DNA from: an uncultured Roseicyclus sp.
GTDB taxonomy: Bacteria > Pseudomonadota > Alphaproteobacteria > Rhodobacterales > Rhodobacteraceae
Direction of reading: 5' to 3'
NCBI GenBank assembly: GCA_947491935.1
Contig: CANLLF010000002.1
Span: forward strand, 992,001-1,056,000
DNA: 64,000 bases
The notes beneath the pieces are model-generated. The model was not told where the DNA came from and did not search any database. It saw only the letters and a list, made by a program, of their open reading frames with translations. The stretch's first letter is position 1. The number at the start of each line of letters is the position of its first letter. The translations under genes were made by a program, and so were the position numbers. Positions 1 to 64,000 of this stretch are shown here, in pieces.

Positions 1-1293
1 CTCTGGACGTCACCGAAGCTGACCGGTGCGGTCCTGCTGATCGTGCCCCTGGTGATTGTTCCCATTGTGGTTCTGGGCCGCCGCCTGCGGGTGCTGAGCC
101 GTGAAAACCAGGACTGGATCGCGGAAAGCTCCGGCAATGCGTCCGAAGCATTGCTGGCGGCCCAGACGGTGCAGGCCTTTACCCACGAACGCCCGTCTGC
201 CACGCGGTTTGCCGATGTCACGGAACTCTCGTTTGACAGCGCCCGCAAGCGTATCGCGACGCGGGCCGTGATGACCGTGATCGTGATCACCCTCGTCTTC
301 GCGGGGATTGTCGGCGTCCTTTGGGTCGGGGCGCGGGATGTGCGCGCCGAAGCGATGTCCATCGGCGCCCTCATCCAGTTCCTGATCTATGCGATTATGG
401 TGGCCGGGTCGGTCGGTGCCTTGTCCGAGATCTGGGGCGAGCTTCAGCGCGCATCGGGGGCGACGGAACGGCTGATCGAGCTTCTGGGCGCCGACGATAA
501 TGTGGCAGATCCTGATATTGGCGAGGCTCTGCCCAATGGCGGGCGCGGCGAGATTACCTTTGATACGGTGCGCTTCCATTACCCGACCCGGCCTGAAATT
601 GCGGCGCTGGATGGGGCGAGCTTTACGGTCAAGCCCGGTGAAACCGTGGCTCTTGTCGGGCCATCCGGTGCCGGCAAGACAACCGTTTTGCAACTGCTGC
701 TCCGGTTCTACGATCCCGATAGCGGGCAGATTTCGCTCGACGGCGTTCCGTTGACCGATATGGCGCGCGATACGTTCCGGCGTGCCATTGCGCTGGTTCC
801 CCAGGATCCGGTGATTTTTGCAGCTTCGGCGCGGGAAAACATCCGTTTCGGGCGTCCGGAGGCGTCGGATGCCGAGGTTGAATTGGCCGCCAAGGCCGCC
901 GCCGCCCATGACTTCCTGGAAAAGCTGCCACAAGGATACGACACCTATGTGGGCGAACGCGGCCTGATGCTGTCGGGCGGGCAGAAGCAACGTATCGCCA
1001 TCGCCCGCGCGATCCTGCGCGACGCGCCGATCCTGCTTCTGGACGAGGCGACAAGTGCGCTGGATGCAGAAAGCGAGCGCGCGGTTCAGGAGGCGGTGGG
1101 GGAGCTTTCGAAATCCCGCACCACGCTGATCGTGGCGCACCGCCTTGCGACGGTGAAACAAGCCGACCGCATCCTTGTGTTCGAGGACGGCAAGATCGTG
1201 GCCGAGGGCACCCATGAGGCACTCGTGGCCGAAGACGGGCTCTATGCCCGGCTGGCGCGCCTGCAATTCACCGCCGGTCTCGCCGCCGAGTAG
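1..1293 (+). CDS. ABC exporter, fused permease-ATPase (5' end outside window)
   Basis: The reading frame is open from the first base, so the N-terminus lies upstream; about 430 residues are visible. The first ~155 are the end of an exporter-type transmembrane domain, with hydrophobic stretches around VIVITLVFAGIVGVLWVG and LIQFLIYAIMVAGSVGAL. The nucleotide-binding domain follows, with Walker A GPSGAGKTT, signature LSGGQKQRIAIARA, Walker B ILLLDEATSALD and the switch histidine in IVAHRLA. This is the MsbA/lipid-exporter-like half-transporter layout, which works as a dimer in the inner membrane. The substrate cannot be told from sequence. A separate promoter for the next gene is possible in the 105-bp gap that follows. 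Confidence 0.93.
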   Translation, partial: LWTSPKLTGAVLLIVPLVIVPIVVLGRRLRVLSRENQDWIAESSGNASEALLAAQTVQAFTHERPSATRFADVTELSFDSARKRIATRAVMTVIVITLVFAGIVGVLWVGARDVRAEAMSIGALIQFLIYAIMVAGSVGALSEIWGELQRASGATERLIELLGADDNVADPDIGEALPNGGRGEITFDTVRFHYPTRPEIAALDGASFTVKPGETVALVGPSGAGKTTVLQLLLRFYDPDSGQISLDGVPLTDMARDTFRRAIALVPQDPVIFAASARENIRFGRPEASDAEVELAAKAAAAHDFLEKLPQGYDTYVGERGLMLSGGQKQRIAIARAILRDAPILLLDEATSALDAESERAVQEAVGELSKSRTTLIVAHRLATVKQADRILVFEDGKIVAEGTHEALVAEDGLYARLARLQFTAGLAAE

Positions 1294-1398
1294 TACCAAA
1301 CGTCGCGTAAATGTTGCACCTGTGATCCGTTTCCCCGATGCTCTATCCAGTTGAGGTGCCGCGATAAGGCGCCCATGGGAGAGATAGGGGAGGGGGCC

Positions 1399-3285
1399 AT
1401 GGCACGTTTTGCCACGCTCGAAGATGTCAAGACAATCGAACGCGATATGCCATGGCCGGATTGCCAGCCCGCAGTCACGTTGTACGAGCAACTGACGAAA
1501 ACCAGAGACGCGTTTGGCACCCTGAATGCCGTGTCATTTCAACTTCAATCGGGCCCCACGGATGCGGCCGAGACGTTGAATTGGAGCGAATTGCATGGCC
1601 GTGTCAGTCAGGCTGCAAACCTCTTTCGGTCGCTTGGTGTCGGGCCGACCGATACCGTCGCCTATATCCTTCCGAACTGTAACGAGGCTGTCGTCAGCCT
1701 TCTGGGCGGCGCGATTGCCGGCATCGCAAACCCGATCAATCCGCTGTTGGAGCCGGAGCAAATCGGATCCATTCTGCGCGAAACCGGCGCAAAGGTTGTG
1801 GTCACGCTCAAGTCCTTCCCCAAAACAGATGTCGCACAGAAAGTGAACGAGGCCGTGGCCTTGGCCCCAGGTGTCGAGGTAGTGCTTGAGGTTGATCTGC
1901 TGCGGTATCTGACAGGAATCAAGAAGCTGATCGTGCCGCTCCTGCGCCCCAAAAACCCGGCGCAGCACACGGCCCGCGTCCTTGATTTCAATGCGGAATG
2001 CGCACGGCAACCGCGGGAACTGAGTTTTGAGGATGTTCGCGAGGATCGCGTCGCGTGCTATTTTCATACCGGCGGTACGACCGGCATGCCCAAGGTCGCG
2101 CAGCACACATATTCGGGGATGATCTATAACGGCTGGATTGGGCAGACGCTTCTGTTCACCGAAACCGATACCGTGATCTGCCCCCTGCCGCTCTTCCACG
2201 TTTTTGCCTGCCATGTGATCTTGATGGCGATGGTTGTCTCGGGTGCGCATGTCGTGTTTCCCACACCGCAGGGCTATCGCGGGGAAGGAGTGTTCGACAA
2301 TTTCTGGAAGTTGGTCGAACGCTGGGGCGTGACGTTCATCATTACGGTTCCCACCGCGATTGCCGCCATGATGCAGCGCCCCGTGAACGCAGATGTTTCG
2401 ACCGTGAAAACCGCGTTTTCCGGCTCCGCGCCTCTGCCGGTGGAGCTGTTCAATCGCTTCGAGAAGTCCACGGGCGTCACTTTGATCGAAGGCTATGGCC
2501 TGACGGAGGCCACATGCCTTGTCTCCTGCAACCCCGTTGAGGGGGAGAAGAAAATCGGGTCGATCGGTGTGCCGTTTCCCCACACGGACGTGAAGATCCT
2601 GATGGAAGGGGCAGACGGCTTGCAGGAATGCGAACGTGACGTCGTGGGCGAGATCTGCGTTTCAAATCCCGGTGTCATCCCTGGTGGAACCTATACGGAG
2701 GCCGCCAAGAACGAGGGTCTTTACTATCACGAGACGTACCTGCGCACTGGCGATCTGGGCCGGATTGACGCCGACGGCTACCTCTGGATCACAGGCCGGG
2801 CGAAGGACCTGATTATCCGGGGGGGTCACAATATCGATCCCGCGGAAATCGAGGAGGCGCTTGCCGGGCACGAGGCCGTCGCAATGGCGGGCGCAATTGG
2901 TCAGCCGGATTCCTTCGCCGGAGAGTTGCCGTGTGTTTACGTGGAGCTTGTCGACGGGGCCGAGGTGGATGAGGCGGAACTTCTGGCCTTTGCGGCGGAG
3001 CATATCCACGAGCGTGCCGCGATCCCCAAGCATCTTGAAATCGTTGATGAATTGCCCAAAACGGCCGTGGGAAAGGTCTTCAAACCGGATCTCCGCAAGA
3101 TGGCGATTACCCGGATTTACAATGGTGCGCTTGAGGCGGCCGGCCATAGCGCGCGGGTGATGGAGGTGCGCGAAGACAAGAAGCGCGGCTTGGTGGCGCA
3201 TTTGGATCGTAATGGCGGGGCGGATGATGCGGCGATTACAAAGGTTCTGGGTGAGTTTACCCGTCCCTGGGATTGGCGGGATTAA
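1399..3285 (+). CDS. Acyl-CoA synthetase (AMP-dependent ligase)
   Basis: A 628-residue adenylate-forming enzyme that would activate a carboxylic acid to acyl-AMP and then acyl-CoA. Visible motifs are the P-loop-like FHTGGTTGMPKV, YGLTEAT, the YLRTGDLGRIDADGYLWITGR hinge region, and the C-terminal catalytic lysine in LPKTAVGKVFKP. I chose the ATG at 1399 because a purine-rich Shine-Dalgarno stretch (1386-1396) lies just before it; an in-frame start at 1351 is less convincing. The chain resembles long/medium-chain acyl-CoA synthetases of Rhodobacterales, but the chain-length preference is not readable. Confidence 0.9.
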   Translation: MARFATLEDVKTIERDMPWPDCQPAVTLYEQLTKTRDAFGTLNAVSFQLQSGPTDAAETLNWSELHGRVSQAANLFRSLGVGPTDTVAYILPNCNEAVVSLLGGAIAGIANPINPLLEPEQIGSILRETGAKVVVTLKSFPKTDVAQKVNEAVALAPGVEVVLEVDLLRYLTGIKKLIVPLLRPKNPAQHTARVLDFNAECARQPRELSFEDVREDRVACYFHTGGTTGMPKVAQHTYSGMIYNGWIGQTLLFTETDTVICPLPLFHVFACHVILMAMVVSGAHVVFPTPQGYRGEGVFDNFWKLVERWGVTFIITVPTAIAAMMQRPVNADVSTVKTAFSGSAPLPVELFNRFEKSTGVTLIEGYGLTEATCLVSCNPVEGEKKIGSIGVPFPHTDVKILMEGADGLQECERDVVGEICVSNPGVIPGGTYTEAAKNEGLYYHETYLRTGDLGRIDADGYLWITGRAKDLIIRGGHNIDPAEIEEALAGHEAVAMAGAIGQPDSFAGELPCVYVELVDGAEVDEAELLAFAAEHIHERAAIPKHLEIVDELPKTAVGKVFKPDLRKMAITRIYNGALEAAGHSARVMEVREDKKRGLVAHLDRNGGADDAAITKVLGEFTRPWDWRD

Positions 3286-3304
3286 TGCGTGATTTGAGCG
3301 GCTT

Positions 3305-4507
3305 GTGACGAGGCCCCTGATCGAAAATACCATTGCGCGTCGGTTGTTCCTGGACCGACACGCGCTGATGGAGGCCCCGTCTGGTCCGGCGAAGGGGCAG
3401 GGGCTGGCGGACCTGATCACGCGGCTCGGCTTCGTACAGGTCGACAGCGTCAATACGTTTGCGCGGGCGCACGACCTTATCCTGTGGTCCCGTCGGCAGA
3501 CCTATCGTCCCGAGAGCCTGCGGTGGATCAATGATCGGGCACGGGCCACGTTTGAGCATTGGACCCACGATGCGTCCATCGTCCCAATCCAGTATTTCCC
3601 CATGTGGCGCATGCGCTTTGAACGTGACCGGGCGCGGCTGCGTCATCGTTGGAAGGATTGGCACGGCCAGGCGTTTCACGCGGAAATCGAGAAAGTCCTG
3701 GCCCATGTGTCGGATCACGGGGCCTGTTGCACTGCCGATATCGCCGAGGATCAACCAGAGAAATCAACGGGTTGGTGGGATTGGCGCCCATCGAAGGTCG
3801 CGCTGGAATACCTTTGGCGTTCGGGTGAGCTTTCGATCACCAAACGATCGGGGTTCCGCAAGTTCTATGATTTGAGCGAGCGGGTGATCCCCCCGGAGTT
3901 CTTGAATGCGCGCGAGGACGACGCGGCGATTATCGATTGGGCGTGCACCTCGGCGCTGGATCGGTTGGGGTTCGCAACCAGTGGCGAGTTGGCCGCGTTT
4001 TTTGACCTGATCACACCGATCGACGCCAAGGATTGGATGACCCGCGCGATCGCCGAGGGGCGCGTGGTCGAGGTTGATCTGGCATGCGTCGGTGGGAAAC
4101 TGCGCCGATCTGTCATGTGGCCCCAAGATCTGGAAACGCTGGATAGACTACCCGAAGCATCTCCCCGTACCCGCATCCTTTCGCCATTTGATCCGGCCTT
4201 GCGAGATCGTAACCGTGCGGAGCGCTTGTTCGGCTTTCACTACAGGATCGAGATTTTCGTGCCCGAGGCCAAGCGGCGGTATGGATACTACGTTTTCCCG
4301 GTTCTGGAAGGCACACGGCTGATCGGTAGGATCGACATTGCGCGTAGCGGTGACCGCCTGGTCGTCCGCGCCTTTTGGCCCGAAAAGGGGGTGCGTATGG
4401 GATCCGGGCGACAGGCCCGGCTTTTGGCCGAGCTGGAGCGGGCAGCACGATTTGCGGGATGCTCTGATCTTGATATCGCGTCTGATTGGATCCGTGAAAC
4501 GGCCTGA
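3305..4507 (+). CDS. Winged-helix YcaQ/AlkX-like putative DNA glycosylase
   Basis: About 400 residues, matching the HTH_42 (YcaQ, DUF1006) family. In E. coli the family member unhooks interstrand DNA crosslinks. The segment GFVQVDSVNTFARAHDLILWSR near residue 40 holds the Q-x-D motif regarded as catalytic in this family. The C-terminal third (DPALRDRNRAERLFGFHYRIEIFVPEAKRRYGYYVFPVL, read in two parts) is also typical. The start is the GTG at 3305, with no strong ribosome-binding site, 19 bp after the acyl-CoA synthetase, so the two genes may be co-transcribed. Function is by family only. Confidence 0.8.
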   Translation: MTRPLIENTIARRLFLDRHALMEAPSGPAKGQGLADLITRLGFVQVDSVNTFARAHDLILWSRRQTYRPESLRWINDRARATFEHWTHDASIVPIQYFPMWRMRFERDRARLRHRWKDWHGQAFHAEIEKVLAHVSDHGACCTADIAEDQPEKSTGWWDWRPSKVALEYLWRSGELSITKRSGFRKFYDLSERVIPPEFLNAREDDAAIIDWACTSALDRLGFATSGELAAFFDLITPIDAKDWMTRAIAEGRVVEVDLACVGGKLRRSVMWPQDLETLDRLPEASPRTRILSPFDPALRDRNRAERLFGFHYRIEIFVPEAKRRYGYYVFPVLEGTRLIGRIDIARSGDRLVVRAFWPEKGVRMGSGRQARLLAELERAARFAGCSDLDIASDWIRETA

Positions 4508-4569
4508 CACCGTTGACACAGAGCCGCCGGATGCGGTTCCCTCGGAGTCTCTTGTCCACAGGGTGCGAG

Positions 4570-5730
4570 ATGGCTTTGTCGTTTTGGTCCAGTGCGTTTC
4601 GGCGCGACATTCACGTTGTCCGCAGGACGATCACCGTTGCAGTGTTTCTCCTGAGCGCGTGCACTCCGACGACCAACACGGCCCCCGGCGCCTGTGCGCG
4701 GCCGGATCTGGCCTTTGCCGGTGACGTACTCCTCCATCAGATCATTCAATCTGAGGCGGCCGCGCGCCCAACTGGGTTCGGGCCGGCTTTTCAGGGGATC
4801 TCCCGCGCTTTGTCGCGGGCGCGTGTCAGCGTTGTCAATCTTGAGGGTCCGACTGCCCGGAACATTGGCCCGAACGGGCGCGACATGCGGGATCCCGGCA
4901 CCATCTTCGACAATCGCATCTATTCCGGCTTCCCGCGGTTCAACTATCATCCCTCAATCGCGGATGTCCTTCGGAACGCGGGCGTTGATGTGGTGCAAAC
5001 CGCGAACAATCATGCGCTGGATCGTGGCCCCTTGGGGGTCGATCGGACGCTACAGGTACTCGCCGGGGCTGCTTTACAGACAACAGGCACGAGGCGAGCC
5101 ATCCCCCAACAATCCTGGCATACCGTCAGATCAGTCGGCGACATCCGAGTTGCATTTCTCGCTTGCACATATTCGACTAATGGGCTGCCTGATTTACGGC
5201 ATCAGGCGTTAGGATGTTATGGTAATTCACCATCTGTCCCCAATCTTATCCGAAGCCTCGTCCAACAGGGAAATATCGATGCCGCGGTGCTTTTGCCTCA
5301 CTGGGGAACGGAATACTCCAGCCGCCCGACACAGCGTCAGCGCCGATTGGCGCAAGCGGCGGCGGATGCCGGGGCCGTCGCGGTGGTGGGCGCCCATCCT
5401 CATGTGCTTCAGCCCATCGAACTCATTACTGCGCGGGAAGGGCGGCAGGTTCCGGTGGCGTATTCTCTTGGGAATCTGATTTCATCCCAATGGACATTGG
5501 AGCGCCGAACCGGCACCATCCTCTATCTTGACCTCGGGCGAGATGGGGCAGGTCGGGTTGTCGCAACCTCACCAAGATACGTGCCAACACGTGTTGAGCG
5601 GTTCGTCGGCCGTGGCGTCGCCGTGTTTCCGGCGGCTGAGTTGCCTCAGGGTGCTGCCAGCCTTGCCCATGCGCAGCGTATCCTCGGGCCCGGCATGGTC
5701 AATCCGGATGGATGCCTCAGCGCGCCTTAA
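4570..5730 (+). CDS. CapA-like metallophosphoesterase-fold lipoprotein
   Basis: About 386 residues, CapA/PgsA family (the poly-gamma-glutamate synthesis CapA fold, related to calcineurin-type phosphoesterases). Conserved blocks are [35 protein letters not shown] and GAHPHVLQP, all in the expected order. The N-terminus has a basic segment, then a short hydrophobic stretch ending in LLSAC, a lipobox, so it is probably a lipoprotein facing the periplasm. I chose the ATG at 4570 because AGGGTG lies upstream; starts at 4531 or a TTG at 4513 are possible. No capsule or PGA genes are nearby, so the physiological role is unknown. It ends convergently against the znuB remnant. Confidence 0.8.
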
Positions 5731-6219
5731 CCGGACCGCCTCACGCCTTGGCTGAGTGTCGACAGCGCGAACAGGGTGGCGGCTGCACAGGCAATTGCGG
5801 GTCCGGCCTACAAATCGAATTGCCATGCGGCGCCGATCCCCCGCGAGAACCGAAACCACGCCGCCAATCGTGGCCAATACGGCCATGCGCTCCGGCGTAT
5901 CCGAAAAGGGCCGCGCGGCGGCCGGGATGATGAGCAGCGCCGCGATCAACAAAACGCCCACAACCTTGATTGCAACCGCCACCGTGAGCGCGGAGACGGC
6001 AAAGGCCATTGCAATGGACGCCACCAACGCGCCCACGAAGACGGACAGGTCGAATGCCAGCGCGAGGGCAACGCCCATGATCGCGGCATGGGCGGTGGCA
6101 TCGCCGAAATAGGCCATGCGTCGCCACACGACGAAGCTTCCCAAGGATCCGGCGGCGAGCGCCAAGCCGAGGCTGGCGAGTACGGAACGGGTCAGAAAAT
6201 CATCAAGCAATACGTTCAT
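5727..6219 (-). pseudogene. znuB: znuB remnant: zinc ABC transporter permease
   Basis: The N-terminus reads as a good ZnuB ([19 protein letters not shown], then [16 protein letters not shown]). After residue ~78 it jumps directly to [22 protein letters not shown], which is near the end of a normal ~260-residue permease, so roughly 100 residues of membrane core are missing in frame (junction near 5985). Further on, a run of five C on the plus strand (5838-5842) puts the frame out. Reading past it restores [11 protein letters not shown], then a stop at 5808-5810, then AGPAIA and [11 protein letters not shown]. Three independent lesions make this a clear pseudogene. The start overlaps the znuC stop. 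Confidence 0.88.
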
Positions 6220-6950
6220 TCGGCGGCCTCGTGATCATGCGAGTGTTCGTGATCATGGGCGTGCCGATAAAGTGCAAGCGCCCCTTGCGTGCCGGTGCCG
6301 AACAACGCGCAGTATTCCGGTGCCGAGGCGACTTGCTCAGGATGTCCTTCACAACAGATATGACCATTCAGGCAGATCACCCGATCCGAGGCCGCCATCA
6401 CCACATGCAGATCATGGCTGACCATTGGAACGGAACACCCGGTTTCCGACCGGACGTCTTCGATGCGTTGGTAGAAGGATGCCGTGCCGGGTTGATCCAG
6501 CCCCTGGGTCGCTTCGTCCTGAATAAGCAGATCAGGCGTCGACAGAAGGGCGCGGGCCAGCATGACCCGCTGCATCTGGCCGCCCGACAGATCCGTCATT
6601 TGTTTGGACGACTGCGCCGAACATCCCGCGGTTTCAAGAGCTTGGATGGCGTCGTTATCCCGAATTCTCTGCGGCAGGTCGAGAAACCGGCGCACCGTCA
6701 GGGGCAGTGTCGGATCCAGCGCCAGGGATTGTGGAACGTGGCTGATCCGCAAGCCTTGCGCGCGGGTCAATGTGCCCGCAGATAGCGGTGTCGCCCCGAT
6801 CAGGGCCCGTAGCAGGCTGGATTTTCCAGAGCCGTTAGGCCCTACGATTGTGACGATTTCGCCCCGCATGATGCTGAAATTCACGTTGTGCAGAACGCGG
6901 GTCTGCCCCTGGGTAACCGCAAGTCCACGGGCAGTTATCAGCGCGCTCAC
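6216..6950 (-). CDS. znuC: Zinc ABC transporter ATP-binding protein ZnuC, probably without partner
   Basis: A 244-residue ABC ATPase with Walker [10 protein letters not shown], signature [10 protein letters not shown]-loop QGLDQPG and switch histidine MVSHDLH. A histidine-rich tail ([13 protein letters not shown]) fits metal handling. The start is taken as GTG 6950, overlapping the zur stop by 4 bp, which gives [12 protein letters not shown]. The frame is intact, but two buried positions look damaged. The Walker B strand is LLIQDEAT, with Gln where a hydrophobic residue is expected. The strand before the switch histidine is SVPMVSHD, with Pro where Leu or Ile is usual. With znuB and znuA broken, it has no obvious function and may be drifting. 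Confidence 0.85.
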
Positions 6951-7425
6951 GATCCATCGCCCGTGCAATTGGGGCACAAACCAAGCGCTTCGATCGTGGC
7001 GCGCTCGATGCTGAACCCGGCTGGCTTCGCCGTCTGTGCCAGGGTATTGCGGGCCGGGGCCGCAGAAACCGCGGCGACCGCGTTGCACAGGCGGCAGATT
7101 AGGAAGGTCGGAGCATGGTCTTCTGCGGCATGGGCGCAGGCAACAAAGGCGTTCAGTCGTTCGATCCGGTGGGCAAACCCATTGGTGGTCAGAAAATCGA
7201 GCGCATTGTAGGCGACCGGGGGCTGCGCATTCTGGCCGTCTTCACGCAGGTGTTCGAGGATGTCGTATGCCCCCATAGCGCGATGTTTTTCCAACAGGAT
7301 TTCCAGTACCCGCTGTCGGATCGGGATGAGTTGCAACCCTCGCTCGCGCAGCGTGCCGCAGCAGCATCGATGGTCGACCGGATGCAACGCGCGTGGTTAT
7401 GGGGGGTGACGCTGATCGTCGTCAT
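6947..7425 (-). pseudogene. zur: zur, zinc uptake regulator (Fur family), frameshifted
   Basis: Two frames together make one Zur. The first starts at ATG 7425 and gives MTTISVTPHNHARCIRSTID, then AAAARCASE. The other gives GLQLIPIRQRVLEILLEKHR, then the winged helix AYDILEHL and PPVAYNALDFL, and the metal-site region RIERLNAFVACAHA and FLICRLC. The switch falls near 7337-7343 and corresponds to one missing base. A TTG start at 7387 in the second frame would give a full-looking Fur domain without the N-terminal helix, so a partly functional product cannot be excluded. It is divergent from znuA across the putative Zur box. Confidence 0.75.
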
Positions 7426-7460
7426 TTTGGGTGATATGAATAACATCCCACGTATCAAGC

Positions 7461-7482
7461 GTGCATTATGACATAACATGAA
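7461..7482. promoter_or_regulatory. Candidate Zur box between zur and znuA
   Basis: An AT-rich island in the divergent zur/znuA gap contains the perfect 11-bp palindrome TTATGACATAA (7466-7476), extended on one side to CATAACATG. This resembles the ATGTTAT...ATAACAT half-sites of proteobacterial Zur operators. It sits just before the znuA start and about 40 bp from the zur ATG, where a shared operator is expected. Assignment rests on position and partial consensus only. Confidence 0.45.
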
Positions 7483-7488
7483 ACTCCC

Positions 7489-8420
7489 GTGATGCTCCGC
7501 TTCCTTGCCCTGTCCGGCGTTTTCGCCAGCCCCGCTATGGCCGACGTGCCCCGTGTCGCAACCGATGTGCCGCCGGTGCATTTGCTTGTCGCCCGGGTGA
7601 TGGACCGCATCGGCACGCCAGAATTGATCGTGCCGCCCACCGCGTCGCCGCACGATTTCGCCCTGCGCCCGTCAGACGCGCAGCTTTTGGAGGAACCCGA
7701 TCTGGTGATCTGGATCGGTCCGGAACTGAGCCCGGGTGTGACCTGCGCGATCGAAGCGTTGAGCGAGGCGGAAATCTTGACCCTGTTGGACGTTGAGCAA
7801 ACGCAAGTCCTCGGGTTTAGGGAGAATGCCATATTCGAGGAGCACGACCACCATCACGAACACGACGATGAGCACGATCACGACGATGAGTACGACCATG
7901 ATGGGCGCGATCCCCATGCCTGGCTGGACCCGGAAAATGCGGTGATCTGGCTGCCAGAGATCGCCCATGTCTTGGGCCGCGCGGATCCGCAGAATGCCGA
8001 CGCCTATCTGGAAAATGCTCGCCAGGCTGCCACGGATCTACAGGCCCTGCAGACAGAGATTTCAGGGCGGATGGCCGGTTTGGCCGATCAGCCCTTTATC
8101 GTTTTCCATGACGCATATCACTATTTCGAAGCGCGTTTCGATGTGGAGGCAACGGGTGCCATTGCCCTTGGTGATGCTGAAGTCCCCGGGCCCGCCGCTT
8201 GGCCGAGATCGAAGCGGCCGTGCGCGATCAGGGCATCGGATGCGCCTTCGCGGAACCGCAATTCAACACCGATCTGGTAGACGTTGCTTTCGCCGGGGCC
8301 GGTGCCTGGATCGCGGCGATCGACCCGCTTCGCAATGCATTGCAGCCGGGCCCCAATCTTTATGAAGAGATACTGGATGGCATTGCAATGTCGTTTGAAG
8401 CCTGCCTAGGCGCGGAGTGA
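7489..8420 (+). pseudogene. znuA: znuA, zinc-binding periplasmic protein, frameshifted
   Basis: The first ~235 codons read as ZnuA: a signal peptide (LRFLALSGVFASPAMA), DVPPVHLLVARVM with the first zinc histidine, and PHDFALRPSDAQLL. A His/Asp-rich loop (7840-7905) and DPHAWLDPEN, HDAYHYFE and GAIALGDAEVPGPA follow. Near 8194-8199 one base is missing and the frame runs into nonsense (AWPRSKRPCAIR). The plus-one frame continues the family sequence as RLAEIEAAVRDQGIGCAFAEPQ, then FNTDLVDVAFAGAGA to a stop at 8420. The start is GTG 7489 or ATG 7492; an ATG at 7478 in another frame may be the original start, hinting at a second lesion. Confidence 0.85.
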
Positions 8421-8960
8421 GGCGGGCAGGTCCACCAAACGCCCACCGGCATCCAGATCAAGCGCGGACTGCCAGAGTGTCCGGGCCCGGATGAGGGGCG
8501 TATCACGGGCAGTGATCTTGCATCCGTCCGGGAGAGATATGGGGGCGTCCCAGGCAGCACCCGGAAGGTCACGCCACTCGACATCCAGGTGGATCGCGCT
8601 GTGATCGAACAAACCCCGCAAAGCCCGCGCGGGAAGGCTTGCTCCGAATGTGACCAGGGCGGAATGGGTGACGGCTCCGTTTGGCGCCATGACCTTGCCT
8701 CCGATCCGCACGCTATCGATCAATTGCGCGAAACGGCGAGCGTGGTAGCCCACATGCGCAACAACGTGGGCCCGAGTCCAGCCGGGCCGTGCAGAAGAGT
8801 TCGAGAGTGCATCATCCGGCAAGCTGTTGAGAAGGCGTGCGAAATATGCCGTTCCCCGGCGCGCCAACAGCAACGTGTCGGCGGGCGCTTCGGCGGCATC
8901 ATAGCGTGCGCCGCCGCCCTGGCGTGCGATCAGAGCGGCGCGATCACTGGTTGTCGACAT
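8406..8960 (-). CDS. Maleylpyruvate isomerase family protein (DinB-like fold)
   Basis: 184 residues. GWTRAHVVAHVGYHARRFAQLID is typical of the maleylpyruvate isomerase N-terminal/DinB-like four-helix fold, with histidines placed for a metal site. It would convert maleylpyruvate to fumarylpyruvate, the step between gentisate dioxygenase and fumarylpyruvate hydrolase, and those enzymes are its direct neighbours. Characterised members in actinobacteria use mycothiol, which alphaproteobacteria are not known to make, so a different thiol or a cofactor-free reaction is likely; that is inference. The start at 8960 overlaps the dioxygenase end by 17 bp, indicating translational coupling. The tail is convergent with the znuA remnant. 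Confidence 0.82.
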   Translation of the reverse strand: MSTTSDRAALIARQGGGARYDAAEAPADTLLLARRGTAYFARLLNSLPDDALSNSSARPGWTRAHVVAHVGYHARRFAQLIDSVRIGGKVMAPNGAVTHSALVTFGASLPARALRGLFDHSAIHLDVEWRDLPGAAWDAPISLPDGCKITARDTPLIRARTLWQSALDLDAGGRLVDLPASLRA

Positions 8961-10041
8961 GAGTGCGCGCGAATTGCAGCCGTTCCATGATCGGTGCGTC
9001 GGAAAACCGGAACAGATCAAACCGCGTTTCTGCCTGAAGGCTCCACGGAACCCAGGACGGTATGGTGAACAGATCACCCTTGTCCAATACGTGCCGCGCG
9101 CCGTCGATCACCACAGCCCCCCGCCCATCGAAAACCTGAAACACAGTTGATCCAACCTCGCGCCGCGCAGGCGTTTCGCAGCCGTCCCGCAAGCGATGAA
9201 ATTCGCATCGGATCGTCGGCATCACGTCGCCGCCCGTGGTCGGGTTCACGTATCGGATCGCGGCATGCCCGTGTTCGAACGTCGCCGGTTGGCCTTCATC
9301 CTCCAGCAACAATTGTTCGGTGAGCGCGCGGTCGGTGTATTCCCAACGAAAGGCGGCGAGGGGGCTCGAAACGGTATCCTGAAGGCCCGACAATGGGCGC
9401 AGGCCCGGATGCGCCCAAAGCCGCTCGCCCCGGGAGAAATTGGGCGTGGCGTAGTCCGTCACCCGCTCCGAACCAAACTCGAAGAAGCCCACGTCCATCT
9501 GCTGCGAAAACGGAATATCCAATCCGTCAATCCACGCCATTGGCGCGTCGCGGTCATTGTGGTGGCCATGAAACCGCCATCCGGGCGTCAGCAACAGATC
9601 ACCGCGCGACATGCGAACGGGGTCGCCATCCACAACTGTCCAGACGCCTTCGCCTTCGACCACGAAGCGAAACGCGTTCTGCGAGTGGCGGTGTTCGGGC
9701 GCGGTTTCGCGGGGCATCAGATACTGGATCGCGCACCAGAGCGTGGGCGAGATATGGGCATTTGGTGCAAGGCCCGGATTGGCCAACCCGATGGCTCGCC
9801 GCTCCCCGCCGCGCCCCACAGGCACCAGGGTTCCGGCCGCTTCGGCCAATGGCAGAAGATCGGCCCAGTGCCAGATATGGGGCACCGCCTTTGGCGCCGG
9901 GTGCATCGGCATCAGATCGCCCAATTGCGTCCAGAGCGGGATCAGAGATTGATCGGCAAACCCTTGATACAGAGTCCGCAATTCAGGGCTGTCTTCCGGC
10001 TGCATCCCATGGGCGACGCTTTCGTGGGTCTGCTCATTCAT
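8944..10041 (-). CDS. Gentisate 1,2-dioxygenase
   Basis: 365 residues with a bicupin layout. It opens the ring of gentisate (2,5-dihydroxybenzoate) with O2 and Fe(II) to give maleylpyruvate. The iron-binding cupin block is PEHRHSQNAFRFVVEGEG (H-x-H), followed by the GDLLLTPGWRFHGHHND and MAWIDGLD blocks that characterise gentisate dioxygenases; a second cupin occupies the C-terminal half (VFDGRGAVVIDG, KGDLFTIPSWVPW). It overlaps the fumarylpyruvate hydrolase gene upstream by 8 bp. The four genes from 11917 down to 8406 form one tightly packed operon. Confidence 0.93.
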   Translation of the reverse strand: MNEQTHESVAHGMQPEDSPELRTLYQGFADQSLIPLWTQLGDLMPMHPAPKAVPHIWHWADLLPLAEAAGTLVPVGRGGERRAIGLANPGLAPNAHISPTLWCAIQYLMPRETAPEHRHSQNAFRFVVEGEGVWTVVDGDPVRMSRGDLLLTPGWRFHGHHNDRDAPMAWIDGLDIPFSQQMDVGFFEFGSERVTDYATPNFSRGERLWAHPGLRPLSGLQDTVSSPLAAFRWEYTDRALTEQLLLEDEGQPATFEHGHAAIRYVNPTTGGDVMPTIRCEFHRLRDGCETPARREVGSTVFQVFDGRGAVVIDGARHVLDKGDLFTIPSWVPWSLQAETRFDLFRFSDAPIMERLQFARTHVDNQ

Positions 10042-10723
10042 TGGCGATGCTCACACTTAGATCTGGCAACCCGGAGATGGAAACCACCGCCGTGTCGCCT
10101 GGCGATAGCGCGCCCACGCCCGCAGGTGTCCCCGTCATGATCAGGTCGCCCGGTGCGAATTCGATGAGCCCCGACAGGTACGCGATCACCTCCGGCACCG
10201 ACCAGATCATATCGGCAAGATCGCCGCTTTGCATGACCTCGCCATTGCGGGTCAGCTGGATCACCCCTTGGTCAAGATGCCCGATATCGGCCACCTTATG
10301 GATCGGCCCCACCACGGCGGAGCGGTCGAAACCCTTGGCCATATCCCACGGGCGGCCTGCTTTTTTTGCGGCGGTTTGAAGATCACGGCAGGTCAGATCG
10401 TTGCCGCAGGCATAGCCGTAGACGTGCTCAAGAGCATCCGCCTCAGCGATGTCACGCCCGCCAGTGCCGATGGCGACAACCAGTTCGGCCTCGTAATGCA
10501 GGTTTTCGGTGCCGGGCGGGTAGGGGATCGTCGCGCCATCCTCCACCAGCGCATCCGCCGGTTTGGTGAAGAAAAACGGCGGCTCCCGGTCATCATGGCC
10601 CATCTCGCGGGCATGTTCGGCATAGTTGCGCCCAACGCAAAAGATGCGCCGCACAGGCAGGCGCATGATCTCCCCGGCTACCGGCACACTGGCCTGAGGG
10701 GCCGGGTCGAATACGTAAGCCAT
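10034..10723 (-). CDS. Fumarylpyruvate hydrolase (FAH family)
   Basis: 229 residues, fumarylacetoacetate hydrolase superfamily. Motifs are FCVGRNYAEHAREMG, FTKPADALV, the metal-binding HYEAELVVAIG (E-x-E), CGNDLTCRDLQ with its acidic metal ligand, and the closing IMTGTPAGVG. In this operon it would split fumarylpyruvate into fumarate and pyruvate, the last step of the gentisate pathway (NagK-type role). It abuts the hydroxylase gene with no gap. Alternative family activities (acylpyruvase, oxaloacetate decarboxylase) are less likely given the neighbours. Confidence 0.9.
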   Translation of the reverse strand: MAYVFDPAPQASVPVAGEIMRLPVRRIFCVGRNYAEHAREMGHDDREPPFFFTKPADALVEDGATIPYPPGTENLHYEAELVVAIGTGGRDIAEADALEHVYGYACGNDLTCRDLQTAAKKAGRPWDMAKGFDRSAVVGPIHKVADIGHLDQGVIQLTRNGEVMQSGDLADMIWSVPEVIAYLSGLIEFAPGDLIMTGTPAGVGALSPGDTAVVSISGLPDLSVSIANE

Positions 10724-11917
10724 TCAAAGTCCTCCCATTTCGGGCGGTAGCCCGTTTGACCGGTAGATCCAGGTCAGTTGATCATACCAATCCCGCGGTG
10801 TCATGGATCGCATGATTTCGTTTCGCACCGCCGCCTGGGCGCCCGCGGGATGATAGATATGGTCGCCGATCAGGCGGGAATTTATCTGCACCCGCGCGGT
10901 GCGCGTGGCACGCATGTTCTGATAACAGGTCAGGGCGGCTTCCAGATCCTCGTGGGTATCCAGCGCAACGGCCAACGCGACACCGTCTTCCATCGCCTGG
11001 CAGGCCCCTTGGGCAAAGTATTGCAGCATCGGGTGAGCCGCATCGCCGAGCAGCGCCACGCGCCCATCTGTCCACCGGCTGACTGGATCGCGGTCGCGCA
11101 GCACCCACAATTTCCAGTCGCGCCCATGTTCGATCACGGCGCGCGCCCTTGGATGCACATGGTCAAACCCGACGGCAACCTCCTGATGGGTGACAGATTG
11201 GCCCGAGACGGGTTCGGACACATCCCGATGGTAGGTAACGACGAGGTTGAACTCGGTCCCACCTGTCAGCGGGTAATGCACGATATGGCAATTCGGTCCG
11301 GCCCAGAGCGTGGCCGCGTTCAGGCGCAGATCTTCCGGCATGGCGTCGCGTGGGATGACAGACCGGTACGTTGTGTGGCCCGACACCCGCGGGGGTCCAT
11401 CATCCAGCATCTGTGCCCGGATGGGGGAGCGTAACCCCTCTGCCCCGATCAGCGCGCGTCCGGTCAGGTCTGGCTGACCCGCGAAATGGAGGGTGACGGA
11501 GGCATCCCTTTGTGAATAACCCGTCACACAGTGGTCGGTCCGAAGCTCAACCAAGGGGCTGGCGGCGCAGCGGTCCAGAAGCAACTGATGCAATTGCGCC
11601 CGGTGTACGACCGCGTAGGGATTGCCAAAATGCGCGCGAAAATCATCCGTCAGGGGGATCTGGGTGATCTCCTCGGCGGTTTCGGCATCCATCAGGCGGA
11701 GCGCATCGATGAACACGGCCGTTTCCCGCATCTGCGTGCCGATCCCCAACGCATCAAAGCAATGGAATCCATTGGGTCCAAGCTGAATTCCGGCGCCGAT
11801 CTCGCCGAATGCGCGGCCGCGCTCGCACACGATTGATGGAATGCCCTTGCCCGCCAGTGCGGCAGCCGCCGCCAGCCCACCGATGCCGCCACCGGCTATG
11901 AGGATTGGATCCGTCAA
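10724..11917 (-). CDS. 3-hydroxybenzoate 6-hydroxylase (FAD monooxygenase)
   Basis: 397 residues, a class A flavoprotein monooxygenase. It carries the FAD-binding ILIAGGGIGGLAAAAALAGKG at the N-terminus, a second FAD motif GRVALLGDAAHPM and the adjoining FAQGACQAMEDGVALA. It would hydroxylate 3-hydroxybenzoate to gentisate with NAD(P)H, feeding the dioxygenase downstream. I chose the TTG at 11917 because GGAGAGG sits 6 bp upstream and the product then starts MTDPILIAGGG as in family members; an upstream ATG at 11950 lies in the promoter region. Salicylate hydroxylase is a close relative, but the gentisate genes favour the 3-hydroxybenzoate role. Confidence 0.87.
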   Translation of the reverse strand: MTDPILIAGGGIGGLAAAAALAGKGIPSIVCERGRAFGEIGAGIQLGPNGFHCFDALGIGTQMRETAVFIDALRLMDAETAEEITQIPLTDDFRAHFGNPYAVVHRAQLHQLLLDRCAASPLVELRTDHCVTGYSQRDASVTLHFAGQPDLTGRALIGAEGLRSPIRAQMLDDGPPRVSGHTTYRSVIPRDAMPEDLRLNAATLWAGPNCHIVHYPLTGGTEFNLVVTYHRDVSEPVSGQSVTHQEVAVGFDHVHPRARAVIEHGRDWKLWVLRDRDPVSRWTDGRVALLGDAAHPMLQYFAQGACQAMEDGVALAVALDTHEDLEAALTCYQNMRATRTARVQINSRLIGDHIYHPAGAQAAVRNEIMRSMTPRDWYDQLTWIYRSNGLPPEMGGL

Positions 11918-11943
11918 GTCGCGCCTCTCCGTAAAACAATAAG

Positions 11944-11951
11944 TATGCATA
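11944..11951. promoter_or_regulatory. Palindrome in the gentisate operon promoter
   Basis: The 149-bp gap between the divergent hydroxylase and VOC genes is AT-rich only around this perfect TATGCATA palindrome (flanks AAG and TTA). It lies about 27 bp upstream of the chosen hydroxylase start, a sensible place for an operator or for part of a promoter. No regulator gene is next to the operon. Eight bases can occur by chance, so confidence is low. Confidence 0.3.
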
Positions 11952-12066
11952 TTACCCGGGACGGAGCCGGTCAAGGCAGGGGTGGCGATTTGGCGACGGG
12001 CCATGGCCGCGCATCTTCTTTGTCGCTAGTTTGAACTGCAATTTCTTGGGAAGGGTCAGGCCAGCA

Positions 12067-12501
12067 ATGAAATTGGAGTTTCATCACATCAACTTCGTCT
12101 CGCGTGACGTGGACGAGATGCACGCATTCTATACAGGGATCCTGGGCTTGGCGGACATTGCGCCCGAGAATTTCCCGCGAACCGAAGGGACCAAGGATGC
12201 GGGCTATAGCGGCAACATCCGGTTTGCGACCGATGGCGGCATGCAGATGCATCTGGCCGAGCGGGACCTGAGCGTGGCTTTCAAGAATGGTCATACGATC
12301 AACCCGGTCGATCGCGGCCATATCGCGTTTCGCACCGATGATCTGGCGGAGGTTCTGCGTCAGCTTGAGCGGAACGGCATTCCGTATTCCGACTATGGAA
12401 CGACCTTTGCAAAGACCTGGCATCAGGTGTTCTTCATGGATCCGGAGGGCAACGTGGTGGAAGTGCACCAAGAGGTTGATCCGCCGGCAACCATGCCTTG
12501 A
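12067..12501 (+). CDS. VOC (glyoxalase/bleomycin-resistance fold) protein
   Basis: 144 residues with one vicinal-oxygen-chelate domain. HHINFVSRDVDEMHAFYTGILGL carries the first metal histidine, HIAFRTDDL the second, and FMDPEGNVVEVHQ the terminal glutamate. The ATG at 12067 follows GGGAAGGG-type purines. It is divergent from the 3-hydroxybenzoate operon and may serve aromatic metabolism, but lyase, dioxygenase and resistance roles are all possible for this fold. Confidence 0.8.
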   Translation: MKLEFHHINFVSRDVDEMHAFYTGILGLADIAPENFPRTEGTKDAGYSGNIRFATDGGMQMHLAERDLSVAFKNGHTINPVDRGHIAFRTDDLAEVLRQLERNGIPYSDYGTTFAKTWHQVFFMDPEGNVVEVHQEVDPPATMP

Positions 12502-12645
12502 TGGGCCTGCGCGCTGGCCGCCCTTCGGCATGCTGGTCCTCTGGCTCCGTGAAGACGTGATCGGATCGATCAGTTGGCGTAATCATGGATGGCCAAGACA
12601 GTCCCGGAACCGGGAACGCTCAGGGAACGTGCCACAGAGCACGCC

Positions 12646-14691
12646 TCAGGACGCGGCTTCCAGCGCCGCTTCACATACAAGGGCGCGAAGGCAGACGAGG
12701 CTCATCGGCTTGCCAAAGTAGAAGCCCTGAACGGCGTTGCACCCGGCGTCTTGCAGGAACCGCAGTTCATCCTCATGTTCGACCCCCTCCGCCAGAACCG
12801 GGATGCCCAGGGACTCGCCCAACAACAACGTCGCGCGCACAATCGCCGCGCGTTGATGATCGATATGGACGTCCTGAATGAAGCTGCGGTCGATCTTGAT
12901 CTTGTCGAAAGGAAAGGATTGCAGCGTCGCCAGTGACGAATAACCCGTCCCGAAATCATCCATGGCAATACGAACGCCCATCGCCTTGATGCCGCGCATG
13001 ACCTCAAGCGTGGTCGCCTGATCCGCGATGATGCTGGCCTCGGTAATCTCCAGTTCCAGCCGCCCTGGATCCAGCAAGCTTTCCGTCAACGCGTCTGCCA
13101 GGTTCTCCAGAAACGCCGGTTCGACAAGCTGTAGGGGCGCGACATTCACCGCGATGCTGAACGGACGCGTCCAGGTCGCGGCTTCCATGCAGGCCGTGCG
13201 CAAGACCCACAGGCCAATCTCGCAGATCAAACCGGTTTCTTCCGCCACCGGGATGAATTGGCCCGGTGAGATCAACCCGCGCTCGGGGTGCCGCCACCGC
13301 AACAGGACTTCGCATCCGGTTGGCTGCAAGGATCCCAATTCGTTCTGCAACTGGTAGACAAGTTCGAATTCGTCGTTCGCCAATGCCTGGCGCAGATCTT
13401 GCACAAGCAGGAGTTTCTCCCGGCTTTGTTCATCCAGACCCGCATCGTAGCTGCAAATCTGTGTACCCTGGCTGGCCTTGGCGCGGTGCATCGCAAGATC
13501 GGATTTCTGGACCAGGTCCTTGAACTCCTCGGAACAGGTCACGCCGCTTGCCACGCCAATGGAAACGGAGAACCGGATCGCGATACCGTTGTAGTCGACA
13601 TGGGGCTCCATCGCAGTGGCCAGCCGTTGGGCAAAGGCATCGGCCTCGTGAACGTCCTCAAGTCCCGTCTTCACAGCCGTGAATTCGTCACCGCCGGTTC
13701 GTGTGATATGCTCGTCAGGCTGACAGGCGCCTGCCAAACGGCGGGCAATGTCCTGAAGCACATGATCCCCAGCGCCATGGCCATAGAGGTCGTTGATTTC
13801 CTTGAAATTATCCAGGTCCAACGTCAAAGCGGCCGTTAGCGTGTCGGCATCCTCTGAAAGACCGGCCGCCCGCTCTGCCAGCCATTCACTCAGCCAAAGC
13901 CGGTTGGGCAGGCCGGTGAGATGATCGTGCGTCGTCGAGTGCGCGAGGCTGAGCAGGGCCTCCCCCTCCAGATCGGTTTCAAGCCGCACGGCGGCAAAGC
14001 CGACCGACAGGATCACAGCGGTGACGCCGAAGATCAACATGCCGAGGGTGGCCTCGGCGATGATCTGCGGTGGCACGATGATCAGCGGGCTCAGCTCGAT
14101 CATGATCGCACTCATGCCGGTGAAGTGCATGGAGCAGATCGCGATTGTCATCAAGACGGCCCCGCCAAGCCAGCAATAGCGCGTGACCGGATAGGCGATC
14201 CGGTGGTACGCGGCAGCGCCAAATCCGATGCCGAACAGAACCGAGGTGACCAACAGCCCCGTGTCCCAATTGATCCGCCCGGGGATCAGAAAGGCCTTCA
14301 TGCCGACATAATGCATGACGGACACCGTCAGGCCGAACATCGCCCCGGCAAGAAGGATCCGCGTCAGGCCGCGGCTGTTGGAGAAGATCAGATTCGACGC
14401 GAAGATGCCGACCACCGCGATCGCAAGCGAGATACCGGTCCAGACCGGGTCGTATCCGTGATCGACAGCCGGGTCATAGGCCAGCATGGCGATGAAATGC
14501 GTTGACCATATCGTCGCGCCTGCAAGCAGGCCCGATAAGGGCAATTGCACCTGCTTGCGCGTGCTGCTGGCCACCGACAACCGACGCGACACCAGAACCG
14601 ACAGGCACGACCCCGTGACGCAGACAACGGCCGCCACAAGCAGAAGCCAAAGCTCATGTTCTTGAGTGAGGCACTCAAGGATCCGGTTCAT
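12646..14691 (-). CDS. MHYT-GGDEF-EAL cyclic-di-GMP protein
   Basis: 681 residues. The first ~245 form a seven-helix MHYT sensor in the inner membrane, with repeated WSTHFIAMLAY, VMHYVGMKA and SMHFTGMSA motifs; MHYT domains are proposed to sense a diatomic gas through bound copper. A GGDEF domain follows with an intact RTGGDEF active site and DHLTGLPNR start. The EAL domain has the signature as EVLLRW (EVL rather than EAL, catalytic Glu kept), plus MDDFGTGYSSL, KIDRSFI and VLAEGVE. It could both make and degrade c-di-GMP; which dominates cannot be read. It stands alone, in a 144-bp gap on one side and about 220 bp on the other. Confidence 0.93.
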   Translation of the reverse strand: MNRILECLTQEHELWLLLVAAVVCVTGSCLSVLVSRRLSVASSTRKQVQLPLSGLLAGATIWSTHFIAMLAYDPAVDHGYDPVWTGISLAIAVVGIFASNLIFSNSRGLTRILLAGAMFGLTVSVMHYVGMKAFLIPGRINWDTGLLVTSVLFGIGFGAAAYHRIAYPVTRYCWLGGAVLMTIAICSMHFTGMSAIMIELSPLIIVPPQIIAEATLGMLIFGVTAVILSVGFAAVRLETDLEGEALLSLAHSTTHDHLTGLPNRLWLSEWLAERAAGLSEDADTLTAALTLDLDNFKEINDLYGHGAGDHVLQDIARRLAGACQPDEHITRTGGDEFTAVKTGLEDVHEADAFAQRLATAMEPHVDYNGIAIRFSVSIGVASGVTCSEEFKDLVQKSDLAMHRAKASQGTQICSYDAGLDEQSREKLLLVQDLRQALANDEFELVYQLQNELGSLQPTGCEVLLRWRHPERGLISPGQFIPVAEETGLICEIGLWVLRTACMEAATWTRPFSIAVNVAPLQLVEPAFLENLADALTESLLDPGRLELEITEASIIADQATTLEVMRGIKAMGVRIAMDDFGTGYSSLATLQSFPFDKIKIDRSFIQDVHIDHQRAAIVRATLLLGESLGIPVLAEGVEHEDELRFLQDAGCNAVQGFYFGKPMSLVCLRALVCEAALEAAS

Positions 14692-14907
14692 TCAGAACGC
14701 TCCACCAAAGGTCAGGTCGCGGGGCACCTGTGCCTGATGAAAGTGAACATCGTGTTGCGAACGGCGTTAAAAATTGGATCAGTTGCATCGAAATTGACCG
14801 GATTGGGCGTTTATGCCCGCCAGTATTGCGCCGGTTGGGGCGGACGAGCCCGTGGAAAACCAGCCCGACACGCGCATCAAGCACAGCCATGCGTCGGTGT
14901 CGGGATC

Positions 14908-14944
14908 GTAAAAGCCCCCCGAGACATGTCCGTCCCGGGGGGCT
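14908..14944 (-). terminator. Rho-independent terminator after the small-peptide genes
   Basis: Two 12-nt arms (14913-14924 and 14933-14944) pair with one mismatch, through a six-base GC run on each side, and the minus-strand transcript then continues with UUUUAC. It lies about 77 bp beyond the stop of the second small peptide and marks the end of the minus-strand peptide/protease transcript. Confidence 0.82.
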
Positions 14945-15020
14945 CTGAGAGGTGGGGAGAACACCTCTGCGGGTGAAGCGACCCCAGGGGGCGCGGGGCC
15001 GCTTCGGGGGGACGCAGGAC

Positions 15021-15179
15021 CTAGAAAAGGTCCTTAATCAGCTTCTTGCCGAGATTGATCGCAATCGGTGCCGCCGCAGAAGCCAGCGCGCCCCAGAAGG
15101 CCGGTGCGACGTTCGCGTCGAGAGCGGATCCGAGACGATCTTCGCGATCGACAGAGGGGGATTGGTACGGAAGGTTCAT
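15021..15179 (-). CDS. Small peptide B, leader shared with peptide A (candidate precursor)
   Basis: A 52-residue reading frame from ATG 15179, preceded by a strong AAGGAGA site. It begins MNLPYQSPSVDREDRLGSAL, nearly the same as the neighbouring peptide, and then diverges into a hydrophobic, Ala-rich segment with a single Trp (PAFWGALASAAAPIAINLG) and a cationic end KKLIKDLF. A conserved leader on a variable, amphipathic tail is the signature of bacteriocin or RiPP precursor families. It lies 40 bp after peptide A and before a strong terminator. I know no family name for it. The shared leader, paired ribosome-binding sites and operon position argue against a chance ORF. Confidence 0.75.
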   Translation of the reverse strand: MNLPYQSPSVDREDRLGSALDANVAPAFWGALASAAAPIAINLGKKLIKDLF

Positions 15180-15219
15180 GGAAAGTCTCCTTGATTGAAG
15201 TTGAAAAATGACCCGTGCT

Positions 15220-15420
15220 TTACAGGCCGGAAATTGCCGAAACCGCGAAGTCTTTGGCCGCGGTTTTGGCGTGAGGGGCGAGGTAGTTCATCGCGGAACC
15301 GATCCCGCCCGTCACATCGTCCCAGCTCAAGCCAAACAGAGCCGGATCGACGCCTTGCCCCATCGCCGCAGACAGACGGTTTTCGCGGTCAATGGCGGGG
15401 GATTGATAGGGGAGGTTCAT
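15220..15420 (-). CDS. Small peptide A, leader shared with peptide B (candidate precursor)
   Basis: A 66-residue reading frame from ATG 15420 with GAGAAAGGAA 6 bp upstream. It starts MNLPYQSPAIDRENRLSAAM, then continues through GLSWDDVTGGIGSAMNYL to APHAKTAAKDFAVSAISGL. The first 16 residues match peptide B at 13 positions; the rest is unrelated. The DDVTGG stretch resembles a double-glycine cleavage site, which is speculative. It lies downstream of the PatG-like protease, separated by 137 bp that include a strong hairpin. No modification enzyme of the YcaO or lanthipeptide type is nearby, so any processing would be proteolytic or oxidative. Confidence 0.75.
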   Translation of the reverse strand: MNLPYQSPAIDRENRLSAAMGQGVDPALFGLSWDDVTGGIGSAMNYLAPHAKTAAKDFAVSAISGL

Positions 15421-15491
15421 GATAATTCCTTTCTCAAATGGGATGGGCGCGGGGGCCCGGATCAACATGGGGAAATCCATGCCGTGGATGT

Positions 15492-15519
15492 GCCGCAGCC
15501 GGGTGGGGCCGGCTGTGGC
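15492..15519 (-). other. Stable hairpin between the PatG-like gene and peptide A
   Basis: Arms 15492-15502 and 15509-15519 pair over 11 positions (one G-U) around a six-base loop. There is no following U-run, so it is not a standard terminator. Its place between a protease gene and an abundant-product-type peptide gene suggests an RNA-processing or attenuation site that would raise the peptide:protease ratio. Inference only. Confidence 0.4.
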
Positions 15520-15557
15520 GCATGTCGGGCGGCACCGGGCGGGTGCCACCGCGGCGC

Positions 15558-17783
15558 TTAATACGCACGCCAGCTGCGCAGCGGGCCGAAGGTGACAGGC
15601 ATCATGCCGCTGACATCGATCGTGTAGCGGTAAAGCTTGCGCGCCTCTTCTTCGCGGCGTTGCGGATTGAAGAATTGCATCACCACATCGTAGCATTCCG
15701 ATCCGGGGCGGCTGATCGGGCTGCGTTCCACCTCGATGGCGTTCAGCTCCAGCTTGTTGGCGATCGCATCCCTGAAGACTTCTCCAACCTGGTGGGCGTT
15801 GGTCGCGGCAAAATTCATCGCGCGGTAATGTGGCTCAATGCCCTTGTTGCGCAATTCGTAGTAGATGCGATCCAGGAAATTGCGCATCGCCTCCAACTCC
15901 GCCTTTTTCGCCCGGGACCCAAGAACGGCCTTGGTCAAGGCCGCCGGATTCCACGAGAACATGCCACGCAGAACCGGGACGAGGACGGGCACGACATGGC
16001 CGTTATAAAGCCGGGTTTCCCCTTCGATATGACCGGCGATGGACACCCGGTCGACCTTGGTGGGGCAATCCACGGCATCGGATTGGGCCGTCATCAACTC
16101 TGCCGATTCCTGATCGGTATCGACAAACTTGTTCGGGTCGATGCCGGTCTGCTCGATCATGTATTGGACGAGGCGGGCGAATTCCAACACGGCGAACTGG
16201 CTTTGCGGCCGGATCGCGAAGACCGGGATGCCGTCAATCTCCAAGGTCCATTCCAGGGCGGTGGATTTGTCCATATTGGGCTGGAATCCCGACGGATCGC
16301 GATAGGCCAGGAACCGCGCCATGGAGATGGCGTTGTTGGGCATCAGCGGCTTGAGCTTCTCGTTCTGCGCAACAAGACCGTCCATCGCCTGCTGGAAGTA
16401 ATCCATGTTGGTTTCGGTCACGAAATCGTACCCGATCGTGCCAAGCGCGAAGACCTTGTCATCGGCAAGCAGGTTGGATGCGTAATGCTGCGGGCGCACG
16501 TCGTCTTGCGGGGCATGGACGAAGGTGTTGGCCGCGGGGTCCCGCACGGTGTGGCGGGGTTGGGCCGGGATCGGAGCGGCAGAGGCAGGCGCGACATCTG
16601 CGACCGCACCGGCAGGCGCAGGCGATGGGGTGGGGGCCGCCGACGTGGCGGGGGCCTCTGCCTCTGCGGCAGCGGGTTCAATATCGGCCGGAGCCAGTTG
16701 GGCGGGGTCGATATCGCCTGCGGGGGTCACGAGATCGGCGGCATGATCGGTGTCAGACATCGTAATGTTCCTTTCTGAAATGAGAGCTTGGGGAGTCACC
16801 TCTTCGGCCCGAAATGGGCCCAGATGTTCGTGTAAAAGCACGAAATCCAATCGCCGGGCGGGGCGGGGGGGCTTGACGTCTCCCGAGGGACTCGAAGGGC
16901 AGGGGACGCAAGATTGAAGCAGGATTCTTTGCAGGTCGGCGATCGGCATGTTGGGCACCAGCGCGCGGATCAGCGCGCAGAGGCCTGACACGACCGGGGC
17001 GGCGAAGCTGCTGCCGGAGATGCTGGCCTCCGCATCGTGGGAGGCATAGCGGATATCAACGCCCGGCGCATGGATCGTCTTGTTACGAAGGCCGGGCCCG
17101 AAATTGTTGAAATGGGCCGCGCAGCCCTCGGCGTTATGGGCTCCGATGGCCAGAACATGAGCCATGGCGGCCGGAACGGTGTCGGCATTCAGCCCGTCAT
17201 TGCCCACGGCCGCGACAACCTGGACGTTCCTCGAGACGCAATGCTCGATGGCATCGCGCATCTCGTCACTGGGCTGGCCAGTATTCGACAGATGCGCGCC
17301 GCTCACATTGATGATCTCGGCAGCTTGGTCGCAGGCGGCCTTGATCGCCCGGGCAAGGGTGAATTGCGAACACCCGGTTAGCCGTCCGCCGCGATCCTCG
17401 GTGAATACGGGGATCTGAAATGCGTCCGCATGTGGTGCGATGCCCGTGCTCTTGCCGACAATGATGCTGGCCACGGCGGTTCCATGCAGGGTCTTCTGCC
17501 CTGCATCGACGGGCGCCAGGGAAGGCGCATCGAGGTCTGGATGGTCGATATCCACACCACCATCCAGAACCGCGACCCTGACGCCGTTTCCGAAGCGGGC
17601 CATCGTACGAAGCGCGCGGAGGGCATCTCTTTGGGCGTCCAGATCATACATGGCAACGGGTCCGTGCGGATGGCGCAGGCAAGGGCGAACCGTCTCCGTC
17701 AGCCAGAAAGGCGCCGGAAGGTCGGCCTGCGACAGATGAGAAAGGGGGGGTGACTGCGCACGCGTACTAATAGGCGCAGCCAC
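15558..17783 (-). CDS. Subtilase fused to a cyanobactin PatG-like C-terminal domain
   Basis: 741 residues. Residues ~60-300 are an S8 subtilase: Asp74 in VAVLDGGVD, His100 in LHGTAVASI, oxyanion Asn195 in AVGND, Ser259 in GSSFAAPVVSG. A Pro/Ala-rich linker (~350-425) leads to a domain like the end of cyanobactin macrocyclase-protease PatG: ALGTIGYDF, DRVSIAGHIEGETRLYNG, VVPVLVPVLRGMFSWN, RIYYELRN, EVERSPISRPGSECYDVVM, and the closing VDVSGMMPVTFGPLRSW. No signal peptide is seen. The start is GTG 17783; ATG 17651 is possible. A second ribosome-binding site before Met342 may give a separate C-terminal protein. Its promoter should lie in the 277-bp gap to the next terminator. Confidence 0.85.
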   Translation of the reverse strand: MAAPISTRAQSPPLSHLSQADLPAPFWLTETVRPCLRHPHGPVAMYDLDAQRDALRALRTMARFGNGVRVAVLDGGVDIDHPDLDAPSLAPVDAGQKTLHGTAVASIIVGKSTGIAPHADAFQIPVFTEDRGGRLTGCSQFTLARAIKAACDQAAEIINVSGAHLSNTGQPSDEMRDAIEHCVSRNVQVVAAVGNDGLNADTVPAAMAHVLAIGAHNAEGCAAHFNNFGPGLRNKTIHAPGVDIRYASHDAEASISGSSFAAPVVSGLCALIRALVPNMPIADLQRILLQSCVPCPSSPSGDVKPPRPARRLDFVLLHEHLGPFRAEEVTPQALISERNITMSDTDHAADLVTPAGDIDPAQLAPADIEPAAAEAEAPATSAAPTPSPAPAGAVADVAPASAAPIPAQPRHTVRDPAANTFVHAPQDDVRPQHYASNLLADDKVFALGTIGYDFVTETNMDYFQQAMDGLVAQNEKLKPLMPNNAISMARFLAYRDPSGFQPNMDKSTALEWTLEIDGIPVFAIRPQSQFAVLEFARLVQYMIEQTGIDPNKFVDTDQESAELMTAQSDAVDCPTKVDRVSIAGHIEGETRLYNGHVVPVLVPVLRGMFSWNPAALTKAVLGSRAKKAELEAMRNFLDRIYYELRNKGIEPHYRAMNFAATNAHQVGEVFRDAIANKLELNAIEVERSPISRPGSECYDVVMQFFNPQRREEEARKLYRYTIDVSGMMPVTFGPLRSWRAY
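16758..16776 (-). promoter_or_regulatory. Internal ribosome-binding site and ATG inside the PatG-like gene
   Basis: On the minus strand AGAAAGGAA (16776-16768) stands 7 bp before an in-frame ATG at 16760, which would give MSDTDHAADLV and a 400-residue product holding only the linker and PatG-like domain. The same AGAAAGGAA occurs before peptide A (near 15430). The start falls exactly between the subtilase and the second domain, where a separate gene would begin. Confidence 0.5.
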
Positions 17784-18060
17784 CCGGGGAAATGCTTAGC
17801 TATGAAAAAGTCTTGCTGAAATTCGTCGTAAAGGGGTCGTGCTGAAATAAGTGGGGTCCGGTCAAAAGCGTCCGGCGGAAGGTCACAAAACAGGGTCGTC
17901 TAAAATGGTCTTGGTCGTGTGGGCGATGTCGTTGCGGGAAAATGCCCATGTTGATATCGCCTGCATTAACCCTACCGAAACCTGCTCCCGACCCAGAGTG
18001 AAAACGCCGTGAAAACGCGCGTCGATCCCGTGAAGCCTGCGCGATATGTGGAAGCGACCC

Positions 18061-18096
18061 CAAAAAAAGAGCCCCCATGGACGGATCCACGGGGGC
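18061..18096 (-). terminator. Rho-independent terminator after the large subtilase gene
   Basis: Eleven-base arms (18071-18081 and 18086-18096) pair with one wobble, and on the minus strand the stem is followed by UCUUUUUUU. It lies 30 bp after the subtilase stop. It separates the regulator-haloperoxidase-subtilase transcript from the PatG-like/peptide transcript, which must therefore have its own promoter in 17784-18060. Confidence 0.88.
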
Positions 18097-18125
18097 AGTC
18101 GGCACCTTCAGGGAGGTTCGGGAAT

Positions 18126-20276
18126 TCAGGGGCCTGGAGTTGGGTGGCTGTTTCTGGCGACCGGCGGGGCAGTTGCGGGGCCGGTGCGGGCGCCATATTG
18201 CATTTCCACATTTGGTACGGGGCTTTCCGTGGCCGGCAATGGCAATTGCGCATCGAAACCGTCCAGGAGCGGTCGGCCCGCCACCGCATTACATGCCATG
18301 AGCCGCGCCACGGATGGGGCGGCACAACTGGTTCCGATCAAGCGGGCCCGCGCGCCGGACAACACACCGATGGAGGGGATACCGGGGCGAACGGCGCTGT
18401 GGTCCGACACGGCGATCACGTCGGAATGCGCGCCCCATTGGCGCACATCGCCGCCGTTTTCGGTGCGCAGCCCGCCCGCTCCGGAATAGATCGCCGGCCG
18501 CCCGGTCTGCTGGACATATCCCGCAACCCGCGTGGTCGCGGCACTGGAGGCCACGCCGTTCAGCGCGCCATAGCCAGAGATGATGCCCAATTGCGCCGGG
18601 ATGGTCTGCGTCGGGGCCGGGGGGCGCTCGGCAGATTGCGGCGTTGCTACCCGGTTCAGGTCGACAAGATAACTCTGCCGTCCATGGGATTTCAGGTCAC
18701 TGGGGTCGTCGTCCCGCTGCAACCAGATCAAAAGGTCCTGCGCGGGGGCCAGAGGCGCGCAGGTCGCAGTGCGCGAAAGGGTGACATGCCAAAGGCCCGA
18801 TGGCGCCCGCCGTCCTTGCCCCCGTGTAAACGCCGTTGGAACCAGCGCCACCATCACGCGCCAGCGCGTGCCGCGGTGATGGTCGGCGGACATCTGGCCG
18901 ATAATCTCGCCCTCCGCTTCCAGTTCGATGAACCGGCGCGGATCCCCATCATCGCCGCCATTGGTGCCGGGATCGGCCGAGACGTCCAACTCTCCCGGCA
19001 GATCGAGGGCAACGCCGTGGGGCGGGGTCAGGGTGACGTTGTAGCCATCGGGGTCAAAGCCTTCGGGAAACCATAGCTCCAGATAGCTGGAGGTTTTGTC
19101 ATCGGGCTGCACCTGCCAGCCGATCGTGTAGGCGTCGGTATCGAAATTGGTCTCATCCAGCCGCGCATGCATCTCCGAGGCGAAATTGTTGCCCGTGGGC
19201 ATGATGATGGCCGTGTCCGGCTGAATCGCCTGACGTTCGGCCAACAGATCCTGGATCGCGATCTCCATCTCCGATTGGCCGTCATGGCGCCCTGCGCTCC
19301 ACCCGTACGAGAAGTTCAGGATCAGCGGCAGCTCATCCAACCCGCAGGCGGCGGCAATCCGGCTGGCGCGCTCGAACACATAGTGGATGGCCGAGAGCAT
19401 GTACATTTCCTTGCCGAACCCGGACGTGTCCCAGGCAATGGTATTGGGCAATTGAACCGCGATGATCTGGATTTCGTCGCCCATCGGATGATCGGGGAAG
19501 AGCGTATCGTTTCCCGCCGCCAACCCAAGGATGTGGGAGCCGTGGGTCCCGCTGCGCCTCAGGTGGTTGCCAAGCTCGGACATGCCCGCCGCGATGGCAC
19601 CGGCCCGCCGATAGAGTTCGCCCTCATCCCGGCCCAGATCGGCGCGCAACAGGTCGATGCCGGTATTCACGAATTCCCGGCCGAACGGCACGTGGGCCTC
19701 GGGCTCGGCAACGCCCGATTGCAGCCAGCAATGGCTGATCCGGGTGCGCCCCGTGCTGTCAAGAAACGCGCGATGGGCGAAAGGCAGGCCATCGTCGATG
19801 ACAGCCACAATCGCCCTGGGCGGGGTGGCGGGCGCCGTCCATGTATCTGGTGCGCTGTCCTCATGGTACACGGGCACCCAGGCGTCCGGCACAATCGGAA
19901 AATTCACCCGAAAGCGTGGATTGAACGCGGCGCGCGTGCGTTGCGCGGATCGCCGGACGGATCCCAGAAACCGCGCAATCTCCGCATCCTGGCCAATATC
20001 GGGTGTGTTGGGCGGCGGGGCGAGACTTTGGAAGGCGAAGGGCGTGATGTTCATCCGGCCCCCCGTGGGGTTCCAGAGTGGCGGCAGGCGCACCGCCATC
20101 GTGGCGTCGGATTGCGGCTCGCCCCCTTCCATCAGGGCGGTGTAAATCCCCGACGTCTCCCCGGCGATCAGGGGAAAGGAATAGGGCCGTCCAAGCTCGT
20201 TGGAAAACACCCAGCGCTCATAGGGCCCCGCATAGCGATCAATCCGTTCCTCTGGTTCGCGCTCCTGATACTTCAT
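18126..20276 (-). CDS. Large S8 subtilisin-like peptidase
   Basis: 716 residues with the complete triad: Asp161 in AVIDDG, His245 in GTHGSHILGLAAG, Ser650 in GTSCAAPSVAR. About 400 residues separate His and Ser, far more than in subtilisin, and include a beta-rich inserted region (TSSYLELWFPEGFDPDGYNV and GTRWRVMVALVPTAF) of unknown fold. The first ~150 residues are not catalytic and no signal peptide is seen, so a cytoplasmic or specialised processing role is likely. It follows the haloperoxidase-like gene by 8 bp, indicating one transcript. With the PatG-like protein it gives this cluster two proteases, as cyanobactin clusters have PatA and PatG; that parallel is inference. Confidence 0.85.
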   Translation of the reverse strand: MKYQEREPEERIDRYAGPYERWVFSNELGRPYSFPLIAGETSGIYTALMEGGEPQSDATMAVRLPPLWNPTGGRMNITPFAFQSLAPPPNTPDIGQDAEIARFLGSVRRSAQRTRAAFNPRFRVNFPIVPDAWVPVYHEDSAPDTWTAPATPPRAIVAVIDDGLPFAHRAFLDSTGRTRISHCWLQSGVAEPEAHVPFGREFVNTGIDLLRADLGRDEGELYRRAGAIAAGMSELGNHLRRSGTHGSHILGLAAGNDTLFPDHPMGDEIQIIAVQLPNTIAWDTSGFGKEMYMLSAIHYVFERASRIAAACGLDELPLILNFSYGWSAGRHDGQSEMEIAIQDLLAERQAIQPDTAIIMPTGNNFASEMHARLDETNFDTDAYTIGWQVQPDDKTSSYLELWFPEGFDPDGYNVTLTPPHGVALDLPGELDVSADPGTNGGDDGDPRRFIELEAEGEIIGQMSADHHRGTRWRVMVALVPTAFTRGQGRRAPSGLWHVTLSRTATCAPLAPAQDLLIWLQRDDDPSDLKSHGRQSYLVDLNRVATPQSAERPPAPTQTIPAQLGIISGYGALNGVASSAATTRVAGYVQQTGRPAIYSGAGGLRTENGGDVRQWGAHSDVIAVSDHSAVRPGIPSIGVLSGARARLIGTSCAAPSVARLMACNAVAGRPLLDGFDAQLPLPATESPVPNVEMQYGARTGPATAPPVARNSHPTPGP

Positions 20277-20284
20277 GACCGGCC

Positions 20285-21391
20285 TCAGACCTTCTGCGTC
20301 TCAGCCAGCGCGCGCTGCCAGATCCAGCTGAAATGCGGTGTGGCAGCGACGGGGATGGCCGCACCGACCTCAACGCCCATTGCCGCGGCGTCATTCGCGA
20401 AATCATGTTCAGTGAAGTCGTCGTTATCAGGCACGTAGCGACGGGCCTCTGCCATCGCCCCAGCCCGCCCGCACATGCCCAATATGGCCTGACCCAGGCT
20501 GGTGCCGAGCGACGCGCCCGCCCAGGTATCAATCGGGTAATGCACACCGGCCACCGTCCGGTTCACAGCAATCCGTTCGGCCAGGCCCCGCACCATCGCG
20601 GTGCGATTGGCCAGATCGGTGAAGCCGTCCCAATCCTCGATAAGCCCGCTCAGTACCGTGGCCACGGCATAGGCCTCGGTCGCGTGGGCAGAGGGGAAGC
20701 TGCCATGGCCCGGCGTCGGGATCATCGGCAGGATACGCCCGTCGATCTGATCGGGCCGCCGCACGGCCAGCGCATGTTTCAGAATCATCGCCGCATGGGC
20801 CGCGGCCACCTGCGTGGCCGTGATCAGCTCGAACGTGTCCTTGTGCTGGCCCAGATGCATGCCCAGGATCATGGCGAAATATTCGGTCGGGAAGCCGAGT
20901 TGCGAGGTAATTTCAGCCCCGCGATCGGCCCTCAGATCGGCGTAGTCATTCACAAACGCGCACTGGCTGGCCAGCAGATCGTCGCCGGGAAGCACGAGTT
21001 CAACCAGAGTCTGCCCACCGAATGTCAGCTTTGCCGATTTTTGTCCGCCCGCATCCGTTGCCTCATACCCGATCCGGGTCAGGAATTCGGAAACATAAAG
21101 GGAGCCACGCACCCACGTCGCCCACCGGTCGTTGTTCGCGGTCGTGTTGAAGGCAAGCGGCGTGCCCGCAGCGGCGGGGCCGGGCGGGGTCAGATGCGCG
21201 AGGCCCTCGGCGGTTGTCTGCAGCCCATAGGTCGTGGTGGCATCATAGCCGCCGGTATCTTCCGCACCCAGGAATGAGCCAAGCCCGGTGAAGCCGCCGA
21301 TGCCACCGATCCCGCCGATGCCACCAATCCCTCCAATGCCGCCGATGCCGCCAATCCCACCGATGCCGCCAATTCCGCCGTATTGTCCCAT
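20285..21391 (-). CDS. Vanadium haloperoxidase/PAP2-superfamily protein with Gly-Gly-Ile repeat
   Basis: 368 residues. The vanadate/phosphate site is complete: K-x6-RP (Lys205, Arg212-Pro213), FPSAH (Ser234, His236) and R-x5-H-x3-D (Arg278, His284, Asp288). Family members either oxidise halide with H2O2 or hydrolyse phosphate esters; PSAH instead of PSGH and the absence of membrane helices lean toward the soluble haloperoxidase side, but this cannot be settled by eye. Residues 5-31 are nine Gly-Gly-Ile repeats, which is very unusual for the family. AAGGA lies 7 bp before the ATG. It sits 27 bp after the regulator gene and 8 bp before the subtilase, so it belongs to the same operon. Confidence 0.82.
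   Translation of the reverse strand: MGQYGGIGGIGGIGGIGGIGGIGGIGGIGGIGGFTGLGSFLGAEDTGGYDATTTYGLQTTAEGLAHLTPPGPAAAGTPLAFNTTANNDRWATWVRGSLYVSEFLTRIGYEATDAGGQKSAKLTFGGQTLVELVLPGDDLLASQCAFVNDYADLRADRGAEITSQLGFPTEYFAMILGMHLGQHKDTFELITATQVAAAHAAMILKHALAVRRPDQIDGRILPMIPTPGHGSFPSAHATEAYAVATVLSGLIEDWDGFTDLANRTAMVRGLAERIAVNRTVAGVHYPIDTWAGASLGTSLGQAILGMCGRAGAMAEARRYVPDNDDFTEHDFANDAAAMGVEVGAAIPVAATPHFSWIWQRALAETQKV
21299..21379 (-). repeat. Nine tandem 9-bp units encoding (Gly-Gly-Ile)9
   Basis: Codons 5-31 of the haloperoxidase-like gene are nine 9-bp units of the type GGC-GGC-ATC with silent third-base variation, followed by a GGF variant. The silent differences show that the amino-acid pattern is held by selection and is not just a recent slippage product, although copy number may still vary between strains. 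Confidence 0.92.
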
Positions 21392-21418
21392 AGGGTGTTG
21401 TCCTTCCAGTTGGTCGCG

Positions 21419-23059
21419 TCAATTGATGCCGGCGGCCGCCAGCGCTTCGATCGCATCCCGGCCTAACCGGTAATCGGTTGCCGGGTGGCTGTTGCGGTAT
21501 TGGCCGAGGCTGAACTTTGGAAAATGCTTCTTGAGCGTGGTCGCGGCCTCGCGCGCATCCTCGGACCTGCCAAGAAAATGCAGCGCGATGATCCGCGCCC
21601 GGTGCGTCGACAGGTGCTGGTTGTTGGCCGCCAGCGAGCGGTCCGCGAAGTCCAGCGCGCTTTGGTAATTCGCATCGGCAAGATGCGCCGTGCTGGCCAG
21701 GCTGTCGTAGTAATAGCCGAATGGATCAATGGGCGAGAGGCTCCGCGCCCGCGTCGTGGCCTCCACTGCCGCAGCCCCCTGGTCGGTAAAGGCCTTCAGG
21801 GAGCCCTTCAGAAGCCAGGCGAGGCTTTCGTTCGGATTGATCTGCAAGGCGGCATCGAACCGCTGTTCGGCCACGTCCGGATCGTGGGAAAGGATCGTGT
21901 TGACGAAACCGTCGATGGTCAGCGCGAGGCTCGATTCAGGATCAATGTCGAGCGCCCGGGCGCAGCATTCCACCGCCTTCTGCCTGTCGTGGTCGCGATC
22001 CAGCGAGTAGCCCTTGATGACGTTGAGTACGTACCATTTCGCCAGCCATGTCAGCGGCTCGGCGACGCCATCCATGCGTGAGGTCGCCTCGCTCAGATAT
22101 TCCCGGCTTTTCAGGAAATCCCGCATTGTGCGGCGGTGCATCAAGGTCGCGCCGGCAATGGTCAGGTTGTGGTCGGCAATGTCGCTGAGCGCCTGCGCCT
22201 TCACATGGGCGACGGCGGAATGCGCGATGGAGCGCGCGATGGAATGGGCAATGGCGTTCAGATCCGTGTTGAGCCGGTCCAGATCGTTGCCGTCTTCGAG
22301 AAGAATCTCACGGCTCCACAGGATCTGCCCGCTTTCGGCGGCAATGAAGTCGATGTCGCAGACAATGCAATTGCCCGAACGGCGGATCGATCCGGTAGCC
22401 AGGTAATCCACCTCCAGCGTCTGCCGGATCTCGGAGACGATGACGGGCGTTTGCACCGCCGCGCGCCCGGACAGGTGCGACAGGACGCTCAACAGTTTCG
22501 AGCGCGACAGGATGCGGCACGATTGTTCGCCGATCCAATCGCCGAGCGCGCGCAGAACCGGATCATCGCCCAGATAGCTGAGCGGCAGCACGATCACCCG
22601 CGGCCGCGGCCGCCGCACGGTGCCGCCCCCGGGCGATCGGTGCAGGGCGGCGATTTGCGCGGGGTTGGAGCGGATCGAGGCGACCCAATCCTGAAAATCG
22701 GCCTGCGGTACGTTCAGGTCTTCCAGAAACCGACCGGTATTCTGGTCCCCGACAAAGCGCACATGCTCAAGGTCCAGTTCCACATCGGCATTGGTCGTGT
22801 GGAAAAACGTATCGAATTCAGCGCCGAAAATCTTGCGCAGATCCGCAAGCGCCCGGCGGAGGTTCTGGTGGCCGCTGTCATAGCCGGAATAGCCCCACAG
22901 CGTGTTTTGCAGGTAGGTCCGCGTCCGTCGCCCAAGCGGCGCCGTGGCGAGCATGCAGATCAGCGCACGATGTTTGACGCCGCGAATATCCAGCACGTCG
23001 CCGTTCTTCAAACGGACGGAACAGGTGCCGAACAGACTGATTTCAAGGCAGGTGCGCAT
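21419..23059 (-). CDS. Winged-helix regulator with TolB-like and TPR regions
   Basis: 546 residues. Residues ~5-100 form an OmpR/SARP-type winged helix (SLFGTCSVRLKNGDVLDIRG, HRALICMLA, LRRALADLRKIFG). The middle (VIVLPLSYLGDDPVLRALGD through YLATGSIRRSG) matches the TolB-like region seen in CadC/adenylate-cyclase-type regulators, and the C-terminal half is tetratricopeptide repeats (ALDIDPESSLALTIDGF, ALQINPNESLAWLLKG). I chose ATG 23059, preceded by AAGGGGAAACC, over an ATG at 23116. As first gene of the minus-strand run it probably regulates the haloperoxidase, protease and peptide genes. The signal is unknown. Confidence 0.82.
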   Translation of the reverse strand: MRTCLEISLFGTCSVRLKNGDVLDIRGVKHRALICMLATAPLGRRTRTYLQNTLWGYSGYDSGHQNLRRALADLRKIFGAEFDTFFHTTNADVELDLEHVRFVGDQNTGRFLEDLNVPQADFQDWVASIRSNPAQIAALHRSPGGGTVRRPRPRVIVLPLSYLGDDPVLRALGDWIGEQSCRILSRSKLLSVLSHLSGRAAVQTPVIVSEIRQTLEVDYLATGSIRRSGNCIVCDIDFIAAESGQILWSREILLEDGNDLDRLNTDLNAIAHSIARSIAHSAVAHVKAQALSDIADHNLTIAGATLMHRRTMRDFLKSREYLSEATSRMDGVAEPLTWLAKWYVLNVIKGYSLDRDHDRQKAVECCARALDIDPESSLALTIDGFVNTILSHDPDVAEQRFDAALQINPNESLAWLLKGSLKAFTDQGAAAVEATTRARSLSPIDPFGYYYDSLASTAHLADANYQSALDFADRSLAANNQHLSTHRARIIALHFLGRSEDAREAATTLKKHFPKFSLGQYRNSHPATDYRLGRDAIEALAAAGIN

Positions 23060-23191
23060 GAGGTTTCCCCTTACGTCAACGCTATCACCGGCACCTGAGA
23101 GCGCCAAGGCATTCACACCGATTTCACGGTCGCCCCCGCGAGGGCCGGGGGTAGCGTGATGCTATCAACAAGTGGATTGGGTAGGGATTTC

Positions 23192-23368
23192 ATGTCGTCC
23201 AAGAAAGAATTTGCCGATCTCGTCGACTTCTTCAGCCGGTGGCCAGACGAGCGCAACAAAGCCGAACAGATCAGGGAGATTGCGGGCCTCTCCAAGGAGC
23301 AGCGGGACATATTAGGGGCGATGATCTTCATCATCGACCGTGTCGGCCCCGACGACCTGGCACCATAA
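23192..23368 (+). CDS. Small conserved-looking protein of unknown function
   Basis: 58 residues starting MSSKKEFADLVDFFSRWPDE and ending FIIDRVGPDDLAP, mostly helical in appearance. The ATG at 23192 is preceded by TAGGGA at a good distance. It lies divergent from the regulator and ahead of tRNA-Thr, with its own short upstream gap. No domain recognised. Codon use is like the neighbours, so it is probably a real gene. Confidence 0.55.
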   Translation: MSSKKEFADLVDFFSRWPDERNKAEQIREIAGLSKEQRDILGAMIFIIDRVGPDDLAP

Positions 23369-23475
23369 GCTCCGCGAGGCAGTCGCACGTCTGCTGCGCA
23401 AGCTGGTCGTTGAGCAGGAGAGTTACCCGAACCCCACATGACCTCTGGCGATGAAGCCATCCGGCCAGCGGAAGA

Positions 23476-23550
<75 letters not shown>

Positions 23551-23635
23551 GCCGGGTGGCGGCGTGTTAGACGCTGACGGAGCACCTTGCAAGCGCAATC
23601 TGGACGCTCCGGGCCGGGCACGGTAAGGCTGTGCC

Positions 23636-23809
23636 ATGGGCACGAATTCCAAGCAGGGCGGGGCCGGCAAGTCGGCGGCAGAGGCCCGGGAAGACCGGTT
23701 GAAAGCCGCCTTGAAGGCAAATCTGGGCCGCCGCAAGGCGCAGGCCCGCATCAGACAGGCCGAAGACGCCCCGACAGATGATGAAAAAGCCGGAAAACCG
23801 GCGGATTGA
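23636..23809 (+). CDS. Small basic protein upstream of murA
   Basis: 57 residues, MGTNSKQGGAGKSAAEARED onward, then a Lys/Arg/Ala-rich helix (LKAALKANLGRRKAQARIRQ) and an acidic end DDEKAGKPAD. It ends 18 bp before murA, and the sequence between (TGAGGAAAGGCAGGGCAG) is murA's ribosome-binding region, so the two are probably co-transcribed. Function unknown; a cytoplasmic, nucleic-acid-contacting role would fit the composition but is only a guess. Confidence 0.68.
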   Translation: MGTNSKQGGAGKSAAEAREDRLKAALKANLGRRKAQARIRQAEDAPTDDEKAGKPAD

Positions 23810-23827
23810 TGAGGAAAGGCAGGGCAG

Positions 23828-25090
23828 ATGGACAGGATCATTGTGAACGGCAATGGCCCCTTGACGGGGCAGATCCCGATTGCGGGGGCCAAGAACACGT
23901 GCCTGAAACTGATGTGCGCGGCACTGCTGAGTGATGAGCCGCTGACGCTCACCAACGTGCCGCGCCTGTCGGATGTGGCAACGCTGAGCGAGCTTCTGGA
24001 AAGCCTCGGTGTGCAGATCGGGCGGCTGGATGATGGGCAAACGCTGGCCCTTTCGGCCGCCAATCTGTCGTCGCATCTGGCCCATTACGATATCGTGCGG
24101 AAGCTGCGTGCGTCGTTCAATGTGCTGGGGCCGCTGATCGGGCGCACCGGCGAGGCCATCGTGTCGCTGCCCGGCGGCTGCGCCATCGGGGCACGGGCGG
24201 TGGATTTCCACATTGCTGGGCTCGAGGCACTGGGCGCCACGGTTGAGCTGAAGGACGGTTATGTCCATGCCGCAGGGGATCTGAGAGGCGCCGAGATCGA
24301 GTTTCCCTTCCCCTCCGTCGGGGCCACGGAAAACATCATGTGCGCCGCGGTGCGCGCCAGGGGCACAACCGTGATCCGCAATGCCGCGCGCGAGCCCGAC
24401 ACCAAGGCGCTGGCCGATTGCCTGATCGCCATGGGGGCCGATATCGAGGGGGCCGGGACCGACCAGATCGTGGTGCGCGGCGTCGACCGCCTGCATGGCG
24501 CGACCCATCGGGTGATCGCGGACCGGATCGAGCTTGGCACATACATGATCGCGCCCGCGATTGCGGGCGGTGAGGTCGAATGCCTCGGCGGGAGCCGCGG
24601 GCTGGTCTCATCGCTGTGTGACAAGATGGAAGAGGCGGGGCTTGAGATCACCGAAACCGAAGCGGGCCTCAAAGTCCGCCATACGGGCGGACGGGTGAAA
24701 TCCGTCAACGTGAAAACCGCGCCGTTCCCGGGCTTCCCCACCGATTTGCAGGCCCAGATGATGGCCCTGATGTGCTTTGCCGATGGCGAAGCCGTGCTGG
24801 AAGAGACGATCTTTGAAAACCGCTTCATGCACGCCCCGGAACTGATCCGCATGGGCGCCAAGATCGAGGTGCATGGCAACACCGCCAGAGTCACCGGCGT
24901 CGATGGCCTGAATGGCGCGCCGGTCATGGCCACGGATCTGCGCGCCTCGGTCTCCCTGATCCTCGCGGGCCTTGCGGCGCAGGGTGAAACCGTGGTGAGC
25001 CGGGTCTATCACCTGGATCGCGGGTATGAGCAATTGGTGCGGAAACTGCGCGGCGTCGGCGCGAATGTGGAGCGTGTGAGCGATGGCTGA
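23828..25090 (+). CDS. murA: UDP-N-acetylglucosamine 1-carboxyvinyltransferase
   Basis: 420 residues, the full length of MurA. It transfers enolpyruvate from PEP to UDP-GlcNAc, the first committed step of peptidoglycan synthesis, in the cytoplasm. The catalytic cysteine is Cys118 in [11 protein letters not shown], the residue attacked by fosfomycin. Other family blocks are [13 protein letters not shown] near the N-terminus, [24 protein letters not shown] and [15 protein letters not shown]. The end overlaps the DUF2948 gene by 8 bp. Confidence 0.97.
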
Positions 25091-25550
25091 AGACGCCCGG
25101 TTTGAAGATGGTGGCGACCAGCCGGTCGCATTGCGCGCGTTGGAGGCCGACGATGTGCCGGTGATCTCGGCGCTGGTCCAGGACGCGATCTTTCCGATCA
25201 CCGAAATGAAATATGACCGCGCGCGGCGCCGGTTTGCCCTGCTCGTGAACCGGTTTCGCTGGGAACGGCGGGGCCAGAAGTCCGCGCCGGAACGGGTGCA
25301 ATCGGTGCTGGCGATCGAGGATGTCCTGCATGTCGCGACGCAAGGGATCGACCGATCCGACGCCGATATGATCCTGTCCCTGCTGGCGCTGGACTGGCAG
25401 CCGGGCGAAGACGGGACGGGTCGTATCGAATTGACCCTTGCAGGCGACGGCGCTGTGGCGCTGGAGGTCGAGGCGCTGGAACTCACGCTCAGGGATGTCA
25501 CACAGCCCTACCGCGCGCCGTCGGGCCGCGCCCCCGAACATGGCGATTGA
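25083..25550 (+). CDS. DUF2948 family protein
   Basis: 155 residues. [22 protein letters not shown] and [20 protein letters not shown] are the conserved core of DUF2948, a small alphaproteobacterial family of unknown function that habitually lies between murA and hisD. It overlaps murA by 8 bp and the following acetyltransferase by 11 bp, so translation is coupled. Confidence 0.85.
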
Positions 25551-26556
25551 ATACCGCCCCTTGGCAGAGGCGGATGCGGAGCGGTTCGCCGCCCTGCGCC
25601 TCCATGGTATCCGCGCCTATCCAACCGCGTTCCTGCTGACGGAGGCGGAGGCGCGCGCCATGCCGAAGGAGCGTGTCGCGGCGGCCTTGGGGAACGGTGG
25701 CTTCATCGGAGCCTTCCACGGCACGGACCTCGTCGGGTTCATCGCGCAACACCCGATGCGCCTGACGCAAACCGCGCACCGCGCGGAGATCGGCCCGTTC
25801 TACGTGCGCCCCGACCACCAGGGTACGGGGGCGGCTCACGCGCTGATGGTAGCCGCCGTGACCGCGGCCACGACCCATGGCACCACCCAGTTGGAACTGT
25901 CGGTGGAATCCTCCAACCACCGCGCCCGGGCGTTCTATACCGACCACGGCTTTCAGGCTTTCGCGACCCATCCGGGCATCGCGCGGATGGGCGGCGCAAC
26001 CTTCTGCGATGTCCTCATGCGGCGCGACCTCACGGCACCTCTGCCCCCCCTTTGCGACGACGGCCTCCATCGCCTGTCACGTGCCGACTGGCGGGCGTTC
26101 CACGACATCCGCATCGAAATGCTGACGCTGGCCACCCACAGCTTCGGCACCATGCCCAAGGAATGGGCCGCCAAGGCCCCCGACGAGGTCGCGGATTGGA
26201 TCGGCAAGACGAACCTGTGGGCCGTAGTGGACAAAGGGCGCATCCTGTCGTGCCTCGGCTGGCACCGGTTTCCCGGGCAGGTGCAGGCCCATCGCGGCCA
26301 TGTCGTCGCTGTCTACACACGGCCCGAGGCGCAACGGCGCGGCCACGTCCGCGCGCTTCTGGATGCGGCCAAGGCGGAAGCCGTCGCGGATGGTATCATC
26401 CAGTTCGAGCTTGACGTGGGTGCCGATAACACGGCCGCCCGGGCCGCCTACGAGGCCCATGGCTTCACCGTTACCGGCGGTATTCCCCGTGCGCTGAATC
26501 ACGCAGGACATATCCACAACCAGCTTTATATGGTCTGCCCCCTCTCAAACAGTTGA
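25540..26556 (+). CDS. Tandem GNAT acetyltransferase
   Basis: 338 residues with two GNAT (acyl-CoA N-acyltransferase) domains. The first has the acetyl-CoA loop in VRPDHQGTGAAHALM followed by ESSNHRARAFYTDHGFQ. The second has TRPEAQRRGHVRALLDAAK followed by VGADNTAARAAYEAHGF. The start ATG 25540 lies inside the DUF2948 gene. Substrate unknown. In the common arrangement murA-DUF2948-hisD this gene would be an extra, so it may be a lineage-specific insertion. Confidence 0.85.
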   Translation: MAIEYRPLAEADAERFAALRLHGIRAYPTAFLLTEAEARAMPKERVAAALGNGGFIGAFHGTDLVGFIAQHPMRLTQTAHRAEIGPFYVRPDHQGTGAAHALMVAAVTAATTHGTTQLELSVESSNHRARAFYTDHGFQAFATHPGIARMGGATFCDVLMRRDLTAPLPPLCDDGLHRLSRADWRAFHDIRIEMLTLATHSFGTMPKEWAAKAPDEVADWIGKTNLWAVVDKGRILSCLGWHRFPGQVQAHRGHVVAVYTRPEAQRRGHVRALLDAAKAEAVADGIIQFELDVGADNTAARAAYEAHGFTVTGGIPRALNHAGHIHNQLYMVCPLSNS

Positions 26557-26607
26557 GCCCCCGGTCCCCCCGCGCTATCTGCCCCTGACCCTATCGGAGC
26601 AGAGCCC

Positions 26608-27921
26608 ATGCCCCAATTCCTGACCACACGCGACGCCGATTTCGCTCCGCGCTTTGCCGCGCTTCTCGAGATGAAGCGCGAAGACAGCCCCGATGTGGAC
26701 GATATCGTGGCCGGGATCATCGCCGATGTCCGGGCCCGCGGCGACGCGGCGGTGATCGACTTGACCGAGCGGTTTGACCGCCTGGCCCTCACGCCTGAGA
26801 CACTCGCCTTTTCGGCCGAAGAGATTTCCGACGCCGTGGCGCAGGTGCCCGCCGAGGAGCGCGCCGCGCTGGAACTGGCGGCGGAGCGCATCCGCGCCTA
26901 CCACGTCCGTCAGATGCCCGAAGACGCGCGCTGGACCGATCCGGACGGCGCCACGCTTGGCTGGCGTTGGGGCCCTGTTGCGGCGGCCGGCCTCTATGTG
27001 CCCGGCGGCTTGGCAAGCTATCCGTCCAGCGTCTTGATGAACGCGATCCCCGCGCAGGTTGCGGGCGTGAAGCGCCTGACGATCTGCGCACCCACCCCCG
27101 ATGGCGTCGCCAACCCGCTGGTTCTGCTGGCCGCACAGCTTTCGGGTGTCGACACGATCTACCGAATTGGCGGGGCGCAGGCGATTGCCGCCATGGCCTA
27201 CGGCACAGAAACGATTGAAGCCGTCGACAAGATCACCGGGCCGGGCAATGCCTTCGTGGCCGCCGCCAAGCGCCGCGTTTTCGGCAAGGTCGGCATCGAC
27301 ATGATCGCGGGCCCCTCGGAAATTCTCGTGATCGCCGACCGCGACAATGATCCTGACTGGATCGCCACCGATCTGCTCAGCCAGGCCGAGCACGACGAAA
27401 GCGCGCAATCGATCCTGATCACCGATGATGCCGCCTTCGGGCGCGCCGTCGCCCAGGCCGTTGAAACCCAGCTCGAAACACTGCCCCGCGCTACCATTGC
27501 CGGCGCGTCCTGGCGCGATTACGGCGCGATCATCGTGGCCGACAGCCTCGATCAGGCCGCCGCCCTGTCTGATCGCATCGCGCCCGAGCACCTTGAGCTT
27601 TGCGTGGCCGACCCCGAGGCGCTGTTCGAAAAGATCACACATGCGGGCGCCGTCTTTCTGGGCCAATGGACTCCGGAAGCCATCGGCGATTACATCGGCG
27701 GGCCGAACCACGTGTTGCCCACCGCGCGCTCGGCGCGGTTTTCCAGTGGGCTGAACGTGCTGGATTTCATGAAGAAAACAACCGTGGCGCGGATGACGCC
27801 CGAGGCCCTGAAGGCCATCGGCCCGGCGGCGGAAATCCTGGCGATATCGGAAGGGCTCGGCGCCCACGCGGCCTCCGTGCGCGCGCGTCTGGACCGCCTG
27901 AACCGGGGAGAGGAGACATGA
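26608..27921 (+). CDS. hisD: Histidinol dehydrogenase
   Basis: 437 residues, full length. It oxidises L-histidinol to L-histidine with two NAD+, the last two steps of histidine synthesis. Family blocks are KITGPGNAFVAAAKRRVFG, GIDMIAGPSEILVIAD, the zinc-binding Gln/His in DLLSQAEHDESAQ, and IAPEHLEL with the catalytic Glu-His. The stop overlaps the ATG of the next gene (ATGA). Confidence 0.96.
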   Translation: MPQFLTTRDADFAPRFAALLEMKREDSPDVDDIVAGIIADVRARGDAAVIDLTERFDRLALTPETLAFSAEEISDAVAQVPAEERAALELAAERIRAYHVRQMPEDARWTDPDGATLGWRWGPVAAAGLYVPGGLASYPSSVLMNAIPAQVAGVKRLTICAPTPDGVANPLVLLAAQLSGVDTIYRIGGAQAIAAMAYGTETIEAVDKITGPGNAFVAAAKRRVFGKVGIDMIAGPSEILVIADRDNDPDWIATDLLSQAEHDESAQSILITDDAAFGRAVAQAVETQLETLPRATIAGASWRDYGAIIVADSLDQAAALSDRIAPEHLELCVADPEALFEKITHAGAVFLGQWTPEAIGDYIGGPNHVLPTARSARFSSGLNVLDFMKKTTVARMTPEALKAIGPAAEILAISEGLGAHAASVRARLDRLNRGEET

Positions 27922-28391
27922 CCATGCATATCTGTCACATCGAGATTGACACCACCGGTCTGCCCGCTCCCACGCCTGAGATCGAGCAGGAACGCAAGGT
28001 CGCGATTTTCGATCTTCTGGAGGAGAACACCTTCTCCATCCCCCGCGACGATGTTCCCCAAGGGCCCTACCGCGTCACGCTTGCGATCCGCGAGAAACGG
28101 CTGGTGTTCGATGTCGATACAGAGGGTGGCGAAGACGCCGCCGAATTTCACCTGTCGCTCAGCCCGTTTCGCCAGGTGGTCAAGGATTACTGGCAGATCT
28201 GCGAAAGCTATTTCGAGGCCGTGAAAACCCTGCCGCCCTCACAGATCGAGGCCATCGATATGGGGCGGCGCGGCATCCACAACGAAGGCGCGCGCCTGTT
28301 GCAGGAACGTCTTGAGGGCAAGGCGGCGGTCGACATCGACACGGCAAGGCGCCTGTTCACCCTGATCTGTGTTCTCCATTTCGGGGCCTGA
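27918..28391 (+). CDS. UPF0262 family protein
   Basis: 157 residues. IEIDTTGLPAPTPEIEQERK, FRQVVKDYWQICESYFEAVK and MGRRGIHNEGARLL are hallmarks of UPF0262, a family of unknown function that follows hisD in Rhodobacterales. The ATGA overlap with hisD indicates coupled translation. Confidence 0.9.
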   Translation: MTMHICHIEIDTTGLPAPTPEIEQERKVAIFDLLEENTFSIPRDDVPQGPYRVTLAIREKRLVFDVDTEGGEDAAEFHLSLSPFRQVVKDYWQICESYFEAVKTLPPSQIEAIDMGRRGIHNEGARLLQERLEGKAAVDIDTARRLFTLICVLHFGA

Positions 28392-28396
28392 TCGAC

Positions 28397-28858
28397 GTGT
28401 CGTGGGACTTCCCCCAATCGGTCCTGTTCTGCTGCGACCACAATTCCACGCGGTCGCCCATGGCCGAGGGATTGATGAAACGGTTCTACGGCCACCGCGC
28501 CTACGTCCAATCGGCGGGCGTGAAGCACGAGCTTGAGATTGACGGCTTCGCTGTGGCCGTCTGCGCCGAACTTGGGGTCGAGCTGGAGCGCCACCGCGTG
28601 CGCAGTTTCGACGAGATGGAGCAATGGGGCGACGACCTGTCGGGCTTTGACCTGATCGTGGCGCTCTCCCCAGCCAGCCAGCGCCGCGCGCTCGACATGA
28701 CGCGGACCTATCACATCGGTGTCGAGTACTGGCCCATCCTCGATCCCACCGGTCTCGGCGAAACCCGCGAGGCCAAGCTCGCCGCCTATCGTCAGGCCCG
28801 CGATCAGATCGCGGACCGGATGGTGGCGCGGTTCGGGGACCCGACGGAACAGGGCTGA
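28397..28858 (+). CDS. Low-molecular-weight protein tyrosine phosphatase-like protein
   Basis: 153 residues. The P-loop C-x5-R is in VLFCCDHNSTRSPMAEG near residue 13, and the general-acid Asp would be in ILDPTGLGE. The loop differs from the usual CTGNICRS form, and relatives with this DHNSTRS loop are common after UPF0262 in this order; they are annotated as either LMW phosphatases or arsenate-reductase-like. The start is GTG 28397, 5 bp after UPF0262. Confidence 0.85.
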   Translation: MSWDFPQSVLFCCDHNSTRSPMAEGLMKRFYGHRAYVQSAGVKHELEIDGFAVAVCAELGVELERHRVRSFDEMEQWGDDLSGFDLIVALSPASQRRALDMTRTYHIGVEYWPILDPTGLGETREAKLAAYRQARDQIADRMVARFGDPTEQG

Positions 28859-28879
28859 GCAGGGGTCCATCCAACCAAG

Positions 28880-28894
28880 CCCCCCCCCCCCCCC
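28880..28894. repeat. Homopolymer of 15 C
   Basis: An uninterrupted C15 tract lies in the gap between the phosphatase gene and the membrane hydrolase gene, about 85 bp upstream of the latter's ATG. Such tracts slip during replication and can change promoter spacing; they are also prone to sequencing error. Confidence 0.9.
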
Positions 28895-28979
28895 GGATCA
28901 ATTTCTCACAGGTTTCTCACGCTATGAGCGGACCTCTACGTGATACCGTCGAGACGATTCGAATAGCTCGGTGCATTTC

Positions 28980-31211
28980 ATGGACACGCATTTGGTCATT
29001 GCCGTTCATGGGATCGGCGAACAACAGCCCGGTGAAACGGTTGACGAGATTGTTGGCGCCGCGACAACGCAAATCGCCGTAAAGGACCCGTTGTTCCTAC
29101 CCGTGACCGTGGATCGCGACGTGGTGGAACTGGCCGATGAACGCCTCTCCGTCAAACCGCGAAACGGCAGTTTCTTTCCGGTACATCTGCGCAAGGTGCA
29201 GAAGGCCAAGAACGCAGAAAATCCCGAGCGCGCGATCTTTGCCGAGGTGTTTTGGGCCGACAAATCTCCCGCCCCCAGCGGGCCGTTTTGGACGATCTTT
29301 GACCTTCTGAAAATCGTTTTGGGCCTTGGCTACCTGGCGATGGAAAACGCCGAAAGCAACCGTGGCAAGCTCAGCATCTGGCTGGTGCACCTGTTCACAT
29401 GGATCTTCTATGGCTTCGTGGCGCCGATGAATGCGATGCTGTTGATTGGCTCGGTCCTGTTGCTGCTCGATCTCACGCCGCTCTGGACGGAATTCTCGCC
29501 GGATCATCTGCCCTGGATCATCGCAGGCCATGGATTATGCACCTTGTTGATCGGCCTTTACGTCCGCCTGGTGCTCTCGAAAACTTATCTGGTGCGAATT
29601 TTCGGGAACGGTCTGTCCATTGTCGGGGTGGCCGTCTTGATCATGTTGGGCCTCTCCTTTGCGTCGACCGGGGTCAACACGTACTTTTGTGATGTAAAGG
29701 GCGGGCAAGTCACGATGCTGACCCATGACATTGATTGCTACGCAGGTTTCGTGTTGCTCGCCCTTGGGACAAGCTGGGTCATGAATGTGGCCGTGGCCTT
29801 GCTGATCGGATTGGTGGGCCTGATCGGTGCTTTTGCCGGTGCCTCTCGCCACGACTTCCCGATGCAGGACGGTGAGACGCATACAATAAACGACAATGTT
29901 CCCGGCCTCCGCGCCATCTTTCCCAGCATCTGCGCGGCCATGGTGCTGTTCTGGAGCGTGATCGCCTCCAGCCTGTGGCTGCTTTTGCTGAATATCTCCA
30001 GCCAGTTGAGCAGCCAGGTCGTCCACGAAACACCTCCTGTGGCGGAGGATAAAGACGATGCGGACGGGATCGAAGAGGTGGCAGAGGCGGGGGGTGAAGG
30101 CGTCGCCTCCGGTGCCCCGCCCCTGCCGGACGAAACCCTCGCCGATCATATCCATTCGGTAAAGTCCGACAGCCTGCTGTTCACAACGCTCGACGGGAAC
30201 ATCCGATCTGTCCTGCAAACCATGAGCATCACCACCGCCATCTTCATCACGCTCATCCTGGTGGCGGGGATCTTGGTCGGCATCCGCAAGGCGTGGCCGG
30301 ACAAGCTCTATGAGAAAGCGGAATGGCGCAGCCGCCTGATCTTGAGTCCCGTGCTGCACTATTTCCTGATGCTCAGTCTGGGTTTGGTGGCGTTCGCTCT
30401 GGCCTCCATGCCCGAGCTCAATGCCCGCATGTCGTGCGATCCAGCCACCGACCGGATCTTCAGCCTGTGCTGGTTCCATGCGCAAAACGCGAAGGTCACG
30501 GCGCTTCTGCTTGCGCTCGGCGTCATCATCTACAGGCTGTCCAATCACATATCGGGTGGGTTGGGCATCTTCCGCGATATCGTCACGTACTCCGTGCAGG
30601 AAAGCTGCGCCTGGAAAAGCAACCGGGCCGAGCGCGCCAAGAATTTTACCCAACGCAATCAGATCAACGCTCGCTTCCGGCGCACATTGCATTACGGCCT
30701 TGAGGCGTTCGAGCCGAAACGCGTCACCATAATCGCCCATTCCCTTGGCAGCATAATCGCCGTCAAAATGCTGCAGGACAAAGACGTCAAGGCGCTGCTG
30801 AAGAAAAACGGCAATCCCGAGGTTGTCCTGATCACGATGGGCTCACCTGCAACCCATATCTATCGGCGCTATTTTAAGGAGTTCTTTCAGGTCTCGACCG
30901 CCGATATGCCGCTTTGTGAACGGCCCGATGATCCGGTGCGCAAGGCGTGGTACAACATTCATCGCGAAGATGATTTCGTCGGGACGCGCATTGGCGATGA
31001 TCTGGAAAACGACGCGCCGGATTTGGCGACGAATTATGCCGTCGAGGCCGGTGGCCATACGGGCTACTTCACCGATTACCACGTCTGGAAGGTTCTGCGG
31101 GATCAGATCGGTTTTCGCCTGTTCCCCTCGCAATTCAATCCCGCCGCGTTTGACGGTGGACTGCCCGCGCCCCCGTCAGAGGCGGGCACCGCTCGGGCGG
31201 CCTCCGCCTAG
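28980..31211 (+). CDS. Membrane protein with split alpha/beta-hydrolase domain
   Basis: 743 residues. The N-terminus HLVIAVHGIGEQQPGE is the first strand and oxyanion region of an alpha/beta hydrolase, and the nucleophile elbow IIAHSLGSIIAV comes only near residue 585. Between them lie about eight hydrophobic segments (for example IWLVHLFTWIFYGFVAP and FITLILVAGILVGI) and an acidic linker (KDDADGIEEVAEAGGEGV). So the hydrolase halves probably meet in the cytoplasm around a membrane insert. A lipase/esterase-type activity is possible; substrate unknown. Start ATG 28980. It begins a three-gene insert between the phosphatase gene and infA. Confidence 0.78.
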   Translation: MDTHLVIAVHGIGEQQPGETVDEIVGAATTQIAVKDPLFLPVTVDRDVVELADERLSVKPRNGSFFPVHLRKVQKAKNAENPERAIFAEVFWADKSPAPSGPFWTIFDLLKIVLGLGYLAMENAESNRGKLSIWLVHLFTWIFYGFVAPMNAMLLIGSVLLLLDLTPLWTEFSPDHLPWIIAGHGLCTLLIGLYVRLVLSKTYLVRIFGNGLSIVGVAVLIMLGLSFASTGVNTYFCDVKGGQVTMLTHDIDCYAGFVLLALGTSWVMNVAVALLIGLVGLIGAFAGASRHDFPMQDGETHTINDNVPGLRAIFPSICAAMVLFWSVIASSLWLLLLNISSQLSSQVVHETPPVAEDKDDADGIEEVAEAGGEGVASGAPPLPDETLADHIHSVKSDSLLFTTLDGNIRSVLQTMSITTAIFITLILVAGILVGIRKAWPDKLYEKAEWRSRLILSPVLHYFLMLSLGLVAFALASMPELNARMSCDPATDRIFSLCWFHAQNAKVTALLLALGVIIYRLSNHISGGLGIFRDIVTYSVQESCAWKSNRAERAKNFTQRNQINARFRRTLHYGLEAFEPKRVTIIAHSLGSIIAVKMLQDKDVKALLKKNGNPEVVLITMGSPATHIYRRYFKEFFQVSTADMPLCERPDDPVRKAWYNIHREDDFVGTRIGDDLENDAPDLATNYAVEAGGHTGYFTDYHVWKVLRDQIGFRLFPSQFNPAAFDGGLPAPPSEAGTARAASA

Positions 31212-31316
31212 CGAAAGGTCGCAAGCGCCGCCACCTTGGCGATCTCACGCACCCCTAGTGGCCGCAGGGCAGATCGGCGCGTATGATGCCGGCGCAACCG
31301 TTCGGGGATCGTGCCG

Positions 31317-31901
31317 ATGCCACCCATCACTATCGAGCCGCTGACGGGCACCGCACTCGAGGCGGCGCTGCCGGATCTTGCCCGCCTGCGGATTGATGTG
31401 TTTCGCGCATTTCCCTACCTCTACGAGGGGAACTTGACCTATGAGGCGCACTATCTCCGCTCCTATCGTGACACGCCCCGTGCCGTTCTGATCGCTGCGC
31501 GCGATGGCGACCGGATCATTGGCGCCGCCACCGGTATGCCCCTGGCCGATCACGCCGATGCGGCCCAGATCACCAACGCGCCCTTCGCGGCGGAGCATGT
31601 GTTCTACTGCGCCGAAAGCGTCCTGCTGCCGGACTATCGCGGCCGGGGCGTCGGCCACGCCTTCTTTGACTATCGCGAGACCCATGCGCGGGCCCATGGC
31701 TTTGCGTACTCGGCGTTCTGCGCGGTTCGCCGCGACCAGACCCACCCCCGCCGTCCCGCCGATTACCGGCCGCTCGATCCGTTCTGGCGCAAACGCGGCT
31801 ATGCCCCTTTGCCGGGCGTCACCGCGGAGTTTTCGTGGACAGATGTCAGCGAGGCCCGCGACACTCCCAAAACGCTGCAAGTCTGGATGAAACGACTATG
31901 A
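31317..31901 (+). CDS. GNAT acetyltransferase
   Basis: 194 residues. The acetyl-CoA loop is in SVLLPDYRGRGVGHAFFDYRE, with the preceding beta strand VFYCAESV. The ATG 31317 has GGGGA 8 bp upstream; GTG 31311 is too close to it. The stop overlaps the nitrilase ATG (ATGA), which suggests that the two act in one process. Substrate unknown. Confidence 0.82.
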   Translation: MPPITIEPLTGTALEAALPDLARLRIDVFRAFPYLYEGNLTYEAHYLRSYRDTPRAVLIAARDGDRIIGAATGMPLADHADAAQITNAPFAAEHVFYCAESVLLPDYRGRGVGHAFFDYRETHARAHGFAYSAFCAVRRDQTHPRRPADYRPLDPFWRKRGYAPLPGVTAEFSWTDVSEARDTPKTLQVWMKRL

Positions 31902-32824
31902 GAATCGCCACCGCCGCCTACCCACTCGATCTGTTGCCGGATTGGGCCGCCTATGCCGAGAAACAGATCGCCTGGGTCCGCGAGGCCGCGGGGCAGGGGG
32001 CGGATCTGTTGGTATTCCCGGAATACGGCCGCATGGAATTGGCCGGGCTGGCCGGCCCGGACGTAGCCGGAGATCTGGAGGCGAGCCTGCACGCGGCCTC
32101 TCACCTCGCCGAAAGGGCCGATCACCTGATGGCCGATCTGGCCGAAGGCTACGGCGTGCACATCCTCTGCCCCTCCGGGCCGGTTTTCGAGGAAGACGCG
32201 GATCGCCCGGTGAACCGCGCCTGGCTTCTGGGCCCGGAGCCCGGAGCCAACTTCCTGGGCTACACAGACAAGCAGGTCATGACCCGGTTCGAACGGGAAA
32301 CCTGGAATGTCGTACCCGGCGAGCCGTTGCAGGTGATCGATACGCCCCTTGGCCGGATCGGCGTGCTGATCTGCTACGACGCCGAATTCCCGCTTCTGGG
32401 CCGCGCGCTGGTGGAGCAGGGGGCGGACCTCCTGCTTGTGCCGTCCTGCACCGATGCGCTTGCGGGCTATTCCCGCGTGCGCATCGGTGCCATGGCCCGC
32501 GCGCTGGAAGGGCAATGCGTGGTGGCCCACTCCCCTACCACCGGTTTGGCCCCGTGGTCCCCGGCGGTGGACGAGAACGTGGGGGCGGCGGGGATCTATG
32601 GCCCCCCCGATCTGGGTTTTCCACCAACCGGTGTGATCGCGCAGGGTGACTTCGATGAGCCCGGCTGGGTGATCGCCGATGTGGATCTCGGCGCCGTGGG
32701 GCGGGTCCGCCGCGAGGGGGCCGTGTTCAATCACGCCCATTGGCCCGAGTCCGAACAGCGCGCGCGCGGGTGCGAGCCCCCCGATCTCGCCCCCGAAAGC
32801 CGGGGCGAAATCGATTTGCCTTGA
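31898..32824 (+). CDS. Nitrilase/carbon-nitrogen hydrolase
   Basis: 308 residues with the Glu-Lys-Cys triad of the family: Glu in LVFPEYGRMEL, Lys in GYTDKQVMTRFE, Cys in GVLICYDAEFP. Members hydrolyse nitriles, amides or N-carbamoyl compounds. The short spacing and translational coupling with the acetyltransferase suggest metabolism of a small amide or amine. The branch within the superfamily is not determined. Confidence 0.88.
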   Translation: MRIATAAYPLDLLPDWAAYAEKQIAWVREAAGQGADLLVFPEYGRMELAGLAGPDVAGDLEASLHAASHLAERADHLMADLAEGYGVHILCPSGPVFEEDADRPVNRAWLLGPEPGANFLGYTDKQVMTRFERETWNVVPGEPLQVIDTPLGRIGVLICYDAEFPLLGRALVEQGADLLLVPSCTDALAGYSRVRIGAMARALEGQCVVAHSPTTGLAPWSPAVDENVGAAGIYGPPDLGFPPTGVIAQGDFDEPGWVIADVDLGAVGRVRREGAVFNHAHWPESEQRARGCEPPDLAPESRGEIDLP

Positions 32825-32894
32825 AACCTTTGGGCTTTAGGCGCATTTACCCCGCATCTGCCCCAACGCATGGGGTGCAATCAATGGAGTGACC

Positions 32895-33113
32895 ATGGCC
32901 AAGGAAGAGATGCTCGAATTTCCTGGTGTCGTGAAGGAACTCCTGCCAAACGCGACATTCCGGGTCGAGCTCGAAAACGGCCATGAGATCATCGCGCATA
33001 CGGCAGGCAAGATGCGGAAAAACCGCATCCGGGTTCTGGCTGGCGACAAAGTGCAGGTAGAAATGACGCCCTACGATCTGACGAAGGGTCGTATCAACTA
33101 CCGATTCAAGTGA
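32895..33113 (+). CDS. infA: Translation initiation factor IF-1
   Basis: 72 residues, the standard IF-1 length, a single S1-like OB fold ([50 protein letters not shown]). It binds the ribosomal A site during initiation. ATG 32895 follows GGAGTGACC. The stop overlaps the GTG of the next gene. Confidence 0.97.
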
Positions 33114-33679
33114 GTGCGGAGCGCACCATAACGACCCCCACAACGCTGTCCGAAGAGGTTCTGGCCTTTGCCGAAACCTTGGGCAATGGCGTGGCGGAGC
33201 TGGTCGATGTCGCGCCCGCCGAGGGCGCAGTGGAAGATCAGCCATTCTACAACGTGATCGTGGCCGGGCAGGGCGCAACGCCGGTCTTCGGCTGGCTTGT
33301 CTGGGAACTCACCGGGTTCTGGCTGGAGGCGCAACGCCACGCGGTGCTGGACCGCGATGGGAATCTGGTGGACATCACCCCGCCGATTGACGGTGAGACA
33401 TCCGTGTTGTTTATCCGCGACCCCGATTGGGTGTTCGATTACGCCAATCCCAAACCGCCGCGGCGGCCGCAACGGCATCTGCTGACGGACGATGCCGATG
33501 TCGTCAAATGGGCCAAACTCGCCGATGAGGTCGACACGTTCAAATGGCGCAATACGCGGTTCAAGGGCGAACGGTCCGAACTCGCGATCGCGCCGGGCAA
33601 GGATATGCGCAAGATGGAACGGCTCCAGCGCGACTATAACGCGGCGGCCAAGGTTGCTTTGGGAAAACCCCTGACATGA
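33110..33679 (+). CDS. Conserved-looking hypothetical protein between infA and maf
   Basis: 189 residues from GTG 33110, overlapping infA (GTGA) and maf (ATGA), so it sits in a translationally coupled string. Recognisable texture: [21 protein letters not shown] near residue 30, [42 protein letters not shown], and a basic C-terminal part. No domain recognised; soluble and probably cytoplasmic. Confidence 0.75.
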
Positions 33680-34248
33680 AGCTGATCCTCGGCTCTGGCA
33701 GTCCGCGCCGGTTGGAACTGCTTGCCGTCCTCGGCCTCACGCCTGACGATATCCGCCCCCCCGACATCGATGAAGATCCCCAGGCCGGAGAGCTTCCGCG
33801 CGCTTATGTGGAGCGGATCACCCGCGCCAAGGCGGCCGCCGTTGAGGCCGACGCAGACGAGGTGGTGCTGGTGGCCGATACCACCGTTGCCGCCGGTCGC
33901 CGGATCCTAGGCAAACCCGCCGATGCGGAAGAAGCCCGCGCCTTCCTGACCCTCCTGGGCGGCCGCCGACATCGCGTTTACACCGGTATCGCCGTCCGGG
34001 TCGGCGCAAAAACCTCCGTCAGGGTGGTGGAAAGCCGGGTCAAGATGAAGCGATTGAGCAAGGTCGAGTTGGAAGGCTACATCGCCACCGGCGATTGGCA
34101 GGGCAAGGCGGGCGGCTATTCGATACAGGGCCCCGCAGGCGCCTTCATTCCGTGGATCAGTGGCTCCCACTCCGCAATTGTTGGCCTGCCCTTGGCTGAA
34201 ACCGCGCAGCTTCTGCAGGGGGCCGGTGTGCCAGTGTGGCAGCCATGA
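33676..34248 (+). CDS. maf: Maf-type nucleoside triphosphate pyrophosphatase
   Basis: 190 residues. [14 protein letters not shown] is the Maf phosphate-binding N-terminus; [20 protein letters not shown] holds the catalytic Asp region (VADT); IQGPAGAFI and [10 protein letters not shown] close the fold. It hydrolyses non-canonical or modified NTPs (dTTP/UTP/m7GTP classes) to the monophosphate. Followed by RNase G with a 4-bp overlap. Confidence 0.93.
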
Positions 34249-35282
34249 AGGGCCGTGTTGTTCTGCTTGATGAAGTGGCCGATCGCCGGGCTGCGGCCCT
34301 GATGGTGGACGGGCGGCTGGAGGATCTTCTGATCGACCCGCCGGAGGGGGCCGCCCCCGGCGTGGGCGCGATCTCCTTGGCCAGAGCCGACCGCCCGCTG
34401 AAGGGGCAGGGCGGGCTGACCCTGCAATTGGGCGACGGGTTGAGCGGCTATCTGCGCCGCGCCAAAGATATCGCACCCGGCGATACGTTTCTTGTACAGG
34501 TCTCGGGCGTGGCCGAGCCGGGCAAGGCCATCCCCGTCACGCCGGATCTGATCTTCAAATCCCGCTATGCCATCGTCACGCCGTTTGCCCCCGGCCTCAA
34601 CGTCAGCCGCGCCATCCGGGACGAAGACGAACGGGATCGCCTTCTGGAAATCGCCCATGAGAGCCGCGCGGCGAGTGATGAATACGGCCTGATCATCCGG
34701 TCCTCGGCGGACGGGGTCGAGGCGGATACGCTTCACGAAGACATCTACGCCATGTGCAAGACGGCCACGATGGTCCTCGAACAGCGCGATGGTGACATCG
34801 AATGGCTCCTTGGCGCGGAGGACGCGCATATATTGGCTTGGCGCGATTGGGACACGCCGGATGAGATTGTGGAAGGCGGGTTTGAGGATCACGGTGTTCT
34901 GGACGCGGTCGACGCGGCCCTGGCCGCCCGCCAGACGCTGGCGGGCGGCGCCTATGCGTTTGTCGAGACGACACGCGCATTGATTGCGGTGGATGTGAAC
35001 ACGGGCTCCGATCATTCCATGGCGGCCGGTTTGAAGGCGAACCTCGCCCTGGTCCGCGACTTGCCCCGATTGCTCCGGATCAAGGGGCTCGGCGGGCAGA
35101 TCACGCTGGACCTCGCGCCGATGCCCAAGAGAGAACGCCGTCAACTGGAAGATGCGGTCAAGAAAGCCTTCCGTCGGGACGGGACGGATGTGATTGTGGC
35201 GGGATGGACGCCGCTTGGCCACCTTGAGCTGACGCGCAAACGTGACCGGTTGCCCCTGTCACAGGTCTGGCCGCGCGCCTGA
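34245..35282 (+). CDS. rng: Ribonuclease E/G, short form
   Basis: 345 residues. The RNase E/G catalytic domain is recognised by [30 protein letters not shown] (catalytic Asp and Asn) and QITLDLAPM (second catalytic Asp). It stops at [10 protein letters not shown], before the zinc-link and small domain found in the ~490-residue E. coli RNase G. This short form is usual beside maf and yacG in Rhodobacterales, so it looks native and not truncated. It would act on single-stranded RNA, for example in rRNA maturation. The ATG overlaps the maf stop. Confidence 0.88.
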
Positions 35283-35380
35283 CGATCCTTGCGCAGGCGC
35301 GGCGCATCGCCGGACGACCCGCGGTCTGGTTCTGAAAACGCGTTTACGGGCTGCGTACAGCTTGTGTACGTCCGAAATCG

Positions 35381-36634
35381 CTATCTCAGGCGCCGCAAAA
35401 GCGCCAACGACGGCTCACCCGTCACCGGCAATCCATTCGCCACCTGATAGGCGCTGATCGCCTCTTCGGTCCCCGAACCGACAACCCCGTCGGGCGTGCC
35501 CGCATCGAACCCTGCGCGGTTGAGAAGCTGCTGAAGCTCCATTCGTTGGGCTTGTGTCAATCCGCTCGCATCGGCGCCGAAACTCTGCCGCAGCGGCCCG
35601 CCGCCGCTGATCCGGTCCGACAGGTACCCCACGCCGATCCCGTAGTTTGTGGATGCATTGTAGCGCAGGATGACATTGAAATTGTGATATAAAACCCAGG
35701 CCGGTGCCCCCGCGCCGCCGGGCGCATGGATCGCCGCCGCCCCATGATCCGGCAGGCTGCCACCGCCCGCGCGCCGCACCCCCAGGCCGGACCATTCCGC
35801 CACGCTGCGCCGTCTGTCGCGCCCGGTGGACGCGGAAAACCCCGCCGGCAATTGCACCTCCATCCCCCAGGGCTGACCGGCCCGCCAGCCAAACCGATTG
35901 AAGTAGCTGGCGGTGGAGGCGAGAGAATCCGTCGGATCACTGCTCCAGATATCGCGCCGCCCGTCACCGCGGAAATCAACGGCATATTCCTCATAGGTCG
36001 TCGGGATAAACTGCGTATGCCCCATCGCCCCCGCCCAGGATCCCAACATACGGTCCGGCGTCGTATCGCCGTTCTGCACGATCCTCAGCGCCGCGATCAG
36101 CTGCGCCTCAAAGAACTGCCCGCGCCGGCCTTCCCAGGCCAACGTCGATACGGCTGAAATGACGGGGATATCGCCAAGCCGCGTGCCATAGGCGCTTTCC
36201 ACGCCCCAAACTGCACAGCAGACCGCTGCCGGTATGCCATAGGCGGTTTCGACATCATTCAACACACTGCGCTGAGCCGCGAACCGGCGACGCCCAAGCG
36301 CTACGTCCTCTTCCGACGCAACAAGGGCGAGGTAATCCTCGGTGGAACGGCGGAATTCGGTCTGGTTGCGATCTCGCTCGATCACGCCGGGCAGGAAGCC
36401 CGCGCCCTGCAATCCGCGGGTTAAAGCATCCTCACTGATCCCCCGGGATCGCGCCCGCCCGCGAAACGCCGTGAGCCATGCGTCGTAATCGGGGTTGGCC
36501 TGCGGGCGAAAGGCCGGGTTGGTCGAAGGCCCGCTGTCACCCGGCGTGCCGATGGCCGGCAAACTCAGATCACCGATACATCCCGTGAGGGTCAGGGAGG
36601 CCGCCCCGCCCCCAAACGCGCGCCGTGTGATCAT
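35381..36634 (-). CDS. Lytic murein transglycosylase, MltB type, with peptidoglycan-binding domain
   Basis: 417 residues. The N-terminus ITRRAFGGGAASLTLTGC is a lipoprotein signal with a twin-arginine-like start. The transglycosylase core has the catalytic Glu in VWGVESAYG, then AGAMGHTQFIPTTY and a VDFRGDGRRDIW block as in MltB. A C-terminal PG_binding_1 domain (LLNRAGFDAGTPDGVVGSGT) would hold it on the wall. It cleaves peptidoglycan to 1,6-anhydromuropeptides in the periplasm. It is convergent with rng across 98 bp that hold a small perfect hairpin (35354-35370) without a U-run. Confidence 0.9.
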   Translation of the reverse strand: MITRRAFGGGAASLTLTGCIGDLSLPAIGTPGDSGPSTNPAFRPQANPDYDAWLTAFRGRARSRGISEDALTRGLQGAGFLPGVIERDRNQTEFRRSTEDYLALVASEEDVALGRRRFAAQRSVLNDVETAYGIPAAVCCAVWGVESAYGTRLGDIPVISAVSTLAWEGRRGQFFEAQLIAALRIVQNGDTTPDRMLGSWAGAMGHTQFIPTTYEEYAVDFRGDGRRDIWSSDPTDSLASTASYFNRFGWRAGQPWGMEVQLPAGFSASTGRDRRRSVAEWSGLGVRRAGGGSLPDHGAAAIHAPGGAGAPAWVLYHNFNVILRYNASTNYGIGVGYLSDRISGGGPLRQSFGADASGLTQAQRMELQQLLNRAGFDAGTPDGVVGSGTEEAISAYQVANGLPVTGEPSLALLRRLR

Positions 36635-36775
36635 GGTGTCCAACCCTCGCAGCCTCATCTGAACCGACCTTGCGGTGCGCCCGCACGGCGTGCAAGTCCC
36701 GCGCACTCAAAGCCCGGTTGAAGGCGGGCCCGTGCTGGCCCATCTTGTGGACTAGATGCTGCAAGGAAGACGCCG

Positions 36776-36958
36776 ATGGCCTGCCCGATTTGTTCCAAAG
36801 AGACCGTTCAAGACTACCGTCCGTTCTGCTCGCGTCGTTGCGCAGATGTCGATCTGGCGCGTTGGTTGAACGAGAGCTACACCGTTCCCTCAAACGACCC
36901 CGAAGACGTGGAACGCGCCGCCGAAGAGGCCGCCCGCGCGACCCCCAAAATCCACTGA
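36776..36958 (+). CDS. yacG: DNA gyrase inhibitor YacG
   Basis: 60 residues with the YacG zinc site CPIC...CSRRC (MACPICSKE, FCSRRCADVDLARWL). It binds GyrB and inhibits gyrase in E. coli. It normally follows RNase G directly; here the transglycosylase gene intervenes on the other strand. ATG 36776 has AGGAAG upstream. Confidence 0.92.
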   Translation: MACPICSKETVQDYRPFCSRRCADVDLARWLNESYTVPSNDPEDVERAAEEAARATPKIH

Positions 36959-37061
36959 GCGCGCCAAGCTGAAAAATCCATTTGCCGCTCTGGACAGTGC
37001 CCGGCGAAGGCCCTAGAACGCCCCCACCCGCAGGGCCGCGTCACCGCGCCCCAACCCGTGC

Positions 37062-37136
37062 CCGGGTAGCTCAGGGGTAGAGCAGTGGATTGAAAATCCT
37101 CGTGTCGGTGGTTCGATTCCGCCCCCGGGCACCACA
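37062..37136 (+). tRNA. tRNA-Phe (GAA), integration target of the island
   Basis: A full cloverleaf from GCCCGGG to CCCGGGC-ACCA with anticodon loop TTGAAAA (GAA) and TTCGATTC T-loop. The 3' 46 bases, from the anticodon loop to CCA, are part of a 47-bp direct repeat found again at 51896-51942, so the gene was kept intact when the island integrated. Confidence 0.96.
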
Positions 37137-37137
37137 A
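37091..37137 (+). repeat. attL, 47-bp direct repeat in tRNA-Phe
   Basis: Identical to 51896-51942, base for base, beginning in the anticodon arm (ATTGAAAATCC) and ending one base after CCA. The sequences diverge at once on both sides. Site-specific tyrosine integrases of the P4 type typically recombine within tRNA 3' ends and leave such repeats. Confidence 0.95.
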
Positions 37138-37201
37138 TAATAAATAAAATCAATACCATATGTGGTCACGGCTCGCTGTGGGCGCTGCTTGTTGTTTTTC
37201 T

Positions 37202-37218
37202 GGGTGCTAGTTGGGTGT
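37202..37218 (+). other. Candidate integrase arm site, left end
   Basis: GGGTGC-N4-TGGGTGT, 65 bp inside attL. The same pattern with the same spacing and orientation recurs at 51747-51763 near attR. Matching short repeats inside both ends of an island are expected for arm-type integrase or excisionase binding sites. Confidence 0.45.
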
Positions 37219-37347
37219 CGAAAGACATGGCCAACTTTAAATCATTCGATGTGGCGTCTACGGCGTTCTACTCGAAGCTAGCTAATTGCTTGGCAAGAGC
37301 AAACCACAACCCTAGGGTTAGGCAGTGAATTGATTTAAGGTTTCAAA

Positions 37348-39423
37348 ATGACTCATGCGACTCGCCCATCTTCGCTGAGGATGAAAGTCAACATTGGTAT
37401 GCTCGACGCACTAGGCGTTGGAATGTATGAGACAATTGGCCAAAGTTTAGTTGAGTTTGTTGCGAACGGCCACGATGCAGACGCCACCAGAGTTGAAATC
37501 ACAATGCCTTTTGAGTTGATTGCAGAGAAGCGCAAAGAAGCCAGAGATTTGGCCAAAAAGGCTGGTGCCGATCTTAAAGAAGGCGTGTACGCACCTTTGC
37601 CGGAATCGATTTATATTACGATCTCGGATGATGGACACGGCATGTCGGCTGAAGAGCTTGAAGACAAATTCCTGCTGCTAAGTCGAAATCGCCGGGAAGA
37701 CAGCAAGTCTTCTGAATCTGGCAAGCGAAAAGTGATGGGTCGCAAGGGCTTGGGAAAGCTGGCTGGTTTTGGCGCTGCCGAACAAGTCGTTGTTTGCTCC
37801 AAACGAAAAGGTGAAACGCACAGTACGACCATCGTAATGGACTACAACGAAATCGCCAAAAAGCAACAGGTTGACGATGTAGATTTTGAACCGACCTATG
37901 AGGAAGGTCTTGAGCCAGATCACCACGGCACAACGATCACCCTAAAGCGTTTGCGCTGCGACTCGCTTAAACGCAGCGAAGACGCCTTGAGCAAGACGCT
38001 CAGGCGAAATTTTGCGAATTTGGGTGACGCATTCTCAGTGCATTTGAACGGGAACAGGATCAAAGCTGCTAACGTCGAATATGAATATGCCTTTCCGGAA
38101 GCATTGGATGGTGATGGGCTAGCAGAGTTTGCAGTTGGTTTGGAAGACGACGAAACCTTTCCGATCAGGGCTGTGGTCAAATTTCGTGCTAGGGGAGTTA
38201 GCGATCAGACTATTGAGCGCGGAAGCCTGCCTGCAACTGAGCGAGGCGCAAGGGTCTACTGTAAGGGGAGACTTGCTGCTGGACCTACACTGTTTGATCT
38301 TCCAACTGGAATGCACAACTTTCATTCCCAAGCCTATATGGAAGCAATTGTGTACGCAGACATCTTAGATGACATGCACGTAGACCTTATCAGCACCAAC
38401 AGAAAAGGCTTGAAAAGCGACAACGACGTTGTTGACGCATTTATTGCTAAAGTCACAAGCATCATGAAGGACGCGATTTACGCTCACGGCAAGTTTCGAG
38501 ACAATTTAGCGCGTGAAGAGCTAGAAGAGAAAGCGAAGACGAACCCATACATCGAGCAAGTCTTGACCTTGCCTGCCTCTACACGTGGTCCAGCTCGGAA
38601 GCTACTTGAAACACTCGGAGCAAGAGAAGGTTTCGAAAGTGACATTTTCAAAGAAATCGCTCCATATTTCGTGGGTGCTATTAATTCATCTGAGGTCTTA
38701 GTCGAATTGATCAAGAGTGGAACTAGCCCATCAGATTTGAAGACTGTTATCGGACAGCTAAACGAGCTTAGCGAAATCGAGCGAAAGGATGTTTTGAAGC
38801 TATACCGGGCCAGGAGGAGCGGTATCGACGCGCTACAGAAGCTCGAAGAGCGTTCAATCGACAAGGGGCCCAAATATGAAAAGGAACTTCACCAATTACT
38901 GAAGGATAATGTTTGGCTCATTCGACCGGAATTCGGCACTTACTTAACCAGCGACGATACGACGGCCCACGTGATCCGAAAACTCAATGAGGCATTGAAG
39001 ATTGATACAAGGGCAAGTGGAAACCAAAACTTACGGCCTGACCTTGTATTTCTTGCAATCGACCGTGAGCAGCCTACTGCTATTACGATTGTGGAACTGA
39101 AATCCCCTAATGTGTCCTTGGACATCGATCATTTGGTTCAGCTTGAAGGCTATATGGCCGATGTGGAGGAAGCTCTCGCACAAGACTTTCCACTTACTCA
39201 AGTGCGGGTGAGAGGTCACCTAATCGGAAATTTTGCGAAGCCAGATTCCAGTGCCAGTGGTCCACGGCGATTAAGACAACGAATGGAGCGTTCAGGCGCG
39301 TCGGAAAACTGGGAAGTGCTGAGTGTCCCGGCTTTGCTGGAGCGCGCAAGACATGCACACATGCAAGTGATTGAAGCCCTTGATGACGAAGACCCTGAGA
39401 AGGTTCACGCCGCCGCAGAGTAA
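37348..39423 (+). CDS. GHKL (MORC/MutL-like) ATPase with C-terminal PD-(D/E)xK-like domain
   Basis: 691 residues. The N-terminal ATPase has all Bergerat-fold boxes: SLVEFVANGHDADAT (E-x3-N-x2-DA), ISDDGHGM (D-x-G-x-GM), GRKGLGKLAGFG and HGTTI. A middle region follows, then at ~550-620 a nuclease-like core RPDLVFLAIDREQ ... TIVELKSPN (D...E-x-K). Linkage of such ATPases to restriction-modification genes was described for MORC/MutL homologues. Its 3' end overlaps that of a convergent cytosine methyltransferase by 19 bp. I infer an ATP-dependent restriction enzyme whose self-DNA is protected by the methylase. Low GC relative to flanks. Confidence 0.82.
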   Translation: MTHATRPSSLRMKVNIGMLDALGVGMYETIGQSLVEFVANGHDADATRVEITMPFELIAEKRKEARDLAKKAGADLKEGVYAPLPESIYITISDDGHGMSAEELEDKFLLLSRNRREDSKSSESGKRKVMGRKGLGKLAGFGAAEQVVVCSKRKGETHSTTIVMDYNEIAKKQQVDDVDFEPTYEEGLEPDHHGTTITLKRLRCDSLKRSEDALSKTLRRNFANLGDAFSVHLNGNRIKAANVEYEYAFPEALDGDGLAEFAVGLEDDETFPIRAVVKFRARGVSDQTIERGSLPATERGARVYCKGRLAAGPTLFDLPTGMHNFHSQAYMEAIVYADILDDMHVDLISTNRKGLKSDNDVVDAFIAKVTSIMKDAIYAHGKFRDNLAREELEEKAKTNPYIEQVLTLPASTRGPARKLLETLGAREGFESDIFKEIAPYFVGAINSSEVLVELIKSGTSPSDLKTVIGQLNELSEIERKDVLKLYRARRSGIDALQKLEERSIDKGPKYEKELHQLLKDNVWLIRPEFGTYLTSDDTTAHVIRKLNEALKIDTRASGNQNLRPDLVFLAIDREQPTAITIVELKSPNVSLDIDHLVQLEGYMADVEEALAQDFPLTQVRVRGHLIGNFAKPDSSASGPRRLRQRMERSGASENWEVLSVPALLERARHAHMQVIEALDDEDPEKVHAAAE

Positions 39424-40439
39424 CCCACTTTTTCCCTGCGAGCTTGCAGAAGGGTAGTCATCACTTGCTTGGCGATTGCTCGTCCTAAAGGGATCGGTAC
39501 ACCATTTCCTATCTGGCGAGCAATTGGCGTGGGCTCACCCTGCATGATCCAGCTGTCCGGGATGCCTTGAAGCCTCGCACCTTCACGCAAGGAAAGGACA
39601 CGGTCGTCAAAGGGATGGATGTAACGCCCCTTGGAAGGATTTAGGAATGAACATCTTATCGTATTGCTTGGGGCGTTGGGGTCAATTCTCCCCCAAACAT
39701 CAGTTGCTTCTCCGGGAATGTGACTCCACGATTCCGGACACAAATCCGGTCTAGACAACATCAGTTCGCGTTTTCCACCCATGTAAGGGATTGCTTCAAA
39801 CCGTTGTTTGGCGAGGGGGCTTGGCTCGGGCCAAACGTGCATTGGATCGTTAGGCCTAATGGGGCGACTAAGAACCACGTCTTTGAAAGTTCTGGCTTTA
39901 GAGAGCCTAGGAGATGGGCATTCAACGTGCCCAACACGCGAAGCAATCGTGAAAGCCCGAGTTCTCCTTTGTGCTGCACCATATTCAACTGCGTCAAGAA
40001 TAAAAACTTGTACTGTGTATTCGGCTCGGACCAATCGAGCTTTGATAAGATCGAACCATTCAGTCTTAGCAAAGCCAGGGACGTTTTCGATAACTGCCAC
40101 CTTTGGTCGGATTGCCTCAATCCAGTCGGCTATACTTAACCCAAGTTCGTTGCGAACGTCTTTTGGATCGCGGCGCCCGAGTGTAGAAAAGCCCTGACAA
40201 GGGGGGCCTGCAATGATCAATTCAGCATCGATTCCATCTCGCACCTGGCCGACGTCTCCGACTTCAGCACATTTTGCGACATTAGCCCGGTATGATTGGA
40301 TCGCTTTGCGATCTACATCCAGTGCCAAAGTTGGTCGAAAACCAGCTGACTTGAATCCATAGCTCAGCAGACCTGCTCCGCAAAACAAGTCTACAAACCG
40401 CGGCTTCCACCGCGCTCCTCTCGGGTCGCTGTGTGTCAT
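39405..40439 (-). CDS. DNA (cytosine-5) methyltransferase
   Basis: 344 residues with the ordered C5-methylase motifs: I FVDLFCGAGLLSYGF, IV GPPCQGFSTLGRRDP (catalytic Cys), VI AVIENVPGFA, VIII AAQRRTRAF, IX SLREGARLQGIPDSW, X QIGNGVPIPLGRAIA. It transfers a methyl group from SAM to cytosine C5. The target site is set by the region between VIII and IX and cannot be read. It is convergent with, and overlaps, the GHKL ATPase-nuclease, its probable restriction partner. It ends with the C-terminal tail QARREKVGYSAAA. Confidence 0.93.
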   Translation of the reverse strand: MTHSDPRGARWKPRFVDLFCGAGLLSYGFKSAGFRPTLALDVDRKAIQSYRANVAKCAEVGDVGQVRDGIDAELIIAGPPCQGFSTLGRRDPKDVRNELGLSIADWIEAIRPKVAVIENVPGFAKTEWFDLIKARLVRAEYTVQVFILDAVEYGAAQRRTRAFTIASRVGHVECPSPRLSKARTFKDVVLSRPIRPNDPMHVWPEPSPLAKQRFEAIPYMGGKRELMLSRPDLCPESWSHIPGEATDVWGRIDPNAPSNTIRCSFLNPSKGRYIHPFDDRVLSLREGARLQGIPDSWIMQGEPTPIARQIGNGVPIPLGRAIAKQVMTTLLQARREKVGYSAAA

Positions 40440-40595
40440 TTTTTGCTCTGCCTCACACGGTGCCGCGTCTTTTTCGCGCGATCATCCGCTTTTTCTTTGA
40501 ATCTAATCAGAAAAACTATGATTGGCCAAGAGAAAAGGCCACATCTTCCGAACAAGGTGACAGATGTGGCCTGCAAAGCGCGAGTGGATTGACGA

Positions 40596-40817
40596 CTACT
40601 TGGTCTCATCCCCTAGTTTAGTGATGAGAGCTGTTCGTGCTTCTTTCTCGCTCTTTGACCCCTTCACCCATTGCCAAGGCGTGCGCGGCTTGCGTGCCTT
40701 TGCCAGTTCAGGGTTTGCCTTGGCGTCGCCTACGGCAGCGCGCAGGCGTTCGCGAGCTTCGCGCGGGTCAATCTTCAGTTCTTCGCACAGAGCTTTCAGT
40801 GTGACGATATCGGCCAT
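40596..40817 (-). CDS. Small basic island protein
   Basis: 73 residues, MADIVTLKALCEELKIDPRE onward, with ARERLRAAVGDAK and a PWQWVKGSKSEKEAR segment. The first part looks like a helix-turn-helix-sized helical unit. ATG 40817 has GGAGATCGAA upstream. It has its own short gaps either side of about 150 and 310 bp. Possible DNA-binding accessory protein; no family recognised. Confidence 0.6.
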   Translation of the reverse strand: MADIVTLKALCEELKIDPREARERLRAAVGDAKANPELAKARKPRTPWQWVKGSKSEKEARTALITKLGDETK

Positions 40818-40929
40818 TTCGATCTCCTAAGTTTCTGATGCAGATCGATAAGACACGGATCGTTGAGGTGTCAGGGATAACCCCAGCCCGTCTTTAGTTT
40901 TTCTAAGATTGCTGCTACTCCTCGTCTCG

Positions 40930-41075
40930 ACGTGGCAGACGCGGTCACGTTGGGGCGTAGCAACCCCTCGCGTACTAGGCCGATGCGTCGGCTCAACCTT
41001 TGACCCTATGGTCGGGGTGCCTGTGTTATACAACAGGCTCCGGCTAAAGGCACAGGGTCCGTGTACGTGCGGATT
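40930..41075 (+). other. Hairpin-rich stretch without a gene; candidate structured RNA
   Basis: The 310-bp gap 40818-41128 holds no convincing gene but several perfect stems on the plus strand. These are 40952-40955/40964-40967, 40979-40983/40988-40992 (five pairs, four-base loop), 41002-41005/41010-41013 and 41020-41024/41033-41037. A longer alternative pairs 41002-41007 with 41054-41059 and 41017-41021 with 41049-41053, and cannot coexist with the third and fourth stems. It lies just upstream of the GIY-YIG gene. It might be a leader RNA or an island ncRNA; no known family is recognised. Confidence 0.3.
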
Positions 41076-41128
41076 GCTAACACCCCGATCACCAGTCAAC
41101 CGCGAGGGCGCTCGCAGATCGGGGCGCT

Positions 41129-41509
41129 ATGGGTTTACATCTATCCGAACCAGTATGCTGGGAAGAACGGACAGGGCTGCCGCAGCAAGCAGGCATTTAC
41201 GTGATCGCAAAGGGTGATCCGAGCAACACTGTCTACATCGGTCGGACGTGGGGCACGAAAGGCATCAGGGGCAGGATACGGCAGTTCAATCGATCTGCCG
41301 TCACCGGACAAAAAGGGCACGCGGGTGGCGTCACGTTTCACGGATTATTCGATGGCAATACATCTAGTCTTTGGGTTTCTGTGCATGTACCGGAAGGCAT
41401 CGATCCAATAGTCCATATTCTGCATCCCTACATTGCCTATGCCGAACGGCGACTGATCTGGGAGCATGTGGAGGCGCATAGAGGCTTGCCGGCGTGCAAC
41501 TCGGAATAA
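41129..41509 (+). CDS. GIY-YIG nuclease-domain protein
   Basis: 126 residues. GIY is at residues 22-24 (AGIYVIAKG), YIG at 36-38 (TVYIGRTWG), a conserved Arg follows in IRGRIRQF, and a candidate catalytic Glu is in AYAERRLIWEH. This is the minimal single-domain form. Stand-alone GIY-YIG enzymes include restriction enzymes and homing-type nucleases. Near a methylase in an island a restriction role is plausible, but no DNA-recognition domain is visible. ATG 41129 lacks a strong ribosome-binding site. Confidence 0.7.
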   Translation: MGLHLSEPVCWEERTGLPQQAGIYVIAKGDPSNTVYIGRTWGTKGIRGRIRQFNRSAVTGQKGHAGGVTFHGLFDGNTSSLWVSVHVPEGIDPIVHILHPYIAYAERRLIWEHVEAHRGLPACNSE

Positions 41510-41730
41510 CCTGCAACAAATCCCCGGCAGGCAGAGTTAGACGCGCGCGCGGCGGCGTTGCAATGAGCCAGAGACCCCGAAGAGCGCCCGAGGTGAGGTG
41601 ATCCCGTCAAATGCGCTGCTGGCGCGCTCAGGCAGGCGCTCAGGCGCTTGGTGATGCCATTTTCGCGCCCGACCAACGTCTCCTGCAGTGACCAGGATTA
41701 ACCCTGACGGACGTCTGCCAGTTTCTTAGC

Positions 41731-42039
41731 GTGCTTGTGCAAGCCACAGGAGGCATCACGCTGGAGCCGACAGAAATCATCATCTTCGCAACAGTCGTTC
41801 TGGCTCCTGCGGTGATCGCCTTTGTGTGGGTCATATGGGAGGGGTGGGTGCTGCCGACGCTGATCCCGAAATCCGAAATCATCGCGCTGGCAGGTGAACT
41901 GATCGATGAATACGGTGACCGTGCAGTGGAAGTTGCTGCCAACCGTGAATACGAAGCTTGGTATCGTTCTGAACTCACGGATCAGGGCAAATGGCGCAGG
42001 GTGCGTCGCGAAATCGACCGTCGGCAACGACGCGGCTGA
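41731..42039 (+). CDS. Small single-span membrane protein
   Basis: About 102 residues. A hydrophobic span IIIFATVVLAPAVIAFVWVIW near residues 16-36 is followed by a charged cytoplasmic-looking part ending in KWRRVRREIDRRQRRG. The GTG 41731 is the outermost start; GTG 41737 and later ones are possible. Similar small TM proteins occur in alphaproteobacterial islands, but I recognise no family. The 220 bp before it hold nothing I can identify. Confidence 0.55.
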   Translation: MLVQATGGITLEPTEIIIFATVVLAPAVIAFVWVIWEGWVLPTLIPKSEIIALAGELIDEYGDRAVEVAANREYEAWYRSELTDQGKWRRVRREIDRRQRRG

Positions 42040-42518
42040 TGTGTTGTTATCGTCGTCTTATCTTGTCTCGTTGCTCAAGAAATGGCGGGCAAAAAATGAC
42101 ACTGCAGACATTCCAGCCAATGAGTAAACCCACCCACACGGCACCCAAACCAGTGTTTACAGACAGCGCCGAATACGGACCAATTGAAAAGACTCGGCTA
42201 TTTAGGTCCACCTCACGTCCTACAGCCTGATCAATAGTCCGCGTGTCGGTCTCGGGCGTGTTTGAGCGAACCTTCAAAGGCGCTGGCAGTAGAAGACCAC
42301 AAGGGGGATGGGGGAGGTGCTTTTTTTATCGGCACGCGCTCTTTAGACGGACAAGGAGTCATAAGTATTTCCGAGATTTTCGGCCCCTAGCCGATTTCAA
42401 GAACGTCAAGATCGCCAACGGCGTCATGCATCATCGTGGCGAACTTGAGGGGCGAAGCACGCCAAAATCAACAATGGCGATATTGGCGTTCTTGGCGCAC
42501 TTCATATCCTACCTGTGG
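42040..42518. other. Intergenic stretch with no supported gene
   Basis: 479 bp between the small membrane protein and the convergent ATPase gene. It contains a 44-codon frame at 42095 without a ribosome-binding site and a plus-strand T7 run at 42322-42328 without a clear preceding hairpin. Nothing here reaches the level of a gene or known element. Confidence 0.6.
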
Positions 42519-43502
42519 TCACTCTTCGTTTGGCAACGACAGGAACCAGCCTTTCCCCTTCTTCTTTGACCTGACGCCCAGAGCACGCCTTGCGCGTTCC
42601 AATGTCTTGGGGGCGATGTCGAGTGCAGCAGCCTCTTTCTCAACCCTAGTGGACGCCTCAGGGCCGTTCTTGAGAAATACGCGCAGGAATTGGGTCGCCT
42701 CGTCCAGCGCCGACATTCGGGGTGGGCCAACGGAAGAAATCAGATCATCAATCGTGATGTCTGACGGCCCAAGCCAATTCAGGGTCGCCATACCTCCTTC
42801 CTCGCCAGCAATCTCGTAGCTTTGGGTTTGCCCCCTCGTGGCGATGTTGTGTTTGATGTGAACAACCAGCTTGGTCGAACTGTCGTTTGGATGTTCGCAG
42901 ACCAAGAACGCGGACCTAGCAGCGCCGATCACATCCATAGACCCACCACCCCTGTAGATGGCCTTGTCGTGCTTGGCCTTGGTCAGGTGCCGGATGATCA
43001 CCACAGCAGTCTCGCCAGCTTCAGCGATGTCTTTCAGGAAGGACAAAAGCTGCCGGATCACATTGGGCTTGTAGATATCCTGTCCAGCAGGAATGTAGGC
43101 AAACAATGGGTCGAGAATGAGTAAGTCTGGGGGCTTACGCTTCACCTCGCGCATAAGCGCTTGCAGACCTTTCTCGTCTAGCGACAGGAAGTCACCCTTT
43201 ACCCGAATGCGCGACGGATCGCCCCCCATCGCATCGATGCGCGGCCTGATCGTATACGCAGCATCATCCTCGGCGCTGAGGTAAAGGACGCGACCGCGCC
43301 CCACCTTTTGACCATCTGGCAATTCCCCACCAATGCTGACCTGTACGGCCAGTTGCATCGCGAGGAAGGATTTGCCGACGCCGGGATCGCCCTCCATGAT
43401 CGTGATCATGCTGAACGGGATGAACGGCTCCCACAGCCACTCGACTGCCTTGGGGTCGATTGTATCTAAGCCAACGAACAGTTCCTTTTTCTTTGAGGTC
43501 AT
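42519..43502 (-). CDS. RepA/AAA_25-type RecA-fold ATPase
   Basis: 327 residues. Walker A is EGDPGVGKSFLAMQLA, Walker B DLLILDPLFAYIP, followed by the sensor VVIIRHLTKA and GAARSAFLVCEH, as in RepA-like hexameric helicases of plasmids and satellites. A C-terminal winged-helix-like part (ATRVEKEAAALDIAPKTLERARRALG) would contact DNA. It overlaps the upstream primase-like gene by 4 bp, giving a compact replication module. It probably unwinds or loads on island DNA after excision. Confidence 0.85.
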   Translation of the reverse strand: MTSKKKELFVGLDTIDPKAVEWLWEPFIPFSMITIMEGDPGVGKSFLAMQLAVQVSIGGELPDGQKVGRGRVLYLSAEDDAAYTIRPRIDAMGGDPSRIRVKGDFLSLDEKGLQALMREVKRKPPDLLILDPLFAYIPAGQDIYKPNVIRQLLSFLKDIAEAGETAVVIIRHLTKAKHDKAIYRGGGSMDVIGAARSAFLVCEHPNDSSTKLVVHIKHNIATRGQTQSYEIAGEEGGMATLNWLGPSDITIDDLISSVGPPRMSALDEATQFLRVFLKNGPEASTRVEKEAAALDIAPKTLERARRALGVRSKKKGKGWFLSLPNEE

Positions 43503-44458
43503 TGAGTGTCCCCCACCTTCGCGATGATCGCGTAAATTTCGCGCCCAAGACGGCTCAAGTTATCCCCGTGCTTGTCCCGAAAATAGGGGCTGGCCCAGAT
43601 CACGCTTGCGATTTCGTCCAACGAGGCACCCGCCTCGTGAAGCCCGGCCACCATTGCGAAAATTCGGTTTGATCGATCATTGGCGATGACAGTGTTGTGC
43701 CTGATCAAAGAGCTAGTGGAAGCGTCCAGCTTGTGTCGGTACCTTTTCCACACATCCCATTTGGAATGCGCGTGTGGGTCCAAATCCTGACCACGAAGAT
43801 TGACCGTGTACGAGCCTCGCTGGCTAGGTAACAGCTTTGGCCTTTCATCCATACACGTCGGGTCGAACTTCAACAGTGGGATGAACGGTTTCCCGTATTC
43901 CGGCTTGTGATTGTATGATCCCGGTATCCTCAGGAGCTTGTTTGCTGCACTACCACCTTTGTCGCCTCCGAACCGATAGGCGAGGGCTTTGGAATATGCC
44001 GACGCCGTTTCAGGCGTATGAGGGCAACCCCAGCACCATAGCGCTTGGGTACGTCCCGGCGACGTCTGCCACACGATTGAGGGTTTGGGTTTGAATCCAA
44101 ATGGATCGGCTTCGTCCACGTCGCACCAGCCAAACCAACAATCATGGAAGACGCTGCTGAGTTTTCGGTTTTTCCGGGTGTAGGTATTGGGGCTGAAATA
44201 CTGGTCCCACTCGTGTCGGCTGTAGGAGCGCAGGATGTCGGCCACGCACATGTCATCATCGACCTGCACGAACTCCTCTACCATTCGCGACGAGCCCTTC
44301 TTGCGAAAACAAAGAGAAGCGTAGGTCGTCACACTGTCCCATACCTGTGGTCCCCAGATCGCGAACAGAAACTCGTCCTGCTCTTTCACTGTAGTTCGAT
44401 CTGGCCAGCCCTCTTGAAAGAGCGAGGGCGTCAGGAAGTTATCAATTTCCGGTGTCAT
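43499..44458 (-). CDS. Primase-like replication protein
   Basis: 319 residues. FGWCDVDEADPF resembles the first catalytic acid pair of archaeo-eukaryotic-type primases, with TSPGRTQALWCW and KLLRIPGSYNHKPEYG (the R-x-PGS-x-N-x-K block) in the order seen in AEP-type primases of plasmids and satellites. ATG 44458 follows AAAGGAC. Overlap with the ATPase gene indicates coupled expression. The C-terminal segment AMVAGLHEAGASLDEIASVIW is a helical regulatory-looking domain. Assignment by motif order only. Confidence 0.65.
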   Translation of the reverse strand: MTPEIDNFLTPSLFQEGWPDRTTVKEQDEFLFAIWGPQVWDSVTTYASLCFRKKGSSRMVEEFVQVDDDMCVADILRSYSRHEWDQYFSPNTYTRKNRKLSSVFHDCWFGWCDVDEADPFGFKPKPSIVWQTSPGRTQALWCWGCPHTPETASAYSKALAYRFGGDKGGSAANKLLRIPGSYNHKPEYGKPFIPLLKFDPTCMDERPKLLPSQRGSYTVNLRGQDLDPHAHSKWDVWKRYRHKLDASTSSLIRHNTVIANDRSNRIFAMVAGLHEAGASLDEIASVIWASPYFRDKHGDNLSRLGREIYAIIAKVGDTQ

Positions 44459-44570
44459 GATATGTCCTTTCGAAACACATAGCTTCACCATTCGTGCGAT
44501 GCGCACGTCTGTTTCGCTGCGTTTTGTGTTGAAGAATGGAGGGGCGATTATCGCCCCACCGTCGCTTATT

Positions 44571-44777
44571 TCAGGTTCTGCAAATGAGGAAAGGTGCGTG
44601 GGTTCCCGTTACAGCTAGATACCACTTATCAACCTCTTCAGCGTTCCATGTGGAGGGGCCAATTCTTTTGGGAAATACACCCTTGGCTTCAAATCGCCTC
44701 AGTTGTTTCGGTGTGTTTTTGATGCCCAGATATTTCAAGCATCTCGGGCAATATGTGCGAGTATAAGCAGCTTCCAT
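44571..44777 (-). CDS. AlpA-like small regulator with Cys pair
   Basis: 68 residues. CPRCLKYLGIKNTPKQLRRF and EAKGVFPKRIGPSTWNAEEV form the small MerR/AlpA-like winged helix (recognition helix, then wing and a Trp before the last helix). It lies 6 bp after the other AlpA-like gene. Probably regulates integrase or replication genes. Confidence 0.65.
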   Translation of the reverse strand: MEAAYTRTYCPRCLKYLGIKNTPKQLRRFEAKGVFPKRIGPSTWNAEEVDKWYLAVTGTHAPFLICRT

Positions 44778-44783
44778 CTTGGC

Positions 44784-45035
44784 TTACCTCGCATCAGCAT
44801 AGTGCCAATCGGCACGCTCGGCCTTGCGGCGATCCAACCATTCGGCCACCTCCGCGCGATCCCAGCAAACCTTTGCCGGACTTAATCGCAGCCGACGTGG
44901 GAAGGCACCGCGGGCCTCAGCCCTGAGCAGCGACGAATTCGATAGATTGACGCCCATGCTTTGCAAGTCTGATCGCGTCAGCAGCACCTTGGGCTGTTTG
45001 GGGATACCTTCCCCAGGAGTTTGTTTTGGTTCCAT
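44784..45035 (-). CDS. AlpA family transcriptional regulator
   Basis: 83 residues. VLLTRSDLQSMGVNLSNSSL, then LRAEARGAFPRRLRLSPAKV and CWDRAEVAEWLDRRKAE give the complete AlpA pattern. In P4-like elements AlpA activates the integrase gene and so promotes excision. Followed closely by a second AlpA-like gene. Confidence 0.8.
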   Translation of the reverse strand: MEPKQTPGEGIPKQPKVLLTRSDLQSMGVNLSNSSLLRAEARGAFPRRLRLSPAKVCWDRAEVAEWLDRRKAERADWHYADAR

Positions 45036-45112
45036 TTCGGACCTCCTGTTTTGTGTGGAGGTCTTTCAATTACCCATGATTCTTCCGGCAATCTTTGAGG
45101 ATTAAATCGAGT

Positions 45113-45829
45113 TTATTCTTCGCAGCCATACTCTGTCAGTAGTCTGTCAACGATTGGCCTGATTTGATCTGGACCTGCCGGTTCCGGGTAGGTCTCGCCT
45201 TGCCAGTCGCTCGCTGCATTTATGAGCGTTGCCTTAAGCTTGGGTGTTTCTTTCAGGAGTTTTGTGTTTCGTTCAATCTGGTTCCGGCACCATCGCTCGA
45301 CCTCAAGTAAATCGTGCTTGTTTGGCGCTCCACGTGTTTCTGTGGCTTCAATCAACAATGAAACCAAACCCTTCGCGTCCACAGTCAGATCAAACTGCTC
45401 TGATGTCAGGCGACCAACGGTTGAGTCCACGACGCATATCTTTGAGAAATCAGACCTGTTCAAGCTGCGCGTCACCGGGCGTGCATCTCGGTTGCGTATT
45501 GCTGGGTGTCGTACAGAGTGGCAGAAGTGCTTCAAACCGTCTCGAACAAACAATTTCTCCAGATACTCTGTCGCAGCATTTAGCCGATACGTTCGCCCGG
45601 CTTGCCATCTTTTGAGTGCAGGCTGGCGTATAGGACGCTTCAAGGGCAAGCCTTGGCTTGAGACTTCTCGTGCTACTTGCTCGTAGGGCATCTTGTCTGC
45701 TTCCGTAAGTGGACGGAATTCGGTCCAATGCCAGCCGATTGGAAACAAGAAATAGCCTATCAGATTGGTAGCAGAACGCAGCCGAATTTCCCAATGCTCC
45801 TCATGGTACGCTTCAATTTCGCGCCACAC
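45113..45829 (-). CDS. Hypothetical island protein
   Basis: 238 residues, MWREIEAYHEEHWEIRLRSA onward, soluble, with charged helices (DLLEVERWCRNQIERNTKLL). It starts 11 bp after the integrase stop and is probably on the same transcript. No domain recognised. Base composition is that of the island. Confidence 0.6.
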   Translation of the reverse strand: MWREIEAYHEEHWEIRLRSATNLIGYFLFPIGWHWTEFRPLTEADKMPYEQVAREVSSQGLPLKRPIRQPALKRWQAGRTYRLNAATEYLEKLFVRDGLKHFCHSVRHPAIRNRDARPVTRSLNRSDFSKICVVDSTVGRLTSEQFDLTVDAKGLVSLLIEATETRGAPNKHDLLEVERWCRNQIERNTKLLKETPKLKATLINAASDWQGETYPEPAGPDQIRPIVDRLLTEYGCEE

Positions 45830-45840
45830 CTTTGGGAAAG

Positions 45841-46999
45841 CTAACTTATTAATTCAGCTAGGTGGTCGGCCCATTGCTCCAGTGCCTCACGCTTCTCGTT
45901 GAAATACGTGTAGCGATTGTAGGTTGCACCAACGCCTGAGACGACCCCCGATTTATGGTTGGTCACGGCGTCGATCACATGAGGTGCCACACCGATCTTC
46001 GCCATGCCTGTGGAGGCCGTGCGCCTGAAATCATGGAAGCGCCAATCAGGCGTGTTTACCGGCAGTTTCGCCTCGATACGTTCCTTGAGGCGCCCAAACC
46101 CGGAAATAGCTGAACGCCCAGTCGTCGTGAACACGAATTCGCTGTCTAGGAACCTCTGCAGGGAGCGCAGTATTCCCACGGCCTGTGGAGGCAAAGGCAC
46201 GATGTGCAAGCGAGCGTTTTTCACACGGCTCGCCGGAAGTTCCCAAATTCCCTCATCAAGATTGAGTTCAGACCAACGCATGTCAGACACTTCTGCCCGT
46301 CGCTGCCCCGTCATCATCAGCAACTTGAGGAACGGGCCAAACGGGAAGCCCTCGACGTCACTGTGCTTCCAAATCGCGCGAATTTCATCATCGCTCAGCA
46401 CACGATCACGAGGAATTTCGCGCGTTGGCGGCCTGAGGAGAGCCACAGGCGATGTTTCGATGTCGCCACGCATAACGCACCAGTTCATGAGCTTTTTGAT
46501 CGCTGAGAGCGCTCGATTTGCGCGTGTCGGCGTTCCATTGGCGATGATGCCGTCCAGCACCTTGCTGACATCCTGCCGTTTGATCTGATTGATAGGTCGA
46601 TCCTTCAAACCATCGAACTTGTGCAAAACGCTTTCGGTGCGCTTCCAGTCCTTTGTGTTTGGCTTGGGATGGAAGCTCAATGAACTTAGGAATTGTCTCG
46701 CCAAGTGTCGGGGCCGATGCCTCGGAAACCTCAGGGGCCTTATCAAACTCGCCCAACTCGACATCACGGGCGATTTCCATCGCCTTGCGTCTGGCGTCGG
46801 CGAGGGAGATCACAGGATAGGGGCCGATCTTGATACGCTTGCGCGAACCGTTCGGGCGCACCAGCGTGTAGAACACCTTGGCACCTGTGGTCGACACACG
46901 CACATGCAGGCCGTTTACCTTTTGGTCACGCACCTCGTACCGTTTGATGGTCGCCGGAGGCATTGAGTCGAGTGATTTGGTTGTCAGTATCTGTTTCAT
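45841..46999 (-). pseudogene. P4-type tyrosine integrase, single frameshift
   Basis: The N-terminal part from ATG 46999 reads MKQILTTKSLDSMPPATIKR, then VNGLHVRVSTTGAKVFYTLV and RKRIKIGPYPVISLADARRK, the DUF4102-type arm-binding domain. It leaves frame near 46669-46673, where one extra C changes IEL-HPKPNTKDWKRTE to nonsense. The other frame carries the catalytic domain: Arg in MTGQRRAEVSDMRW, Lys in RVKNARLHIVPL, His-x-x-Arg in FHDFRRTAST, NHKSG and the tyrosine in YNRYTY. Without the extra base the length (385 residues) is normal. Likely inactive, unless the shift is a sequencing error or is programmed. Confidence 0.88.
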
Positions 47000-47328
47000 G
47001 CAGACATCGTAAGACACCCAGAATCCGCGTGTCAGGGTATGATCTGGAGCGCTCTGCTCAAGCGTGAACAAGCATGTCGCCGCATGGAGCAACATGAGCC
47101 GCGAGCTGATCAACATCTCCATAGGATCATGGAGCAGCTGATTTTCAATGCGCGTCACGGCACGTTAAATCGTTGATGTTGTTGGGCCGAAACCGAACTG
47201 TGCTAGGCCTGTGCTAGCTTTCAGCGTCGGCACGCGAAAATACTCTTCTTTGTGAATCATCGGAAAGGCAAGATCCATTTGAGTGCTTTGACAAGCAGTG
47301 TCCCGTGGCGGGTATGCTGGCCGTAATT
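47000..47328. other. Gap upstream of the integrase
   Basis: 329 bp with no convincing gene. It should hold the integrase promoter on the minus strand. A short direct repeat GTGCTAG occurs twice near 47209-47226, partly like the GGGTGCTAG of the left arm site, but too short to call. Confidence 0.4.
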
Positions 47329-48327
47329 CTATCTCTCTCCGAATAGCTGCGGCCCAAACACGTCAACCAAGTTCGCGATCTCCGAAAAAATTACCGACAT
47401 TCGGGTATCAACCATTTGCTGACCTTCGGTATTTTCCTCCAGACACTTGAGCTCGAATTCGACGGCCACAAAAGATTTGTGGGTGCGAATCTCTTCCGTT
47501 AGTTCCCCGCTATTGCCGCTTGACCCAAGACAAATCCGAAGGAACTCCCGAATAAGATCCCTAGAAATATCATCTGCGGGCTCCTGCTTCATTGACGGGT
47601 TGCTAATTAATTCGTTCGCCTTATCGATGTAAGTCTCGATATCGAGATCTGGGCGATCGCCCACCTCTTCCCTAATATTCGTGAAAACTTCGAAGAAGGC
47701 GACGCCTATCGTGTAGTTTGCAACCTCAAGGCTCCGGTCGAGCTTTAGGGCATCTGATGTTGCGTTCAGTAACGATAATGATTTCTTGAAAAAACGTTCT
47801 GCGGCTTCGTTCTGACCCGTTAGCATTGCATCGTTGATGTCGTACTGGAGCGAACCCTTGAATATCGAAAGTAGCAGTTTTCCAACTACAAGAAGTGCCA
47901 AAGCAGCTGCGCCGAGGTCATACTGGGGTGGGATATCAACTGCTGAAACTGATGGCTTCCAAACACGTTCCGTTAGCGAAAATGCCGTAGAAAGAAAGAG
48001 CATGAACAACGCCAGCGTAAACGCCACAAATAAGTTCGTTGTCAATTCCGTCCCAAAGCCTTCAAACTTCTTCTTTAAGCTGGCGAGCGAAACAGAAAAC
48101 CACGCTGTACCAGCTACCATGGTTGTGGGTATCAAAACGGATACAACAATCGCTGTGTCCAACAGCACCAAGGCAGGAAGCATTAGAACTGAGTAAAATA
48201 TCGATTGGCGCACTGCTACGACATATTTGGAAGTTATGGCGTCCTCAGCCAACTCTCTCTCTACGCCTGTCAGTGTGATCCTAAAGAACCGTTTTAGAAC
48301 GAACTTTCTTATTAGTGCCTCAATCAT
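47329..48327 (-). CDS. Multi-span membrane protein A of the TIR region
   Basis: 332 residues. Two hydrophobic pairs, SIFYSVLMLPALVLLDTAIV / LIPTTMVAGTAWFSVSLASL and LFVAFTLALFMLFLSTAF / LGAAALALLVVGKLLLSIF, are followed by a soluble helical domain. It resembles the plus-strand membrane protein at 49242 in two blocks: AGTAWFSVSLASLKKKFEGF and GSLQYDINDAML. ATG 48327 overlaps the stop of the upstream small gene (ATGATTGA). Family unknown; the location suggests a role linked to the TIR operon. Confidence 0.7.
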   Translation of the reverse strand: MIEALIRKFVLKRFFRITLTGVERELAEDAITSKYVVAVRQSIFYSVLMLPALVLLDTAIVVSVLIPTTMVAGTAWFSVSLASLKKKFEGFGTELTTNLFVAFTLALFMLFLSTAFSLTERVWKPSVSAVDIPPQYDLGAAALALLVVGKLLLSIFKGSLQYDINDAMLTGQNEAAERFFKKSLSLLNATSDALKLDRSLEVANYTIGVAFFEVFTNIREEVGDRPDLDIETYIDKANELISNPSMKQEPADDISRDLIREFLRICLGSSGNSGELTEEIRTHKSFVAVEFELKCLEENTEGQQMVDTRMSVIFSEIANLVDVFGPQLFGER

Positions 48328-48598
48328 TTGACCTCTTTCCTTCGACGACCAGGCTGGCCTCATTCTCCAAGCTAACCACCGTTTTCGTTCGTTCAGCCAC
48401 CTCAACGGCCTCTACACTCTTGGTCAATCCGCAAAATCGGGTTGGGATGAACGGAGTTGCGATCACCTTGTATGTTTCTCCTTCTGTAACGACGACGTCG
48501 GGTTGGTCCGGTCTGACGGCCTCCTGCCGGTCGTTGACATCAACAAGGACTCTAGTCGCCCAGTCAAAAACAGAGCGATCAATACAGATTCTAGTCAT
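48320..48598 (-). CDS. Small hypothetical protein coupled to membrane protein A
   Basis: 92 residues, MTRICIDRSVFDWATRVLVD then VVVTEGETYKVIATPFIPTR, mostly beta in appearance, no membrane span. It overlaps the next gene by 8 bp. It is divergent from the TIR operon across 247 bp that should hold both promoters. No domain recognised. Confidence 0.6.
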   Translation of the reverse strand: MTRICIDRSVFDWATRVLVDVNDRQEAVRPDQPDVVVTEGETYKVIATPFIPTRFCGLTKSVEAVEVAERTKTVVSLENEASLVVEGKRSND

Positions 48599-48845
48599 TT
48601 TTTGATGCCTCTAAACGCTTGCCGTCAGGATACCACGTAAATTTTGGGCTGCAAACTAGACCGGCCAGTCACATGACGTATGCCGGGGTCTGGATCGGAA
48701 CTTCTCAGCCAGAAGGCTGGCTCTCAGCTCTGTCGACTACTTACATGCCGCCTTGCCTTTGGTTGTAATGAAAGGGTAGCCTCACTGGAAGGATGTGCTC
48801 ACGGTCGAGCACTTTATGCAATCAGAAAGACAAGGATAAAGCACA

Positions 48846-49238
48846 TTGACCGACCTGGATAGCTTCCAGCTTAAAAATCTTCAATCCATCATCAATAGAC
48901 TTGAAGGTAACTGCTTCGCCCTAAAAAGCCTCGCAATCACGATTACCGCTGCGGCCATCGCTTTTGTCTCCACCCTTGAGAGCAATGGAAATTTGGTTCT
49001 GCTATCAGTAGTCTTTTTACTCTTGGTCTTTTGGCACCTTGATGCGAGATATCTTGTCCAAGGTAGAAAATTTCGAAAAGAGCAAAATACCCAATTGGAA
49101 AAAATAGGCACGGATAGTTGGACGAGTTCGGACGCCTCACTGTCGCTGGGCTCAACCATGTTCAGCTGGTCGGTACTGTGGTTCTATAGTTCGTTGCTGA
49201 TACTGGTGATCGCGGTTCTTTTCGCAATCAGGGCATAA
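48846..49238 (+). CDS. Small membrane protein B of the TIR operon
   Basis: 130 residues from TTG 48846. An N-terminal helix with RLEGNCFALKSLAITITAAA leads into two adjacent spans (IAFVSTLES / LVLLSVVFLLLVFWHLDARYL), then a charged loop QGRKFRKEQNTQLEK and a last span FYSSLLILVIAVLFAI. The R-x2-x-N-x2-LK ... W-x-LDA-x-YL-x-Q pattern is one I associate with small three-span proteins found next to defence genes; that is from memory and unchecked. It is 3 bp from the next gene. It could be a membrane anchor or pore. Confidence 0.68.
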   Translation: MTDLDSFQLKNLQSIINRLEGNCFALKSLAITITAAAIAFVSTLESNGNLVLLSVVFLLLVFWHLDARYLVQGRKFRKEQNTQLEKIGTDSWTSSDASLSLGSTMFSWSVLWFYSSLLILVIAVLFAIRA

Positions 49239-49241
49239 GAG

Positions 49242-49937
49242 ATGGTCAAAGACGGCGGCTTCTCCTTTGGCGGCAAAGGAGGAAAGGATCTTGGCGAATA
49301 CGCGGATCGGGCGCAAGTGTCGCGAACGCGGCGATTTTTCCGTGTGATCGATCCATGGTATTGGGCGGCGTATGGGCTTTGTTATCCTGTTACAAAACTG
49401 CCCCTGAGCACGACAGAGTCCAATATCATCGAGTTAAACATCGAGAAGCACCGTTTTGTGCTCTTTCTCTCAACGATGTTTAGTTTGCTTGCTTGGTGGG
49501 GCATCTCTACTTCTGAAAAAGAAAGCTTGAATGAGCTTGTGATTGCGCTTCTCGCTCCTGCATTTGTTACGGGCGGCGCTTGGTTTGCCATCACTTTCGG
49601 AGGCGTGCAAGAAAAGCTGCTAGGAGCGGCCGTTTCACTCACCAAGTGGATGTTCGCTGCATTCAGTATTTCCTTGCTCACAATGTTCATTGCTTTGGCG
49701 CATATCGTCCCTTGGCAACTCACGATAGTGTTGGCGGTTATTACGTTCCTCGTTCTTTTGTCTGCGATAACATACGACAACGTAGACAGCCTAAAGATTG
49801 GGTTAGATGACGCTTTAAGGCGGCATAGTTTGACAATGATGGCAAAACTCGGTGCCGACGACGGCATCTGGCCGCCGATCGATAGCGAAGAACGACTAAA
49901 AGAGTGGGTTGATAAAGGGAATAAAAATGGTCGTTAG
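49242..49937 (+). CDS. Multi-span membrane protein C of the TIR operon
   Basis: 231 residues. Spans are LFLSTMFSLLAWWGI, LVIALLAPAFVTGGAWFAITF, WMFAAFSISLLTMFIALAHIV and LTIVLAVITFLVLLSAI. The blocks VTGGAWFAITFGGVQEKLLG and DSLKIGLDDALRR match those of membrane protein A on the other strand, so the two are probably distant paralogues. The stop overlaps the TIR gene start by 11 bp, so the two are translationally coupled. I would expect it to be the membrane partner of the TIR protein. Confidence 0.72.
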   Translation: MVKDGGFSFGGKGGKDLGEYADRAQVSRTRRFFRVIDPWYWAAYGLCYPVTKLPLSTTESNIIELNIEKHRFVLFLSTMFSLLAWWGISTSEKESLNELVIALLAPAFVTGGAWFAITFGGVQEKLLGAAVSLTKWMFAAFSISLLTMFIALAHIVPWQLTIVLAVITFLVLLSAITYDNVDSLKIGLDDALRRHSLTMMAKLGADDGIWPPIDSEERLKEWVDKGNKNGR

Positions 49938-51105
49938 GAAAGTCCCCTCAGTTGCAATCAGCTATGCGTCAGAAGATGCGGCGCTAGCTGATGACATATA
50001 CCAGTTTCTGAATCAAAGACTCGATGAAGAGGGCCGTAAGAAATACGACGTTTTCCAAGATCGTGTCTCCGTCGTAACGTCAGATTTCTTCAATAGAATT
50101 CGTGAGTCATTTGAGCGTGCTCAAGCCGTCGTAGTTCTTATTTCGGCTGCTTCTTTGAACTCTCCTTGGGTGCAGTTTGAACTCAACATGGCTTTGGGGC
50201 GCCAGATGATTGCTCAACGCGATGACCCCGTTGCGCCTATCAGTGACGTAGATCAAGAGACCGACGGGGAGGAAGGTGAACATCTAGTCCCAGACATGCG
50301 TTTGGTTCCGGTGCTTGTGGAACCTGTCGACAGATTGCCCAGGAACAACGTGATCCTACAGTATTTGAACGTTGTCGACTTCACGACAGCACTTGAGGCC
50401 TCCAACACGTTTACTGAGATAGGTATTCGGGTTGACGAGCTCCTGGGCTCGATTGACGAGAGCGAAACAAAATTCCTCAACGTAAGGCGGCAGTTCAATT
50501 TACAGACGAACTACACAAGGCTCTTTGGGCAGCTTGGAGACGTGTTCGCAGAGATCTTGCAAGACAAAACAAGCGAGTTCTCCGACAAGCTGGATGCCAT
50601 AAATCGAGCCTTTGCCGCAAGTACCAGCCTACTGTCTCCAGCACATATCTCAATTAAGGAGCGCGATGCAACTGAGGCAATTTGGGTTGTGTCCGCTGAT
50701 CTGTATAATGACCTACATGTGCCGGAATTTGAGGAATCTATTATCGATAACTTCCGACGCGGTCTTCACTACGTCTATTTCATAGAAAATGCGGAACGAT
50801 TTGACAAGATGGTCGAAAGGTTCGATTCGATTTATGGAAGAATCGATTTATCCGGAAATGGAAAATTGGAGGACAATAAGCCGCACTATCATTTCGTACC
50901 ACTTGCGCCCGGAACAGTAATGCCTTTTGACGAAGTTGTCATTTATGACCCTAAGGCCGGTCGAATAACTAGCTCGTATGTTCAAATCACTTTTGACCAG
51001 CACCCGAATAAGCAGACGGTCTATATTGACCTTCCATTGTCCGCCACGGAAAAAATGGTTCAAAAGCTGGATGTTGTGTACCAGAAATTCTTGAAGAAGA
51101 AATGA
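49927..51105 (+). CDS. TIR-domain protein, putative NADase effector
   Basis: 392 residues. Residues ~5-165 are a TIR domain: VAISYASEDAALADDIYQFL, VFQDRVSVVTSDFF, AQAVVVLISAASLNSPWVQF and Glu85 in FELNMAL, the position of the catalytic Glu in bacterial NAD-cleaving TIRs. The C-terminal part (EAIWVVSADLYNDLHVPEFE, NFRRGLHYVYFIENAERF, VYIDLPLSATEKMVQKLD) is a module I cannot name. ATG 49927 has AGGGA 7 bp upstream. Bacterial TIR proteins commonly kill or arrest infected cells by NAD depletion after a partner senses phage. The 3' end overlaps the next gene (ATGA). Confidence 0.8.
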   Translation: MVVRKVPSVAISYASEDAALADDIYQFLNQRLDEEGRKKYDVFQDRVSVVTSDFFNRIRESFERAQAVVVLISAASLNSPWVQFELNMALGRQMIAQRDDPVAPISDVDQETDGEEGEHLVPDMRLVPVLVEPVDRLPRNNVILQYLNVVDFTTALEASNTFTEIGIRVDELLGSIDESETKFLNVRRQFNLQTNYTRLFGQLGDVFAEILQDKTSEFSDKLDAINRAFAASTSLLSPAHISIKERDATEAIWVVSADLYNDLHVPEFEESIIDNFRRGLHYVYFIENAERFDKMVERFDSIYGRIDLSGNGKLEDNKPHYHFVPLAPGTVMPFDEVVIYDPKAGRITSSYVQITFDQHPNKQTVYIDLPLSATEKMVQKLDVVYQKFLKKK

Positions 51106-51683
51106 AATGGTTTCAGTGGAATCCTGCTGACTATATTGGTATCCATACATTGGGAGAGATGTTGGCGCTGATGCCTCCTTCCCCAATCCAGCAGATGCCC
51201 AAGATCATTACTCTTCTGGAAAATCCGTCATCCCCGATTTACCTTCCTGGACCCGCGAAAATCGACGTCCATGACGTTTTACATTGTCTTGTATTAAGGG
51301 GTCTTAGGGCACAGGATGAGGCATTCGTAATTGGATTTACCATGGGCGCTTCTAAGAATGCGAGCGCTGCCGACCGAATTGCCTTCAAGAACCTTGCGGG
51401 TGCGCTGTACCCAAAGCCGTTTCATTTCTCAGACAGTGATTTAAGGGTGTTCGATATTGGTTTCGATCTGGGTCTGAGTTGCGAGAGAAGAAACTTACAT
51501 TTGTTGGATGCAGTTGAGTTTAAGTCCCTGACTTGGTCAGAAGCCAGAGCGCAGGCTTCAATTGAACCAAGTCTTCTTCTGGCAGCTTTTCAGAGAGAGG
51601 TAGATCTCAATTTGCTGACAAAAGCAAGTAAACGAGCATCGATCACGATGGACGTAATCCGCGGTCACCAAGAGAACATGTAA
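51102..51683 (+). CDS. Hypothetical protein ending the TIR operon
   Basis: 193 residues, MKWFQWNPADYIGIHTLGEM onward, helical and soluble. VHDVLHCLVLRGLRAQDEAF, VIGFTMGASKNASAADRIAF and VFDIGFDLGLSCERRN have the look of a ubiquinone-biosynthesis-Coq4-like helical bundle region, but the match is too weak to claim. Overlap with the TIR gene argues for a joint function, as sensor or inhibitor. Confidence 0.65.
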   Translation: MKWFQWNPADYIGIHTLGEMLALMPPSPIQQMPKIITLLENPSSPIYLPGPAKIDVHDVLHCLVLRGLRAQDEAFVIGFTMGASKNASAADRIAFKNLAGALYPKPFHFSDSDLRVFDIGFDLGLSCERRNLHLLDAVEFKSLTWSEARAQASIEPSLLLAAFQREVDLNLLTKASKRASITMDVIRGHQENM

Positions 51684-51746
51684 GCCAAAATGCTATGTTG
51701 TTGGATATGAGGTAGTGGCGAGATGCTCCCACCCTGATTAGGCTTG

Positions 51747-51763
51747 GGGTGCCAACTGGGTGT
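51747..51763 (+). other. Candidate integrase arm site, right end
   Basis: GGGTGC-N4-TGGGTGT, 133 bp inside attR, same orientation and spacing as 37202-37218; 13 of 13 fixed positions match, and the four spacer bases differ at three. Confidence 0.45.
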
Positions 51764-51895
51764 TCAGAGTAGTGCGCTAGAGTGAGTTGGTCCGGTTCGT
51801 TCTGCAATTGATTAGTTATCGTAGTGTATTGAAGCCAAAGACTTTTGGCGTCGGATTGAGGCTCTTTGCTCAGGGTTGCGTGGGAACCAAGGAAA

Positions 51896-51942
51896 ATTGA
51901 AAATCCTCGTGTCGGTGGTTCGATTCCGCCCCCGGGCACCAC
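51896..51942 (+). repeat. attR, 47-bp copy of the tRNA-Phe 3' end
   Basis: Perfect copy of 37091-37137, without the 5' half of the tRNA, so it is not a functional tRNA. It marks the right end of the island. The 174 bp from here to 52117 are high-GC chromosome without a clear gene. Confidence 0.95.
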
Positions 51943-52116
51943 TTCGTCTTCAGTCAACGGGTCGGCATTTGCCAAGTTTTCCCGGTGGCGTCACGTCAGA
52001 TGCCGACCGCTTTCCGACCCCGGAACGTCTTGCGTTCAGCCTCTAATTTCCAGCCACACTTCGAAGCACTCGATCATCCGGGCGAACTCTTCATTCATCG
52101 CAGCCGGCGGGGCGCT

Positions 52117-53718
52117 TCATCCCTGGGGTTGGAACTCACGGACGACACGTCCTGCATTGGCGGGGGTGCGTTGGCCGTTGCGCATGGACAGGGCGCCGTT
52201 CACCATCACATGGGCGATGCCGGAGGCGTAGCGGCGGGGATGACGCGCGGTGGCGTTGCTGGTGATTGCCGCCGGGTCGAAGACACAGATATCCGCGTGA
52301 TAGCCCTTTTGCAGCTTGCCGCGGGCCTTCAGGCCGAGACGGGCGGCGGGGATCGAGGTGATCTTGGCCAGCGCCTCTGACAGGGTCAGCACATTCCGGT
52401 CCCGCACATAGTGCTGCAGGAACCGGGCCGCCCATCCGTAACCGCTCAGCGAACCGATATGATCGCTCAGGATGCCATCATTGGCGATGGCGACGGTATC
52501 GGAGATCACGGCACATTCTGGCTGCTTCAGGCACAGATCGACATCGGAGTTCCGGAAGCTCTTGGAGGACCACATCGTGGCCATCAGGTTCTCGCCTTCC
52601 TCCAGCAGGATATCGAGGACGGCGTCATAGGGATCGACGCCGCGCATCCGGCCGATCTCCTCGAAATCGGCGCCCACGAGATCCTTGTTCTCGGTCGCGT
52701 TGAGCAACACGATGTCCTTCCAACGCCGCGCCTTCACGATCAGCCACATCGGTTTGGGGTTGGCCTTGATCTTCTCGCGCATCTCCGGGTCGGCCAGCCG
52801 CTTCAACACGTCATCGATGCTGCCCGCCTGCGCCCATTTCGGCAAGATCGCGGCCATCAGCGTGTGGTTCCAATCATGGGGGATGACGTCAAAGGCGATG
52901 TCGCCATCATGGGTGCGCGCGATATCGATCATTTCCAGCGTATGGGTCATGGCGTGGTCCGGCGCACCGAATTTGGGCTGGATATGGCTGATTTGCAGGC
53001 GTGCTCCGGCTTGACGGGCCGTGCTCATGGCCTCGGTAAAGCCGAGGTCGTATTCGGTGTCACGGTTACGGACATGGGTGGCATAGAGGCGGCCGTACTT
53101 GGCCGCGACCTCGACCATGGGCACAAGGTGATCGGGCGCTGCGAGAATGCCGGGAAAGTACTCAAGGCCGGAAGAAAACCCGCCCGCGCCTTCCTCCATA
53201 CATTGGTCGACCAGCTTCGCCATCTTGGCCACATCGTCGGGCTCGCCGGCATGGAGTTCTCCCCCCAGAACCGCGCGGTGGATGGTGCCGTGGCCGACAA
53301 AGGCCACCACGTTGACGCCCAATTCCGTATCGTCCAGCACGTCGAGATATTCGCCGAAGCCTAACCATTTGCGGTGTCGTGCTTTCTCCGTGAACCACGG
53401 CGCCACCTGCCGGATTGCGGCGTGGGAACAGACCGGCGCACACGAAATTCCGCATTGGCCGATCACCTCGGTCGTCACGCCCTGATGCACCTGGCTTTCG
53501 GCGCGGCCGTCGGCGATGAGCGTGAAATCGGAATGGGTGTGCATGTCGATGAAGCCGGGCGAGACGGCGAGGCCCGACACGTCGATGACCTCCTCTGCCT
53601 CTGCCGTGATCTCGCCGGTCTCGGCGATCATCCCGTCCTTGATCGCAACGTCCGCCACCCGCACCGCCGTGCCGGTGCCGTCATGCACATCGCCGCCTTT
53701 CAGAACCAGATCGAACAT
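52117..53718 (-). CDS. N-acyl-D-amino-acid deacylase (D-aminoacylase family)
   Basis: 533 residues, amidohydrolase superfamily. Metal site HxH in FIDMHTHSDF; the Cys ligand is in GQCGISCAP; HVRNRDTEYD and ISHIQPKFG give later ligands; GILSDHIGSLSGYGW closes the active site. It hydrolyses N-acyl-D-amino acids to D-amino acid and fatty acid or acetate. Start ATG 53718. It is 5 bp after the TRAP large permease gene, so transporter and enzyme form one operon and probably serve one substrate. Confidence 0.88.
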   Translation of the reverse strand: MFDLVLKGGDVHDGTGTAVRVADVAIKDGMIAETGEITAEAEEVIDVSGLAVSPGFIDMHTHSDFTLIADGRAESQVHQGVTTEVIGQCGISCAPVCSHAAIRQVAPWFTEKARHRKWLGFGEYLDVLDDTELGVNVVAFVGHGTIHRAVLGGELHAGEPDDVAKMAKLVDQCMEEGAGGFSSGLEYFPGILAAPDHLVPMVEVAAKYGRLYATHVRNRDTEYDLGFTEAMSTARQAGARLQISHIQPKFGAPDHAMTHTLEMIDIARTHDGDIAFDVIPHDWNHTLMAAILPKWAQAGSIDDVLKRLADPEMREKIKANPKPMWLIVKARRWKDIVLLNATENKDLVGADFEEIGRMRGVDPYDAVLDILLEEGENLMATMWSSKSFRNSDVDLCLKQPECAVISDTVAIANDGILSDHIGSLSGYGWAARFLQHYVRDRNVLTLSEALAKITSIPAARLGLKARGKLQKGYHADICVFDPAAITSNATARHPRRYASGIAHVMVNGALSMRNGQRTPANAGRVVREFQPQG

Positions 53719-53723
53719 GGGCG

Positions 53724-55019
53724 CTACCTCACCGATGCGGGGCCATAGACCCAGTTGGGCAAGAACAGGGTCAGATCGGGGAACAGGATCAGGATGATCA
53801 TGCCCACGATATAGGCGCCGATGAACGGCAGCACAGCCACCGAGATGCGTTCGAGCGATATCGCCGAAATCCGCGAGGCAATGGTCAGGTTTGCGCCAAG
53901 CGGCGGGGTCAGGAAGCCAATCTCGCACGTGATGACGGTGAAGATCCCAAACAGCACGGGGTCGACGCCAAGCGACGTGACAAGCGGCAGGAACACCGCC
54001 GTAAACAGCACGATCTGTGCCAGGCTTTCCATGAACGTGCCGATGAAGATGTAGAAGATACCGATCAGCATCAGCACCAGGAACGGGTTGGTGGTGATCG
54101 AGGTGATCCCGGCCTGTACGGCGGCGGGGACGTCATAGAAGGCCGTCAATTGGCCAAAGGCCAGCGTGGGCGTCAGCAGGATCAGGATACCGGTGAGAAG
54201 GGCAGTGAAGCGCAACGCCTCCAGCACCTTTTTCGGGGTCAGTTCGCGATAGATGAACAGGCCGACGAACAGCGCGTAGAACACGGCCACACCGGCGGCC
54301 TCGGTCGGCGTGAAGATGCCGCCATAGATGCCGCCAAGGATCAGAACCGGCGCGCCGATGGACCATTTGCCCTCCCAGGCGGCGCTGAGAAACGGGCGCC
54401 ATGTGAACGGATCGCCGCCGCCGCCATATCCCCGCCGCCGCGCAATGACATAGGTTGTGATCATCAGAAGCGTCGTGACGAGGAAGCCGGGGATGATGCC
54501 CGCCAAAAACAGCCGCGGGATCGAGGTTTCGGAGACCAGACCGTAGATGATCATCAGGTTGGACGGTGGGATCAGGCTCCCCAGGGCCCCGGCGCTGGCG
54601 GTGATGGCGGCGGCGAAGGGGACGTCATATCCGTCCTTCTTCATCGCAGGCACGGTGGCCGATCCGATGGCGGCTGTCGTGGCGGGCCCGGAGCCCGAGA
54701 GTGCGCCGAAAAGCATGCACGCGAACACCGTCACCAGCCCCATGGAGCCGCGATAGGCCCCCACAAGTTTCGTGGCAATCCCGATCATGCGGTTCGCCAT
54801 GCCGCCGGTTTCCATCAATCGCCCGGCCAGCACGAAGAGCGGGATCGTCAGAAGCGGGAAGGGGGTAAGGCTTGAATATCCCGTCTGCGCCAGAAGCGTG
54901 AAGGGGATTTCAATCAGGAACAGCGCCAGTGCGGTGGTCAGGCCCACGGCGGCAAACAGTGGCACGCCCATCACGGTCAGCACCACGAAGACCAGGGCGA
55001 GGATCAGGAGATCGTTCAA
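53724..55019 (-). CDS. TRAP transporter large permease, DctM type
   Basis: 431 residues with about 12 hydrophobic segments. LFVLAGRLMETGGMANRMIG, GALSGSGPATTAAIGSATVP and GSLIPPSNLMIIYG are DctM-family signatures. It forms the sodium-driven transport channel in the inner membrane. It overlaps the small permease gene by 4 bp. Confidence 0.93.
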   Translation of the reverse strand: MNDLLILALVFVVLTVMGVPLFAAVGLTTALALFLIEIPFTLLAQTGYSSLTPFPLLTIPLFVLAGRLMETGGMANRMIGIATKLVGAYRGSMGLVTVFACMLFGALSGSGPATTAAIGSATVPAMKKDGYDVPFAAAITASAGALGSLIPPSNLMIIYGLVSETSIPRLFLAGIIPGFLVTTLLMITTYVIARRRGYGGGGDPFTWRPFLSAAWEGKWSIGAPVLILGGIYGGIFTPTEAAGVAVFYALFVGLFIYRELTPKKVLEALRFTALLTGILILLTPTLAFGQLTAFYDVPAAVQAGITSITTNPFLVLMLIGIFYIFIGTFMESLAQIVLFTAVFLPLVTSLGVDPVLFGIFTVITCEIGFLTPPLGANLTIASRISAISLERISVAVLPFIGAYIVGMIILILFPDLTLFLPNWVYGPASVR

Positions 55020-55549
55020 AACAGATGCTCCTCATCGGGGGCATCGCCATCTTCTGTCAGCATCCCCGGCAGGCCCTCGGCCCCGTCCCGGATCCACAGG
55101 ATGTAGGTCTGCAAGAGCCGCGCCAGCATGAAGGCGTAGCCGATCACAAGAATGGTTTGCGGGTAGAATTGGTTGATCCCCAGGCTGGGGGAGCGCGATG
55201 GGAACTGCCACAGAACCACCAGGTATTCCCAGCTGACCTTAATCATCAGGATGCTGAAGGCCGCCCATGCGATATCGGCCAGGAAGATCACGTAGCGGCC
55301 CAGTCCGGTGGGCAGCGCCTGAACAGCCACCAGGATGCGAATATGAAACCGCTCGCGCACACAGAGCGACGCGCCCATATAGACGGCCCAGACCATGGCC
55401 ATCGCGGCGGTTTCCTCGGTCCAGTGCAAGGCAATTTCGAAGACGTAGCGTGCCAGGACCTGCGCAAAGACGGCGACCGCGATGATCACCAATGCAATGC
55501 AACACAGCGCCTCTTCAAAGTGTTTTTCGAGCCATCTGAGCACGAACAT
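55016..55549 (-). CDS. TRAP transporter small permease, DctQ type
   Basis: 177 residues, four membrane spans, with the DctQ motif region YVFEIALHWTEETAAMAMVW and GASLCVRERFHI. It pairs with the large permease. It follows the binding-protein gene by about 80 bp. Confidence 0.9.
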   Translation of the reverse strand: MFVLRWLEKHFEEALCCIALVIIAVAVFAQVLARYVFEIALHWTEETAAMAMVWAVYMGASLCVRERFHIRILVAVQALPTGLGRYVIFLADIAWAAFSILMIKVSWEYLVVLWQFPSRSPSLGINQFYPQTILVIGYAFMLARLLQTYILWIRDGAEGLPGMLTEDGDAPDEEHLF

Positions 55550-55630
55550 GCCCGGTCCCCCTCGGCGCTATGTCGGGTCTTTGGATGGGTGGAGGCCGCT
55601 TCTGCATGGCCCCCAGCCAAGGTATCGGGG

Positions 55631-56623
55631 CTATTCCGCGGCGGCGTTGATCATGTTCACGAGATCCACGAATTCCTGCCCACGCTCGGCGGCCACGGTT
55701 TGCTGGACCTGCTGGGCGGCGGCGATGAAATCGGTGCGGTCCGGATCGGTCCGGGCCATGCCGCCTTCCTCCACCAGCCAGGTGCGGACTTCCTCGGTCT
55801 CGGTGCGGACCTCCTCGCTGAACCGGTTCCCGGCATCCACGGCGGCGCGCATGATCTGCTCGCGTTGCTCATCGCTCAACCGATCCATGAATGAGGATGA
55901 CGCAAAGAGCGGGGCCATCGATACGAAATGCTCAAGGATCACGAGGTTCGGCATGAACTCGTAGAAGCTCATGTCGCGGATGAAGGACGTGCCGTTGTCG
56001 CCACCATCGACCGTACCGGTCTGAAGCGCAGTGGGCGTTTCCGACCAGGCCAGCGGCACCGGGTTTGCGCCGAAGGCTTCGAAAGTGGCCAGCATCACGG
56101 CGTTGTTGGGCGTGCGGATCCGCAGGCCCTCCATATCCGCCATCGTCTCCACCGGACGCACGGAATTGTAGAAATCCCGATAGAGGGCCGGACCAAAGCT
56201 CAGCAGATGCACGCCGGTATCTTCCAGCAACTGTGCGCGGATGAAATCGCCCACCTCCCCGTCGATGACACGGGCCATATGGTTGGTATCTTGGAAGATG
56301 TAGGGCAGAACCGTCACGTCCATCAGCGGCCAATGGGGTGAGACGTTGTTGGCGGTGATGAAGAAGCCGTCCACTGTGCCAAGCTGCATCGCGCGGAAGC
56401 CTTCATCCTCGGTCGCGATCTGGTTACAGCAGCGCAGGCGGACATCAACGGCGCCATCGGTGTAGTCTTCCGCCAGCTCCTCGAAAATCGCGCCGAACCG
56501 GCCATAGAGTGAATCTTCCGGCGCGCCGAAACCCACATTCATCGTGATGTCCTGCGCGGACACCGCCGCCGTCGACAGCGTCAGCGCGACAAGGGTCGCC
56601 ACACTCCTGGTTTGAAATCCCAT
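55631..56623 (-). CDS. TRAP transporter substrate-binding protein, DctP type
   Basis: 330 residues. A signal peptide (TLVALTLSTAAVSAQ) leads to the periplasmic binding protein. DMEGLRIRTPNNAVMLATFE contains the conserved Arg that binds a substrate carboxylate, and ETPTALQTGTVDGGDN is the family hinge block. The ligand is probably carboxylate-bearing; given the operon, an N-acyl-D-amino acid or similar is likely. First gene of the operon. Confidence 0.9.
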   Translation of the reverse strand: MGFQTRSVATLVALTLSTAAVSAQDITMNVGFGAPEDSLYGRFGAIFEELAEDYTDGAVDVRLRCCNQIATEDEGFRAMQLGTVDGFFITANNVSPHWPLMDVTVLPYIFQDTNHMARVIDGEVGDFIRAQLLEDTGVHLLSFGPALYRDFYNSVRPVETMADMEGLRIRTPNNAVMLATFEAFGANPVPLAWSETPTALQTGTVDGGDNGTSFIRDMSFYEFMPNLVILEHFVSMAPLFASSSFMDRLSDEQREQIMRAAVDAGNRFSEEVRTETEEVRTWLVEEGGMARTDPDRTDFIAAAQQVQQTVAAERGQEFVDLVNMINAAAE

Positions 56624-56687
56624 AGCTTCTCTCCTTGTTGGTGATCGTTTTCTTTTCAGCTTTGCACGGGAAATCGTGTGGGCATAA

Positions 56688-56710
56688 TATCAATTATGAC
56701 AACTTTGATA
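56688..56710. promoter_or_regulatory. LysR-type operator, TATCAA-N11-TTGATA
   Basis: A perfect inverted repeat of six-base arms spaced by eleven lies in the 100-bp gap between the divergent dctP and lysR genes, 13 bp before the LysR ATG. It contains the T-N11-A core of LysR-family recognition sites. It is well placed for autoregulation and for control of the TRAP operon. Confidence 0.7.
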
Positions 56711-56723
56711 CCGAACCGGCATT

Positions 56724-57635
56724 ATGCGATCTGACCTGCGGCTGATCCGATACTTCGTGGCGACGGCGGAAGAGCTGCATTTTCGTCGGGCGGCCGAGCG
56801 GCTGGGGATCGCGCAACCGGCGCTCAGCCGGGCGATCCAGACGTTGGAGGCGGAGCTTGGCGTCACCTTGTTCCTGCGCACCAACCGCAACGTGCAGATC
56901 ACCACAGCCGGGCAGGTGTTCCTCGATCGCGCCCGCGAGATCCTGACCGCCATGGAGCGCAGCGTCGAAGAGGCGCGCAATGCCCATGACGGGCGCGTCG
57001 GATCGCTCCGGATCGGGTACACGGATTTCGCCATCGTCGGCCCGTTGCCGATCATCCTGAAGGAGTTTCAGGAGCACCAACCCGGGATTACGCTCAAGCC
57101 GCAACACGGCGTGACACTCACCCAGATGCAGCGGATGGAGGAGGGCAAGCTGGATATCGGCTTCGTGACCGGCCCGGTGAACAAGCCCGGCTTCGACCAG
57201 CGGCCCGTGCAATCGGAGGCGTTTGTGTGCGTCTGCGCCGATAGCCACCCTTTCGCCCGCCGCGCGGCCATCGGCATCGCGGACCTTGCGGATCAGGATT
57301 TCGTGCATGGAAGCTCCAAGGATTGGCAGCATTTCTATGATTACCTGATCCCGCTTTGCCGCCGCGCGGGGTTCGTGCCGCGCATCGTGCAAGAGGCGTT
57401 CAACACCGCTGGTATTCTCGGCCTTGTGTCATGTGGAATGGGGGTGACCGTATTGACGGAGAAGGTTTGCGCCGCCCTTGGGCCGGGCCTCGTCGTGGTC
57501 CCGATCGCGGATGTGTCTGAGCGGCTGATCACCACTGCAATCTGGCGGAGGGATCGTATGATCGGGCCGGTTCGCCATTTCGTCGATTACCTCCATCAAT
57601 TGCCCGACCTCCCCGTGTCCGCCGATCCGCGATAG
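56724..57635 (+). CDS. LysR family transcriptional regulator
   Basis: 303 residues. The N-terminal winged helix is LRLIRYFVATAEELHFRRAA, then AQPALSRAIQTLEAELGVTL, followed by the effector-binding domain (LRIGYTDFAIVGPLPIILKE). Divergent from the TRAP/D-aminoacylase operon, which it probably activates in response to the transported compound. Confidence 0.92.
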   Translation: MRSDLRLIRYFVATAEELHFRRAAERLGIAQPALSRAIQTLEAELGVTLFLRTNRNVQITTAGQVFLDRAREILTAMERSVEEARNAHDGRVGSLRIGYTDFAIVGPLPIILKEFQEHQPGITLKPQHGVTLTQMQRMEEGKLDIGFVTGPVNKPGFDQRPVQSEAFVCVCADSHPFARRAAIGIADLADQDFVHGSSKDWQHFYDYLIPLCRRAGFVPRIVQEAFNTAGILGLVSCGMGVTVLTEKVCAALGPGLVVVPIADVSERLITTAIWRRDRMIGPVRHFVDYLHQLPDLPVSADPR

Positions 57636-57700
57636 GCGCCAAAAGCATTTGTCTTCGCCGCGGAACGCGGTAGGGCTAGGGCAGGCGAACGGGGGGTGAC

Positions 57701-59326
57701 ATGTCGGAAATCACTGTTTTTAAGGCGAAAAAGATCCTCACCATGGATCGCAACCGGCCCGAGGCAACCCATGTGGCGGTGCGTGATGGGCATATTCTGG
57801 CCGTTGGTGATGCCACCTGTGCCGATGCGTGGGGAGGCGTCGCCCACGATGCATCGCTGGCCAAAGCGGTCTTGATGCCAGGCTTCGTGGAGGGGCATGC
57901 CCACATGATGGCCGGTGCGATCTGGGACTACGCCTATACCGGCTTCCACGACCGCATCGACCCCGACGGAACCCTTTGGCCGGGTCTGTCGAGCCTGGAT
58001 GATGTCGTCGCGCGTCTGGTGGAGATCGACGCAACCCTGCCACAAGGCGAACCGCTGATCGGCTGGGGCTTCGATCCGATCTTTCTGTCCGATGACCGGC
58101 TGGGGCGCAGGCATCTCGATCAGGTCTCTACAACGCGCCCGATCGCGATCCTGTTCTCGAACTTTCACCTGATGTGCGTGAATTCGACTGCGCTCGACAT
58201 GGCGGGATTTGCGGCGGGCAGCAATGTCGAAGGTGTCGTGAAAGGCGCCGATGGCGCACCGACGGGCGAGTTGCAGGAAATGGCCGCGATGTTTCCCATC
58301 ATGCGCCGTCTCGGCATCGATTTCCGCGCCCTGTCACAGCGCGAAAGTGCGATCCGGTCCTACGCCAAGGTGGCCAATCGGGTCGGCGTCACCACGGTGA
58401 CGGACCTGTTCTCGCAGCTGGAAGATGATGACCTTGAAATCATGCTGAACGTCACGGGTGAGGCCGCGTTTCCCTTGCGGATCATCCCGGCCCTTGGGGC
58501 CAGTGGCGATCTGCAGGCGCTGGCCAACCGCGCCCGCGCGCTCAGGGCGCGGTCCACCGACAAGGTGCGCCTCGGGGCCGTCAAGCTGATGACGGACGGC
58601 TCGATCCAGGGCTGGACGGCGCGGGTGAAATGGCCGGGCTATATCGGCGGCCAGCCCAACGGCATCTGGAACATGGCGCCCGAACAGATCCGTGAAACCT
58701 GCGCCGCGATGCATCGGGCCGGGGTGCAGATGCATATCCACGTCAATGGCGATGAGGCCTCGGACTATGTGATCGATGCCCTGGAAGATGCCATGCGGGA
58801 CCATCCGTGGCCGGGCCATCGGCACGTCTTGCAGCACGGGCAGTTGATGGCAGAGGATCAGTTTCGCCGCGCCGCCGAACTGGGCCTGTGTGTGAACCTG
58901 TTTGCCAATCACCTGTGGTACTTCGGCGATCAGCATGTGGCCCTGACCGTCGGGCAGGACCGCGCCAACCGCATGGATGCCGTGCGCGCGGCGCTCGATG
59001 CGGGCCTGATCGTGGCGATCCATTCCGACGCGCCTGTCACGCCGATGGGGCCGCTTTTCACCGCATGGTGTGCGGTCAATCGCCAGACCATGTCGGGCCG
59101 CGTGCTGGGGGAGGCGCAGCGGATCAGCGTGCCGGAGGCTTTGCATGCGATCACCCTTGGGGCGGCGCACACCTTGAAGCTGGATAATGAGATTGGGTCG
59201 ATCGAGATCGGAAAACGCGCCGACTTCGCGGTCTTGGGGGCCGACCCGACCGGGGTGGATCCGGCGGCGCTCAAAGACGTCCCCGTCTTGGGGACGGTCT
59301 TTGGCGGGCGGGTTGCGCTGCTATGA
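57701..59326 (+). CDS. YtcJ-like amidohydrolase
   Basis: 541 residues, amidohydrolase_3 family. HxH is in GFVEGHAHMM; HIHVNGDEASDYVIDALEDA carries the next histidine; LQHGQLMAEDQF and AIHSDAPVTPMGPLF hold the last His and Asp ligands. Metal-dependent hydrolysis of an amide or related bond; substrate unknown. The stop overlaps the GTPase ATG, so the GTPase may insert its metal. Confidence 0.88.
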   Translation: MSEITVFKAKKILTMDRNRPEATHVAVRDGHILAVGDATCADAWGGVAHDASLAKAVLMPGFVEGHAHMMAGAIWDYAYTGFHDRIDPDGTLWPGLSSLDDVVARLVEIDATLPQGEPLIGWGFDPIFLSDDRLGRRHLDQVSTTRPIAILFSNFHLMCVNSTALDMAGFAAGSNVEGVVKGADGAPTGELQEMAAMFPIMRRLGIDFRALSQRESAIRSYAKVANRVGVTTVTDLFSQLEDDDLEIMLNVTGEAAFPLRIIPALGASGDLQALANRARALRARSTDKVRLGAVKLMTDGSIQGWTARVKWPGYIGGQPNGIWNMAPEQIRETCAAMHRAGVQMHIHVNGDEASDYVIDALEDAMRDHPWPGHRHVLQHGQLMAEDQFRRAAELGLCVNLFANHLWYFGDQHVALTVGQDRANRMDAVRAALDAGLIVAIHSDAPVTPMGPLFTAWCAVNRQTMSGRVLGEAQRISVPEALHAITLGAAHTLKLDNEIGSIEIGKRADFAVLGADPTGVDPAALKDVPVLGTVFGGRVALL

Positions 59327-60204
59327 CTCCGCTCCCGATGAGTGTTGTTGCGGGCTATCTGGGCGCCGGGAAAACCACGCTGATCAATCGGGTTTTGGCG
59401 GCGAATCATGGGCTGAAGCTGATGATCCTCGTCAATGATTTCGGCGCGATCAACATCGATGAAGGCCTGCTGGCGTCGAAGGACGAGGACACGATTGCGC
59501 TCACCAATGGCTGCGTCTGCTGCACGATGGGGGCAGATCTGTTCATGGCGCTCGGCGACGCATTGGACCGGCAGCCGCGCCCCGATCACCTGATTGTGGA
59601 GGCCAGTGGTGTGGCCGCGCCCGCCCAGATCGCAAACGCGGCCTTGGCCGAGCCCGATCTGGATTATGCCGGGATCGTCACGGTGGTCGATGGGCCGGCC
59701 TTTGATGACTTGCGGCAGGACCCGTTGATCGGCGCGCAGGTGATCCAGCAGGTTGCGCAGGCCGATCTGGTCTGGATCAGCAAACAGCCGCCGGGCAGCC
59801 CACCTCCGCTGCTTGACGATATCACCCGCGCGCCGATCCTCATCGATGGCGACGTTTCGACCCTCCTGCATCTGGTCGCGCAGTCCCCGAAAACGGCGCC
59901 CGACCGGTCGCCCTTGCCGACCCATCCCCGATACGTCGCGTGGTCCTGCGATGCCCCCGATCCGGTGCCGATCGACGCTCTGCGGGCTGCGTTGGCGGCG
60001 CGGCCCGAGGGCCTCTTCCGTGTGAAGGGCACGATCTGCTCGCAGGATGGCCTCTGGTGGCGCGTGCAGGTGGTCGGCCGTCAGGTGGAGTTGACACGGT
60101 GCGATGCCGTCCCCCGGGCCGCTCTGGTCGGTATCGGGCTGGCCGAACATGTCACCGAAGATGCCATCGAGCGCTGGTGGGCCGGGCATATGGTAGCCGT
60201 CTGA
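59323..60204 (+). CDS. CobW-type G3E GTPase, atypical G4 motif
   Basis: 293 residues. Walker A GYLGAGKTTLIN, the metal-binding CxCC in NGCVCCTMG, and VEASGVAAPAQI (switch II region) mark the COG0523/CobW family of GTP-dependent metallochaperones. The guanine-specificity motif expected as NKxD reads WISKQPPG, so nucleotide specificity or activity may be altered. Coupling to a metal-dependent amidohydrolase suggests metal delivery to that enzyme. Family members often support zinc-starved cells, which is relevant because the zinc importer here is broken. Confidence 0.85.
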   Translation: MTPLPMSVVAGYLGAGKTTLINRVLAANHGLKLMILVNDFGAINIDEGLLASKDEDTIALTNGCVCCTMGADLFMALGDALDRQPRPDHLIVEASGVAAPAQIANAALAEPDLDYAGIVTVVDGPAFDDLRQDPLIGAQVIQQVAQADLVWISKQPPGSPPPLLDDITRAPILIDGDVSTLLHLVAQSPKTAPDRSPLPTHPRYVAWSCDAPDPVPIDALRAALAARPEGLFRVKGTICSQDGLWWRVQVVGRQVELTRCDAVPRAALVGIGLAEHVTEDAIERWWAGHMVAV

Positions 60205-60265
60205 GCCAAACGCGCTACACCGCATCCGAATTGACAAACCGCGCGCATCCGGTCGTGATCGCGGC

Positions 60266-60955
60266 ATGCAGCGTCTGACTGGCCATTGGCAATTGATCAC
60301 CCTGATCGTGGTGGTGTTTGCCCTGTGGAACACACCCGTCGTGTTCCCCCTCAAGATCCTCGTCGTCTTTCTTCACGAATTGTCCCACGGCCTGGCCGCG
60401 ATCCTGACGGGCGGTTCGATTCACTCGATTTCGCTGTCGATCCAGCAGGGCGGGCTTGCCACAACCATCGGGGGCAGCCGGTTCCTGATCCTGTCGGCGG
60501 GCTATGTCGGCTCGCTCCTTCTGGGTATGCTGTTGCTTTGGGCGGCGCTGCGAACGCGGGCGGATCGGGCTATTATGGCTGCCTGTGGCGTGATCACGCT
60601 CCTGGTCGCCTTGATTTATATTCGTGACCTCTTTCCTCTGGCCTTCTGCATCGCCACGGGCGCGGGGATGCTGGCCGCCTCGCGCTACCTCAGCGAGCCC
60701 GTCAATGATCTGATCCTGCGCCTGATCGGGCTGACCAGCGTGATCTACGTGCCTTACGATATCTTCAGCGACACCATTGCCCGGTCCGAATTGCGTTCGG
60801 ATGCGCGGATGCTGGCCGAGGAATTCGGCGGCGCGACGATGCTCTGGGGCGGATTGTGGCTGGTGATCAGCCTTGTGGTGATCGTGCTGTGCGCACGCTC
60901 CGTCCTGGGGCGGGACAGCAACATCCATTTCGGCGGCAAAGGCCTCCGACGCTAG
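60266..60955 (+). CDS. M50-type membrane metallopeptidase-like protein
   Basis: 229 residues, about six spans. The zinc motif HExxH is in VVFLHELSHGLAAILTGG within an early span, as in the M50B-like family (PF13398). The second usual motif (NPDG type) is not seen, so proteolytic activity is uncertain. Alone in its direction, convergent with the BKACE gene across 6 bp. Confidence 0.78.
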   Translation: MQRLTGHWQLITLIVVVFALWNTPVVFPLKILVVFLHELSHGLAAILTGGSIHSISLSIQQGGLATTIGGSRFLILSAGYVGSLLLGMLLLWAALRTRADRAIMAACGVITLLVALIYIRDLFPLAFCIATGAGMLAASRYLSEPVNDLILRLIGLTSVIYVPYDIFSDTIARSELRSDARMLAEEFGGATMLWGGLWLVISLVVIVLCARSVLGRDSNIHFGGKGLRR

Positions 60956-60961
60956 GGGCGG

Positions 60962-61795
60962 TCACGCCGCCCGCAGGCCCAGGATCTCGCGCGCCTGTTG
61001 CCAGGTGGCGACCGGTCGGTCGTGGCGGGCGCAGATCTCCGCCGCGCGCTCCACCAGCGCGGCGTTGGACGGCGCAAGGTGCTCCCGGTCAAGGCGCACA
61101 TTGTCCTCCAGCCCCGTCCGGGCATGGCCCCCCGCCGCGATGGCCCACTCGTTCAAGACGATCTGATTGGCGCCGATCCCCGCGGCACACCAGGGCGCCT
61201 CGGGCCCGAACAGGCGATGTACGGTCTTCACGTAGAAATCGAACACGTCGCGGTCGGCGGGCATGGCGTTCTTCACCCCCATCACGAACTGCACGTAAGG
61301 CGTGCCGGCCAGCGTGCCCTGATCCGCCATCTGTTTGGCCATCAGGATATGGCTCAGGTCGAAGGCCTCGATTTCGGGCTTCACGCCATGGGTGATCATT
61401 TCAGAGGCAAGCCACGCCACCAGATCGGGCGGGTTCTCGTAAACCCGCGTGGGAAAGTTGTTCGAGCCCACCGACAGCGACGCCATGTCCGGCGACAGGG
61501 GCAGCATGCCGCCCCGTTCCCGCCCTGCGCCCGAGCGTCCTCCGGTGGAGAGCTGAATGATCATGCCGGGGCAGTGCTTTTCCACCCCCTCCTTGAGCGC
61601 CGAGAATTTCTCGGGGTCGGATGTGGGCGTCTCATCGGCATTGCGCACATGGGCATGCATGATGCTGGCGCCAGCCTCGAACGCGGCATGGGTGCTTTCG
61701 ATCTGCTCAGCGATGCTGATCGGCACGGCGGGGTTGTCGGCCTTGCGCGGAACGCTTCCGGTGATGGCCACACAGATGATGCAGGGTTGGGTCAT
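60962..61795 (-). CDS. BKACE-family beta-keto acid cleavage enzyme
   Basis: 277 residues. The zinc ligands are in IMHAHVRNADETPTSDPEKF; QLSTGGRSGAGRERGG and EIEAFDLSH are further family blocks (DUF849, 3-keto-5-aminohexanoate cleavage enzyme). Members condense a beta-keto acid with acetyl-CoA and split it to acetoacetate and an acyl-CoA. At the end of a protocatechuate operon it might act on beta-ketoadipate or a related ring-cleavage product; inference. It is 7 bp after pcaG. Confidence 0.88.
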   Translation of the reverse strand: MTQPCIICVAITGSVPRKADNPAVPISIAEQIESTHAAFEAGASIMHAHVRNADETPTSDPEKFSALKEGVEKHCPGMIIQLSTGGRSGAGRERGGMLPLSPDMASLSVGSNNFPTRVYENPPDLVAWLASEMITHGVKPEIEAFDLSHILMAKQMADQGTLAGTPYVQFVMGVKNAMPADRDVFDFYVKTVHRLFGPEAPWCAAGIGANQIVLNEWAIAAGGHARTGLEDNVRLDREHLAPSNAALVERAAEICARHDRPVATWQQAREILGLRAA

Positions 61796-61802
61796 GGGGG
61801 CC

Positions 61803-62426
61803 TTATATGTCGAAGAACACGGTCTCGCCATCACCTTGAAGGCGGATATCGAAGCGGTAGGTCGCGGGGCCGTCACCCTCAACACGCTCGGCCAGCAAGG
61901 TGGTGCGCCGGTTTTCCCATTCAATCATGGTCAAAACGGGATCGGCGGCATTGGCAGCACCCTCATCAGCAAAATATATCCGCGTGTGCAGGCCCAGATT
62001 GATGCCACGCGCCACAATCCAGAGGTTCAGATGCGGCGCCTGTGTTGCCCCGTTCCGCCCCGGGCATGGACCCGGCTTCACGGTGTCAAACGCCCAATCC
62101 CCGGTCTGAAAATCGGTGATGACCCGGCCCCAACCGCGAAACCCATCCTCCACCTCGCCTCCGCCATCGGGATGCGCGAACTGCCCGGCGGCATTGGCCT
62201 GCCACACCTCGATCATCACGTCCTTGACCGGGCTTCCGGTGCCGTCGATCACCCGGCCCTGCACGCGGATCCGCTCCCCCGCCGCATTCGGTCCGGCAAT
62301 GTCCCAGCCCAATTCGCAGTCATAGATGTCAAACCCCGCCGCGCCAGGCGCCAGCCCGATATGCACGTAGGGCCCCGCCGTCTGGGAGGCGGTTTCCTTC
62401 AGATATCCAAGATCGTCCGCCATCAT
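61803..62426 (-). CDS. pcaG: Protocatechuate 3,4-dioxygenase alpha subunit
   Basis: 207 residues. [20 protein letters not shown] and [20 protein letters not shown] are typical of PcaG, and [20 protein letters not shown] aligns with the metal region of the beta chain but without its full ligand set. With PcaH it cleaves protocatechuate to beta-carboxy-cis,cis-muconate. It overlaps pcaH by 4 bp. Confidence 0.93.
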
Positions 62427-63151
62427 GTGCCCTCCATCCGGTTTTCAAAGAGCGTCGCGCGGCGGCCGCGCAGGACGATATCGAAGCGGTAGGCGATGGT
62501 GTCGAGCGGGATGGTCGCGTTCATGTCGAGTTTCGCGGTCAATCCGGTGATCGCGTCGGGGTCCGGGATCGTCTGCACGATCGGACAGCGCGGGATCAGG
62601 GGATCGCCCTCGAAATAGCATTGAGTGATCAGGCGTTGGCAAAAGGCCGTGCCAAACACCGAAAAATGAACATGGGCGGGGCGCCAATCGTTCACGCGGT
62701 TGCGCCACGGATAGGCACCCGGTTTCACGGTGCGGAAATGGTAATATCCCTCGGCATCCGTCAGCGTCCGGCCACAGCCGCCGAAATTGACATCAATGGG
62801 CGCGAGGTAGCGGTCATTCTTGTGCCGATACCGCCCGCCTGCATTGGCTTGCCAGATTTCCACCAGGGTATGGGGCACCGGCCGCGCGTTTTCATCGAGC
62901 ACCCGGCCATGCAAGATGATCCGCTCGCCAATGGGGCTTTGGCCCGGTTGGGCGTAATTGCTCAGCAAATCATTGTCGCCCGCATCGATATCGCCGTGGC
63001 CGAAGGTCGGGCCGGTCACCTCGCCGACACCTTGATCCAGGCTGATCAGCGAAAAGCGCGGGCTGCGTGCGTAAGACGTCTTGTAGTCCGGGGTGAAAGC
63101 GGGCGGGTGGCGGGCCGTGTCACGCTGGTAGAACTCGGCTGGTTTGGTCAT
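62423..63151 (-). CDS. pcaH: Protocatechuate 3,4-dioxygenase beta subunit
   Basis: 242 residues. The Fe(III) ligands of intradiol dioxygenases are visible: Tyr in [11 protein letters not shown], Tyr in KPGAYPWRN, and two His in [11 protein letters not shown]. It overlaps pcaC and pcaG by 4 bp on each side, a translationally coupled set. Confidence 0.95.
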
Positions 63152-63531
63152 GGGCGCTCTGCCTCCATCTCCGTCAGCGTGGCCTTGGCCAGCTTGATGG
63201 CGTGGTTTGCCTTGGGCACGCCCGCATAGATCGCCACATGCAAAAAGGCCTGCATGATATCCTCGGCGCTGGCACCGGTGCGCGCCGTGGCGCGGACATG
63301 CATCGGGATTTCCTCGAAATTTCCCGTCGCCGCCAGAAGCGCGAGGGTGAGCATGGACCGCTCCCGCTGACTGATCGTGTCATCGGACCAGACCCGCCCC
63401 CACGCCCCCTCCGTGATGAGGTCCTGAAACGGCTGATCGAATGCGGTTTTGGCGGCCTCCGCACGGGTCACATGGGCCTCGCCCAGAACCGAGCGCCGTG
63501 TGGCCATGCCCATCTCGTATCTGTCTGTCAT
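63148..63531 (-). CDS. pcaC: 4-carboxymuconolactone decarboxylase
   Basis: 127 residues, CMD/AhpD-like fold. FITEGAWG-type text ([13 protein letters not shown]), [20 protein letters not shown] and [20 protein letters not shown] are the PcaC core. It makes beta-ketoadipate enol-lactone. It is 21 bp after pobA. pcaB and pcaD are not in the window. Confidence 0.93.
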
Positions 63532-63552
63532 CCCGTCGCCTTTCAGGCCGGT

Positions 63553-64000
63553 TCAGTAGGGCAGGCCCACGTAATTCTCGGCCATTGCCTGCTGCGCGGC
63601 CCGGTTGCTTTGCAAAAACGCCAGATCGGCCATCTGCATCTTGTGATCGAACGCCGTCTGATCAGGATAGCGGTGCATCAGCGACGAGAACCACCATGAA
63701 AATCGCTCCGCTTTCCAAACCCGCGCCAAGGCCTTTTGCGAATAGGCATCGATGCCGTCGCTTGATCCGTCGGCGTAATACTGGACAAGCCCGTGATAGA
63801 GGTAATGCACATCCGATGCGGCGGTGTTCAGGCCCTTGGCGCCTGTCGGCGGCACGATATGCGCCGCATCCCCGCACAGGAACAGCCGCCCCCAACGCAT
63901 CGGTTCGGTGACGAAAGATCGTAGCGGCGCGATGGATTTCTCGATGGACGGCCCGGTGACCAGTTGCGCCGCCTGATCCGCGGGGATGCGGCGCTTCAAC
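63553..64000 (-). CDS. pobA: 4-hydroxybenzoate 3-monooxygenase, C-terminal part
   Basis: The frame is open to the right edge; 149 residues are visible. RLFLCGDAAHIVPPTGAKGL is the second FAD motif of PobA-type hydroxylases and MQMADLAFLQSNRAAQQAMA the typical C-terminus. It converts 4-hydroxybenzoate to protocatechuate and heads the visible pob-pca operon. Confidence 0.93.
   Translation of the reverse strand, partial: LKRRIPADQAAQLVTGPSIEKSIAPLRSFVTEPMRWGRLFLCGDAAHIVPPTGAKGLNTAASDVHYLYHGLVQYYADGSSDGIDAYSQKALARVWKAERFSWWFSSLMHRYPDQTAFDHKMQMADLAFLQSNRAAQQAMAENYVGLPY

Follow-up and report, generated by a model that had tools for sequence, protein, structure and literature searches.

A PatA-type protease gene and twin leader-box peptide genes beside a separable regulator/PAP2/subtilase cassette in an uncultured Roseicyclus

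Introduction

What do two subtilases, a regulator, a protein with a vanadate site and two very small proteins do side by side in a marine alphaproteobacterium? A first-pass annotation of the window (the whole 64,000-nucleotide stretch analyzed here) read them as a cyanobactin-related, YcaO-independent pathway in which PatA/PatG-like subtilases would remove a leader and close a ring and a haloperoxidase-like enzyme would halogenate the product. We find every part that it named on the minus strand (Table 1) and consider a simpler account probable: module A, the protease and the twin peptides, would be a minimal leader-protease system yielding linear peptides, and module B a separate cassette.

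Results and Discussion

Two separable modules

The two terminator-bounded units of the first-pass annotation hold up, each bounded by a hairpin; the pattern scan for terminators returned the hairpin between the modules only, not the one 3' of peptide 2. The GC profile between 8 and 30 kb of the window is without a clear island step. The gene set is two separable modules, A (PatA-type protease and twin peptides) and B (18126-23116; regulator, PAP2/haloperoxidase-like protein and second subtilase).

Table 1 Features of the locus, in window coordinates
Feature	Coordinates	Strand	Description
Intrinsic terminator 3' of peptide 2	14911..14946	-	Hairpin -31.4 kcal/mol, z -6.6
Precursor peptide 2, 52 aa	15021..15179	-	Leader 15179-15099 (MNLPYQSPSVDR...NVAPA); predicted core 25 aa (FWGALASAAAPIAINLGKKLIKDLF); putative cleavage site
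Precursor peptide 1, 66 aa	15220..15420	-	Leader 15420-15340 (MNLPYQSPAIDR...GVDPA); predicted core 39 aa; putative cleavage site
PatA-type protease, 741 aa	15558..17783	-	S8 residues 65-292; linker 327-440 predicted disordered; PatG_D/PatG_C DUF 443-738
Predicted free linker+DUF product, 400 aa	15558..16760	-	Begins MSDTDHAAD; predicted from internal SD/ATG signal
Internal Shine-Dalgarno AAAGGA	16769..16774	-	In frame, before ATG of residue 342; at protease-DUF junction
Intrinsic terminator between modules B and A	18071..18096	-	Hairpin -22.9 kcal/mol, z -5.5
Second subtilase, 716 aa	18126..20276	-	S8 match 0.0025, weak, below Pfam cut-off
PAP2/vanadium-haloperoxidase-like protein	20285..21391	-	PAP2 1.6e-12; N-terminal GIG repeats
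Regulator	21419..23116	-	C-terminal TPR matches; N-terminal winged-helix/SARP-like (inspection only); alternative ATG 23059 possible

Homologues of the three module B genes stand together, in the same families and gene order, on all five plasmid stretches compared (Microvirga, Phaeobacter, Terrarubrum, Bosea and Paraburkholderia). These cassettes differ from the window in that none of the five stretches holds a PatG_C motif or a box peptide; a Tateyamaria locus (L015) has the protease and twin peptides, and nothing in its stretch matches module B. Both observations, together with the terminator that parts the two units, argue against one integrated pathway in which the second subtilase and the PAP2 protein would also act on the peptides by cleavage, oxidation or halogenation. 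What speaks for such a pathway is that all of the genes, including a syntenic regulator, are co-located in a sister Roseicyclus species (L012/L014), in two Roseibium species (L016, L017) and in one MAG from an alphaproteobacterium (L024); identities to the loci from outside Roseicyclus are 57-69%. On balance we regard integration as unlikely and favor module B as a separate cassette that would travel with module A in some alphaproteobacteria.

The PAP2 protein carries the complete vanadate site that had been annotated (K205-x6-R212-P213, P233-S-A-H236, R278-x5-H284-x3-D288). These residues are common to haloperoxidases and PAP2 acid phosphatases, and the closest solved relative, which also argues against integration, is an acid phosphatase (4.7e-7, as compared with 0.034 for a bromoperoxidase); the structure model (pLDDT 39) was unusable. 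Halogenation by this putative enzyme is unproven, and because module B homologues occur without a PatG_C motif or box peptide, an oxidative step proper to the pathway is not upheld. In the second subtilase, D162, H245 and S650 are invariant in an alignment of eight rows, and the best solved chain is a germination-related subtilase (3.2e-5). The regulator matches a HilA/EilA-type model at 1.3e-9, far below that model's cut-off, and has homologues in L093-L097; a Streptomyces BTAD regulator was rejected as a homologue (E 0.064 over 31 residues). Defence-system profiles searched against the four large proteins gave one generic subtilase match and one match at E 0.053.

The protease is of PatA type

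The 741-residue protein matches Peptidase_S8 (8.6e-30), PatG_D (8e-17) and PatG_C (7.5e-36), and scores 425.2 bits against TIGR03895, the PatA/PatG family maturation protease model, just above its curated cut-off of 421.05. Its S8 half is closer to the N-terminal cyanobactin protease 4h6w (1.1e-35) than to the PatG macrocyclase 4h6x (1.7e-20), and the triad D74, H100 and S259 is invariant across 28 aligned sequences, with 26 residues separating D74 from H100. By this comparison the earlier label of a PatG-like subtilase needs correcting, since the S8 half is of the PatA kind.

The YcaO cyclodehydratase is part of most cyanobactin pathways, though not all. No YcaO match was found in the window's own genome, which is 99.99% complete, and independence from YcaO therefore stands. 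The single PatG_C gene of that genome is the PatA-type one, and no G-type protease with a macrocyclase domain was found; passages of PMC4663559 state that active cyanobactin clusters always encode both A and G proteases. A macrocyclising pathway with a halogenating step, as first proposed, could draw on the PatG_D/PatG_C domains and the vanadate-site residues. Set against it are the PatA-type S8 domain with its D-H spacing of 26, the lone PatG_C match, peptides that by inspection have no C-terminal follower or recognition motif, and a separable module B; we consider it highly improbable and do not retain macrocyclisation. Since the genome has no YcaO and the protease no macrocyclase insertion, linear products of leader removal are most likely.

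Twin precursors with a leader box

Each peptide has an N-terminal box, LPxQxxx[IV]xR, followed by a GVDPA or NVAPA site and an amphipathic tail. Between the window and the sister species 12 peptide codons differ (3 + 9), all synonymously, and between two Roseibium species 49 differences are synonymous and 14 non-synonymous. Both peptides are under purifying selection, and because the codon differences are mostly or wholly synonymous, they are more than chance ORFs. Leader and protease also co-occur in the samples searched. Both the peptides and the PatG_C protease were detected in 2 of 13 genomes from the genus and in 1 of 295 sampled from the family, and neither was found in the remainder, so leader peptides conserved without the proteases appeared in neither sample.

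We propose that the two precursors would be made with the recognition box and, further on, a cleavage motif whose last position is residue 27, and that the neighboring PatA-type subtilase probably removes this front tag by cutting after the motif. The peptides so released would be amphipathic and linear, with lengths near 39 and 25 residues. Neither heterocyclisation nor macrocyclisation is expected. The amphipathicity is suggestive only, because helical-moment tests gave p values of 0.048 and 0.029 for the window cores and 0.001 to 0.125 for five others. Two-peptide amphipathic bacteriocins share with the window an adjacent pair of short amphipathic cores; the window peptides, in which no double-glycine leader is seen by inspection, differ from them in this respect. 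We presume that the products are active.

Module A resembles cyanobactin systems in the PatA-type S8 domain with the same C-terminal DUF and in precursors that, like those of PatE type, have a related N-terminal box and, loosely, a site of G-V-x-P-[SA] type. It differs in its lack of a detected YcaO, a PatG macrocyclase or a visible C-terminal recognition motif, and in its host, which is not a cyanobacterium. The GVDPA and NVAPA sites are only loosely like the PatA consensus, given in passages of PMC10885120 as G(L/V)E(A/P)S. Neither window peptide matches the patellamide-family precursor profile TIGR03678, and the window leader is without the LAELSEEAL segment present in the L084 and L092 precursors.

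A possible free form of the DUF

An internal Shine-Dalgarno/ATG signal at the protease-DUF junction is stronger than in all 200 synonymous shuffles, which suggests that a free linker+DUF protein may be made besides the full-length protease. Protease-borne, and probably also as this 400-residue protein, the DUF would serve the precursor side by leader docking, as a scaffold or in product handling. Excerpts of PMC4259220 describe the DUF of PatA and PatG as conserved in patellamide-like cyanobactin pathways characterized to 2014, leave its role open, and report no binding of the PatG DUF to PatE' by NMR. That the DUF may read the leader is unsupported by this result and by a co-variation test that was not robust: the leader-DUF partial correlation given S8 was 0.25 over 63 loci (0/1000 permutations), falling to 0.08 without the window-type clade (153/1000) and to 0.12 after dereplication (177/1000). 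With the system reduced to a PatA-type protease, DUF and leader box, without YcaO or macrocyclase, the role of the DUF becomes directly testable.

A broad class of tagged peptides

Module A is a member of a broad class: the pairing of tag and protease occurs in many unrelated bacteria, mostly with no genes for ring-forming enzymes nearby. Our related set comprised 79 fetched stretches out of 322 matched. At a PSSM score of at least 10, box peptides lie just downstream of the protease in 67 of the 79 loci and are missing from 12, some of which are cut by contig ends; these are the counts that bear on the concern that the PatG-like domain might be common in unrelated contexts with no small peptides nearby. 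Small ORFs of the 4-kb same-strand downstream zone, on which the PSSM had itself been trained, reached this score in 126 of 1517 cases, as compared with 17/4859 elsewhere on the same strand (several plainly box peptides) and 8/7184 on the other. A search by fixed expression found 48/1517 downstream and 2/1522 on the opposite strand of that zone, with 3/4859 and 0/5662 elsewhere. YcaO was detectable in only 4 of the 79 stretches (none in 75) and was not found in 40 of 78 relative genomes. Nor was it among the 25 most frequent of 67 neighbor families, a scan of 77 out of 144 candidate neighbor ORFs (those dropped being mainly opposite-strand or very long) in which AraC-type regulators came first (7/77). 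No relatives were found on viral contigs.

The loci hold 125 distinct box peptides, 82 of them with at least four Cys, and their cores are amphipathic, Cys-rich or, once, Kunitz-type. The strict cleavage-like motif G[VLI]x[PA][SAD] is confined to a minority, 41 of the 125, as against 4.8 +- 2.0 expected (500 shuffles, maximum 11), and lies mostly 21-24 residues in; Streptomyces members have GVEAD or GVEAS, and such forms in relatives come nearer to the PatA consensus than the two window sites do. TIGR03678 matched 5 of 30 related peptides at E of at most 0.1 (best 0.0083), all below its cut-off.

Could the small proteins be regulators or inhibitors of the adjoining protease, with the box as an inhibitory or targeting segment, rather than substrates? 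One related box peptide, in L057, has a Kunitz-type inhibitor domain at its C-terminal end (2.6e-15), and PatB-family proteins also carry the box. The cores are nevertheless very diverse, the box is fixed N-terminally and the cleavage-like motif keeps its place in those peptides that have it, which is the usual pattern of leader and core, and a variant of the box opens cyanobactin-type precursors in L076, L084 and L092; we therefore judge this reading improbable and retain the peptides as likely substrates. More tentatively, LPxQ-box peptides with a PatA-type protease could form an old, phylum-spanning maturation class from which cyanobactins derive as a branch that added YcaO and the macrocyclase, the DUF perhaps being a leader-box adaptor of which cells would also produce a free subunit, initiated at a conserved internal start codon.

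The statement that no system of this composition had been described holds for the open PMC literature as searched in titles, abstract starts and passages, although the composition itself arises from two modules that lie next to each other. Nor does the same text recognizably describe LPxQ-box peptides paired with PatA-type proteases in bacteria other than cyanobacteria, apart from Dickeya genomes in which 'cyanobactin' is used as a label. Those antiSMASH clusters are predictions for which, in passages of PMC6329079, the authors found no link to any known molecule. Two Dickeya loci (L018, L019) have the same kind of protease and box peptide as the window and are perhaps the reported cluster, the species being other. 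A system as reduced as module A also raises the possibility that this simpler protease/box-peptide arrangement lies behind 'cyanobactin' calls made outside cyanobacteria, and the leader motif offers a search handle for many unstudied peptides such as those collected here.

A PatA-type protease with twin putative precursor peptides

All of the genes proposed in the first-pass annotation were found on the minus strand in two units, each ended by a strong terminator hairpin (unit A, the protease and twin peptides; unit B, a regulator, a PAP2/haloperoxidase-like protein and a second subtilase), and the same locus is present in the sister genome L014, filed as an uncultured Roseicyclus. The 741-residue protease exceeds the cut-off of the NCBI PatA/PatG model by a narrow margin (425.2 vs 421.05 bits). 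Although described at first as PatG-like, its subtilase (S8) half is PatA-type by alignment to solved chains: it aligns over its length with 3zxx, presumably PatA (1.7e-38), and with 4h6w (1.1e-35), which bears the name N-terminal cyanobactin protease; the alignment with the PatG macrocyclase is weaker (1.7e-20). D74, H100 and S259 are invariant among 28 aligned sequences. The PatG macrocyclase insertion sits between D and H, for which the D-H spacing of 26 in the window protease leaves no space (33-38 in relatives measurable by pattern, one being 29). The C-terminal half, comprising PatG_D and PatG_C (hereafter DUF), matches the PatG C-terminal chain 4uvq (8.3e-36); since PatA and PatG both have a DUF (PMC4259220), its presence is no sign of macrocyclisation. 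The cyanobactin-related nature first suggested for the pathway is supported, but macrocyclisation is not, given the D-H spacing.

Locations of features in the window and in related loci (L numbers).
Feature	Location	Strand	Unit
Regulator	window 21419-23116	-	B
PAP2/vanadate-site protein	window 20285-21391	-	B
716-residue subtilase	window 18126-20276	-	B
741-residue subtilase with PatG_D and PatG_C	window 15558-17783	-	A
In-frame Shine-Dalgarno and ATG (candidate internal start)	window 16758-16774	-	A
Peptide 1, 66 residues	window 15220-15420	-	A
Peptide 2, 52 residues	window 15021-15179	-	A
Separate S8 and DUF ORFs	L075:6925-10825
DUF-only ORF	L025:9270-10346
Methyltransferase-DUF fusion	L079:9140-10831	+
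Kunitz/BPTI box protein	L057:14467-14799	+
GLGD-type box protein	L058:3605-3799
GLGD-type box protein	L067:11230-11451
GLGD-type box protein	L050:4671-4862
GLGD-type box protein	L073:11795-12022
Second DUF gene, two box peptides	L024:20-1835

The two window peptides are real genes. Comparison with the sister species L012 gives 3 and 9 codon differences, all synonymous, and the peptides of two Roseibium species differ by 30 + 19 synonymous and 5 + 9 non-synonymous codons. A profile of 16 window-type peptides (A9) found such peptides in 2 of 13 genus genomes and in 1 of 295 genomes sampled from the family (at most 23 candidates scored per genome in the latter). The co-occurrence of peptide and protease that the first-pass annotation had proposed to look for was seen in both samples, the genomes with A9 peptides being those with PatG_C. 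PatG_C occurs in 2 of 385 genomes sampled from the class, the host genome included; in the other (G539, with peptides as in L066) two peptides adjoin the protease too.

A leader box shared across phyla

A nine-row DUF alignment, run against a single genome of each species, picked up 322 related stretches, of which the best 79 were fetched as loci, a set biased towards the window by this choice. Going by record title, these loci, many of them from MAGs, belong to Alpha- and Gammaproteobacteria, Acidobacteria, Planctomycetes, Bacteroidetes, Cyanobacteria and further groups. A PatG-like domain common in unrelated contexts and lacking nearby small peptides would have spoken against the proposed pathway; in 67 of the 79 loci a small ORF bearing an N-terminal leader box (PSSM score at least 10) starts within 4 kb downstream on the same strand. 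The box consensus in relatives is M-x-LP-x-Q-x-x-P-V-x-R or a near form. A fixed expression, composed after such peptides were known, matched 48/1517 same-strand vs 2/1522 opposite-strand small ORFs in the downstream 4-kb zone, and 3/4859 and 0/5662, respectively, outside it. Each of six plasmid loci outside the PSSM training set (L006-L011) has at least one box peptide, those of L006-L008 and L011 being known before scoring.

Of 125 distinct box peptides, 124 have P4, 116 have R12 and 107 have Q6, and 82 have at least four Cys beyond residue 20; core types vary, from amphipathic, as in the window, Dickeya and Vibrio, to Cys-rich, and one box protein has a Kunitz/BPTI domain as its core (2.6e-15). 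PatB/AcyB/McaB-family proteins downstream in cyanobacterial L074, L084 and L092, all three over the TIGR04220 cut-off, start with a form of the box, and PatB itself may therefore be substrate-like; the PatB model matched 3 of 30 sampled peptides, two of them only weakly over the box region. A recurrent box-protein type in several phyla carries GLGD or similar, then GFK/GFD-(P/S)-C-x-x-C-x-x-R...LN. In the alphaproteobacterial MAG locus L024, a second DUF gene with two further box peptides lies ~2 kb upstream of a complete six-gene set.

The YcaO independence first proposed agrees with the host genome (4.65 Mb, 99.99% complete), in which a search found no YcaO. Any YcaO is present in 38 of the 78 genomes that hold the 79 loci. 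A cyanobactin-type query, which can miss remote YcaOs and was applied to stretches that are short where a contig ends, detected YcaO in 4 of the 79 (L075, weakly, L076, L084 and L092); L084 and L092 precursors have a box variant, then LAELSEEAL.

According to a 2015 review (PMC4663559), cyanobactin clusters always have A and G proteases and are known from cyanobacteria alone. The window locus fails this definition and is therefore not classed as a cyanobactin. In predicted working it resembles the PatA half of that pathway. In the open PMC papers searched, such clusters outside cyanobacteria appear solely as Dickeya 'cyanobactin' predictions (PMC6329079, PMC8386352, PMC10319131).

Predicted cleavage and possible role of the DUF

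The PatA site is given as G(L/V)E(A/P)S in a review (PMC10885120). Of the 125 box peptides, 41 contain G[VLI]x[PA][SAD] vs 4.8 +- 2.0 in 500 shuffles (maximum 11), the motif clustering 21-24 residues in, and Streptomyces box peptides carry GVEAD or GVEAS besides other forms. On this motif evidence we predict cleavage after residue 27 in both window peptides, whose GVDPA and NVAPA are looser fits to the consensus, giving putative cores of 39 and 25 residues.

It is possible, though less likely than not, that the DUF reads the leader box, which no other feature of the precursors matches for wide sharing. Counting against this, an NMR study detected no binding between PatG-DUF and PatE' (PMC4259220), and leader-DUF co-variation disappeared once the window-type clade was left out.

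The protease is modelled as two confidently predicted halves separated by a linker (residues 327-440, pLDDT < 50), near the start of which the Shine-Dalgarno sequence AAAGGA stands ahead of an in-frame ATG (residue 342, window 16760). In-frame Mets with anti-SD pairing of -6 kcal/mol or stronger make up 39/133 in linkers vs 39/419 elsewhere (49 of 85 proteins parsable). On average, the strongest site in the linker pairs at -6.89 kcal/mol, beyond all 200 shuffles of synonymous codons (-5.29 +- 0.20, lowest -5.85); this covers 82 of 84 proteins (L075 has no linker Met, and the other dropped is apparently L058, cut by a contig end), and some of the Mets chosen fall within the S8 domain. In the window itself the site is of moderate strength (-5.9). 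In the 64 sites at or below -5.5 with a recognisable core, core-to-ATG distances occupy all three frames (39, 14 and 11), indicating conservation of the nucleotide signal and not of one protein motif, although one frame dominates. These patterns suggest that a free DUF product may be made from the internal start. A free-standing DUF would be consistent with L075, where S8 and DUF are separate ORFs; L025, where a DUF-only ORF lies next to a box peptide; and L079, where a methyltransferase is joined to the DUF in place of the subtilase, with box-like peptides downstream. The anti-SD scan found no internal signal in cyanobacterial L074, L079, L082 and L084.

Module B

The full gene order is kept in the sister genome, two Roseibium species and one alphaproteobacterial MAG, where the second-subtilase frame is broken; this recurrence argues for some common use. 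Module B is nonetheless separable from module A. All three homologues are grouped in plasmid stretches of Microvirga, Phaeobacter, Terrarubrum, Bosea and Paraburkholderia (identities to the window: regulator 32-52%, PAP2 33-50%, subtilase 27-45%), and none of these five has a PatG_C motif or a box peptide at threshold. The PAP2 protein has a complete vanadate/phosphate site, but this is common to acid phosphatases, its closest solved relative is an acid phosphatase and its predicted structure model is unusable, so that halogenation is a guess. Near the N-terminus, the module B PAP2 proteins of the window and of four plasmid stretches (L093-L096) carry short tandem repeats, GIG, GLG, GSF or NSF by species.
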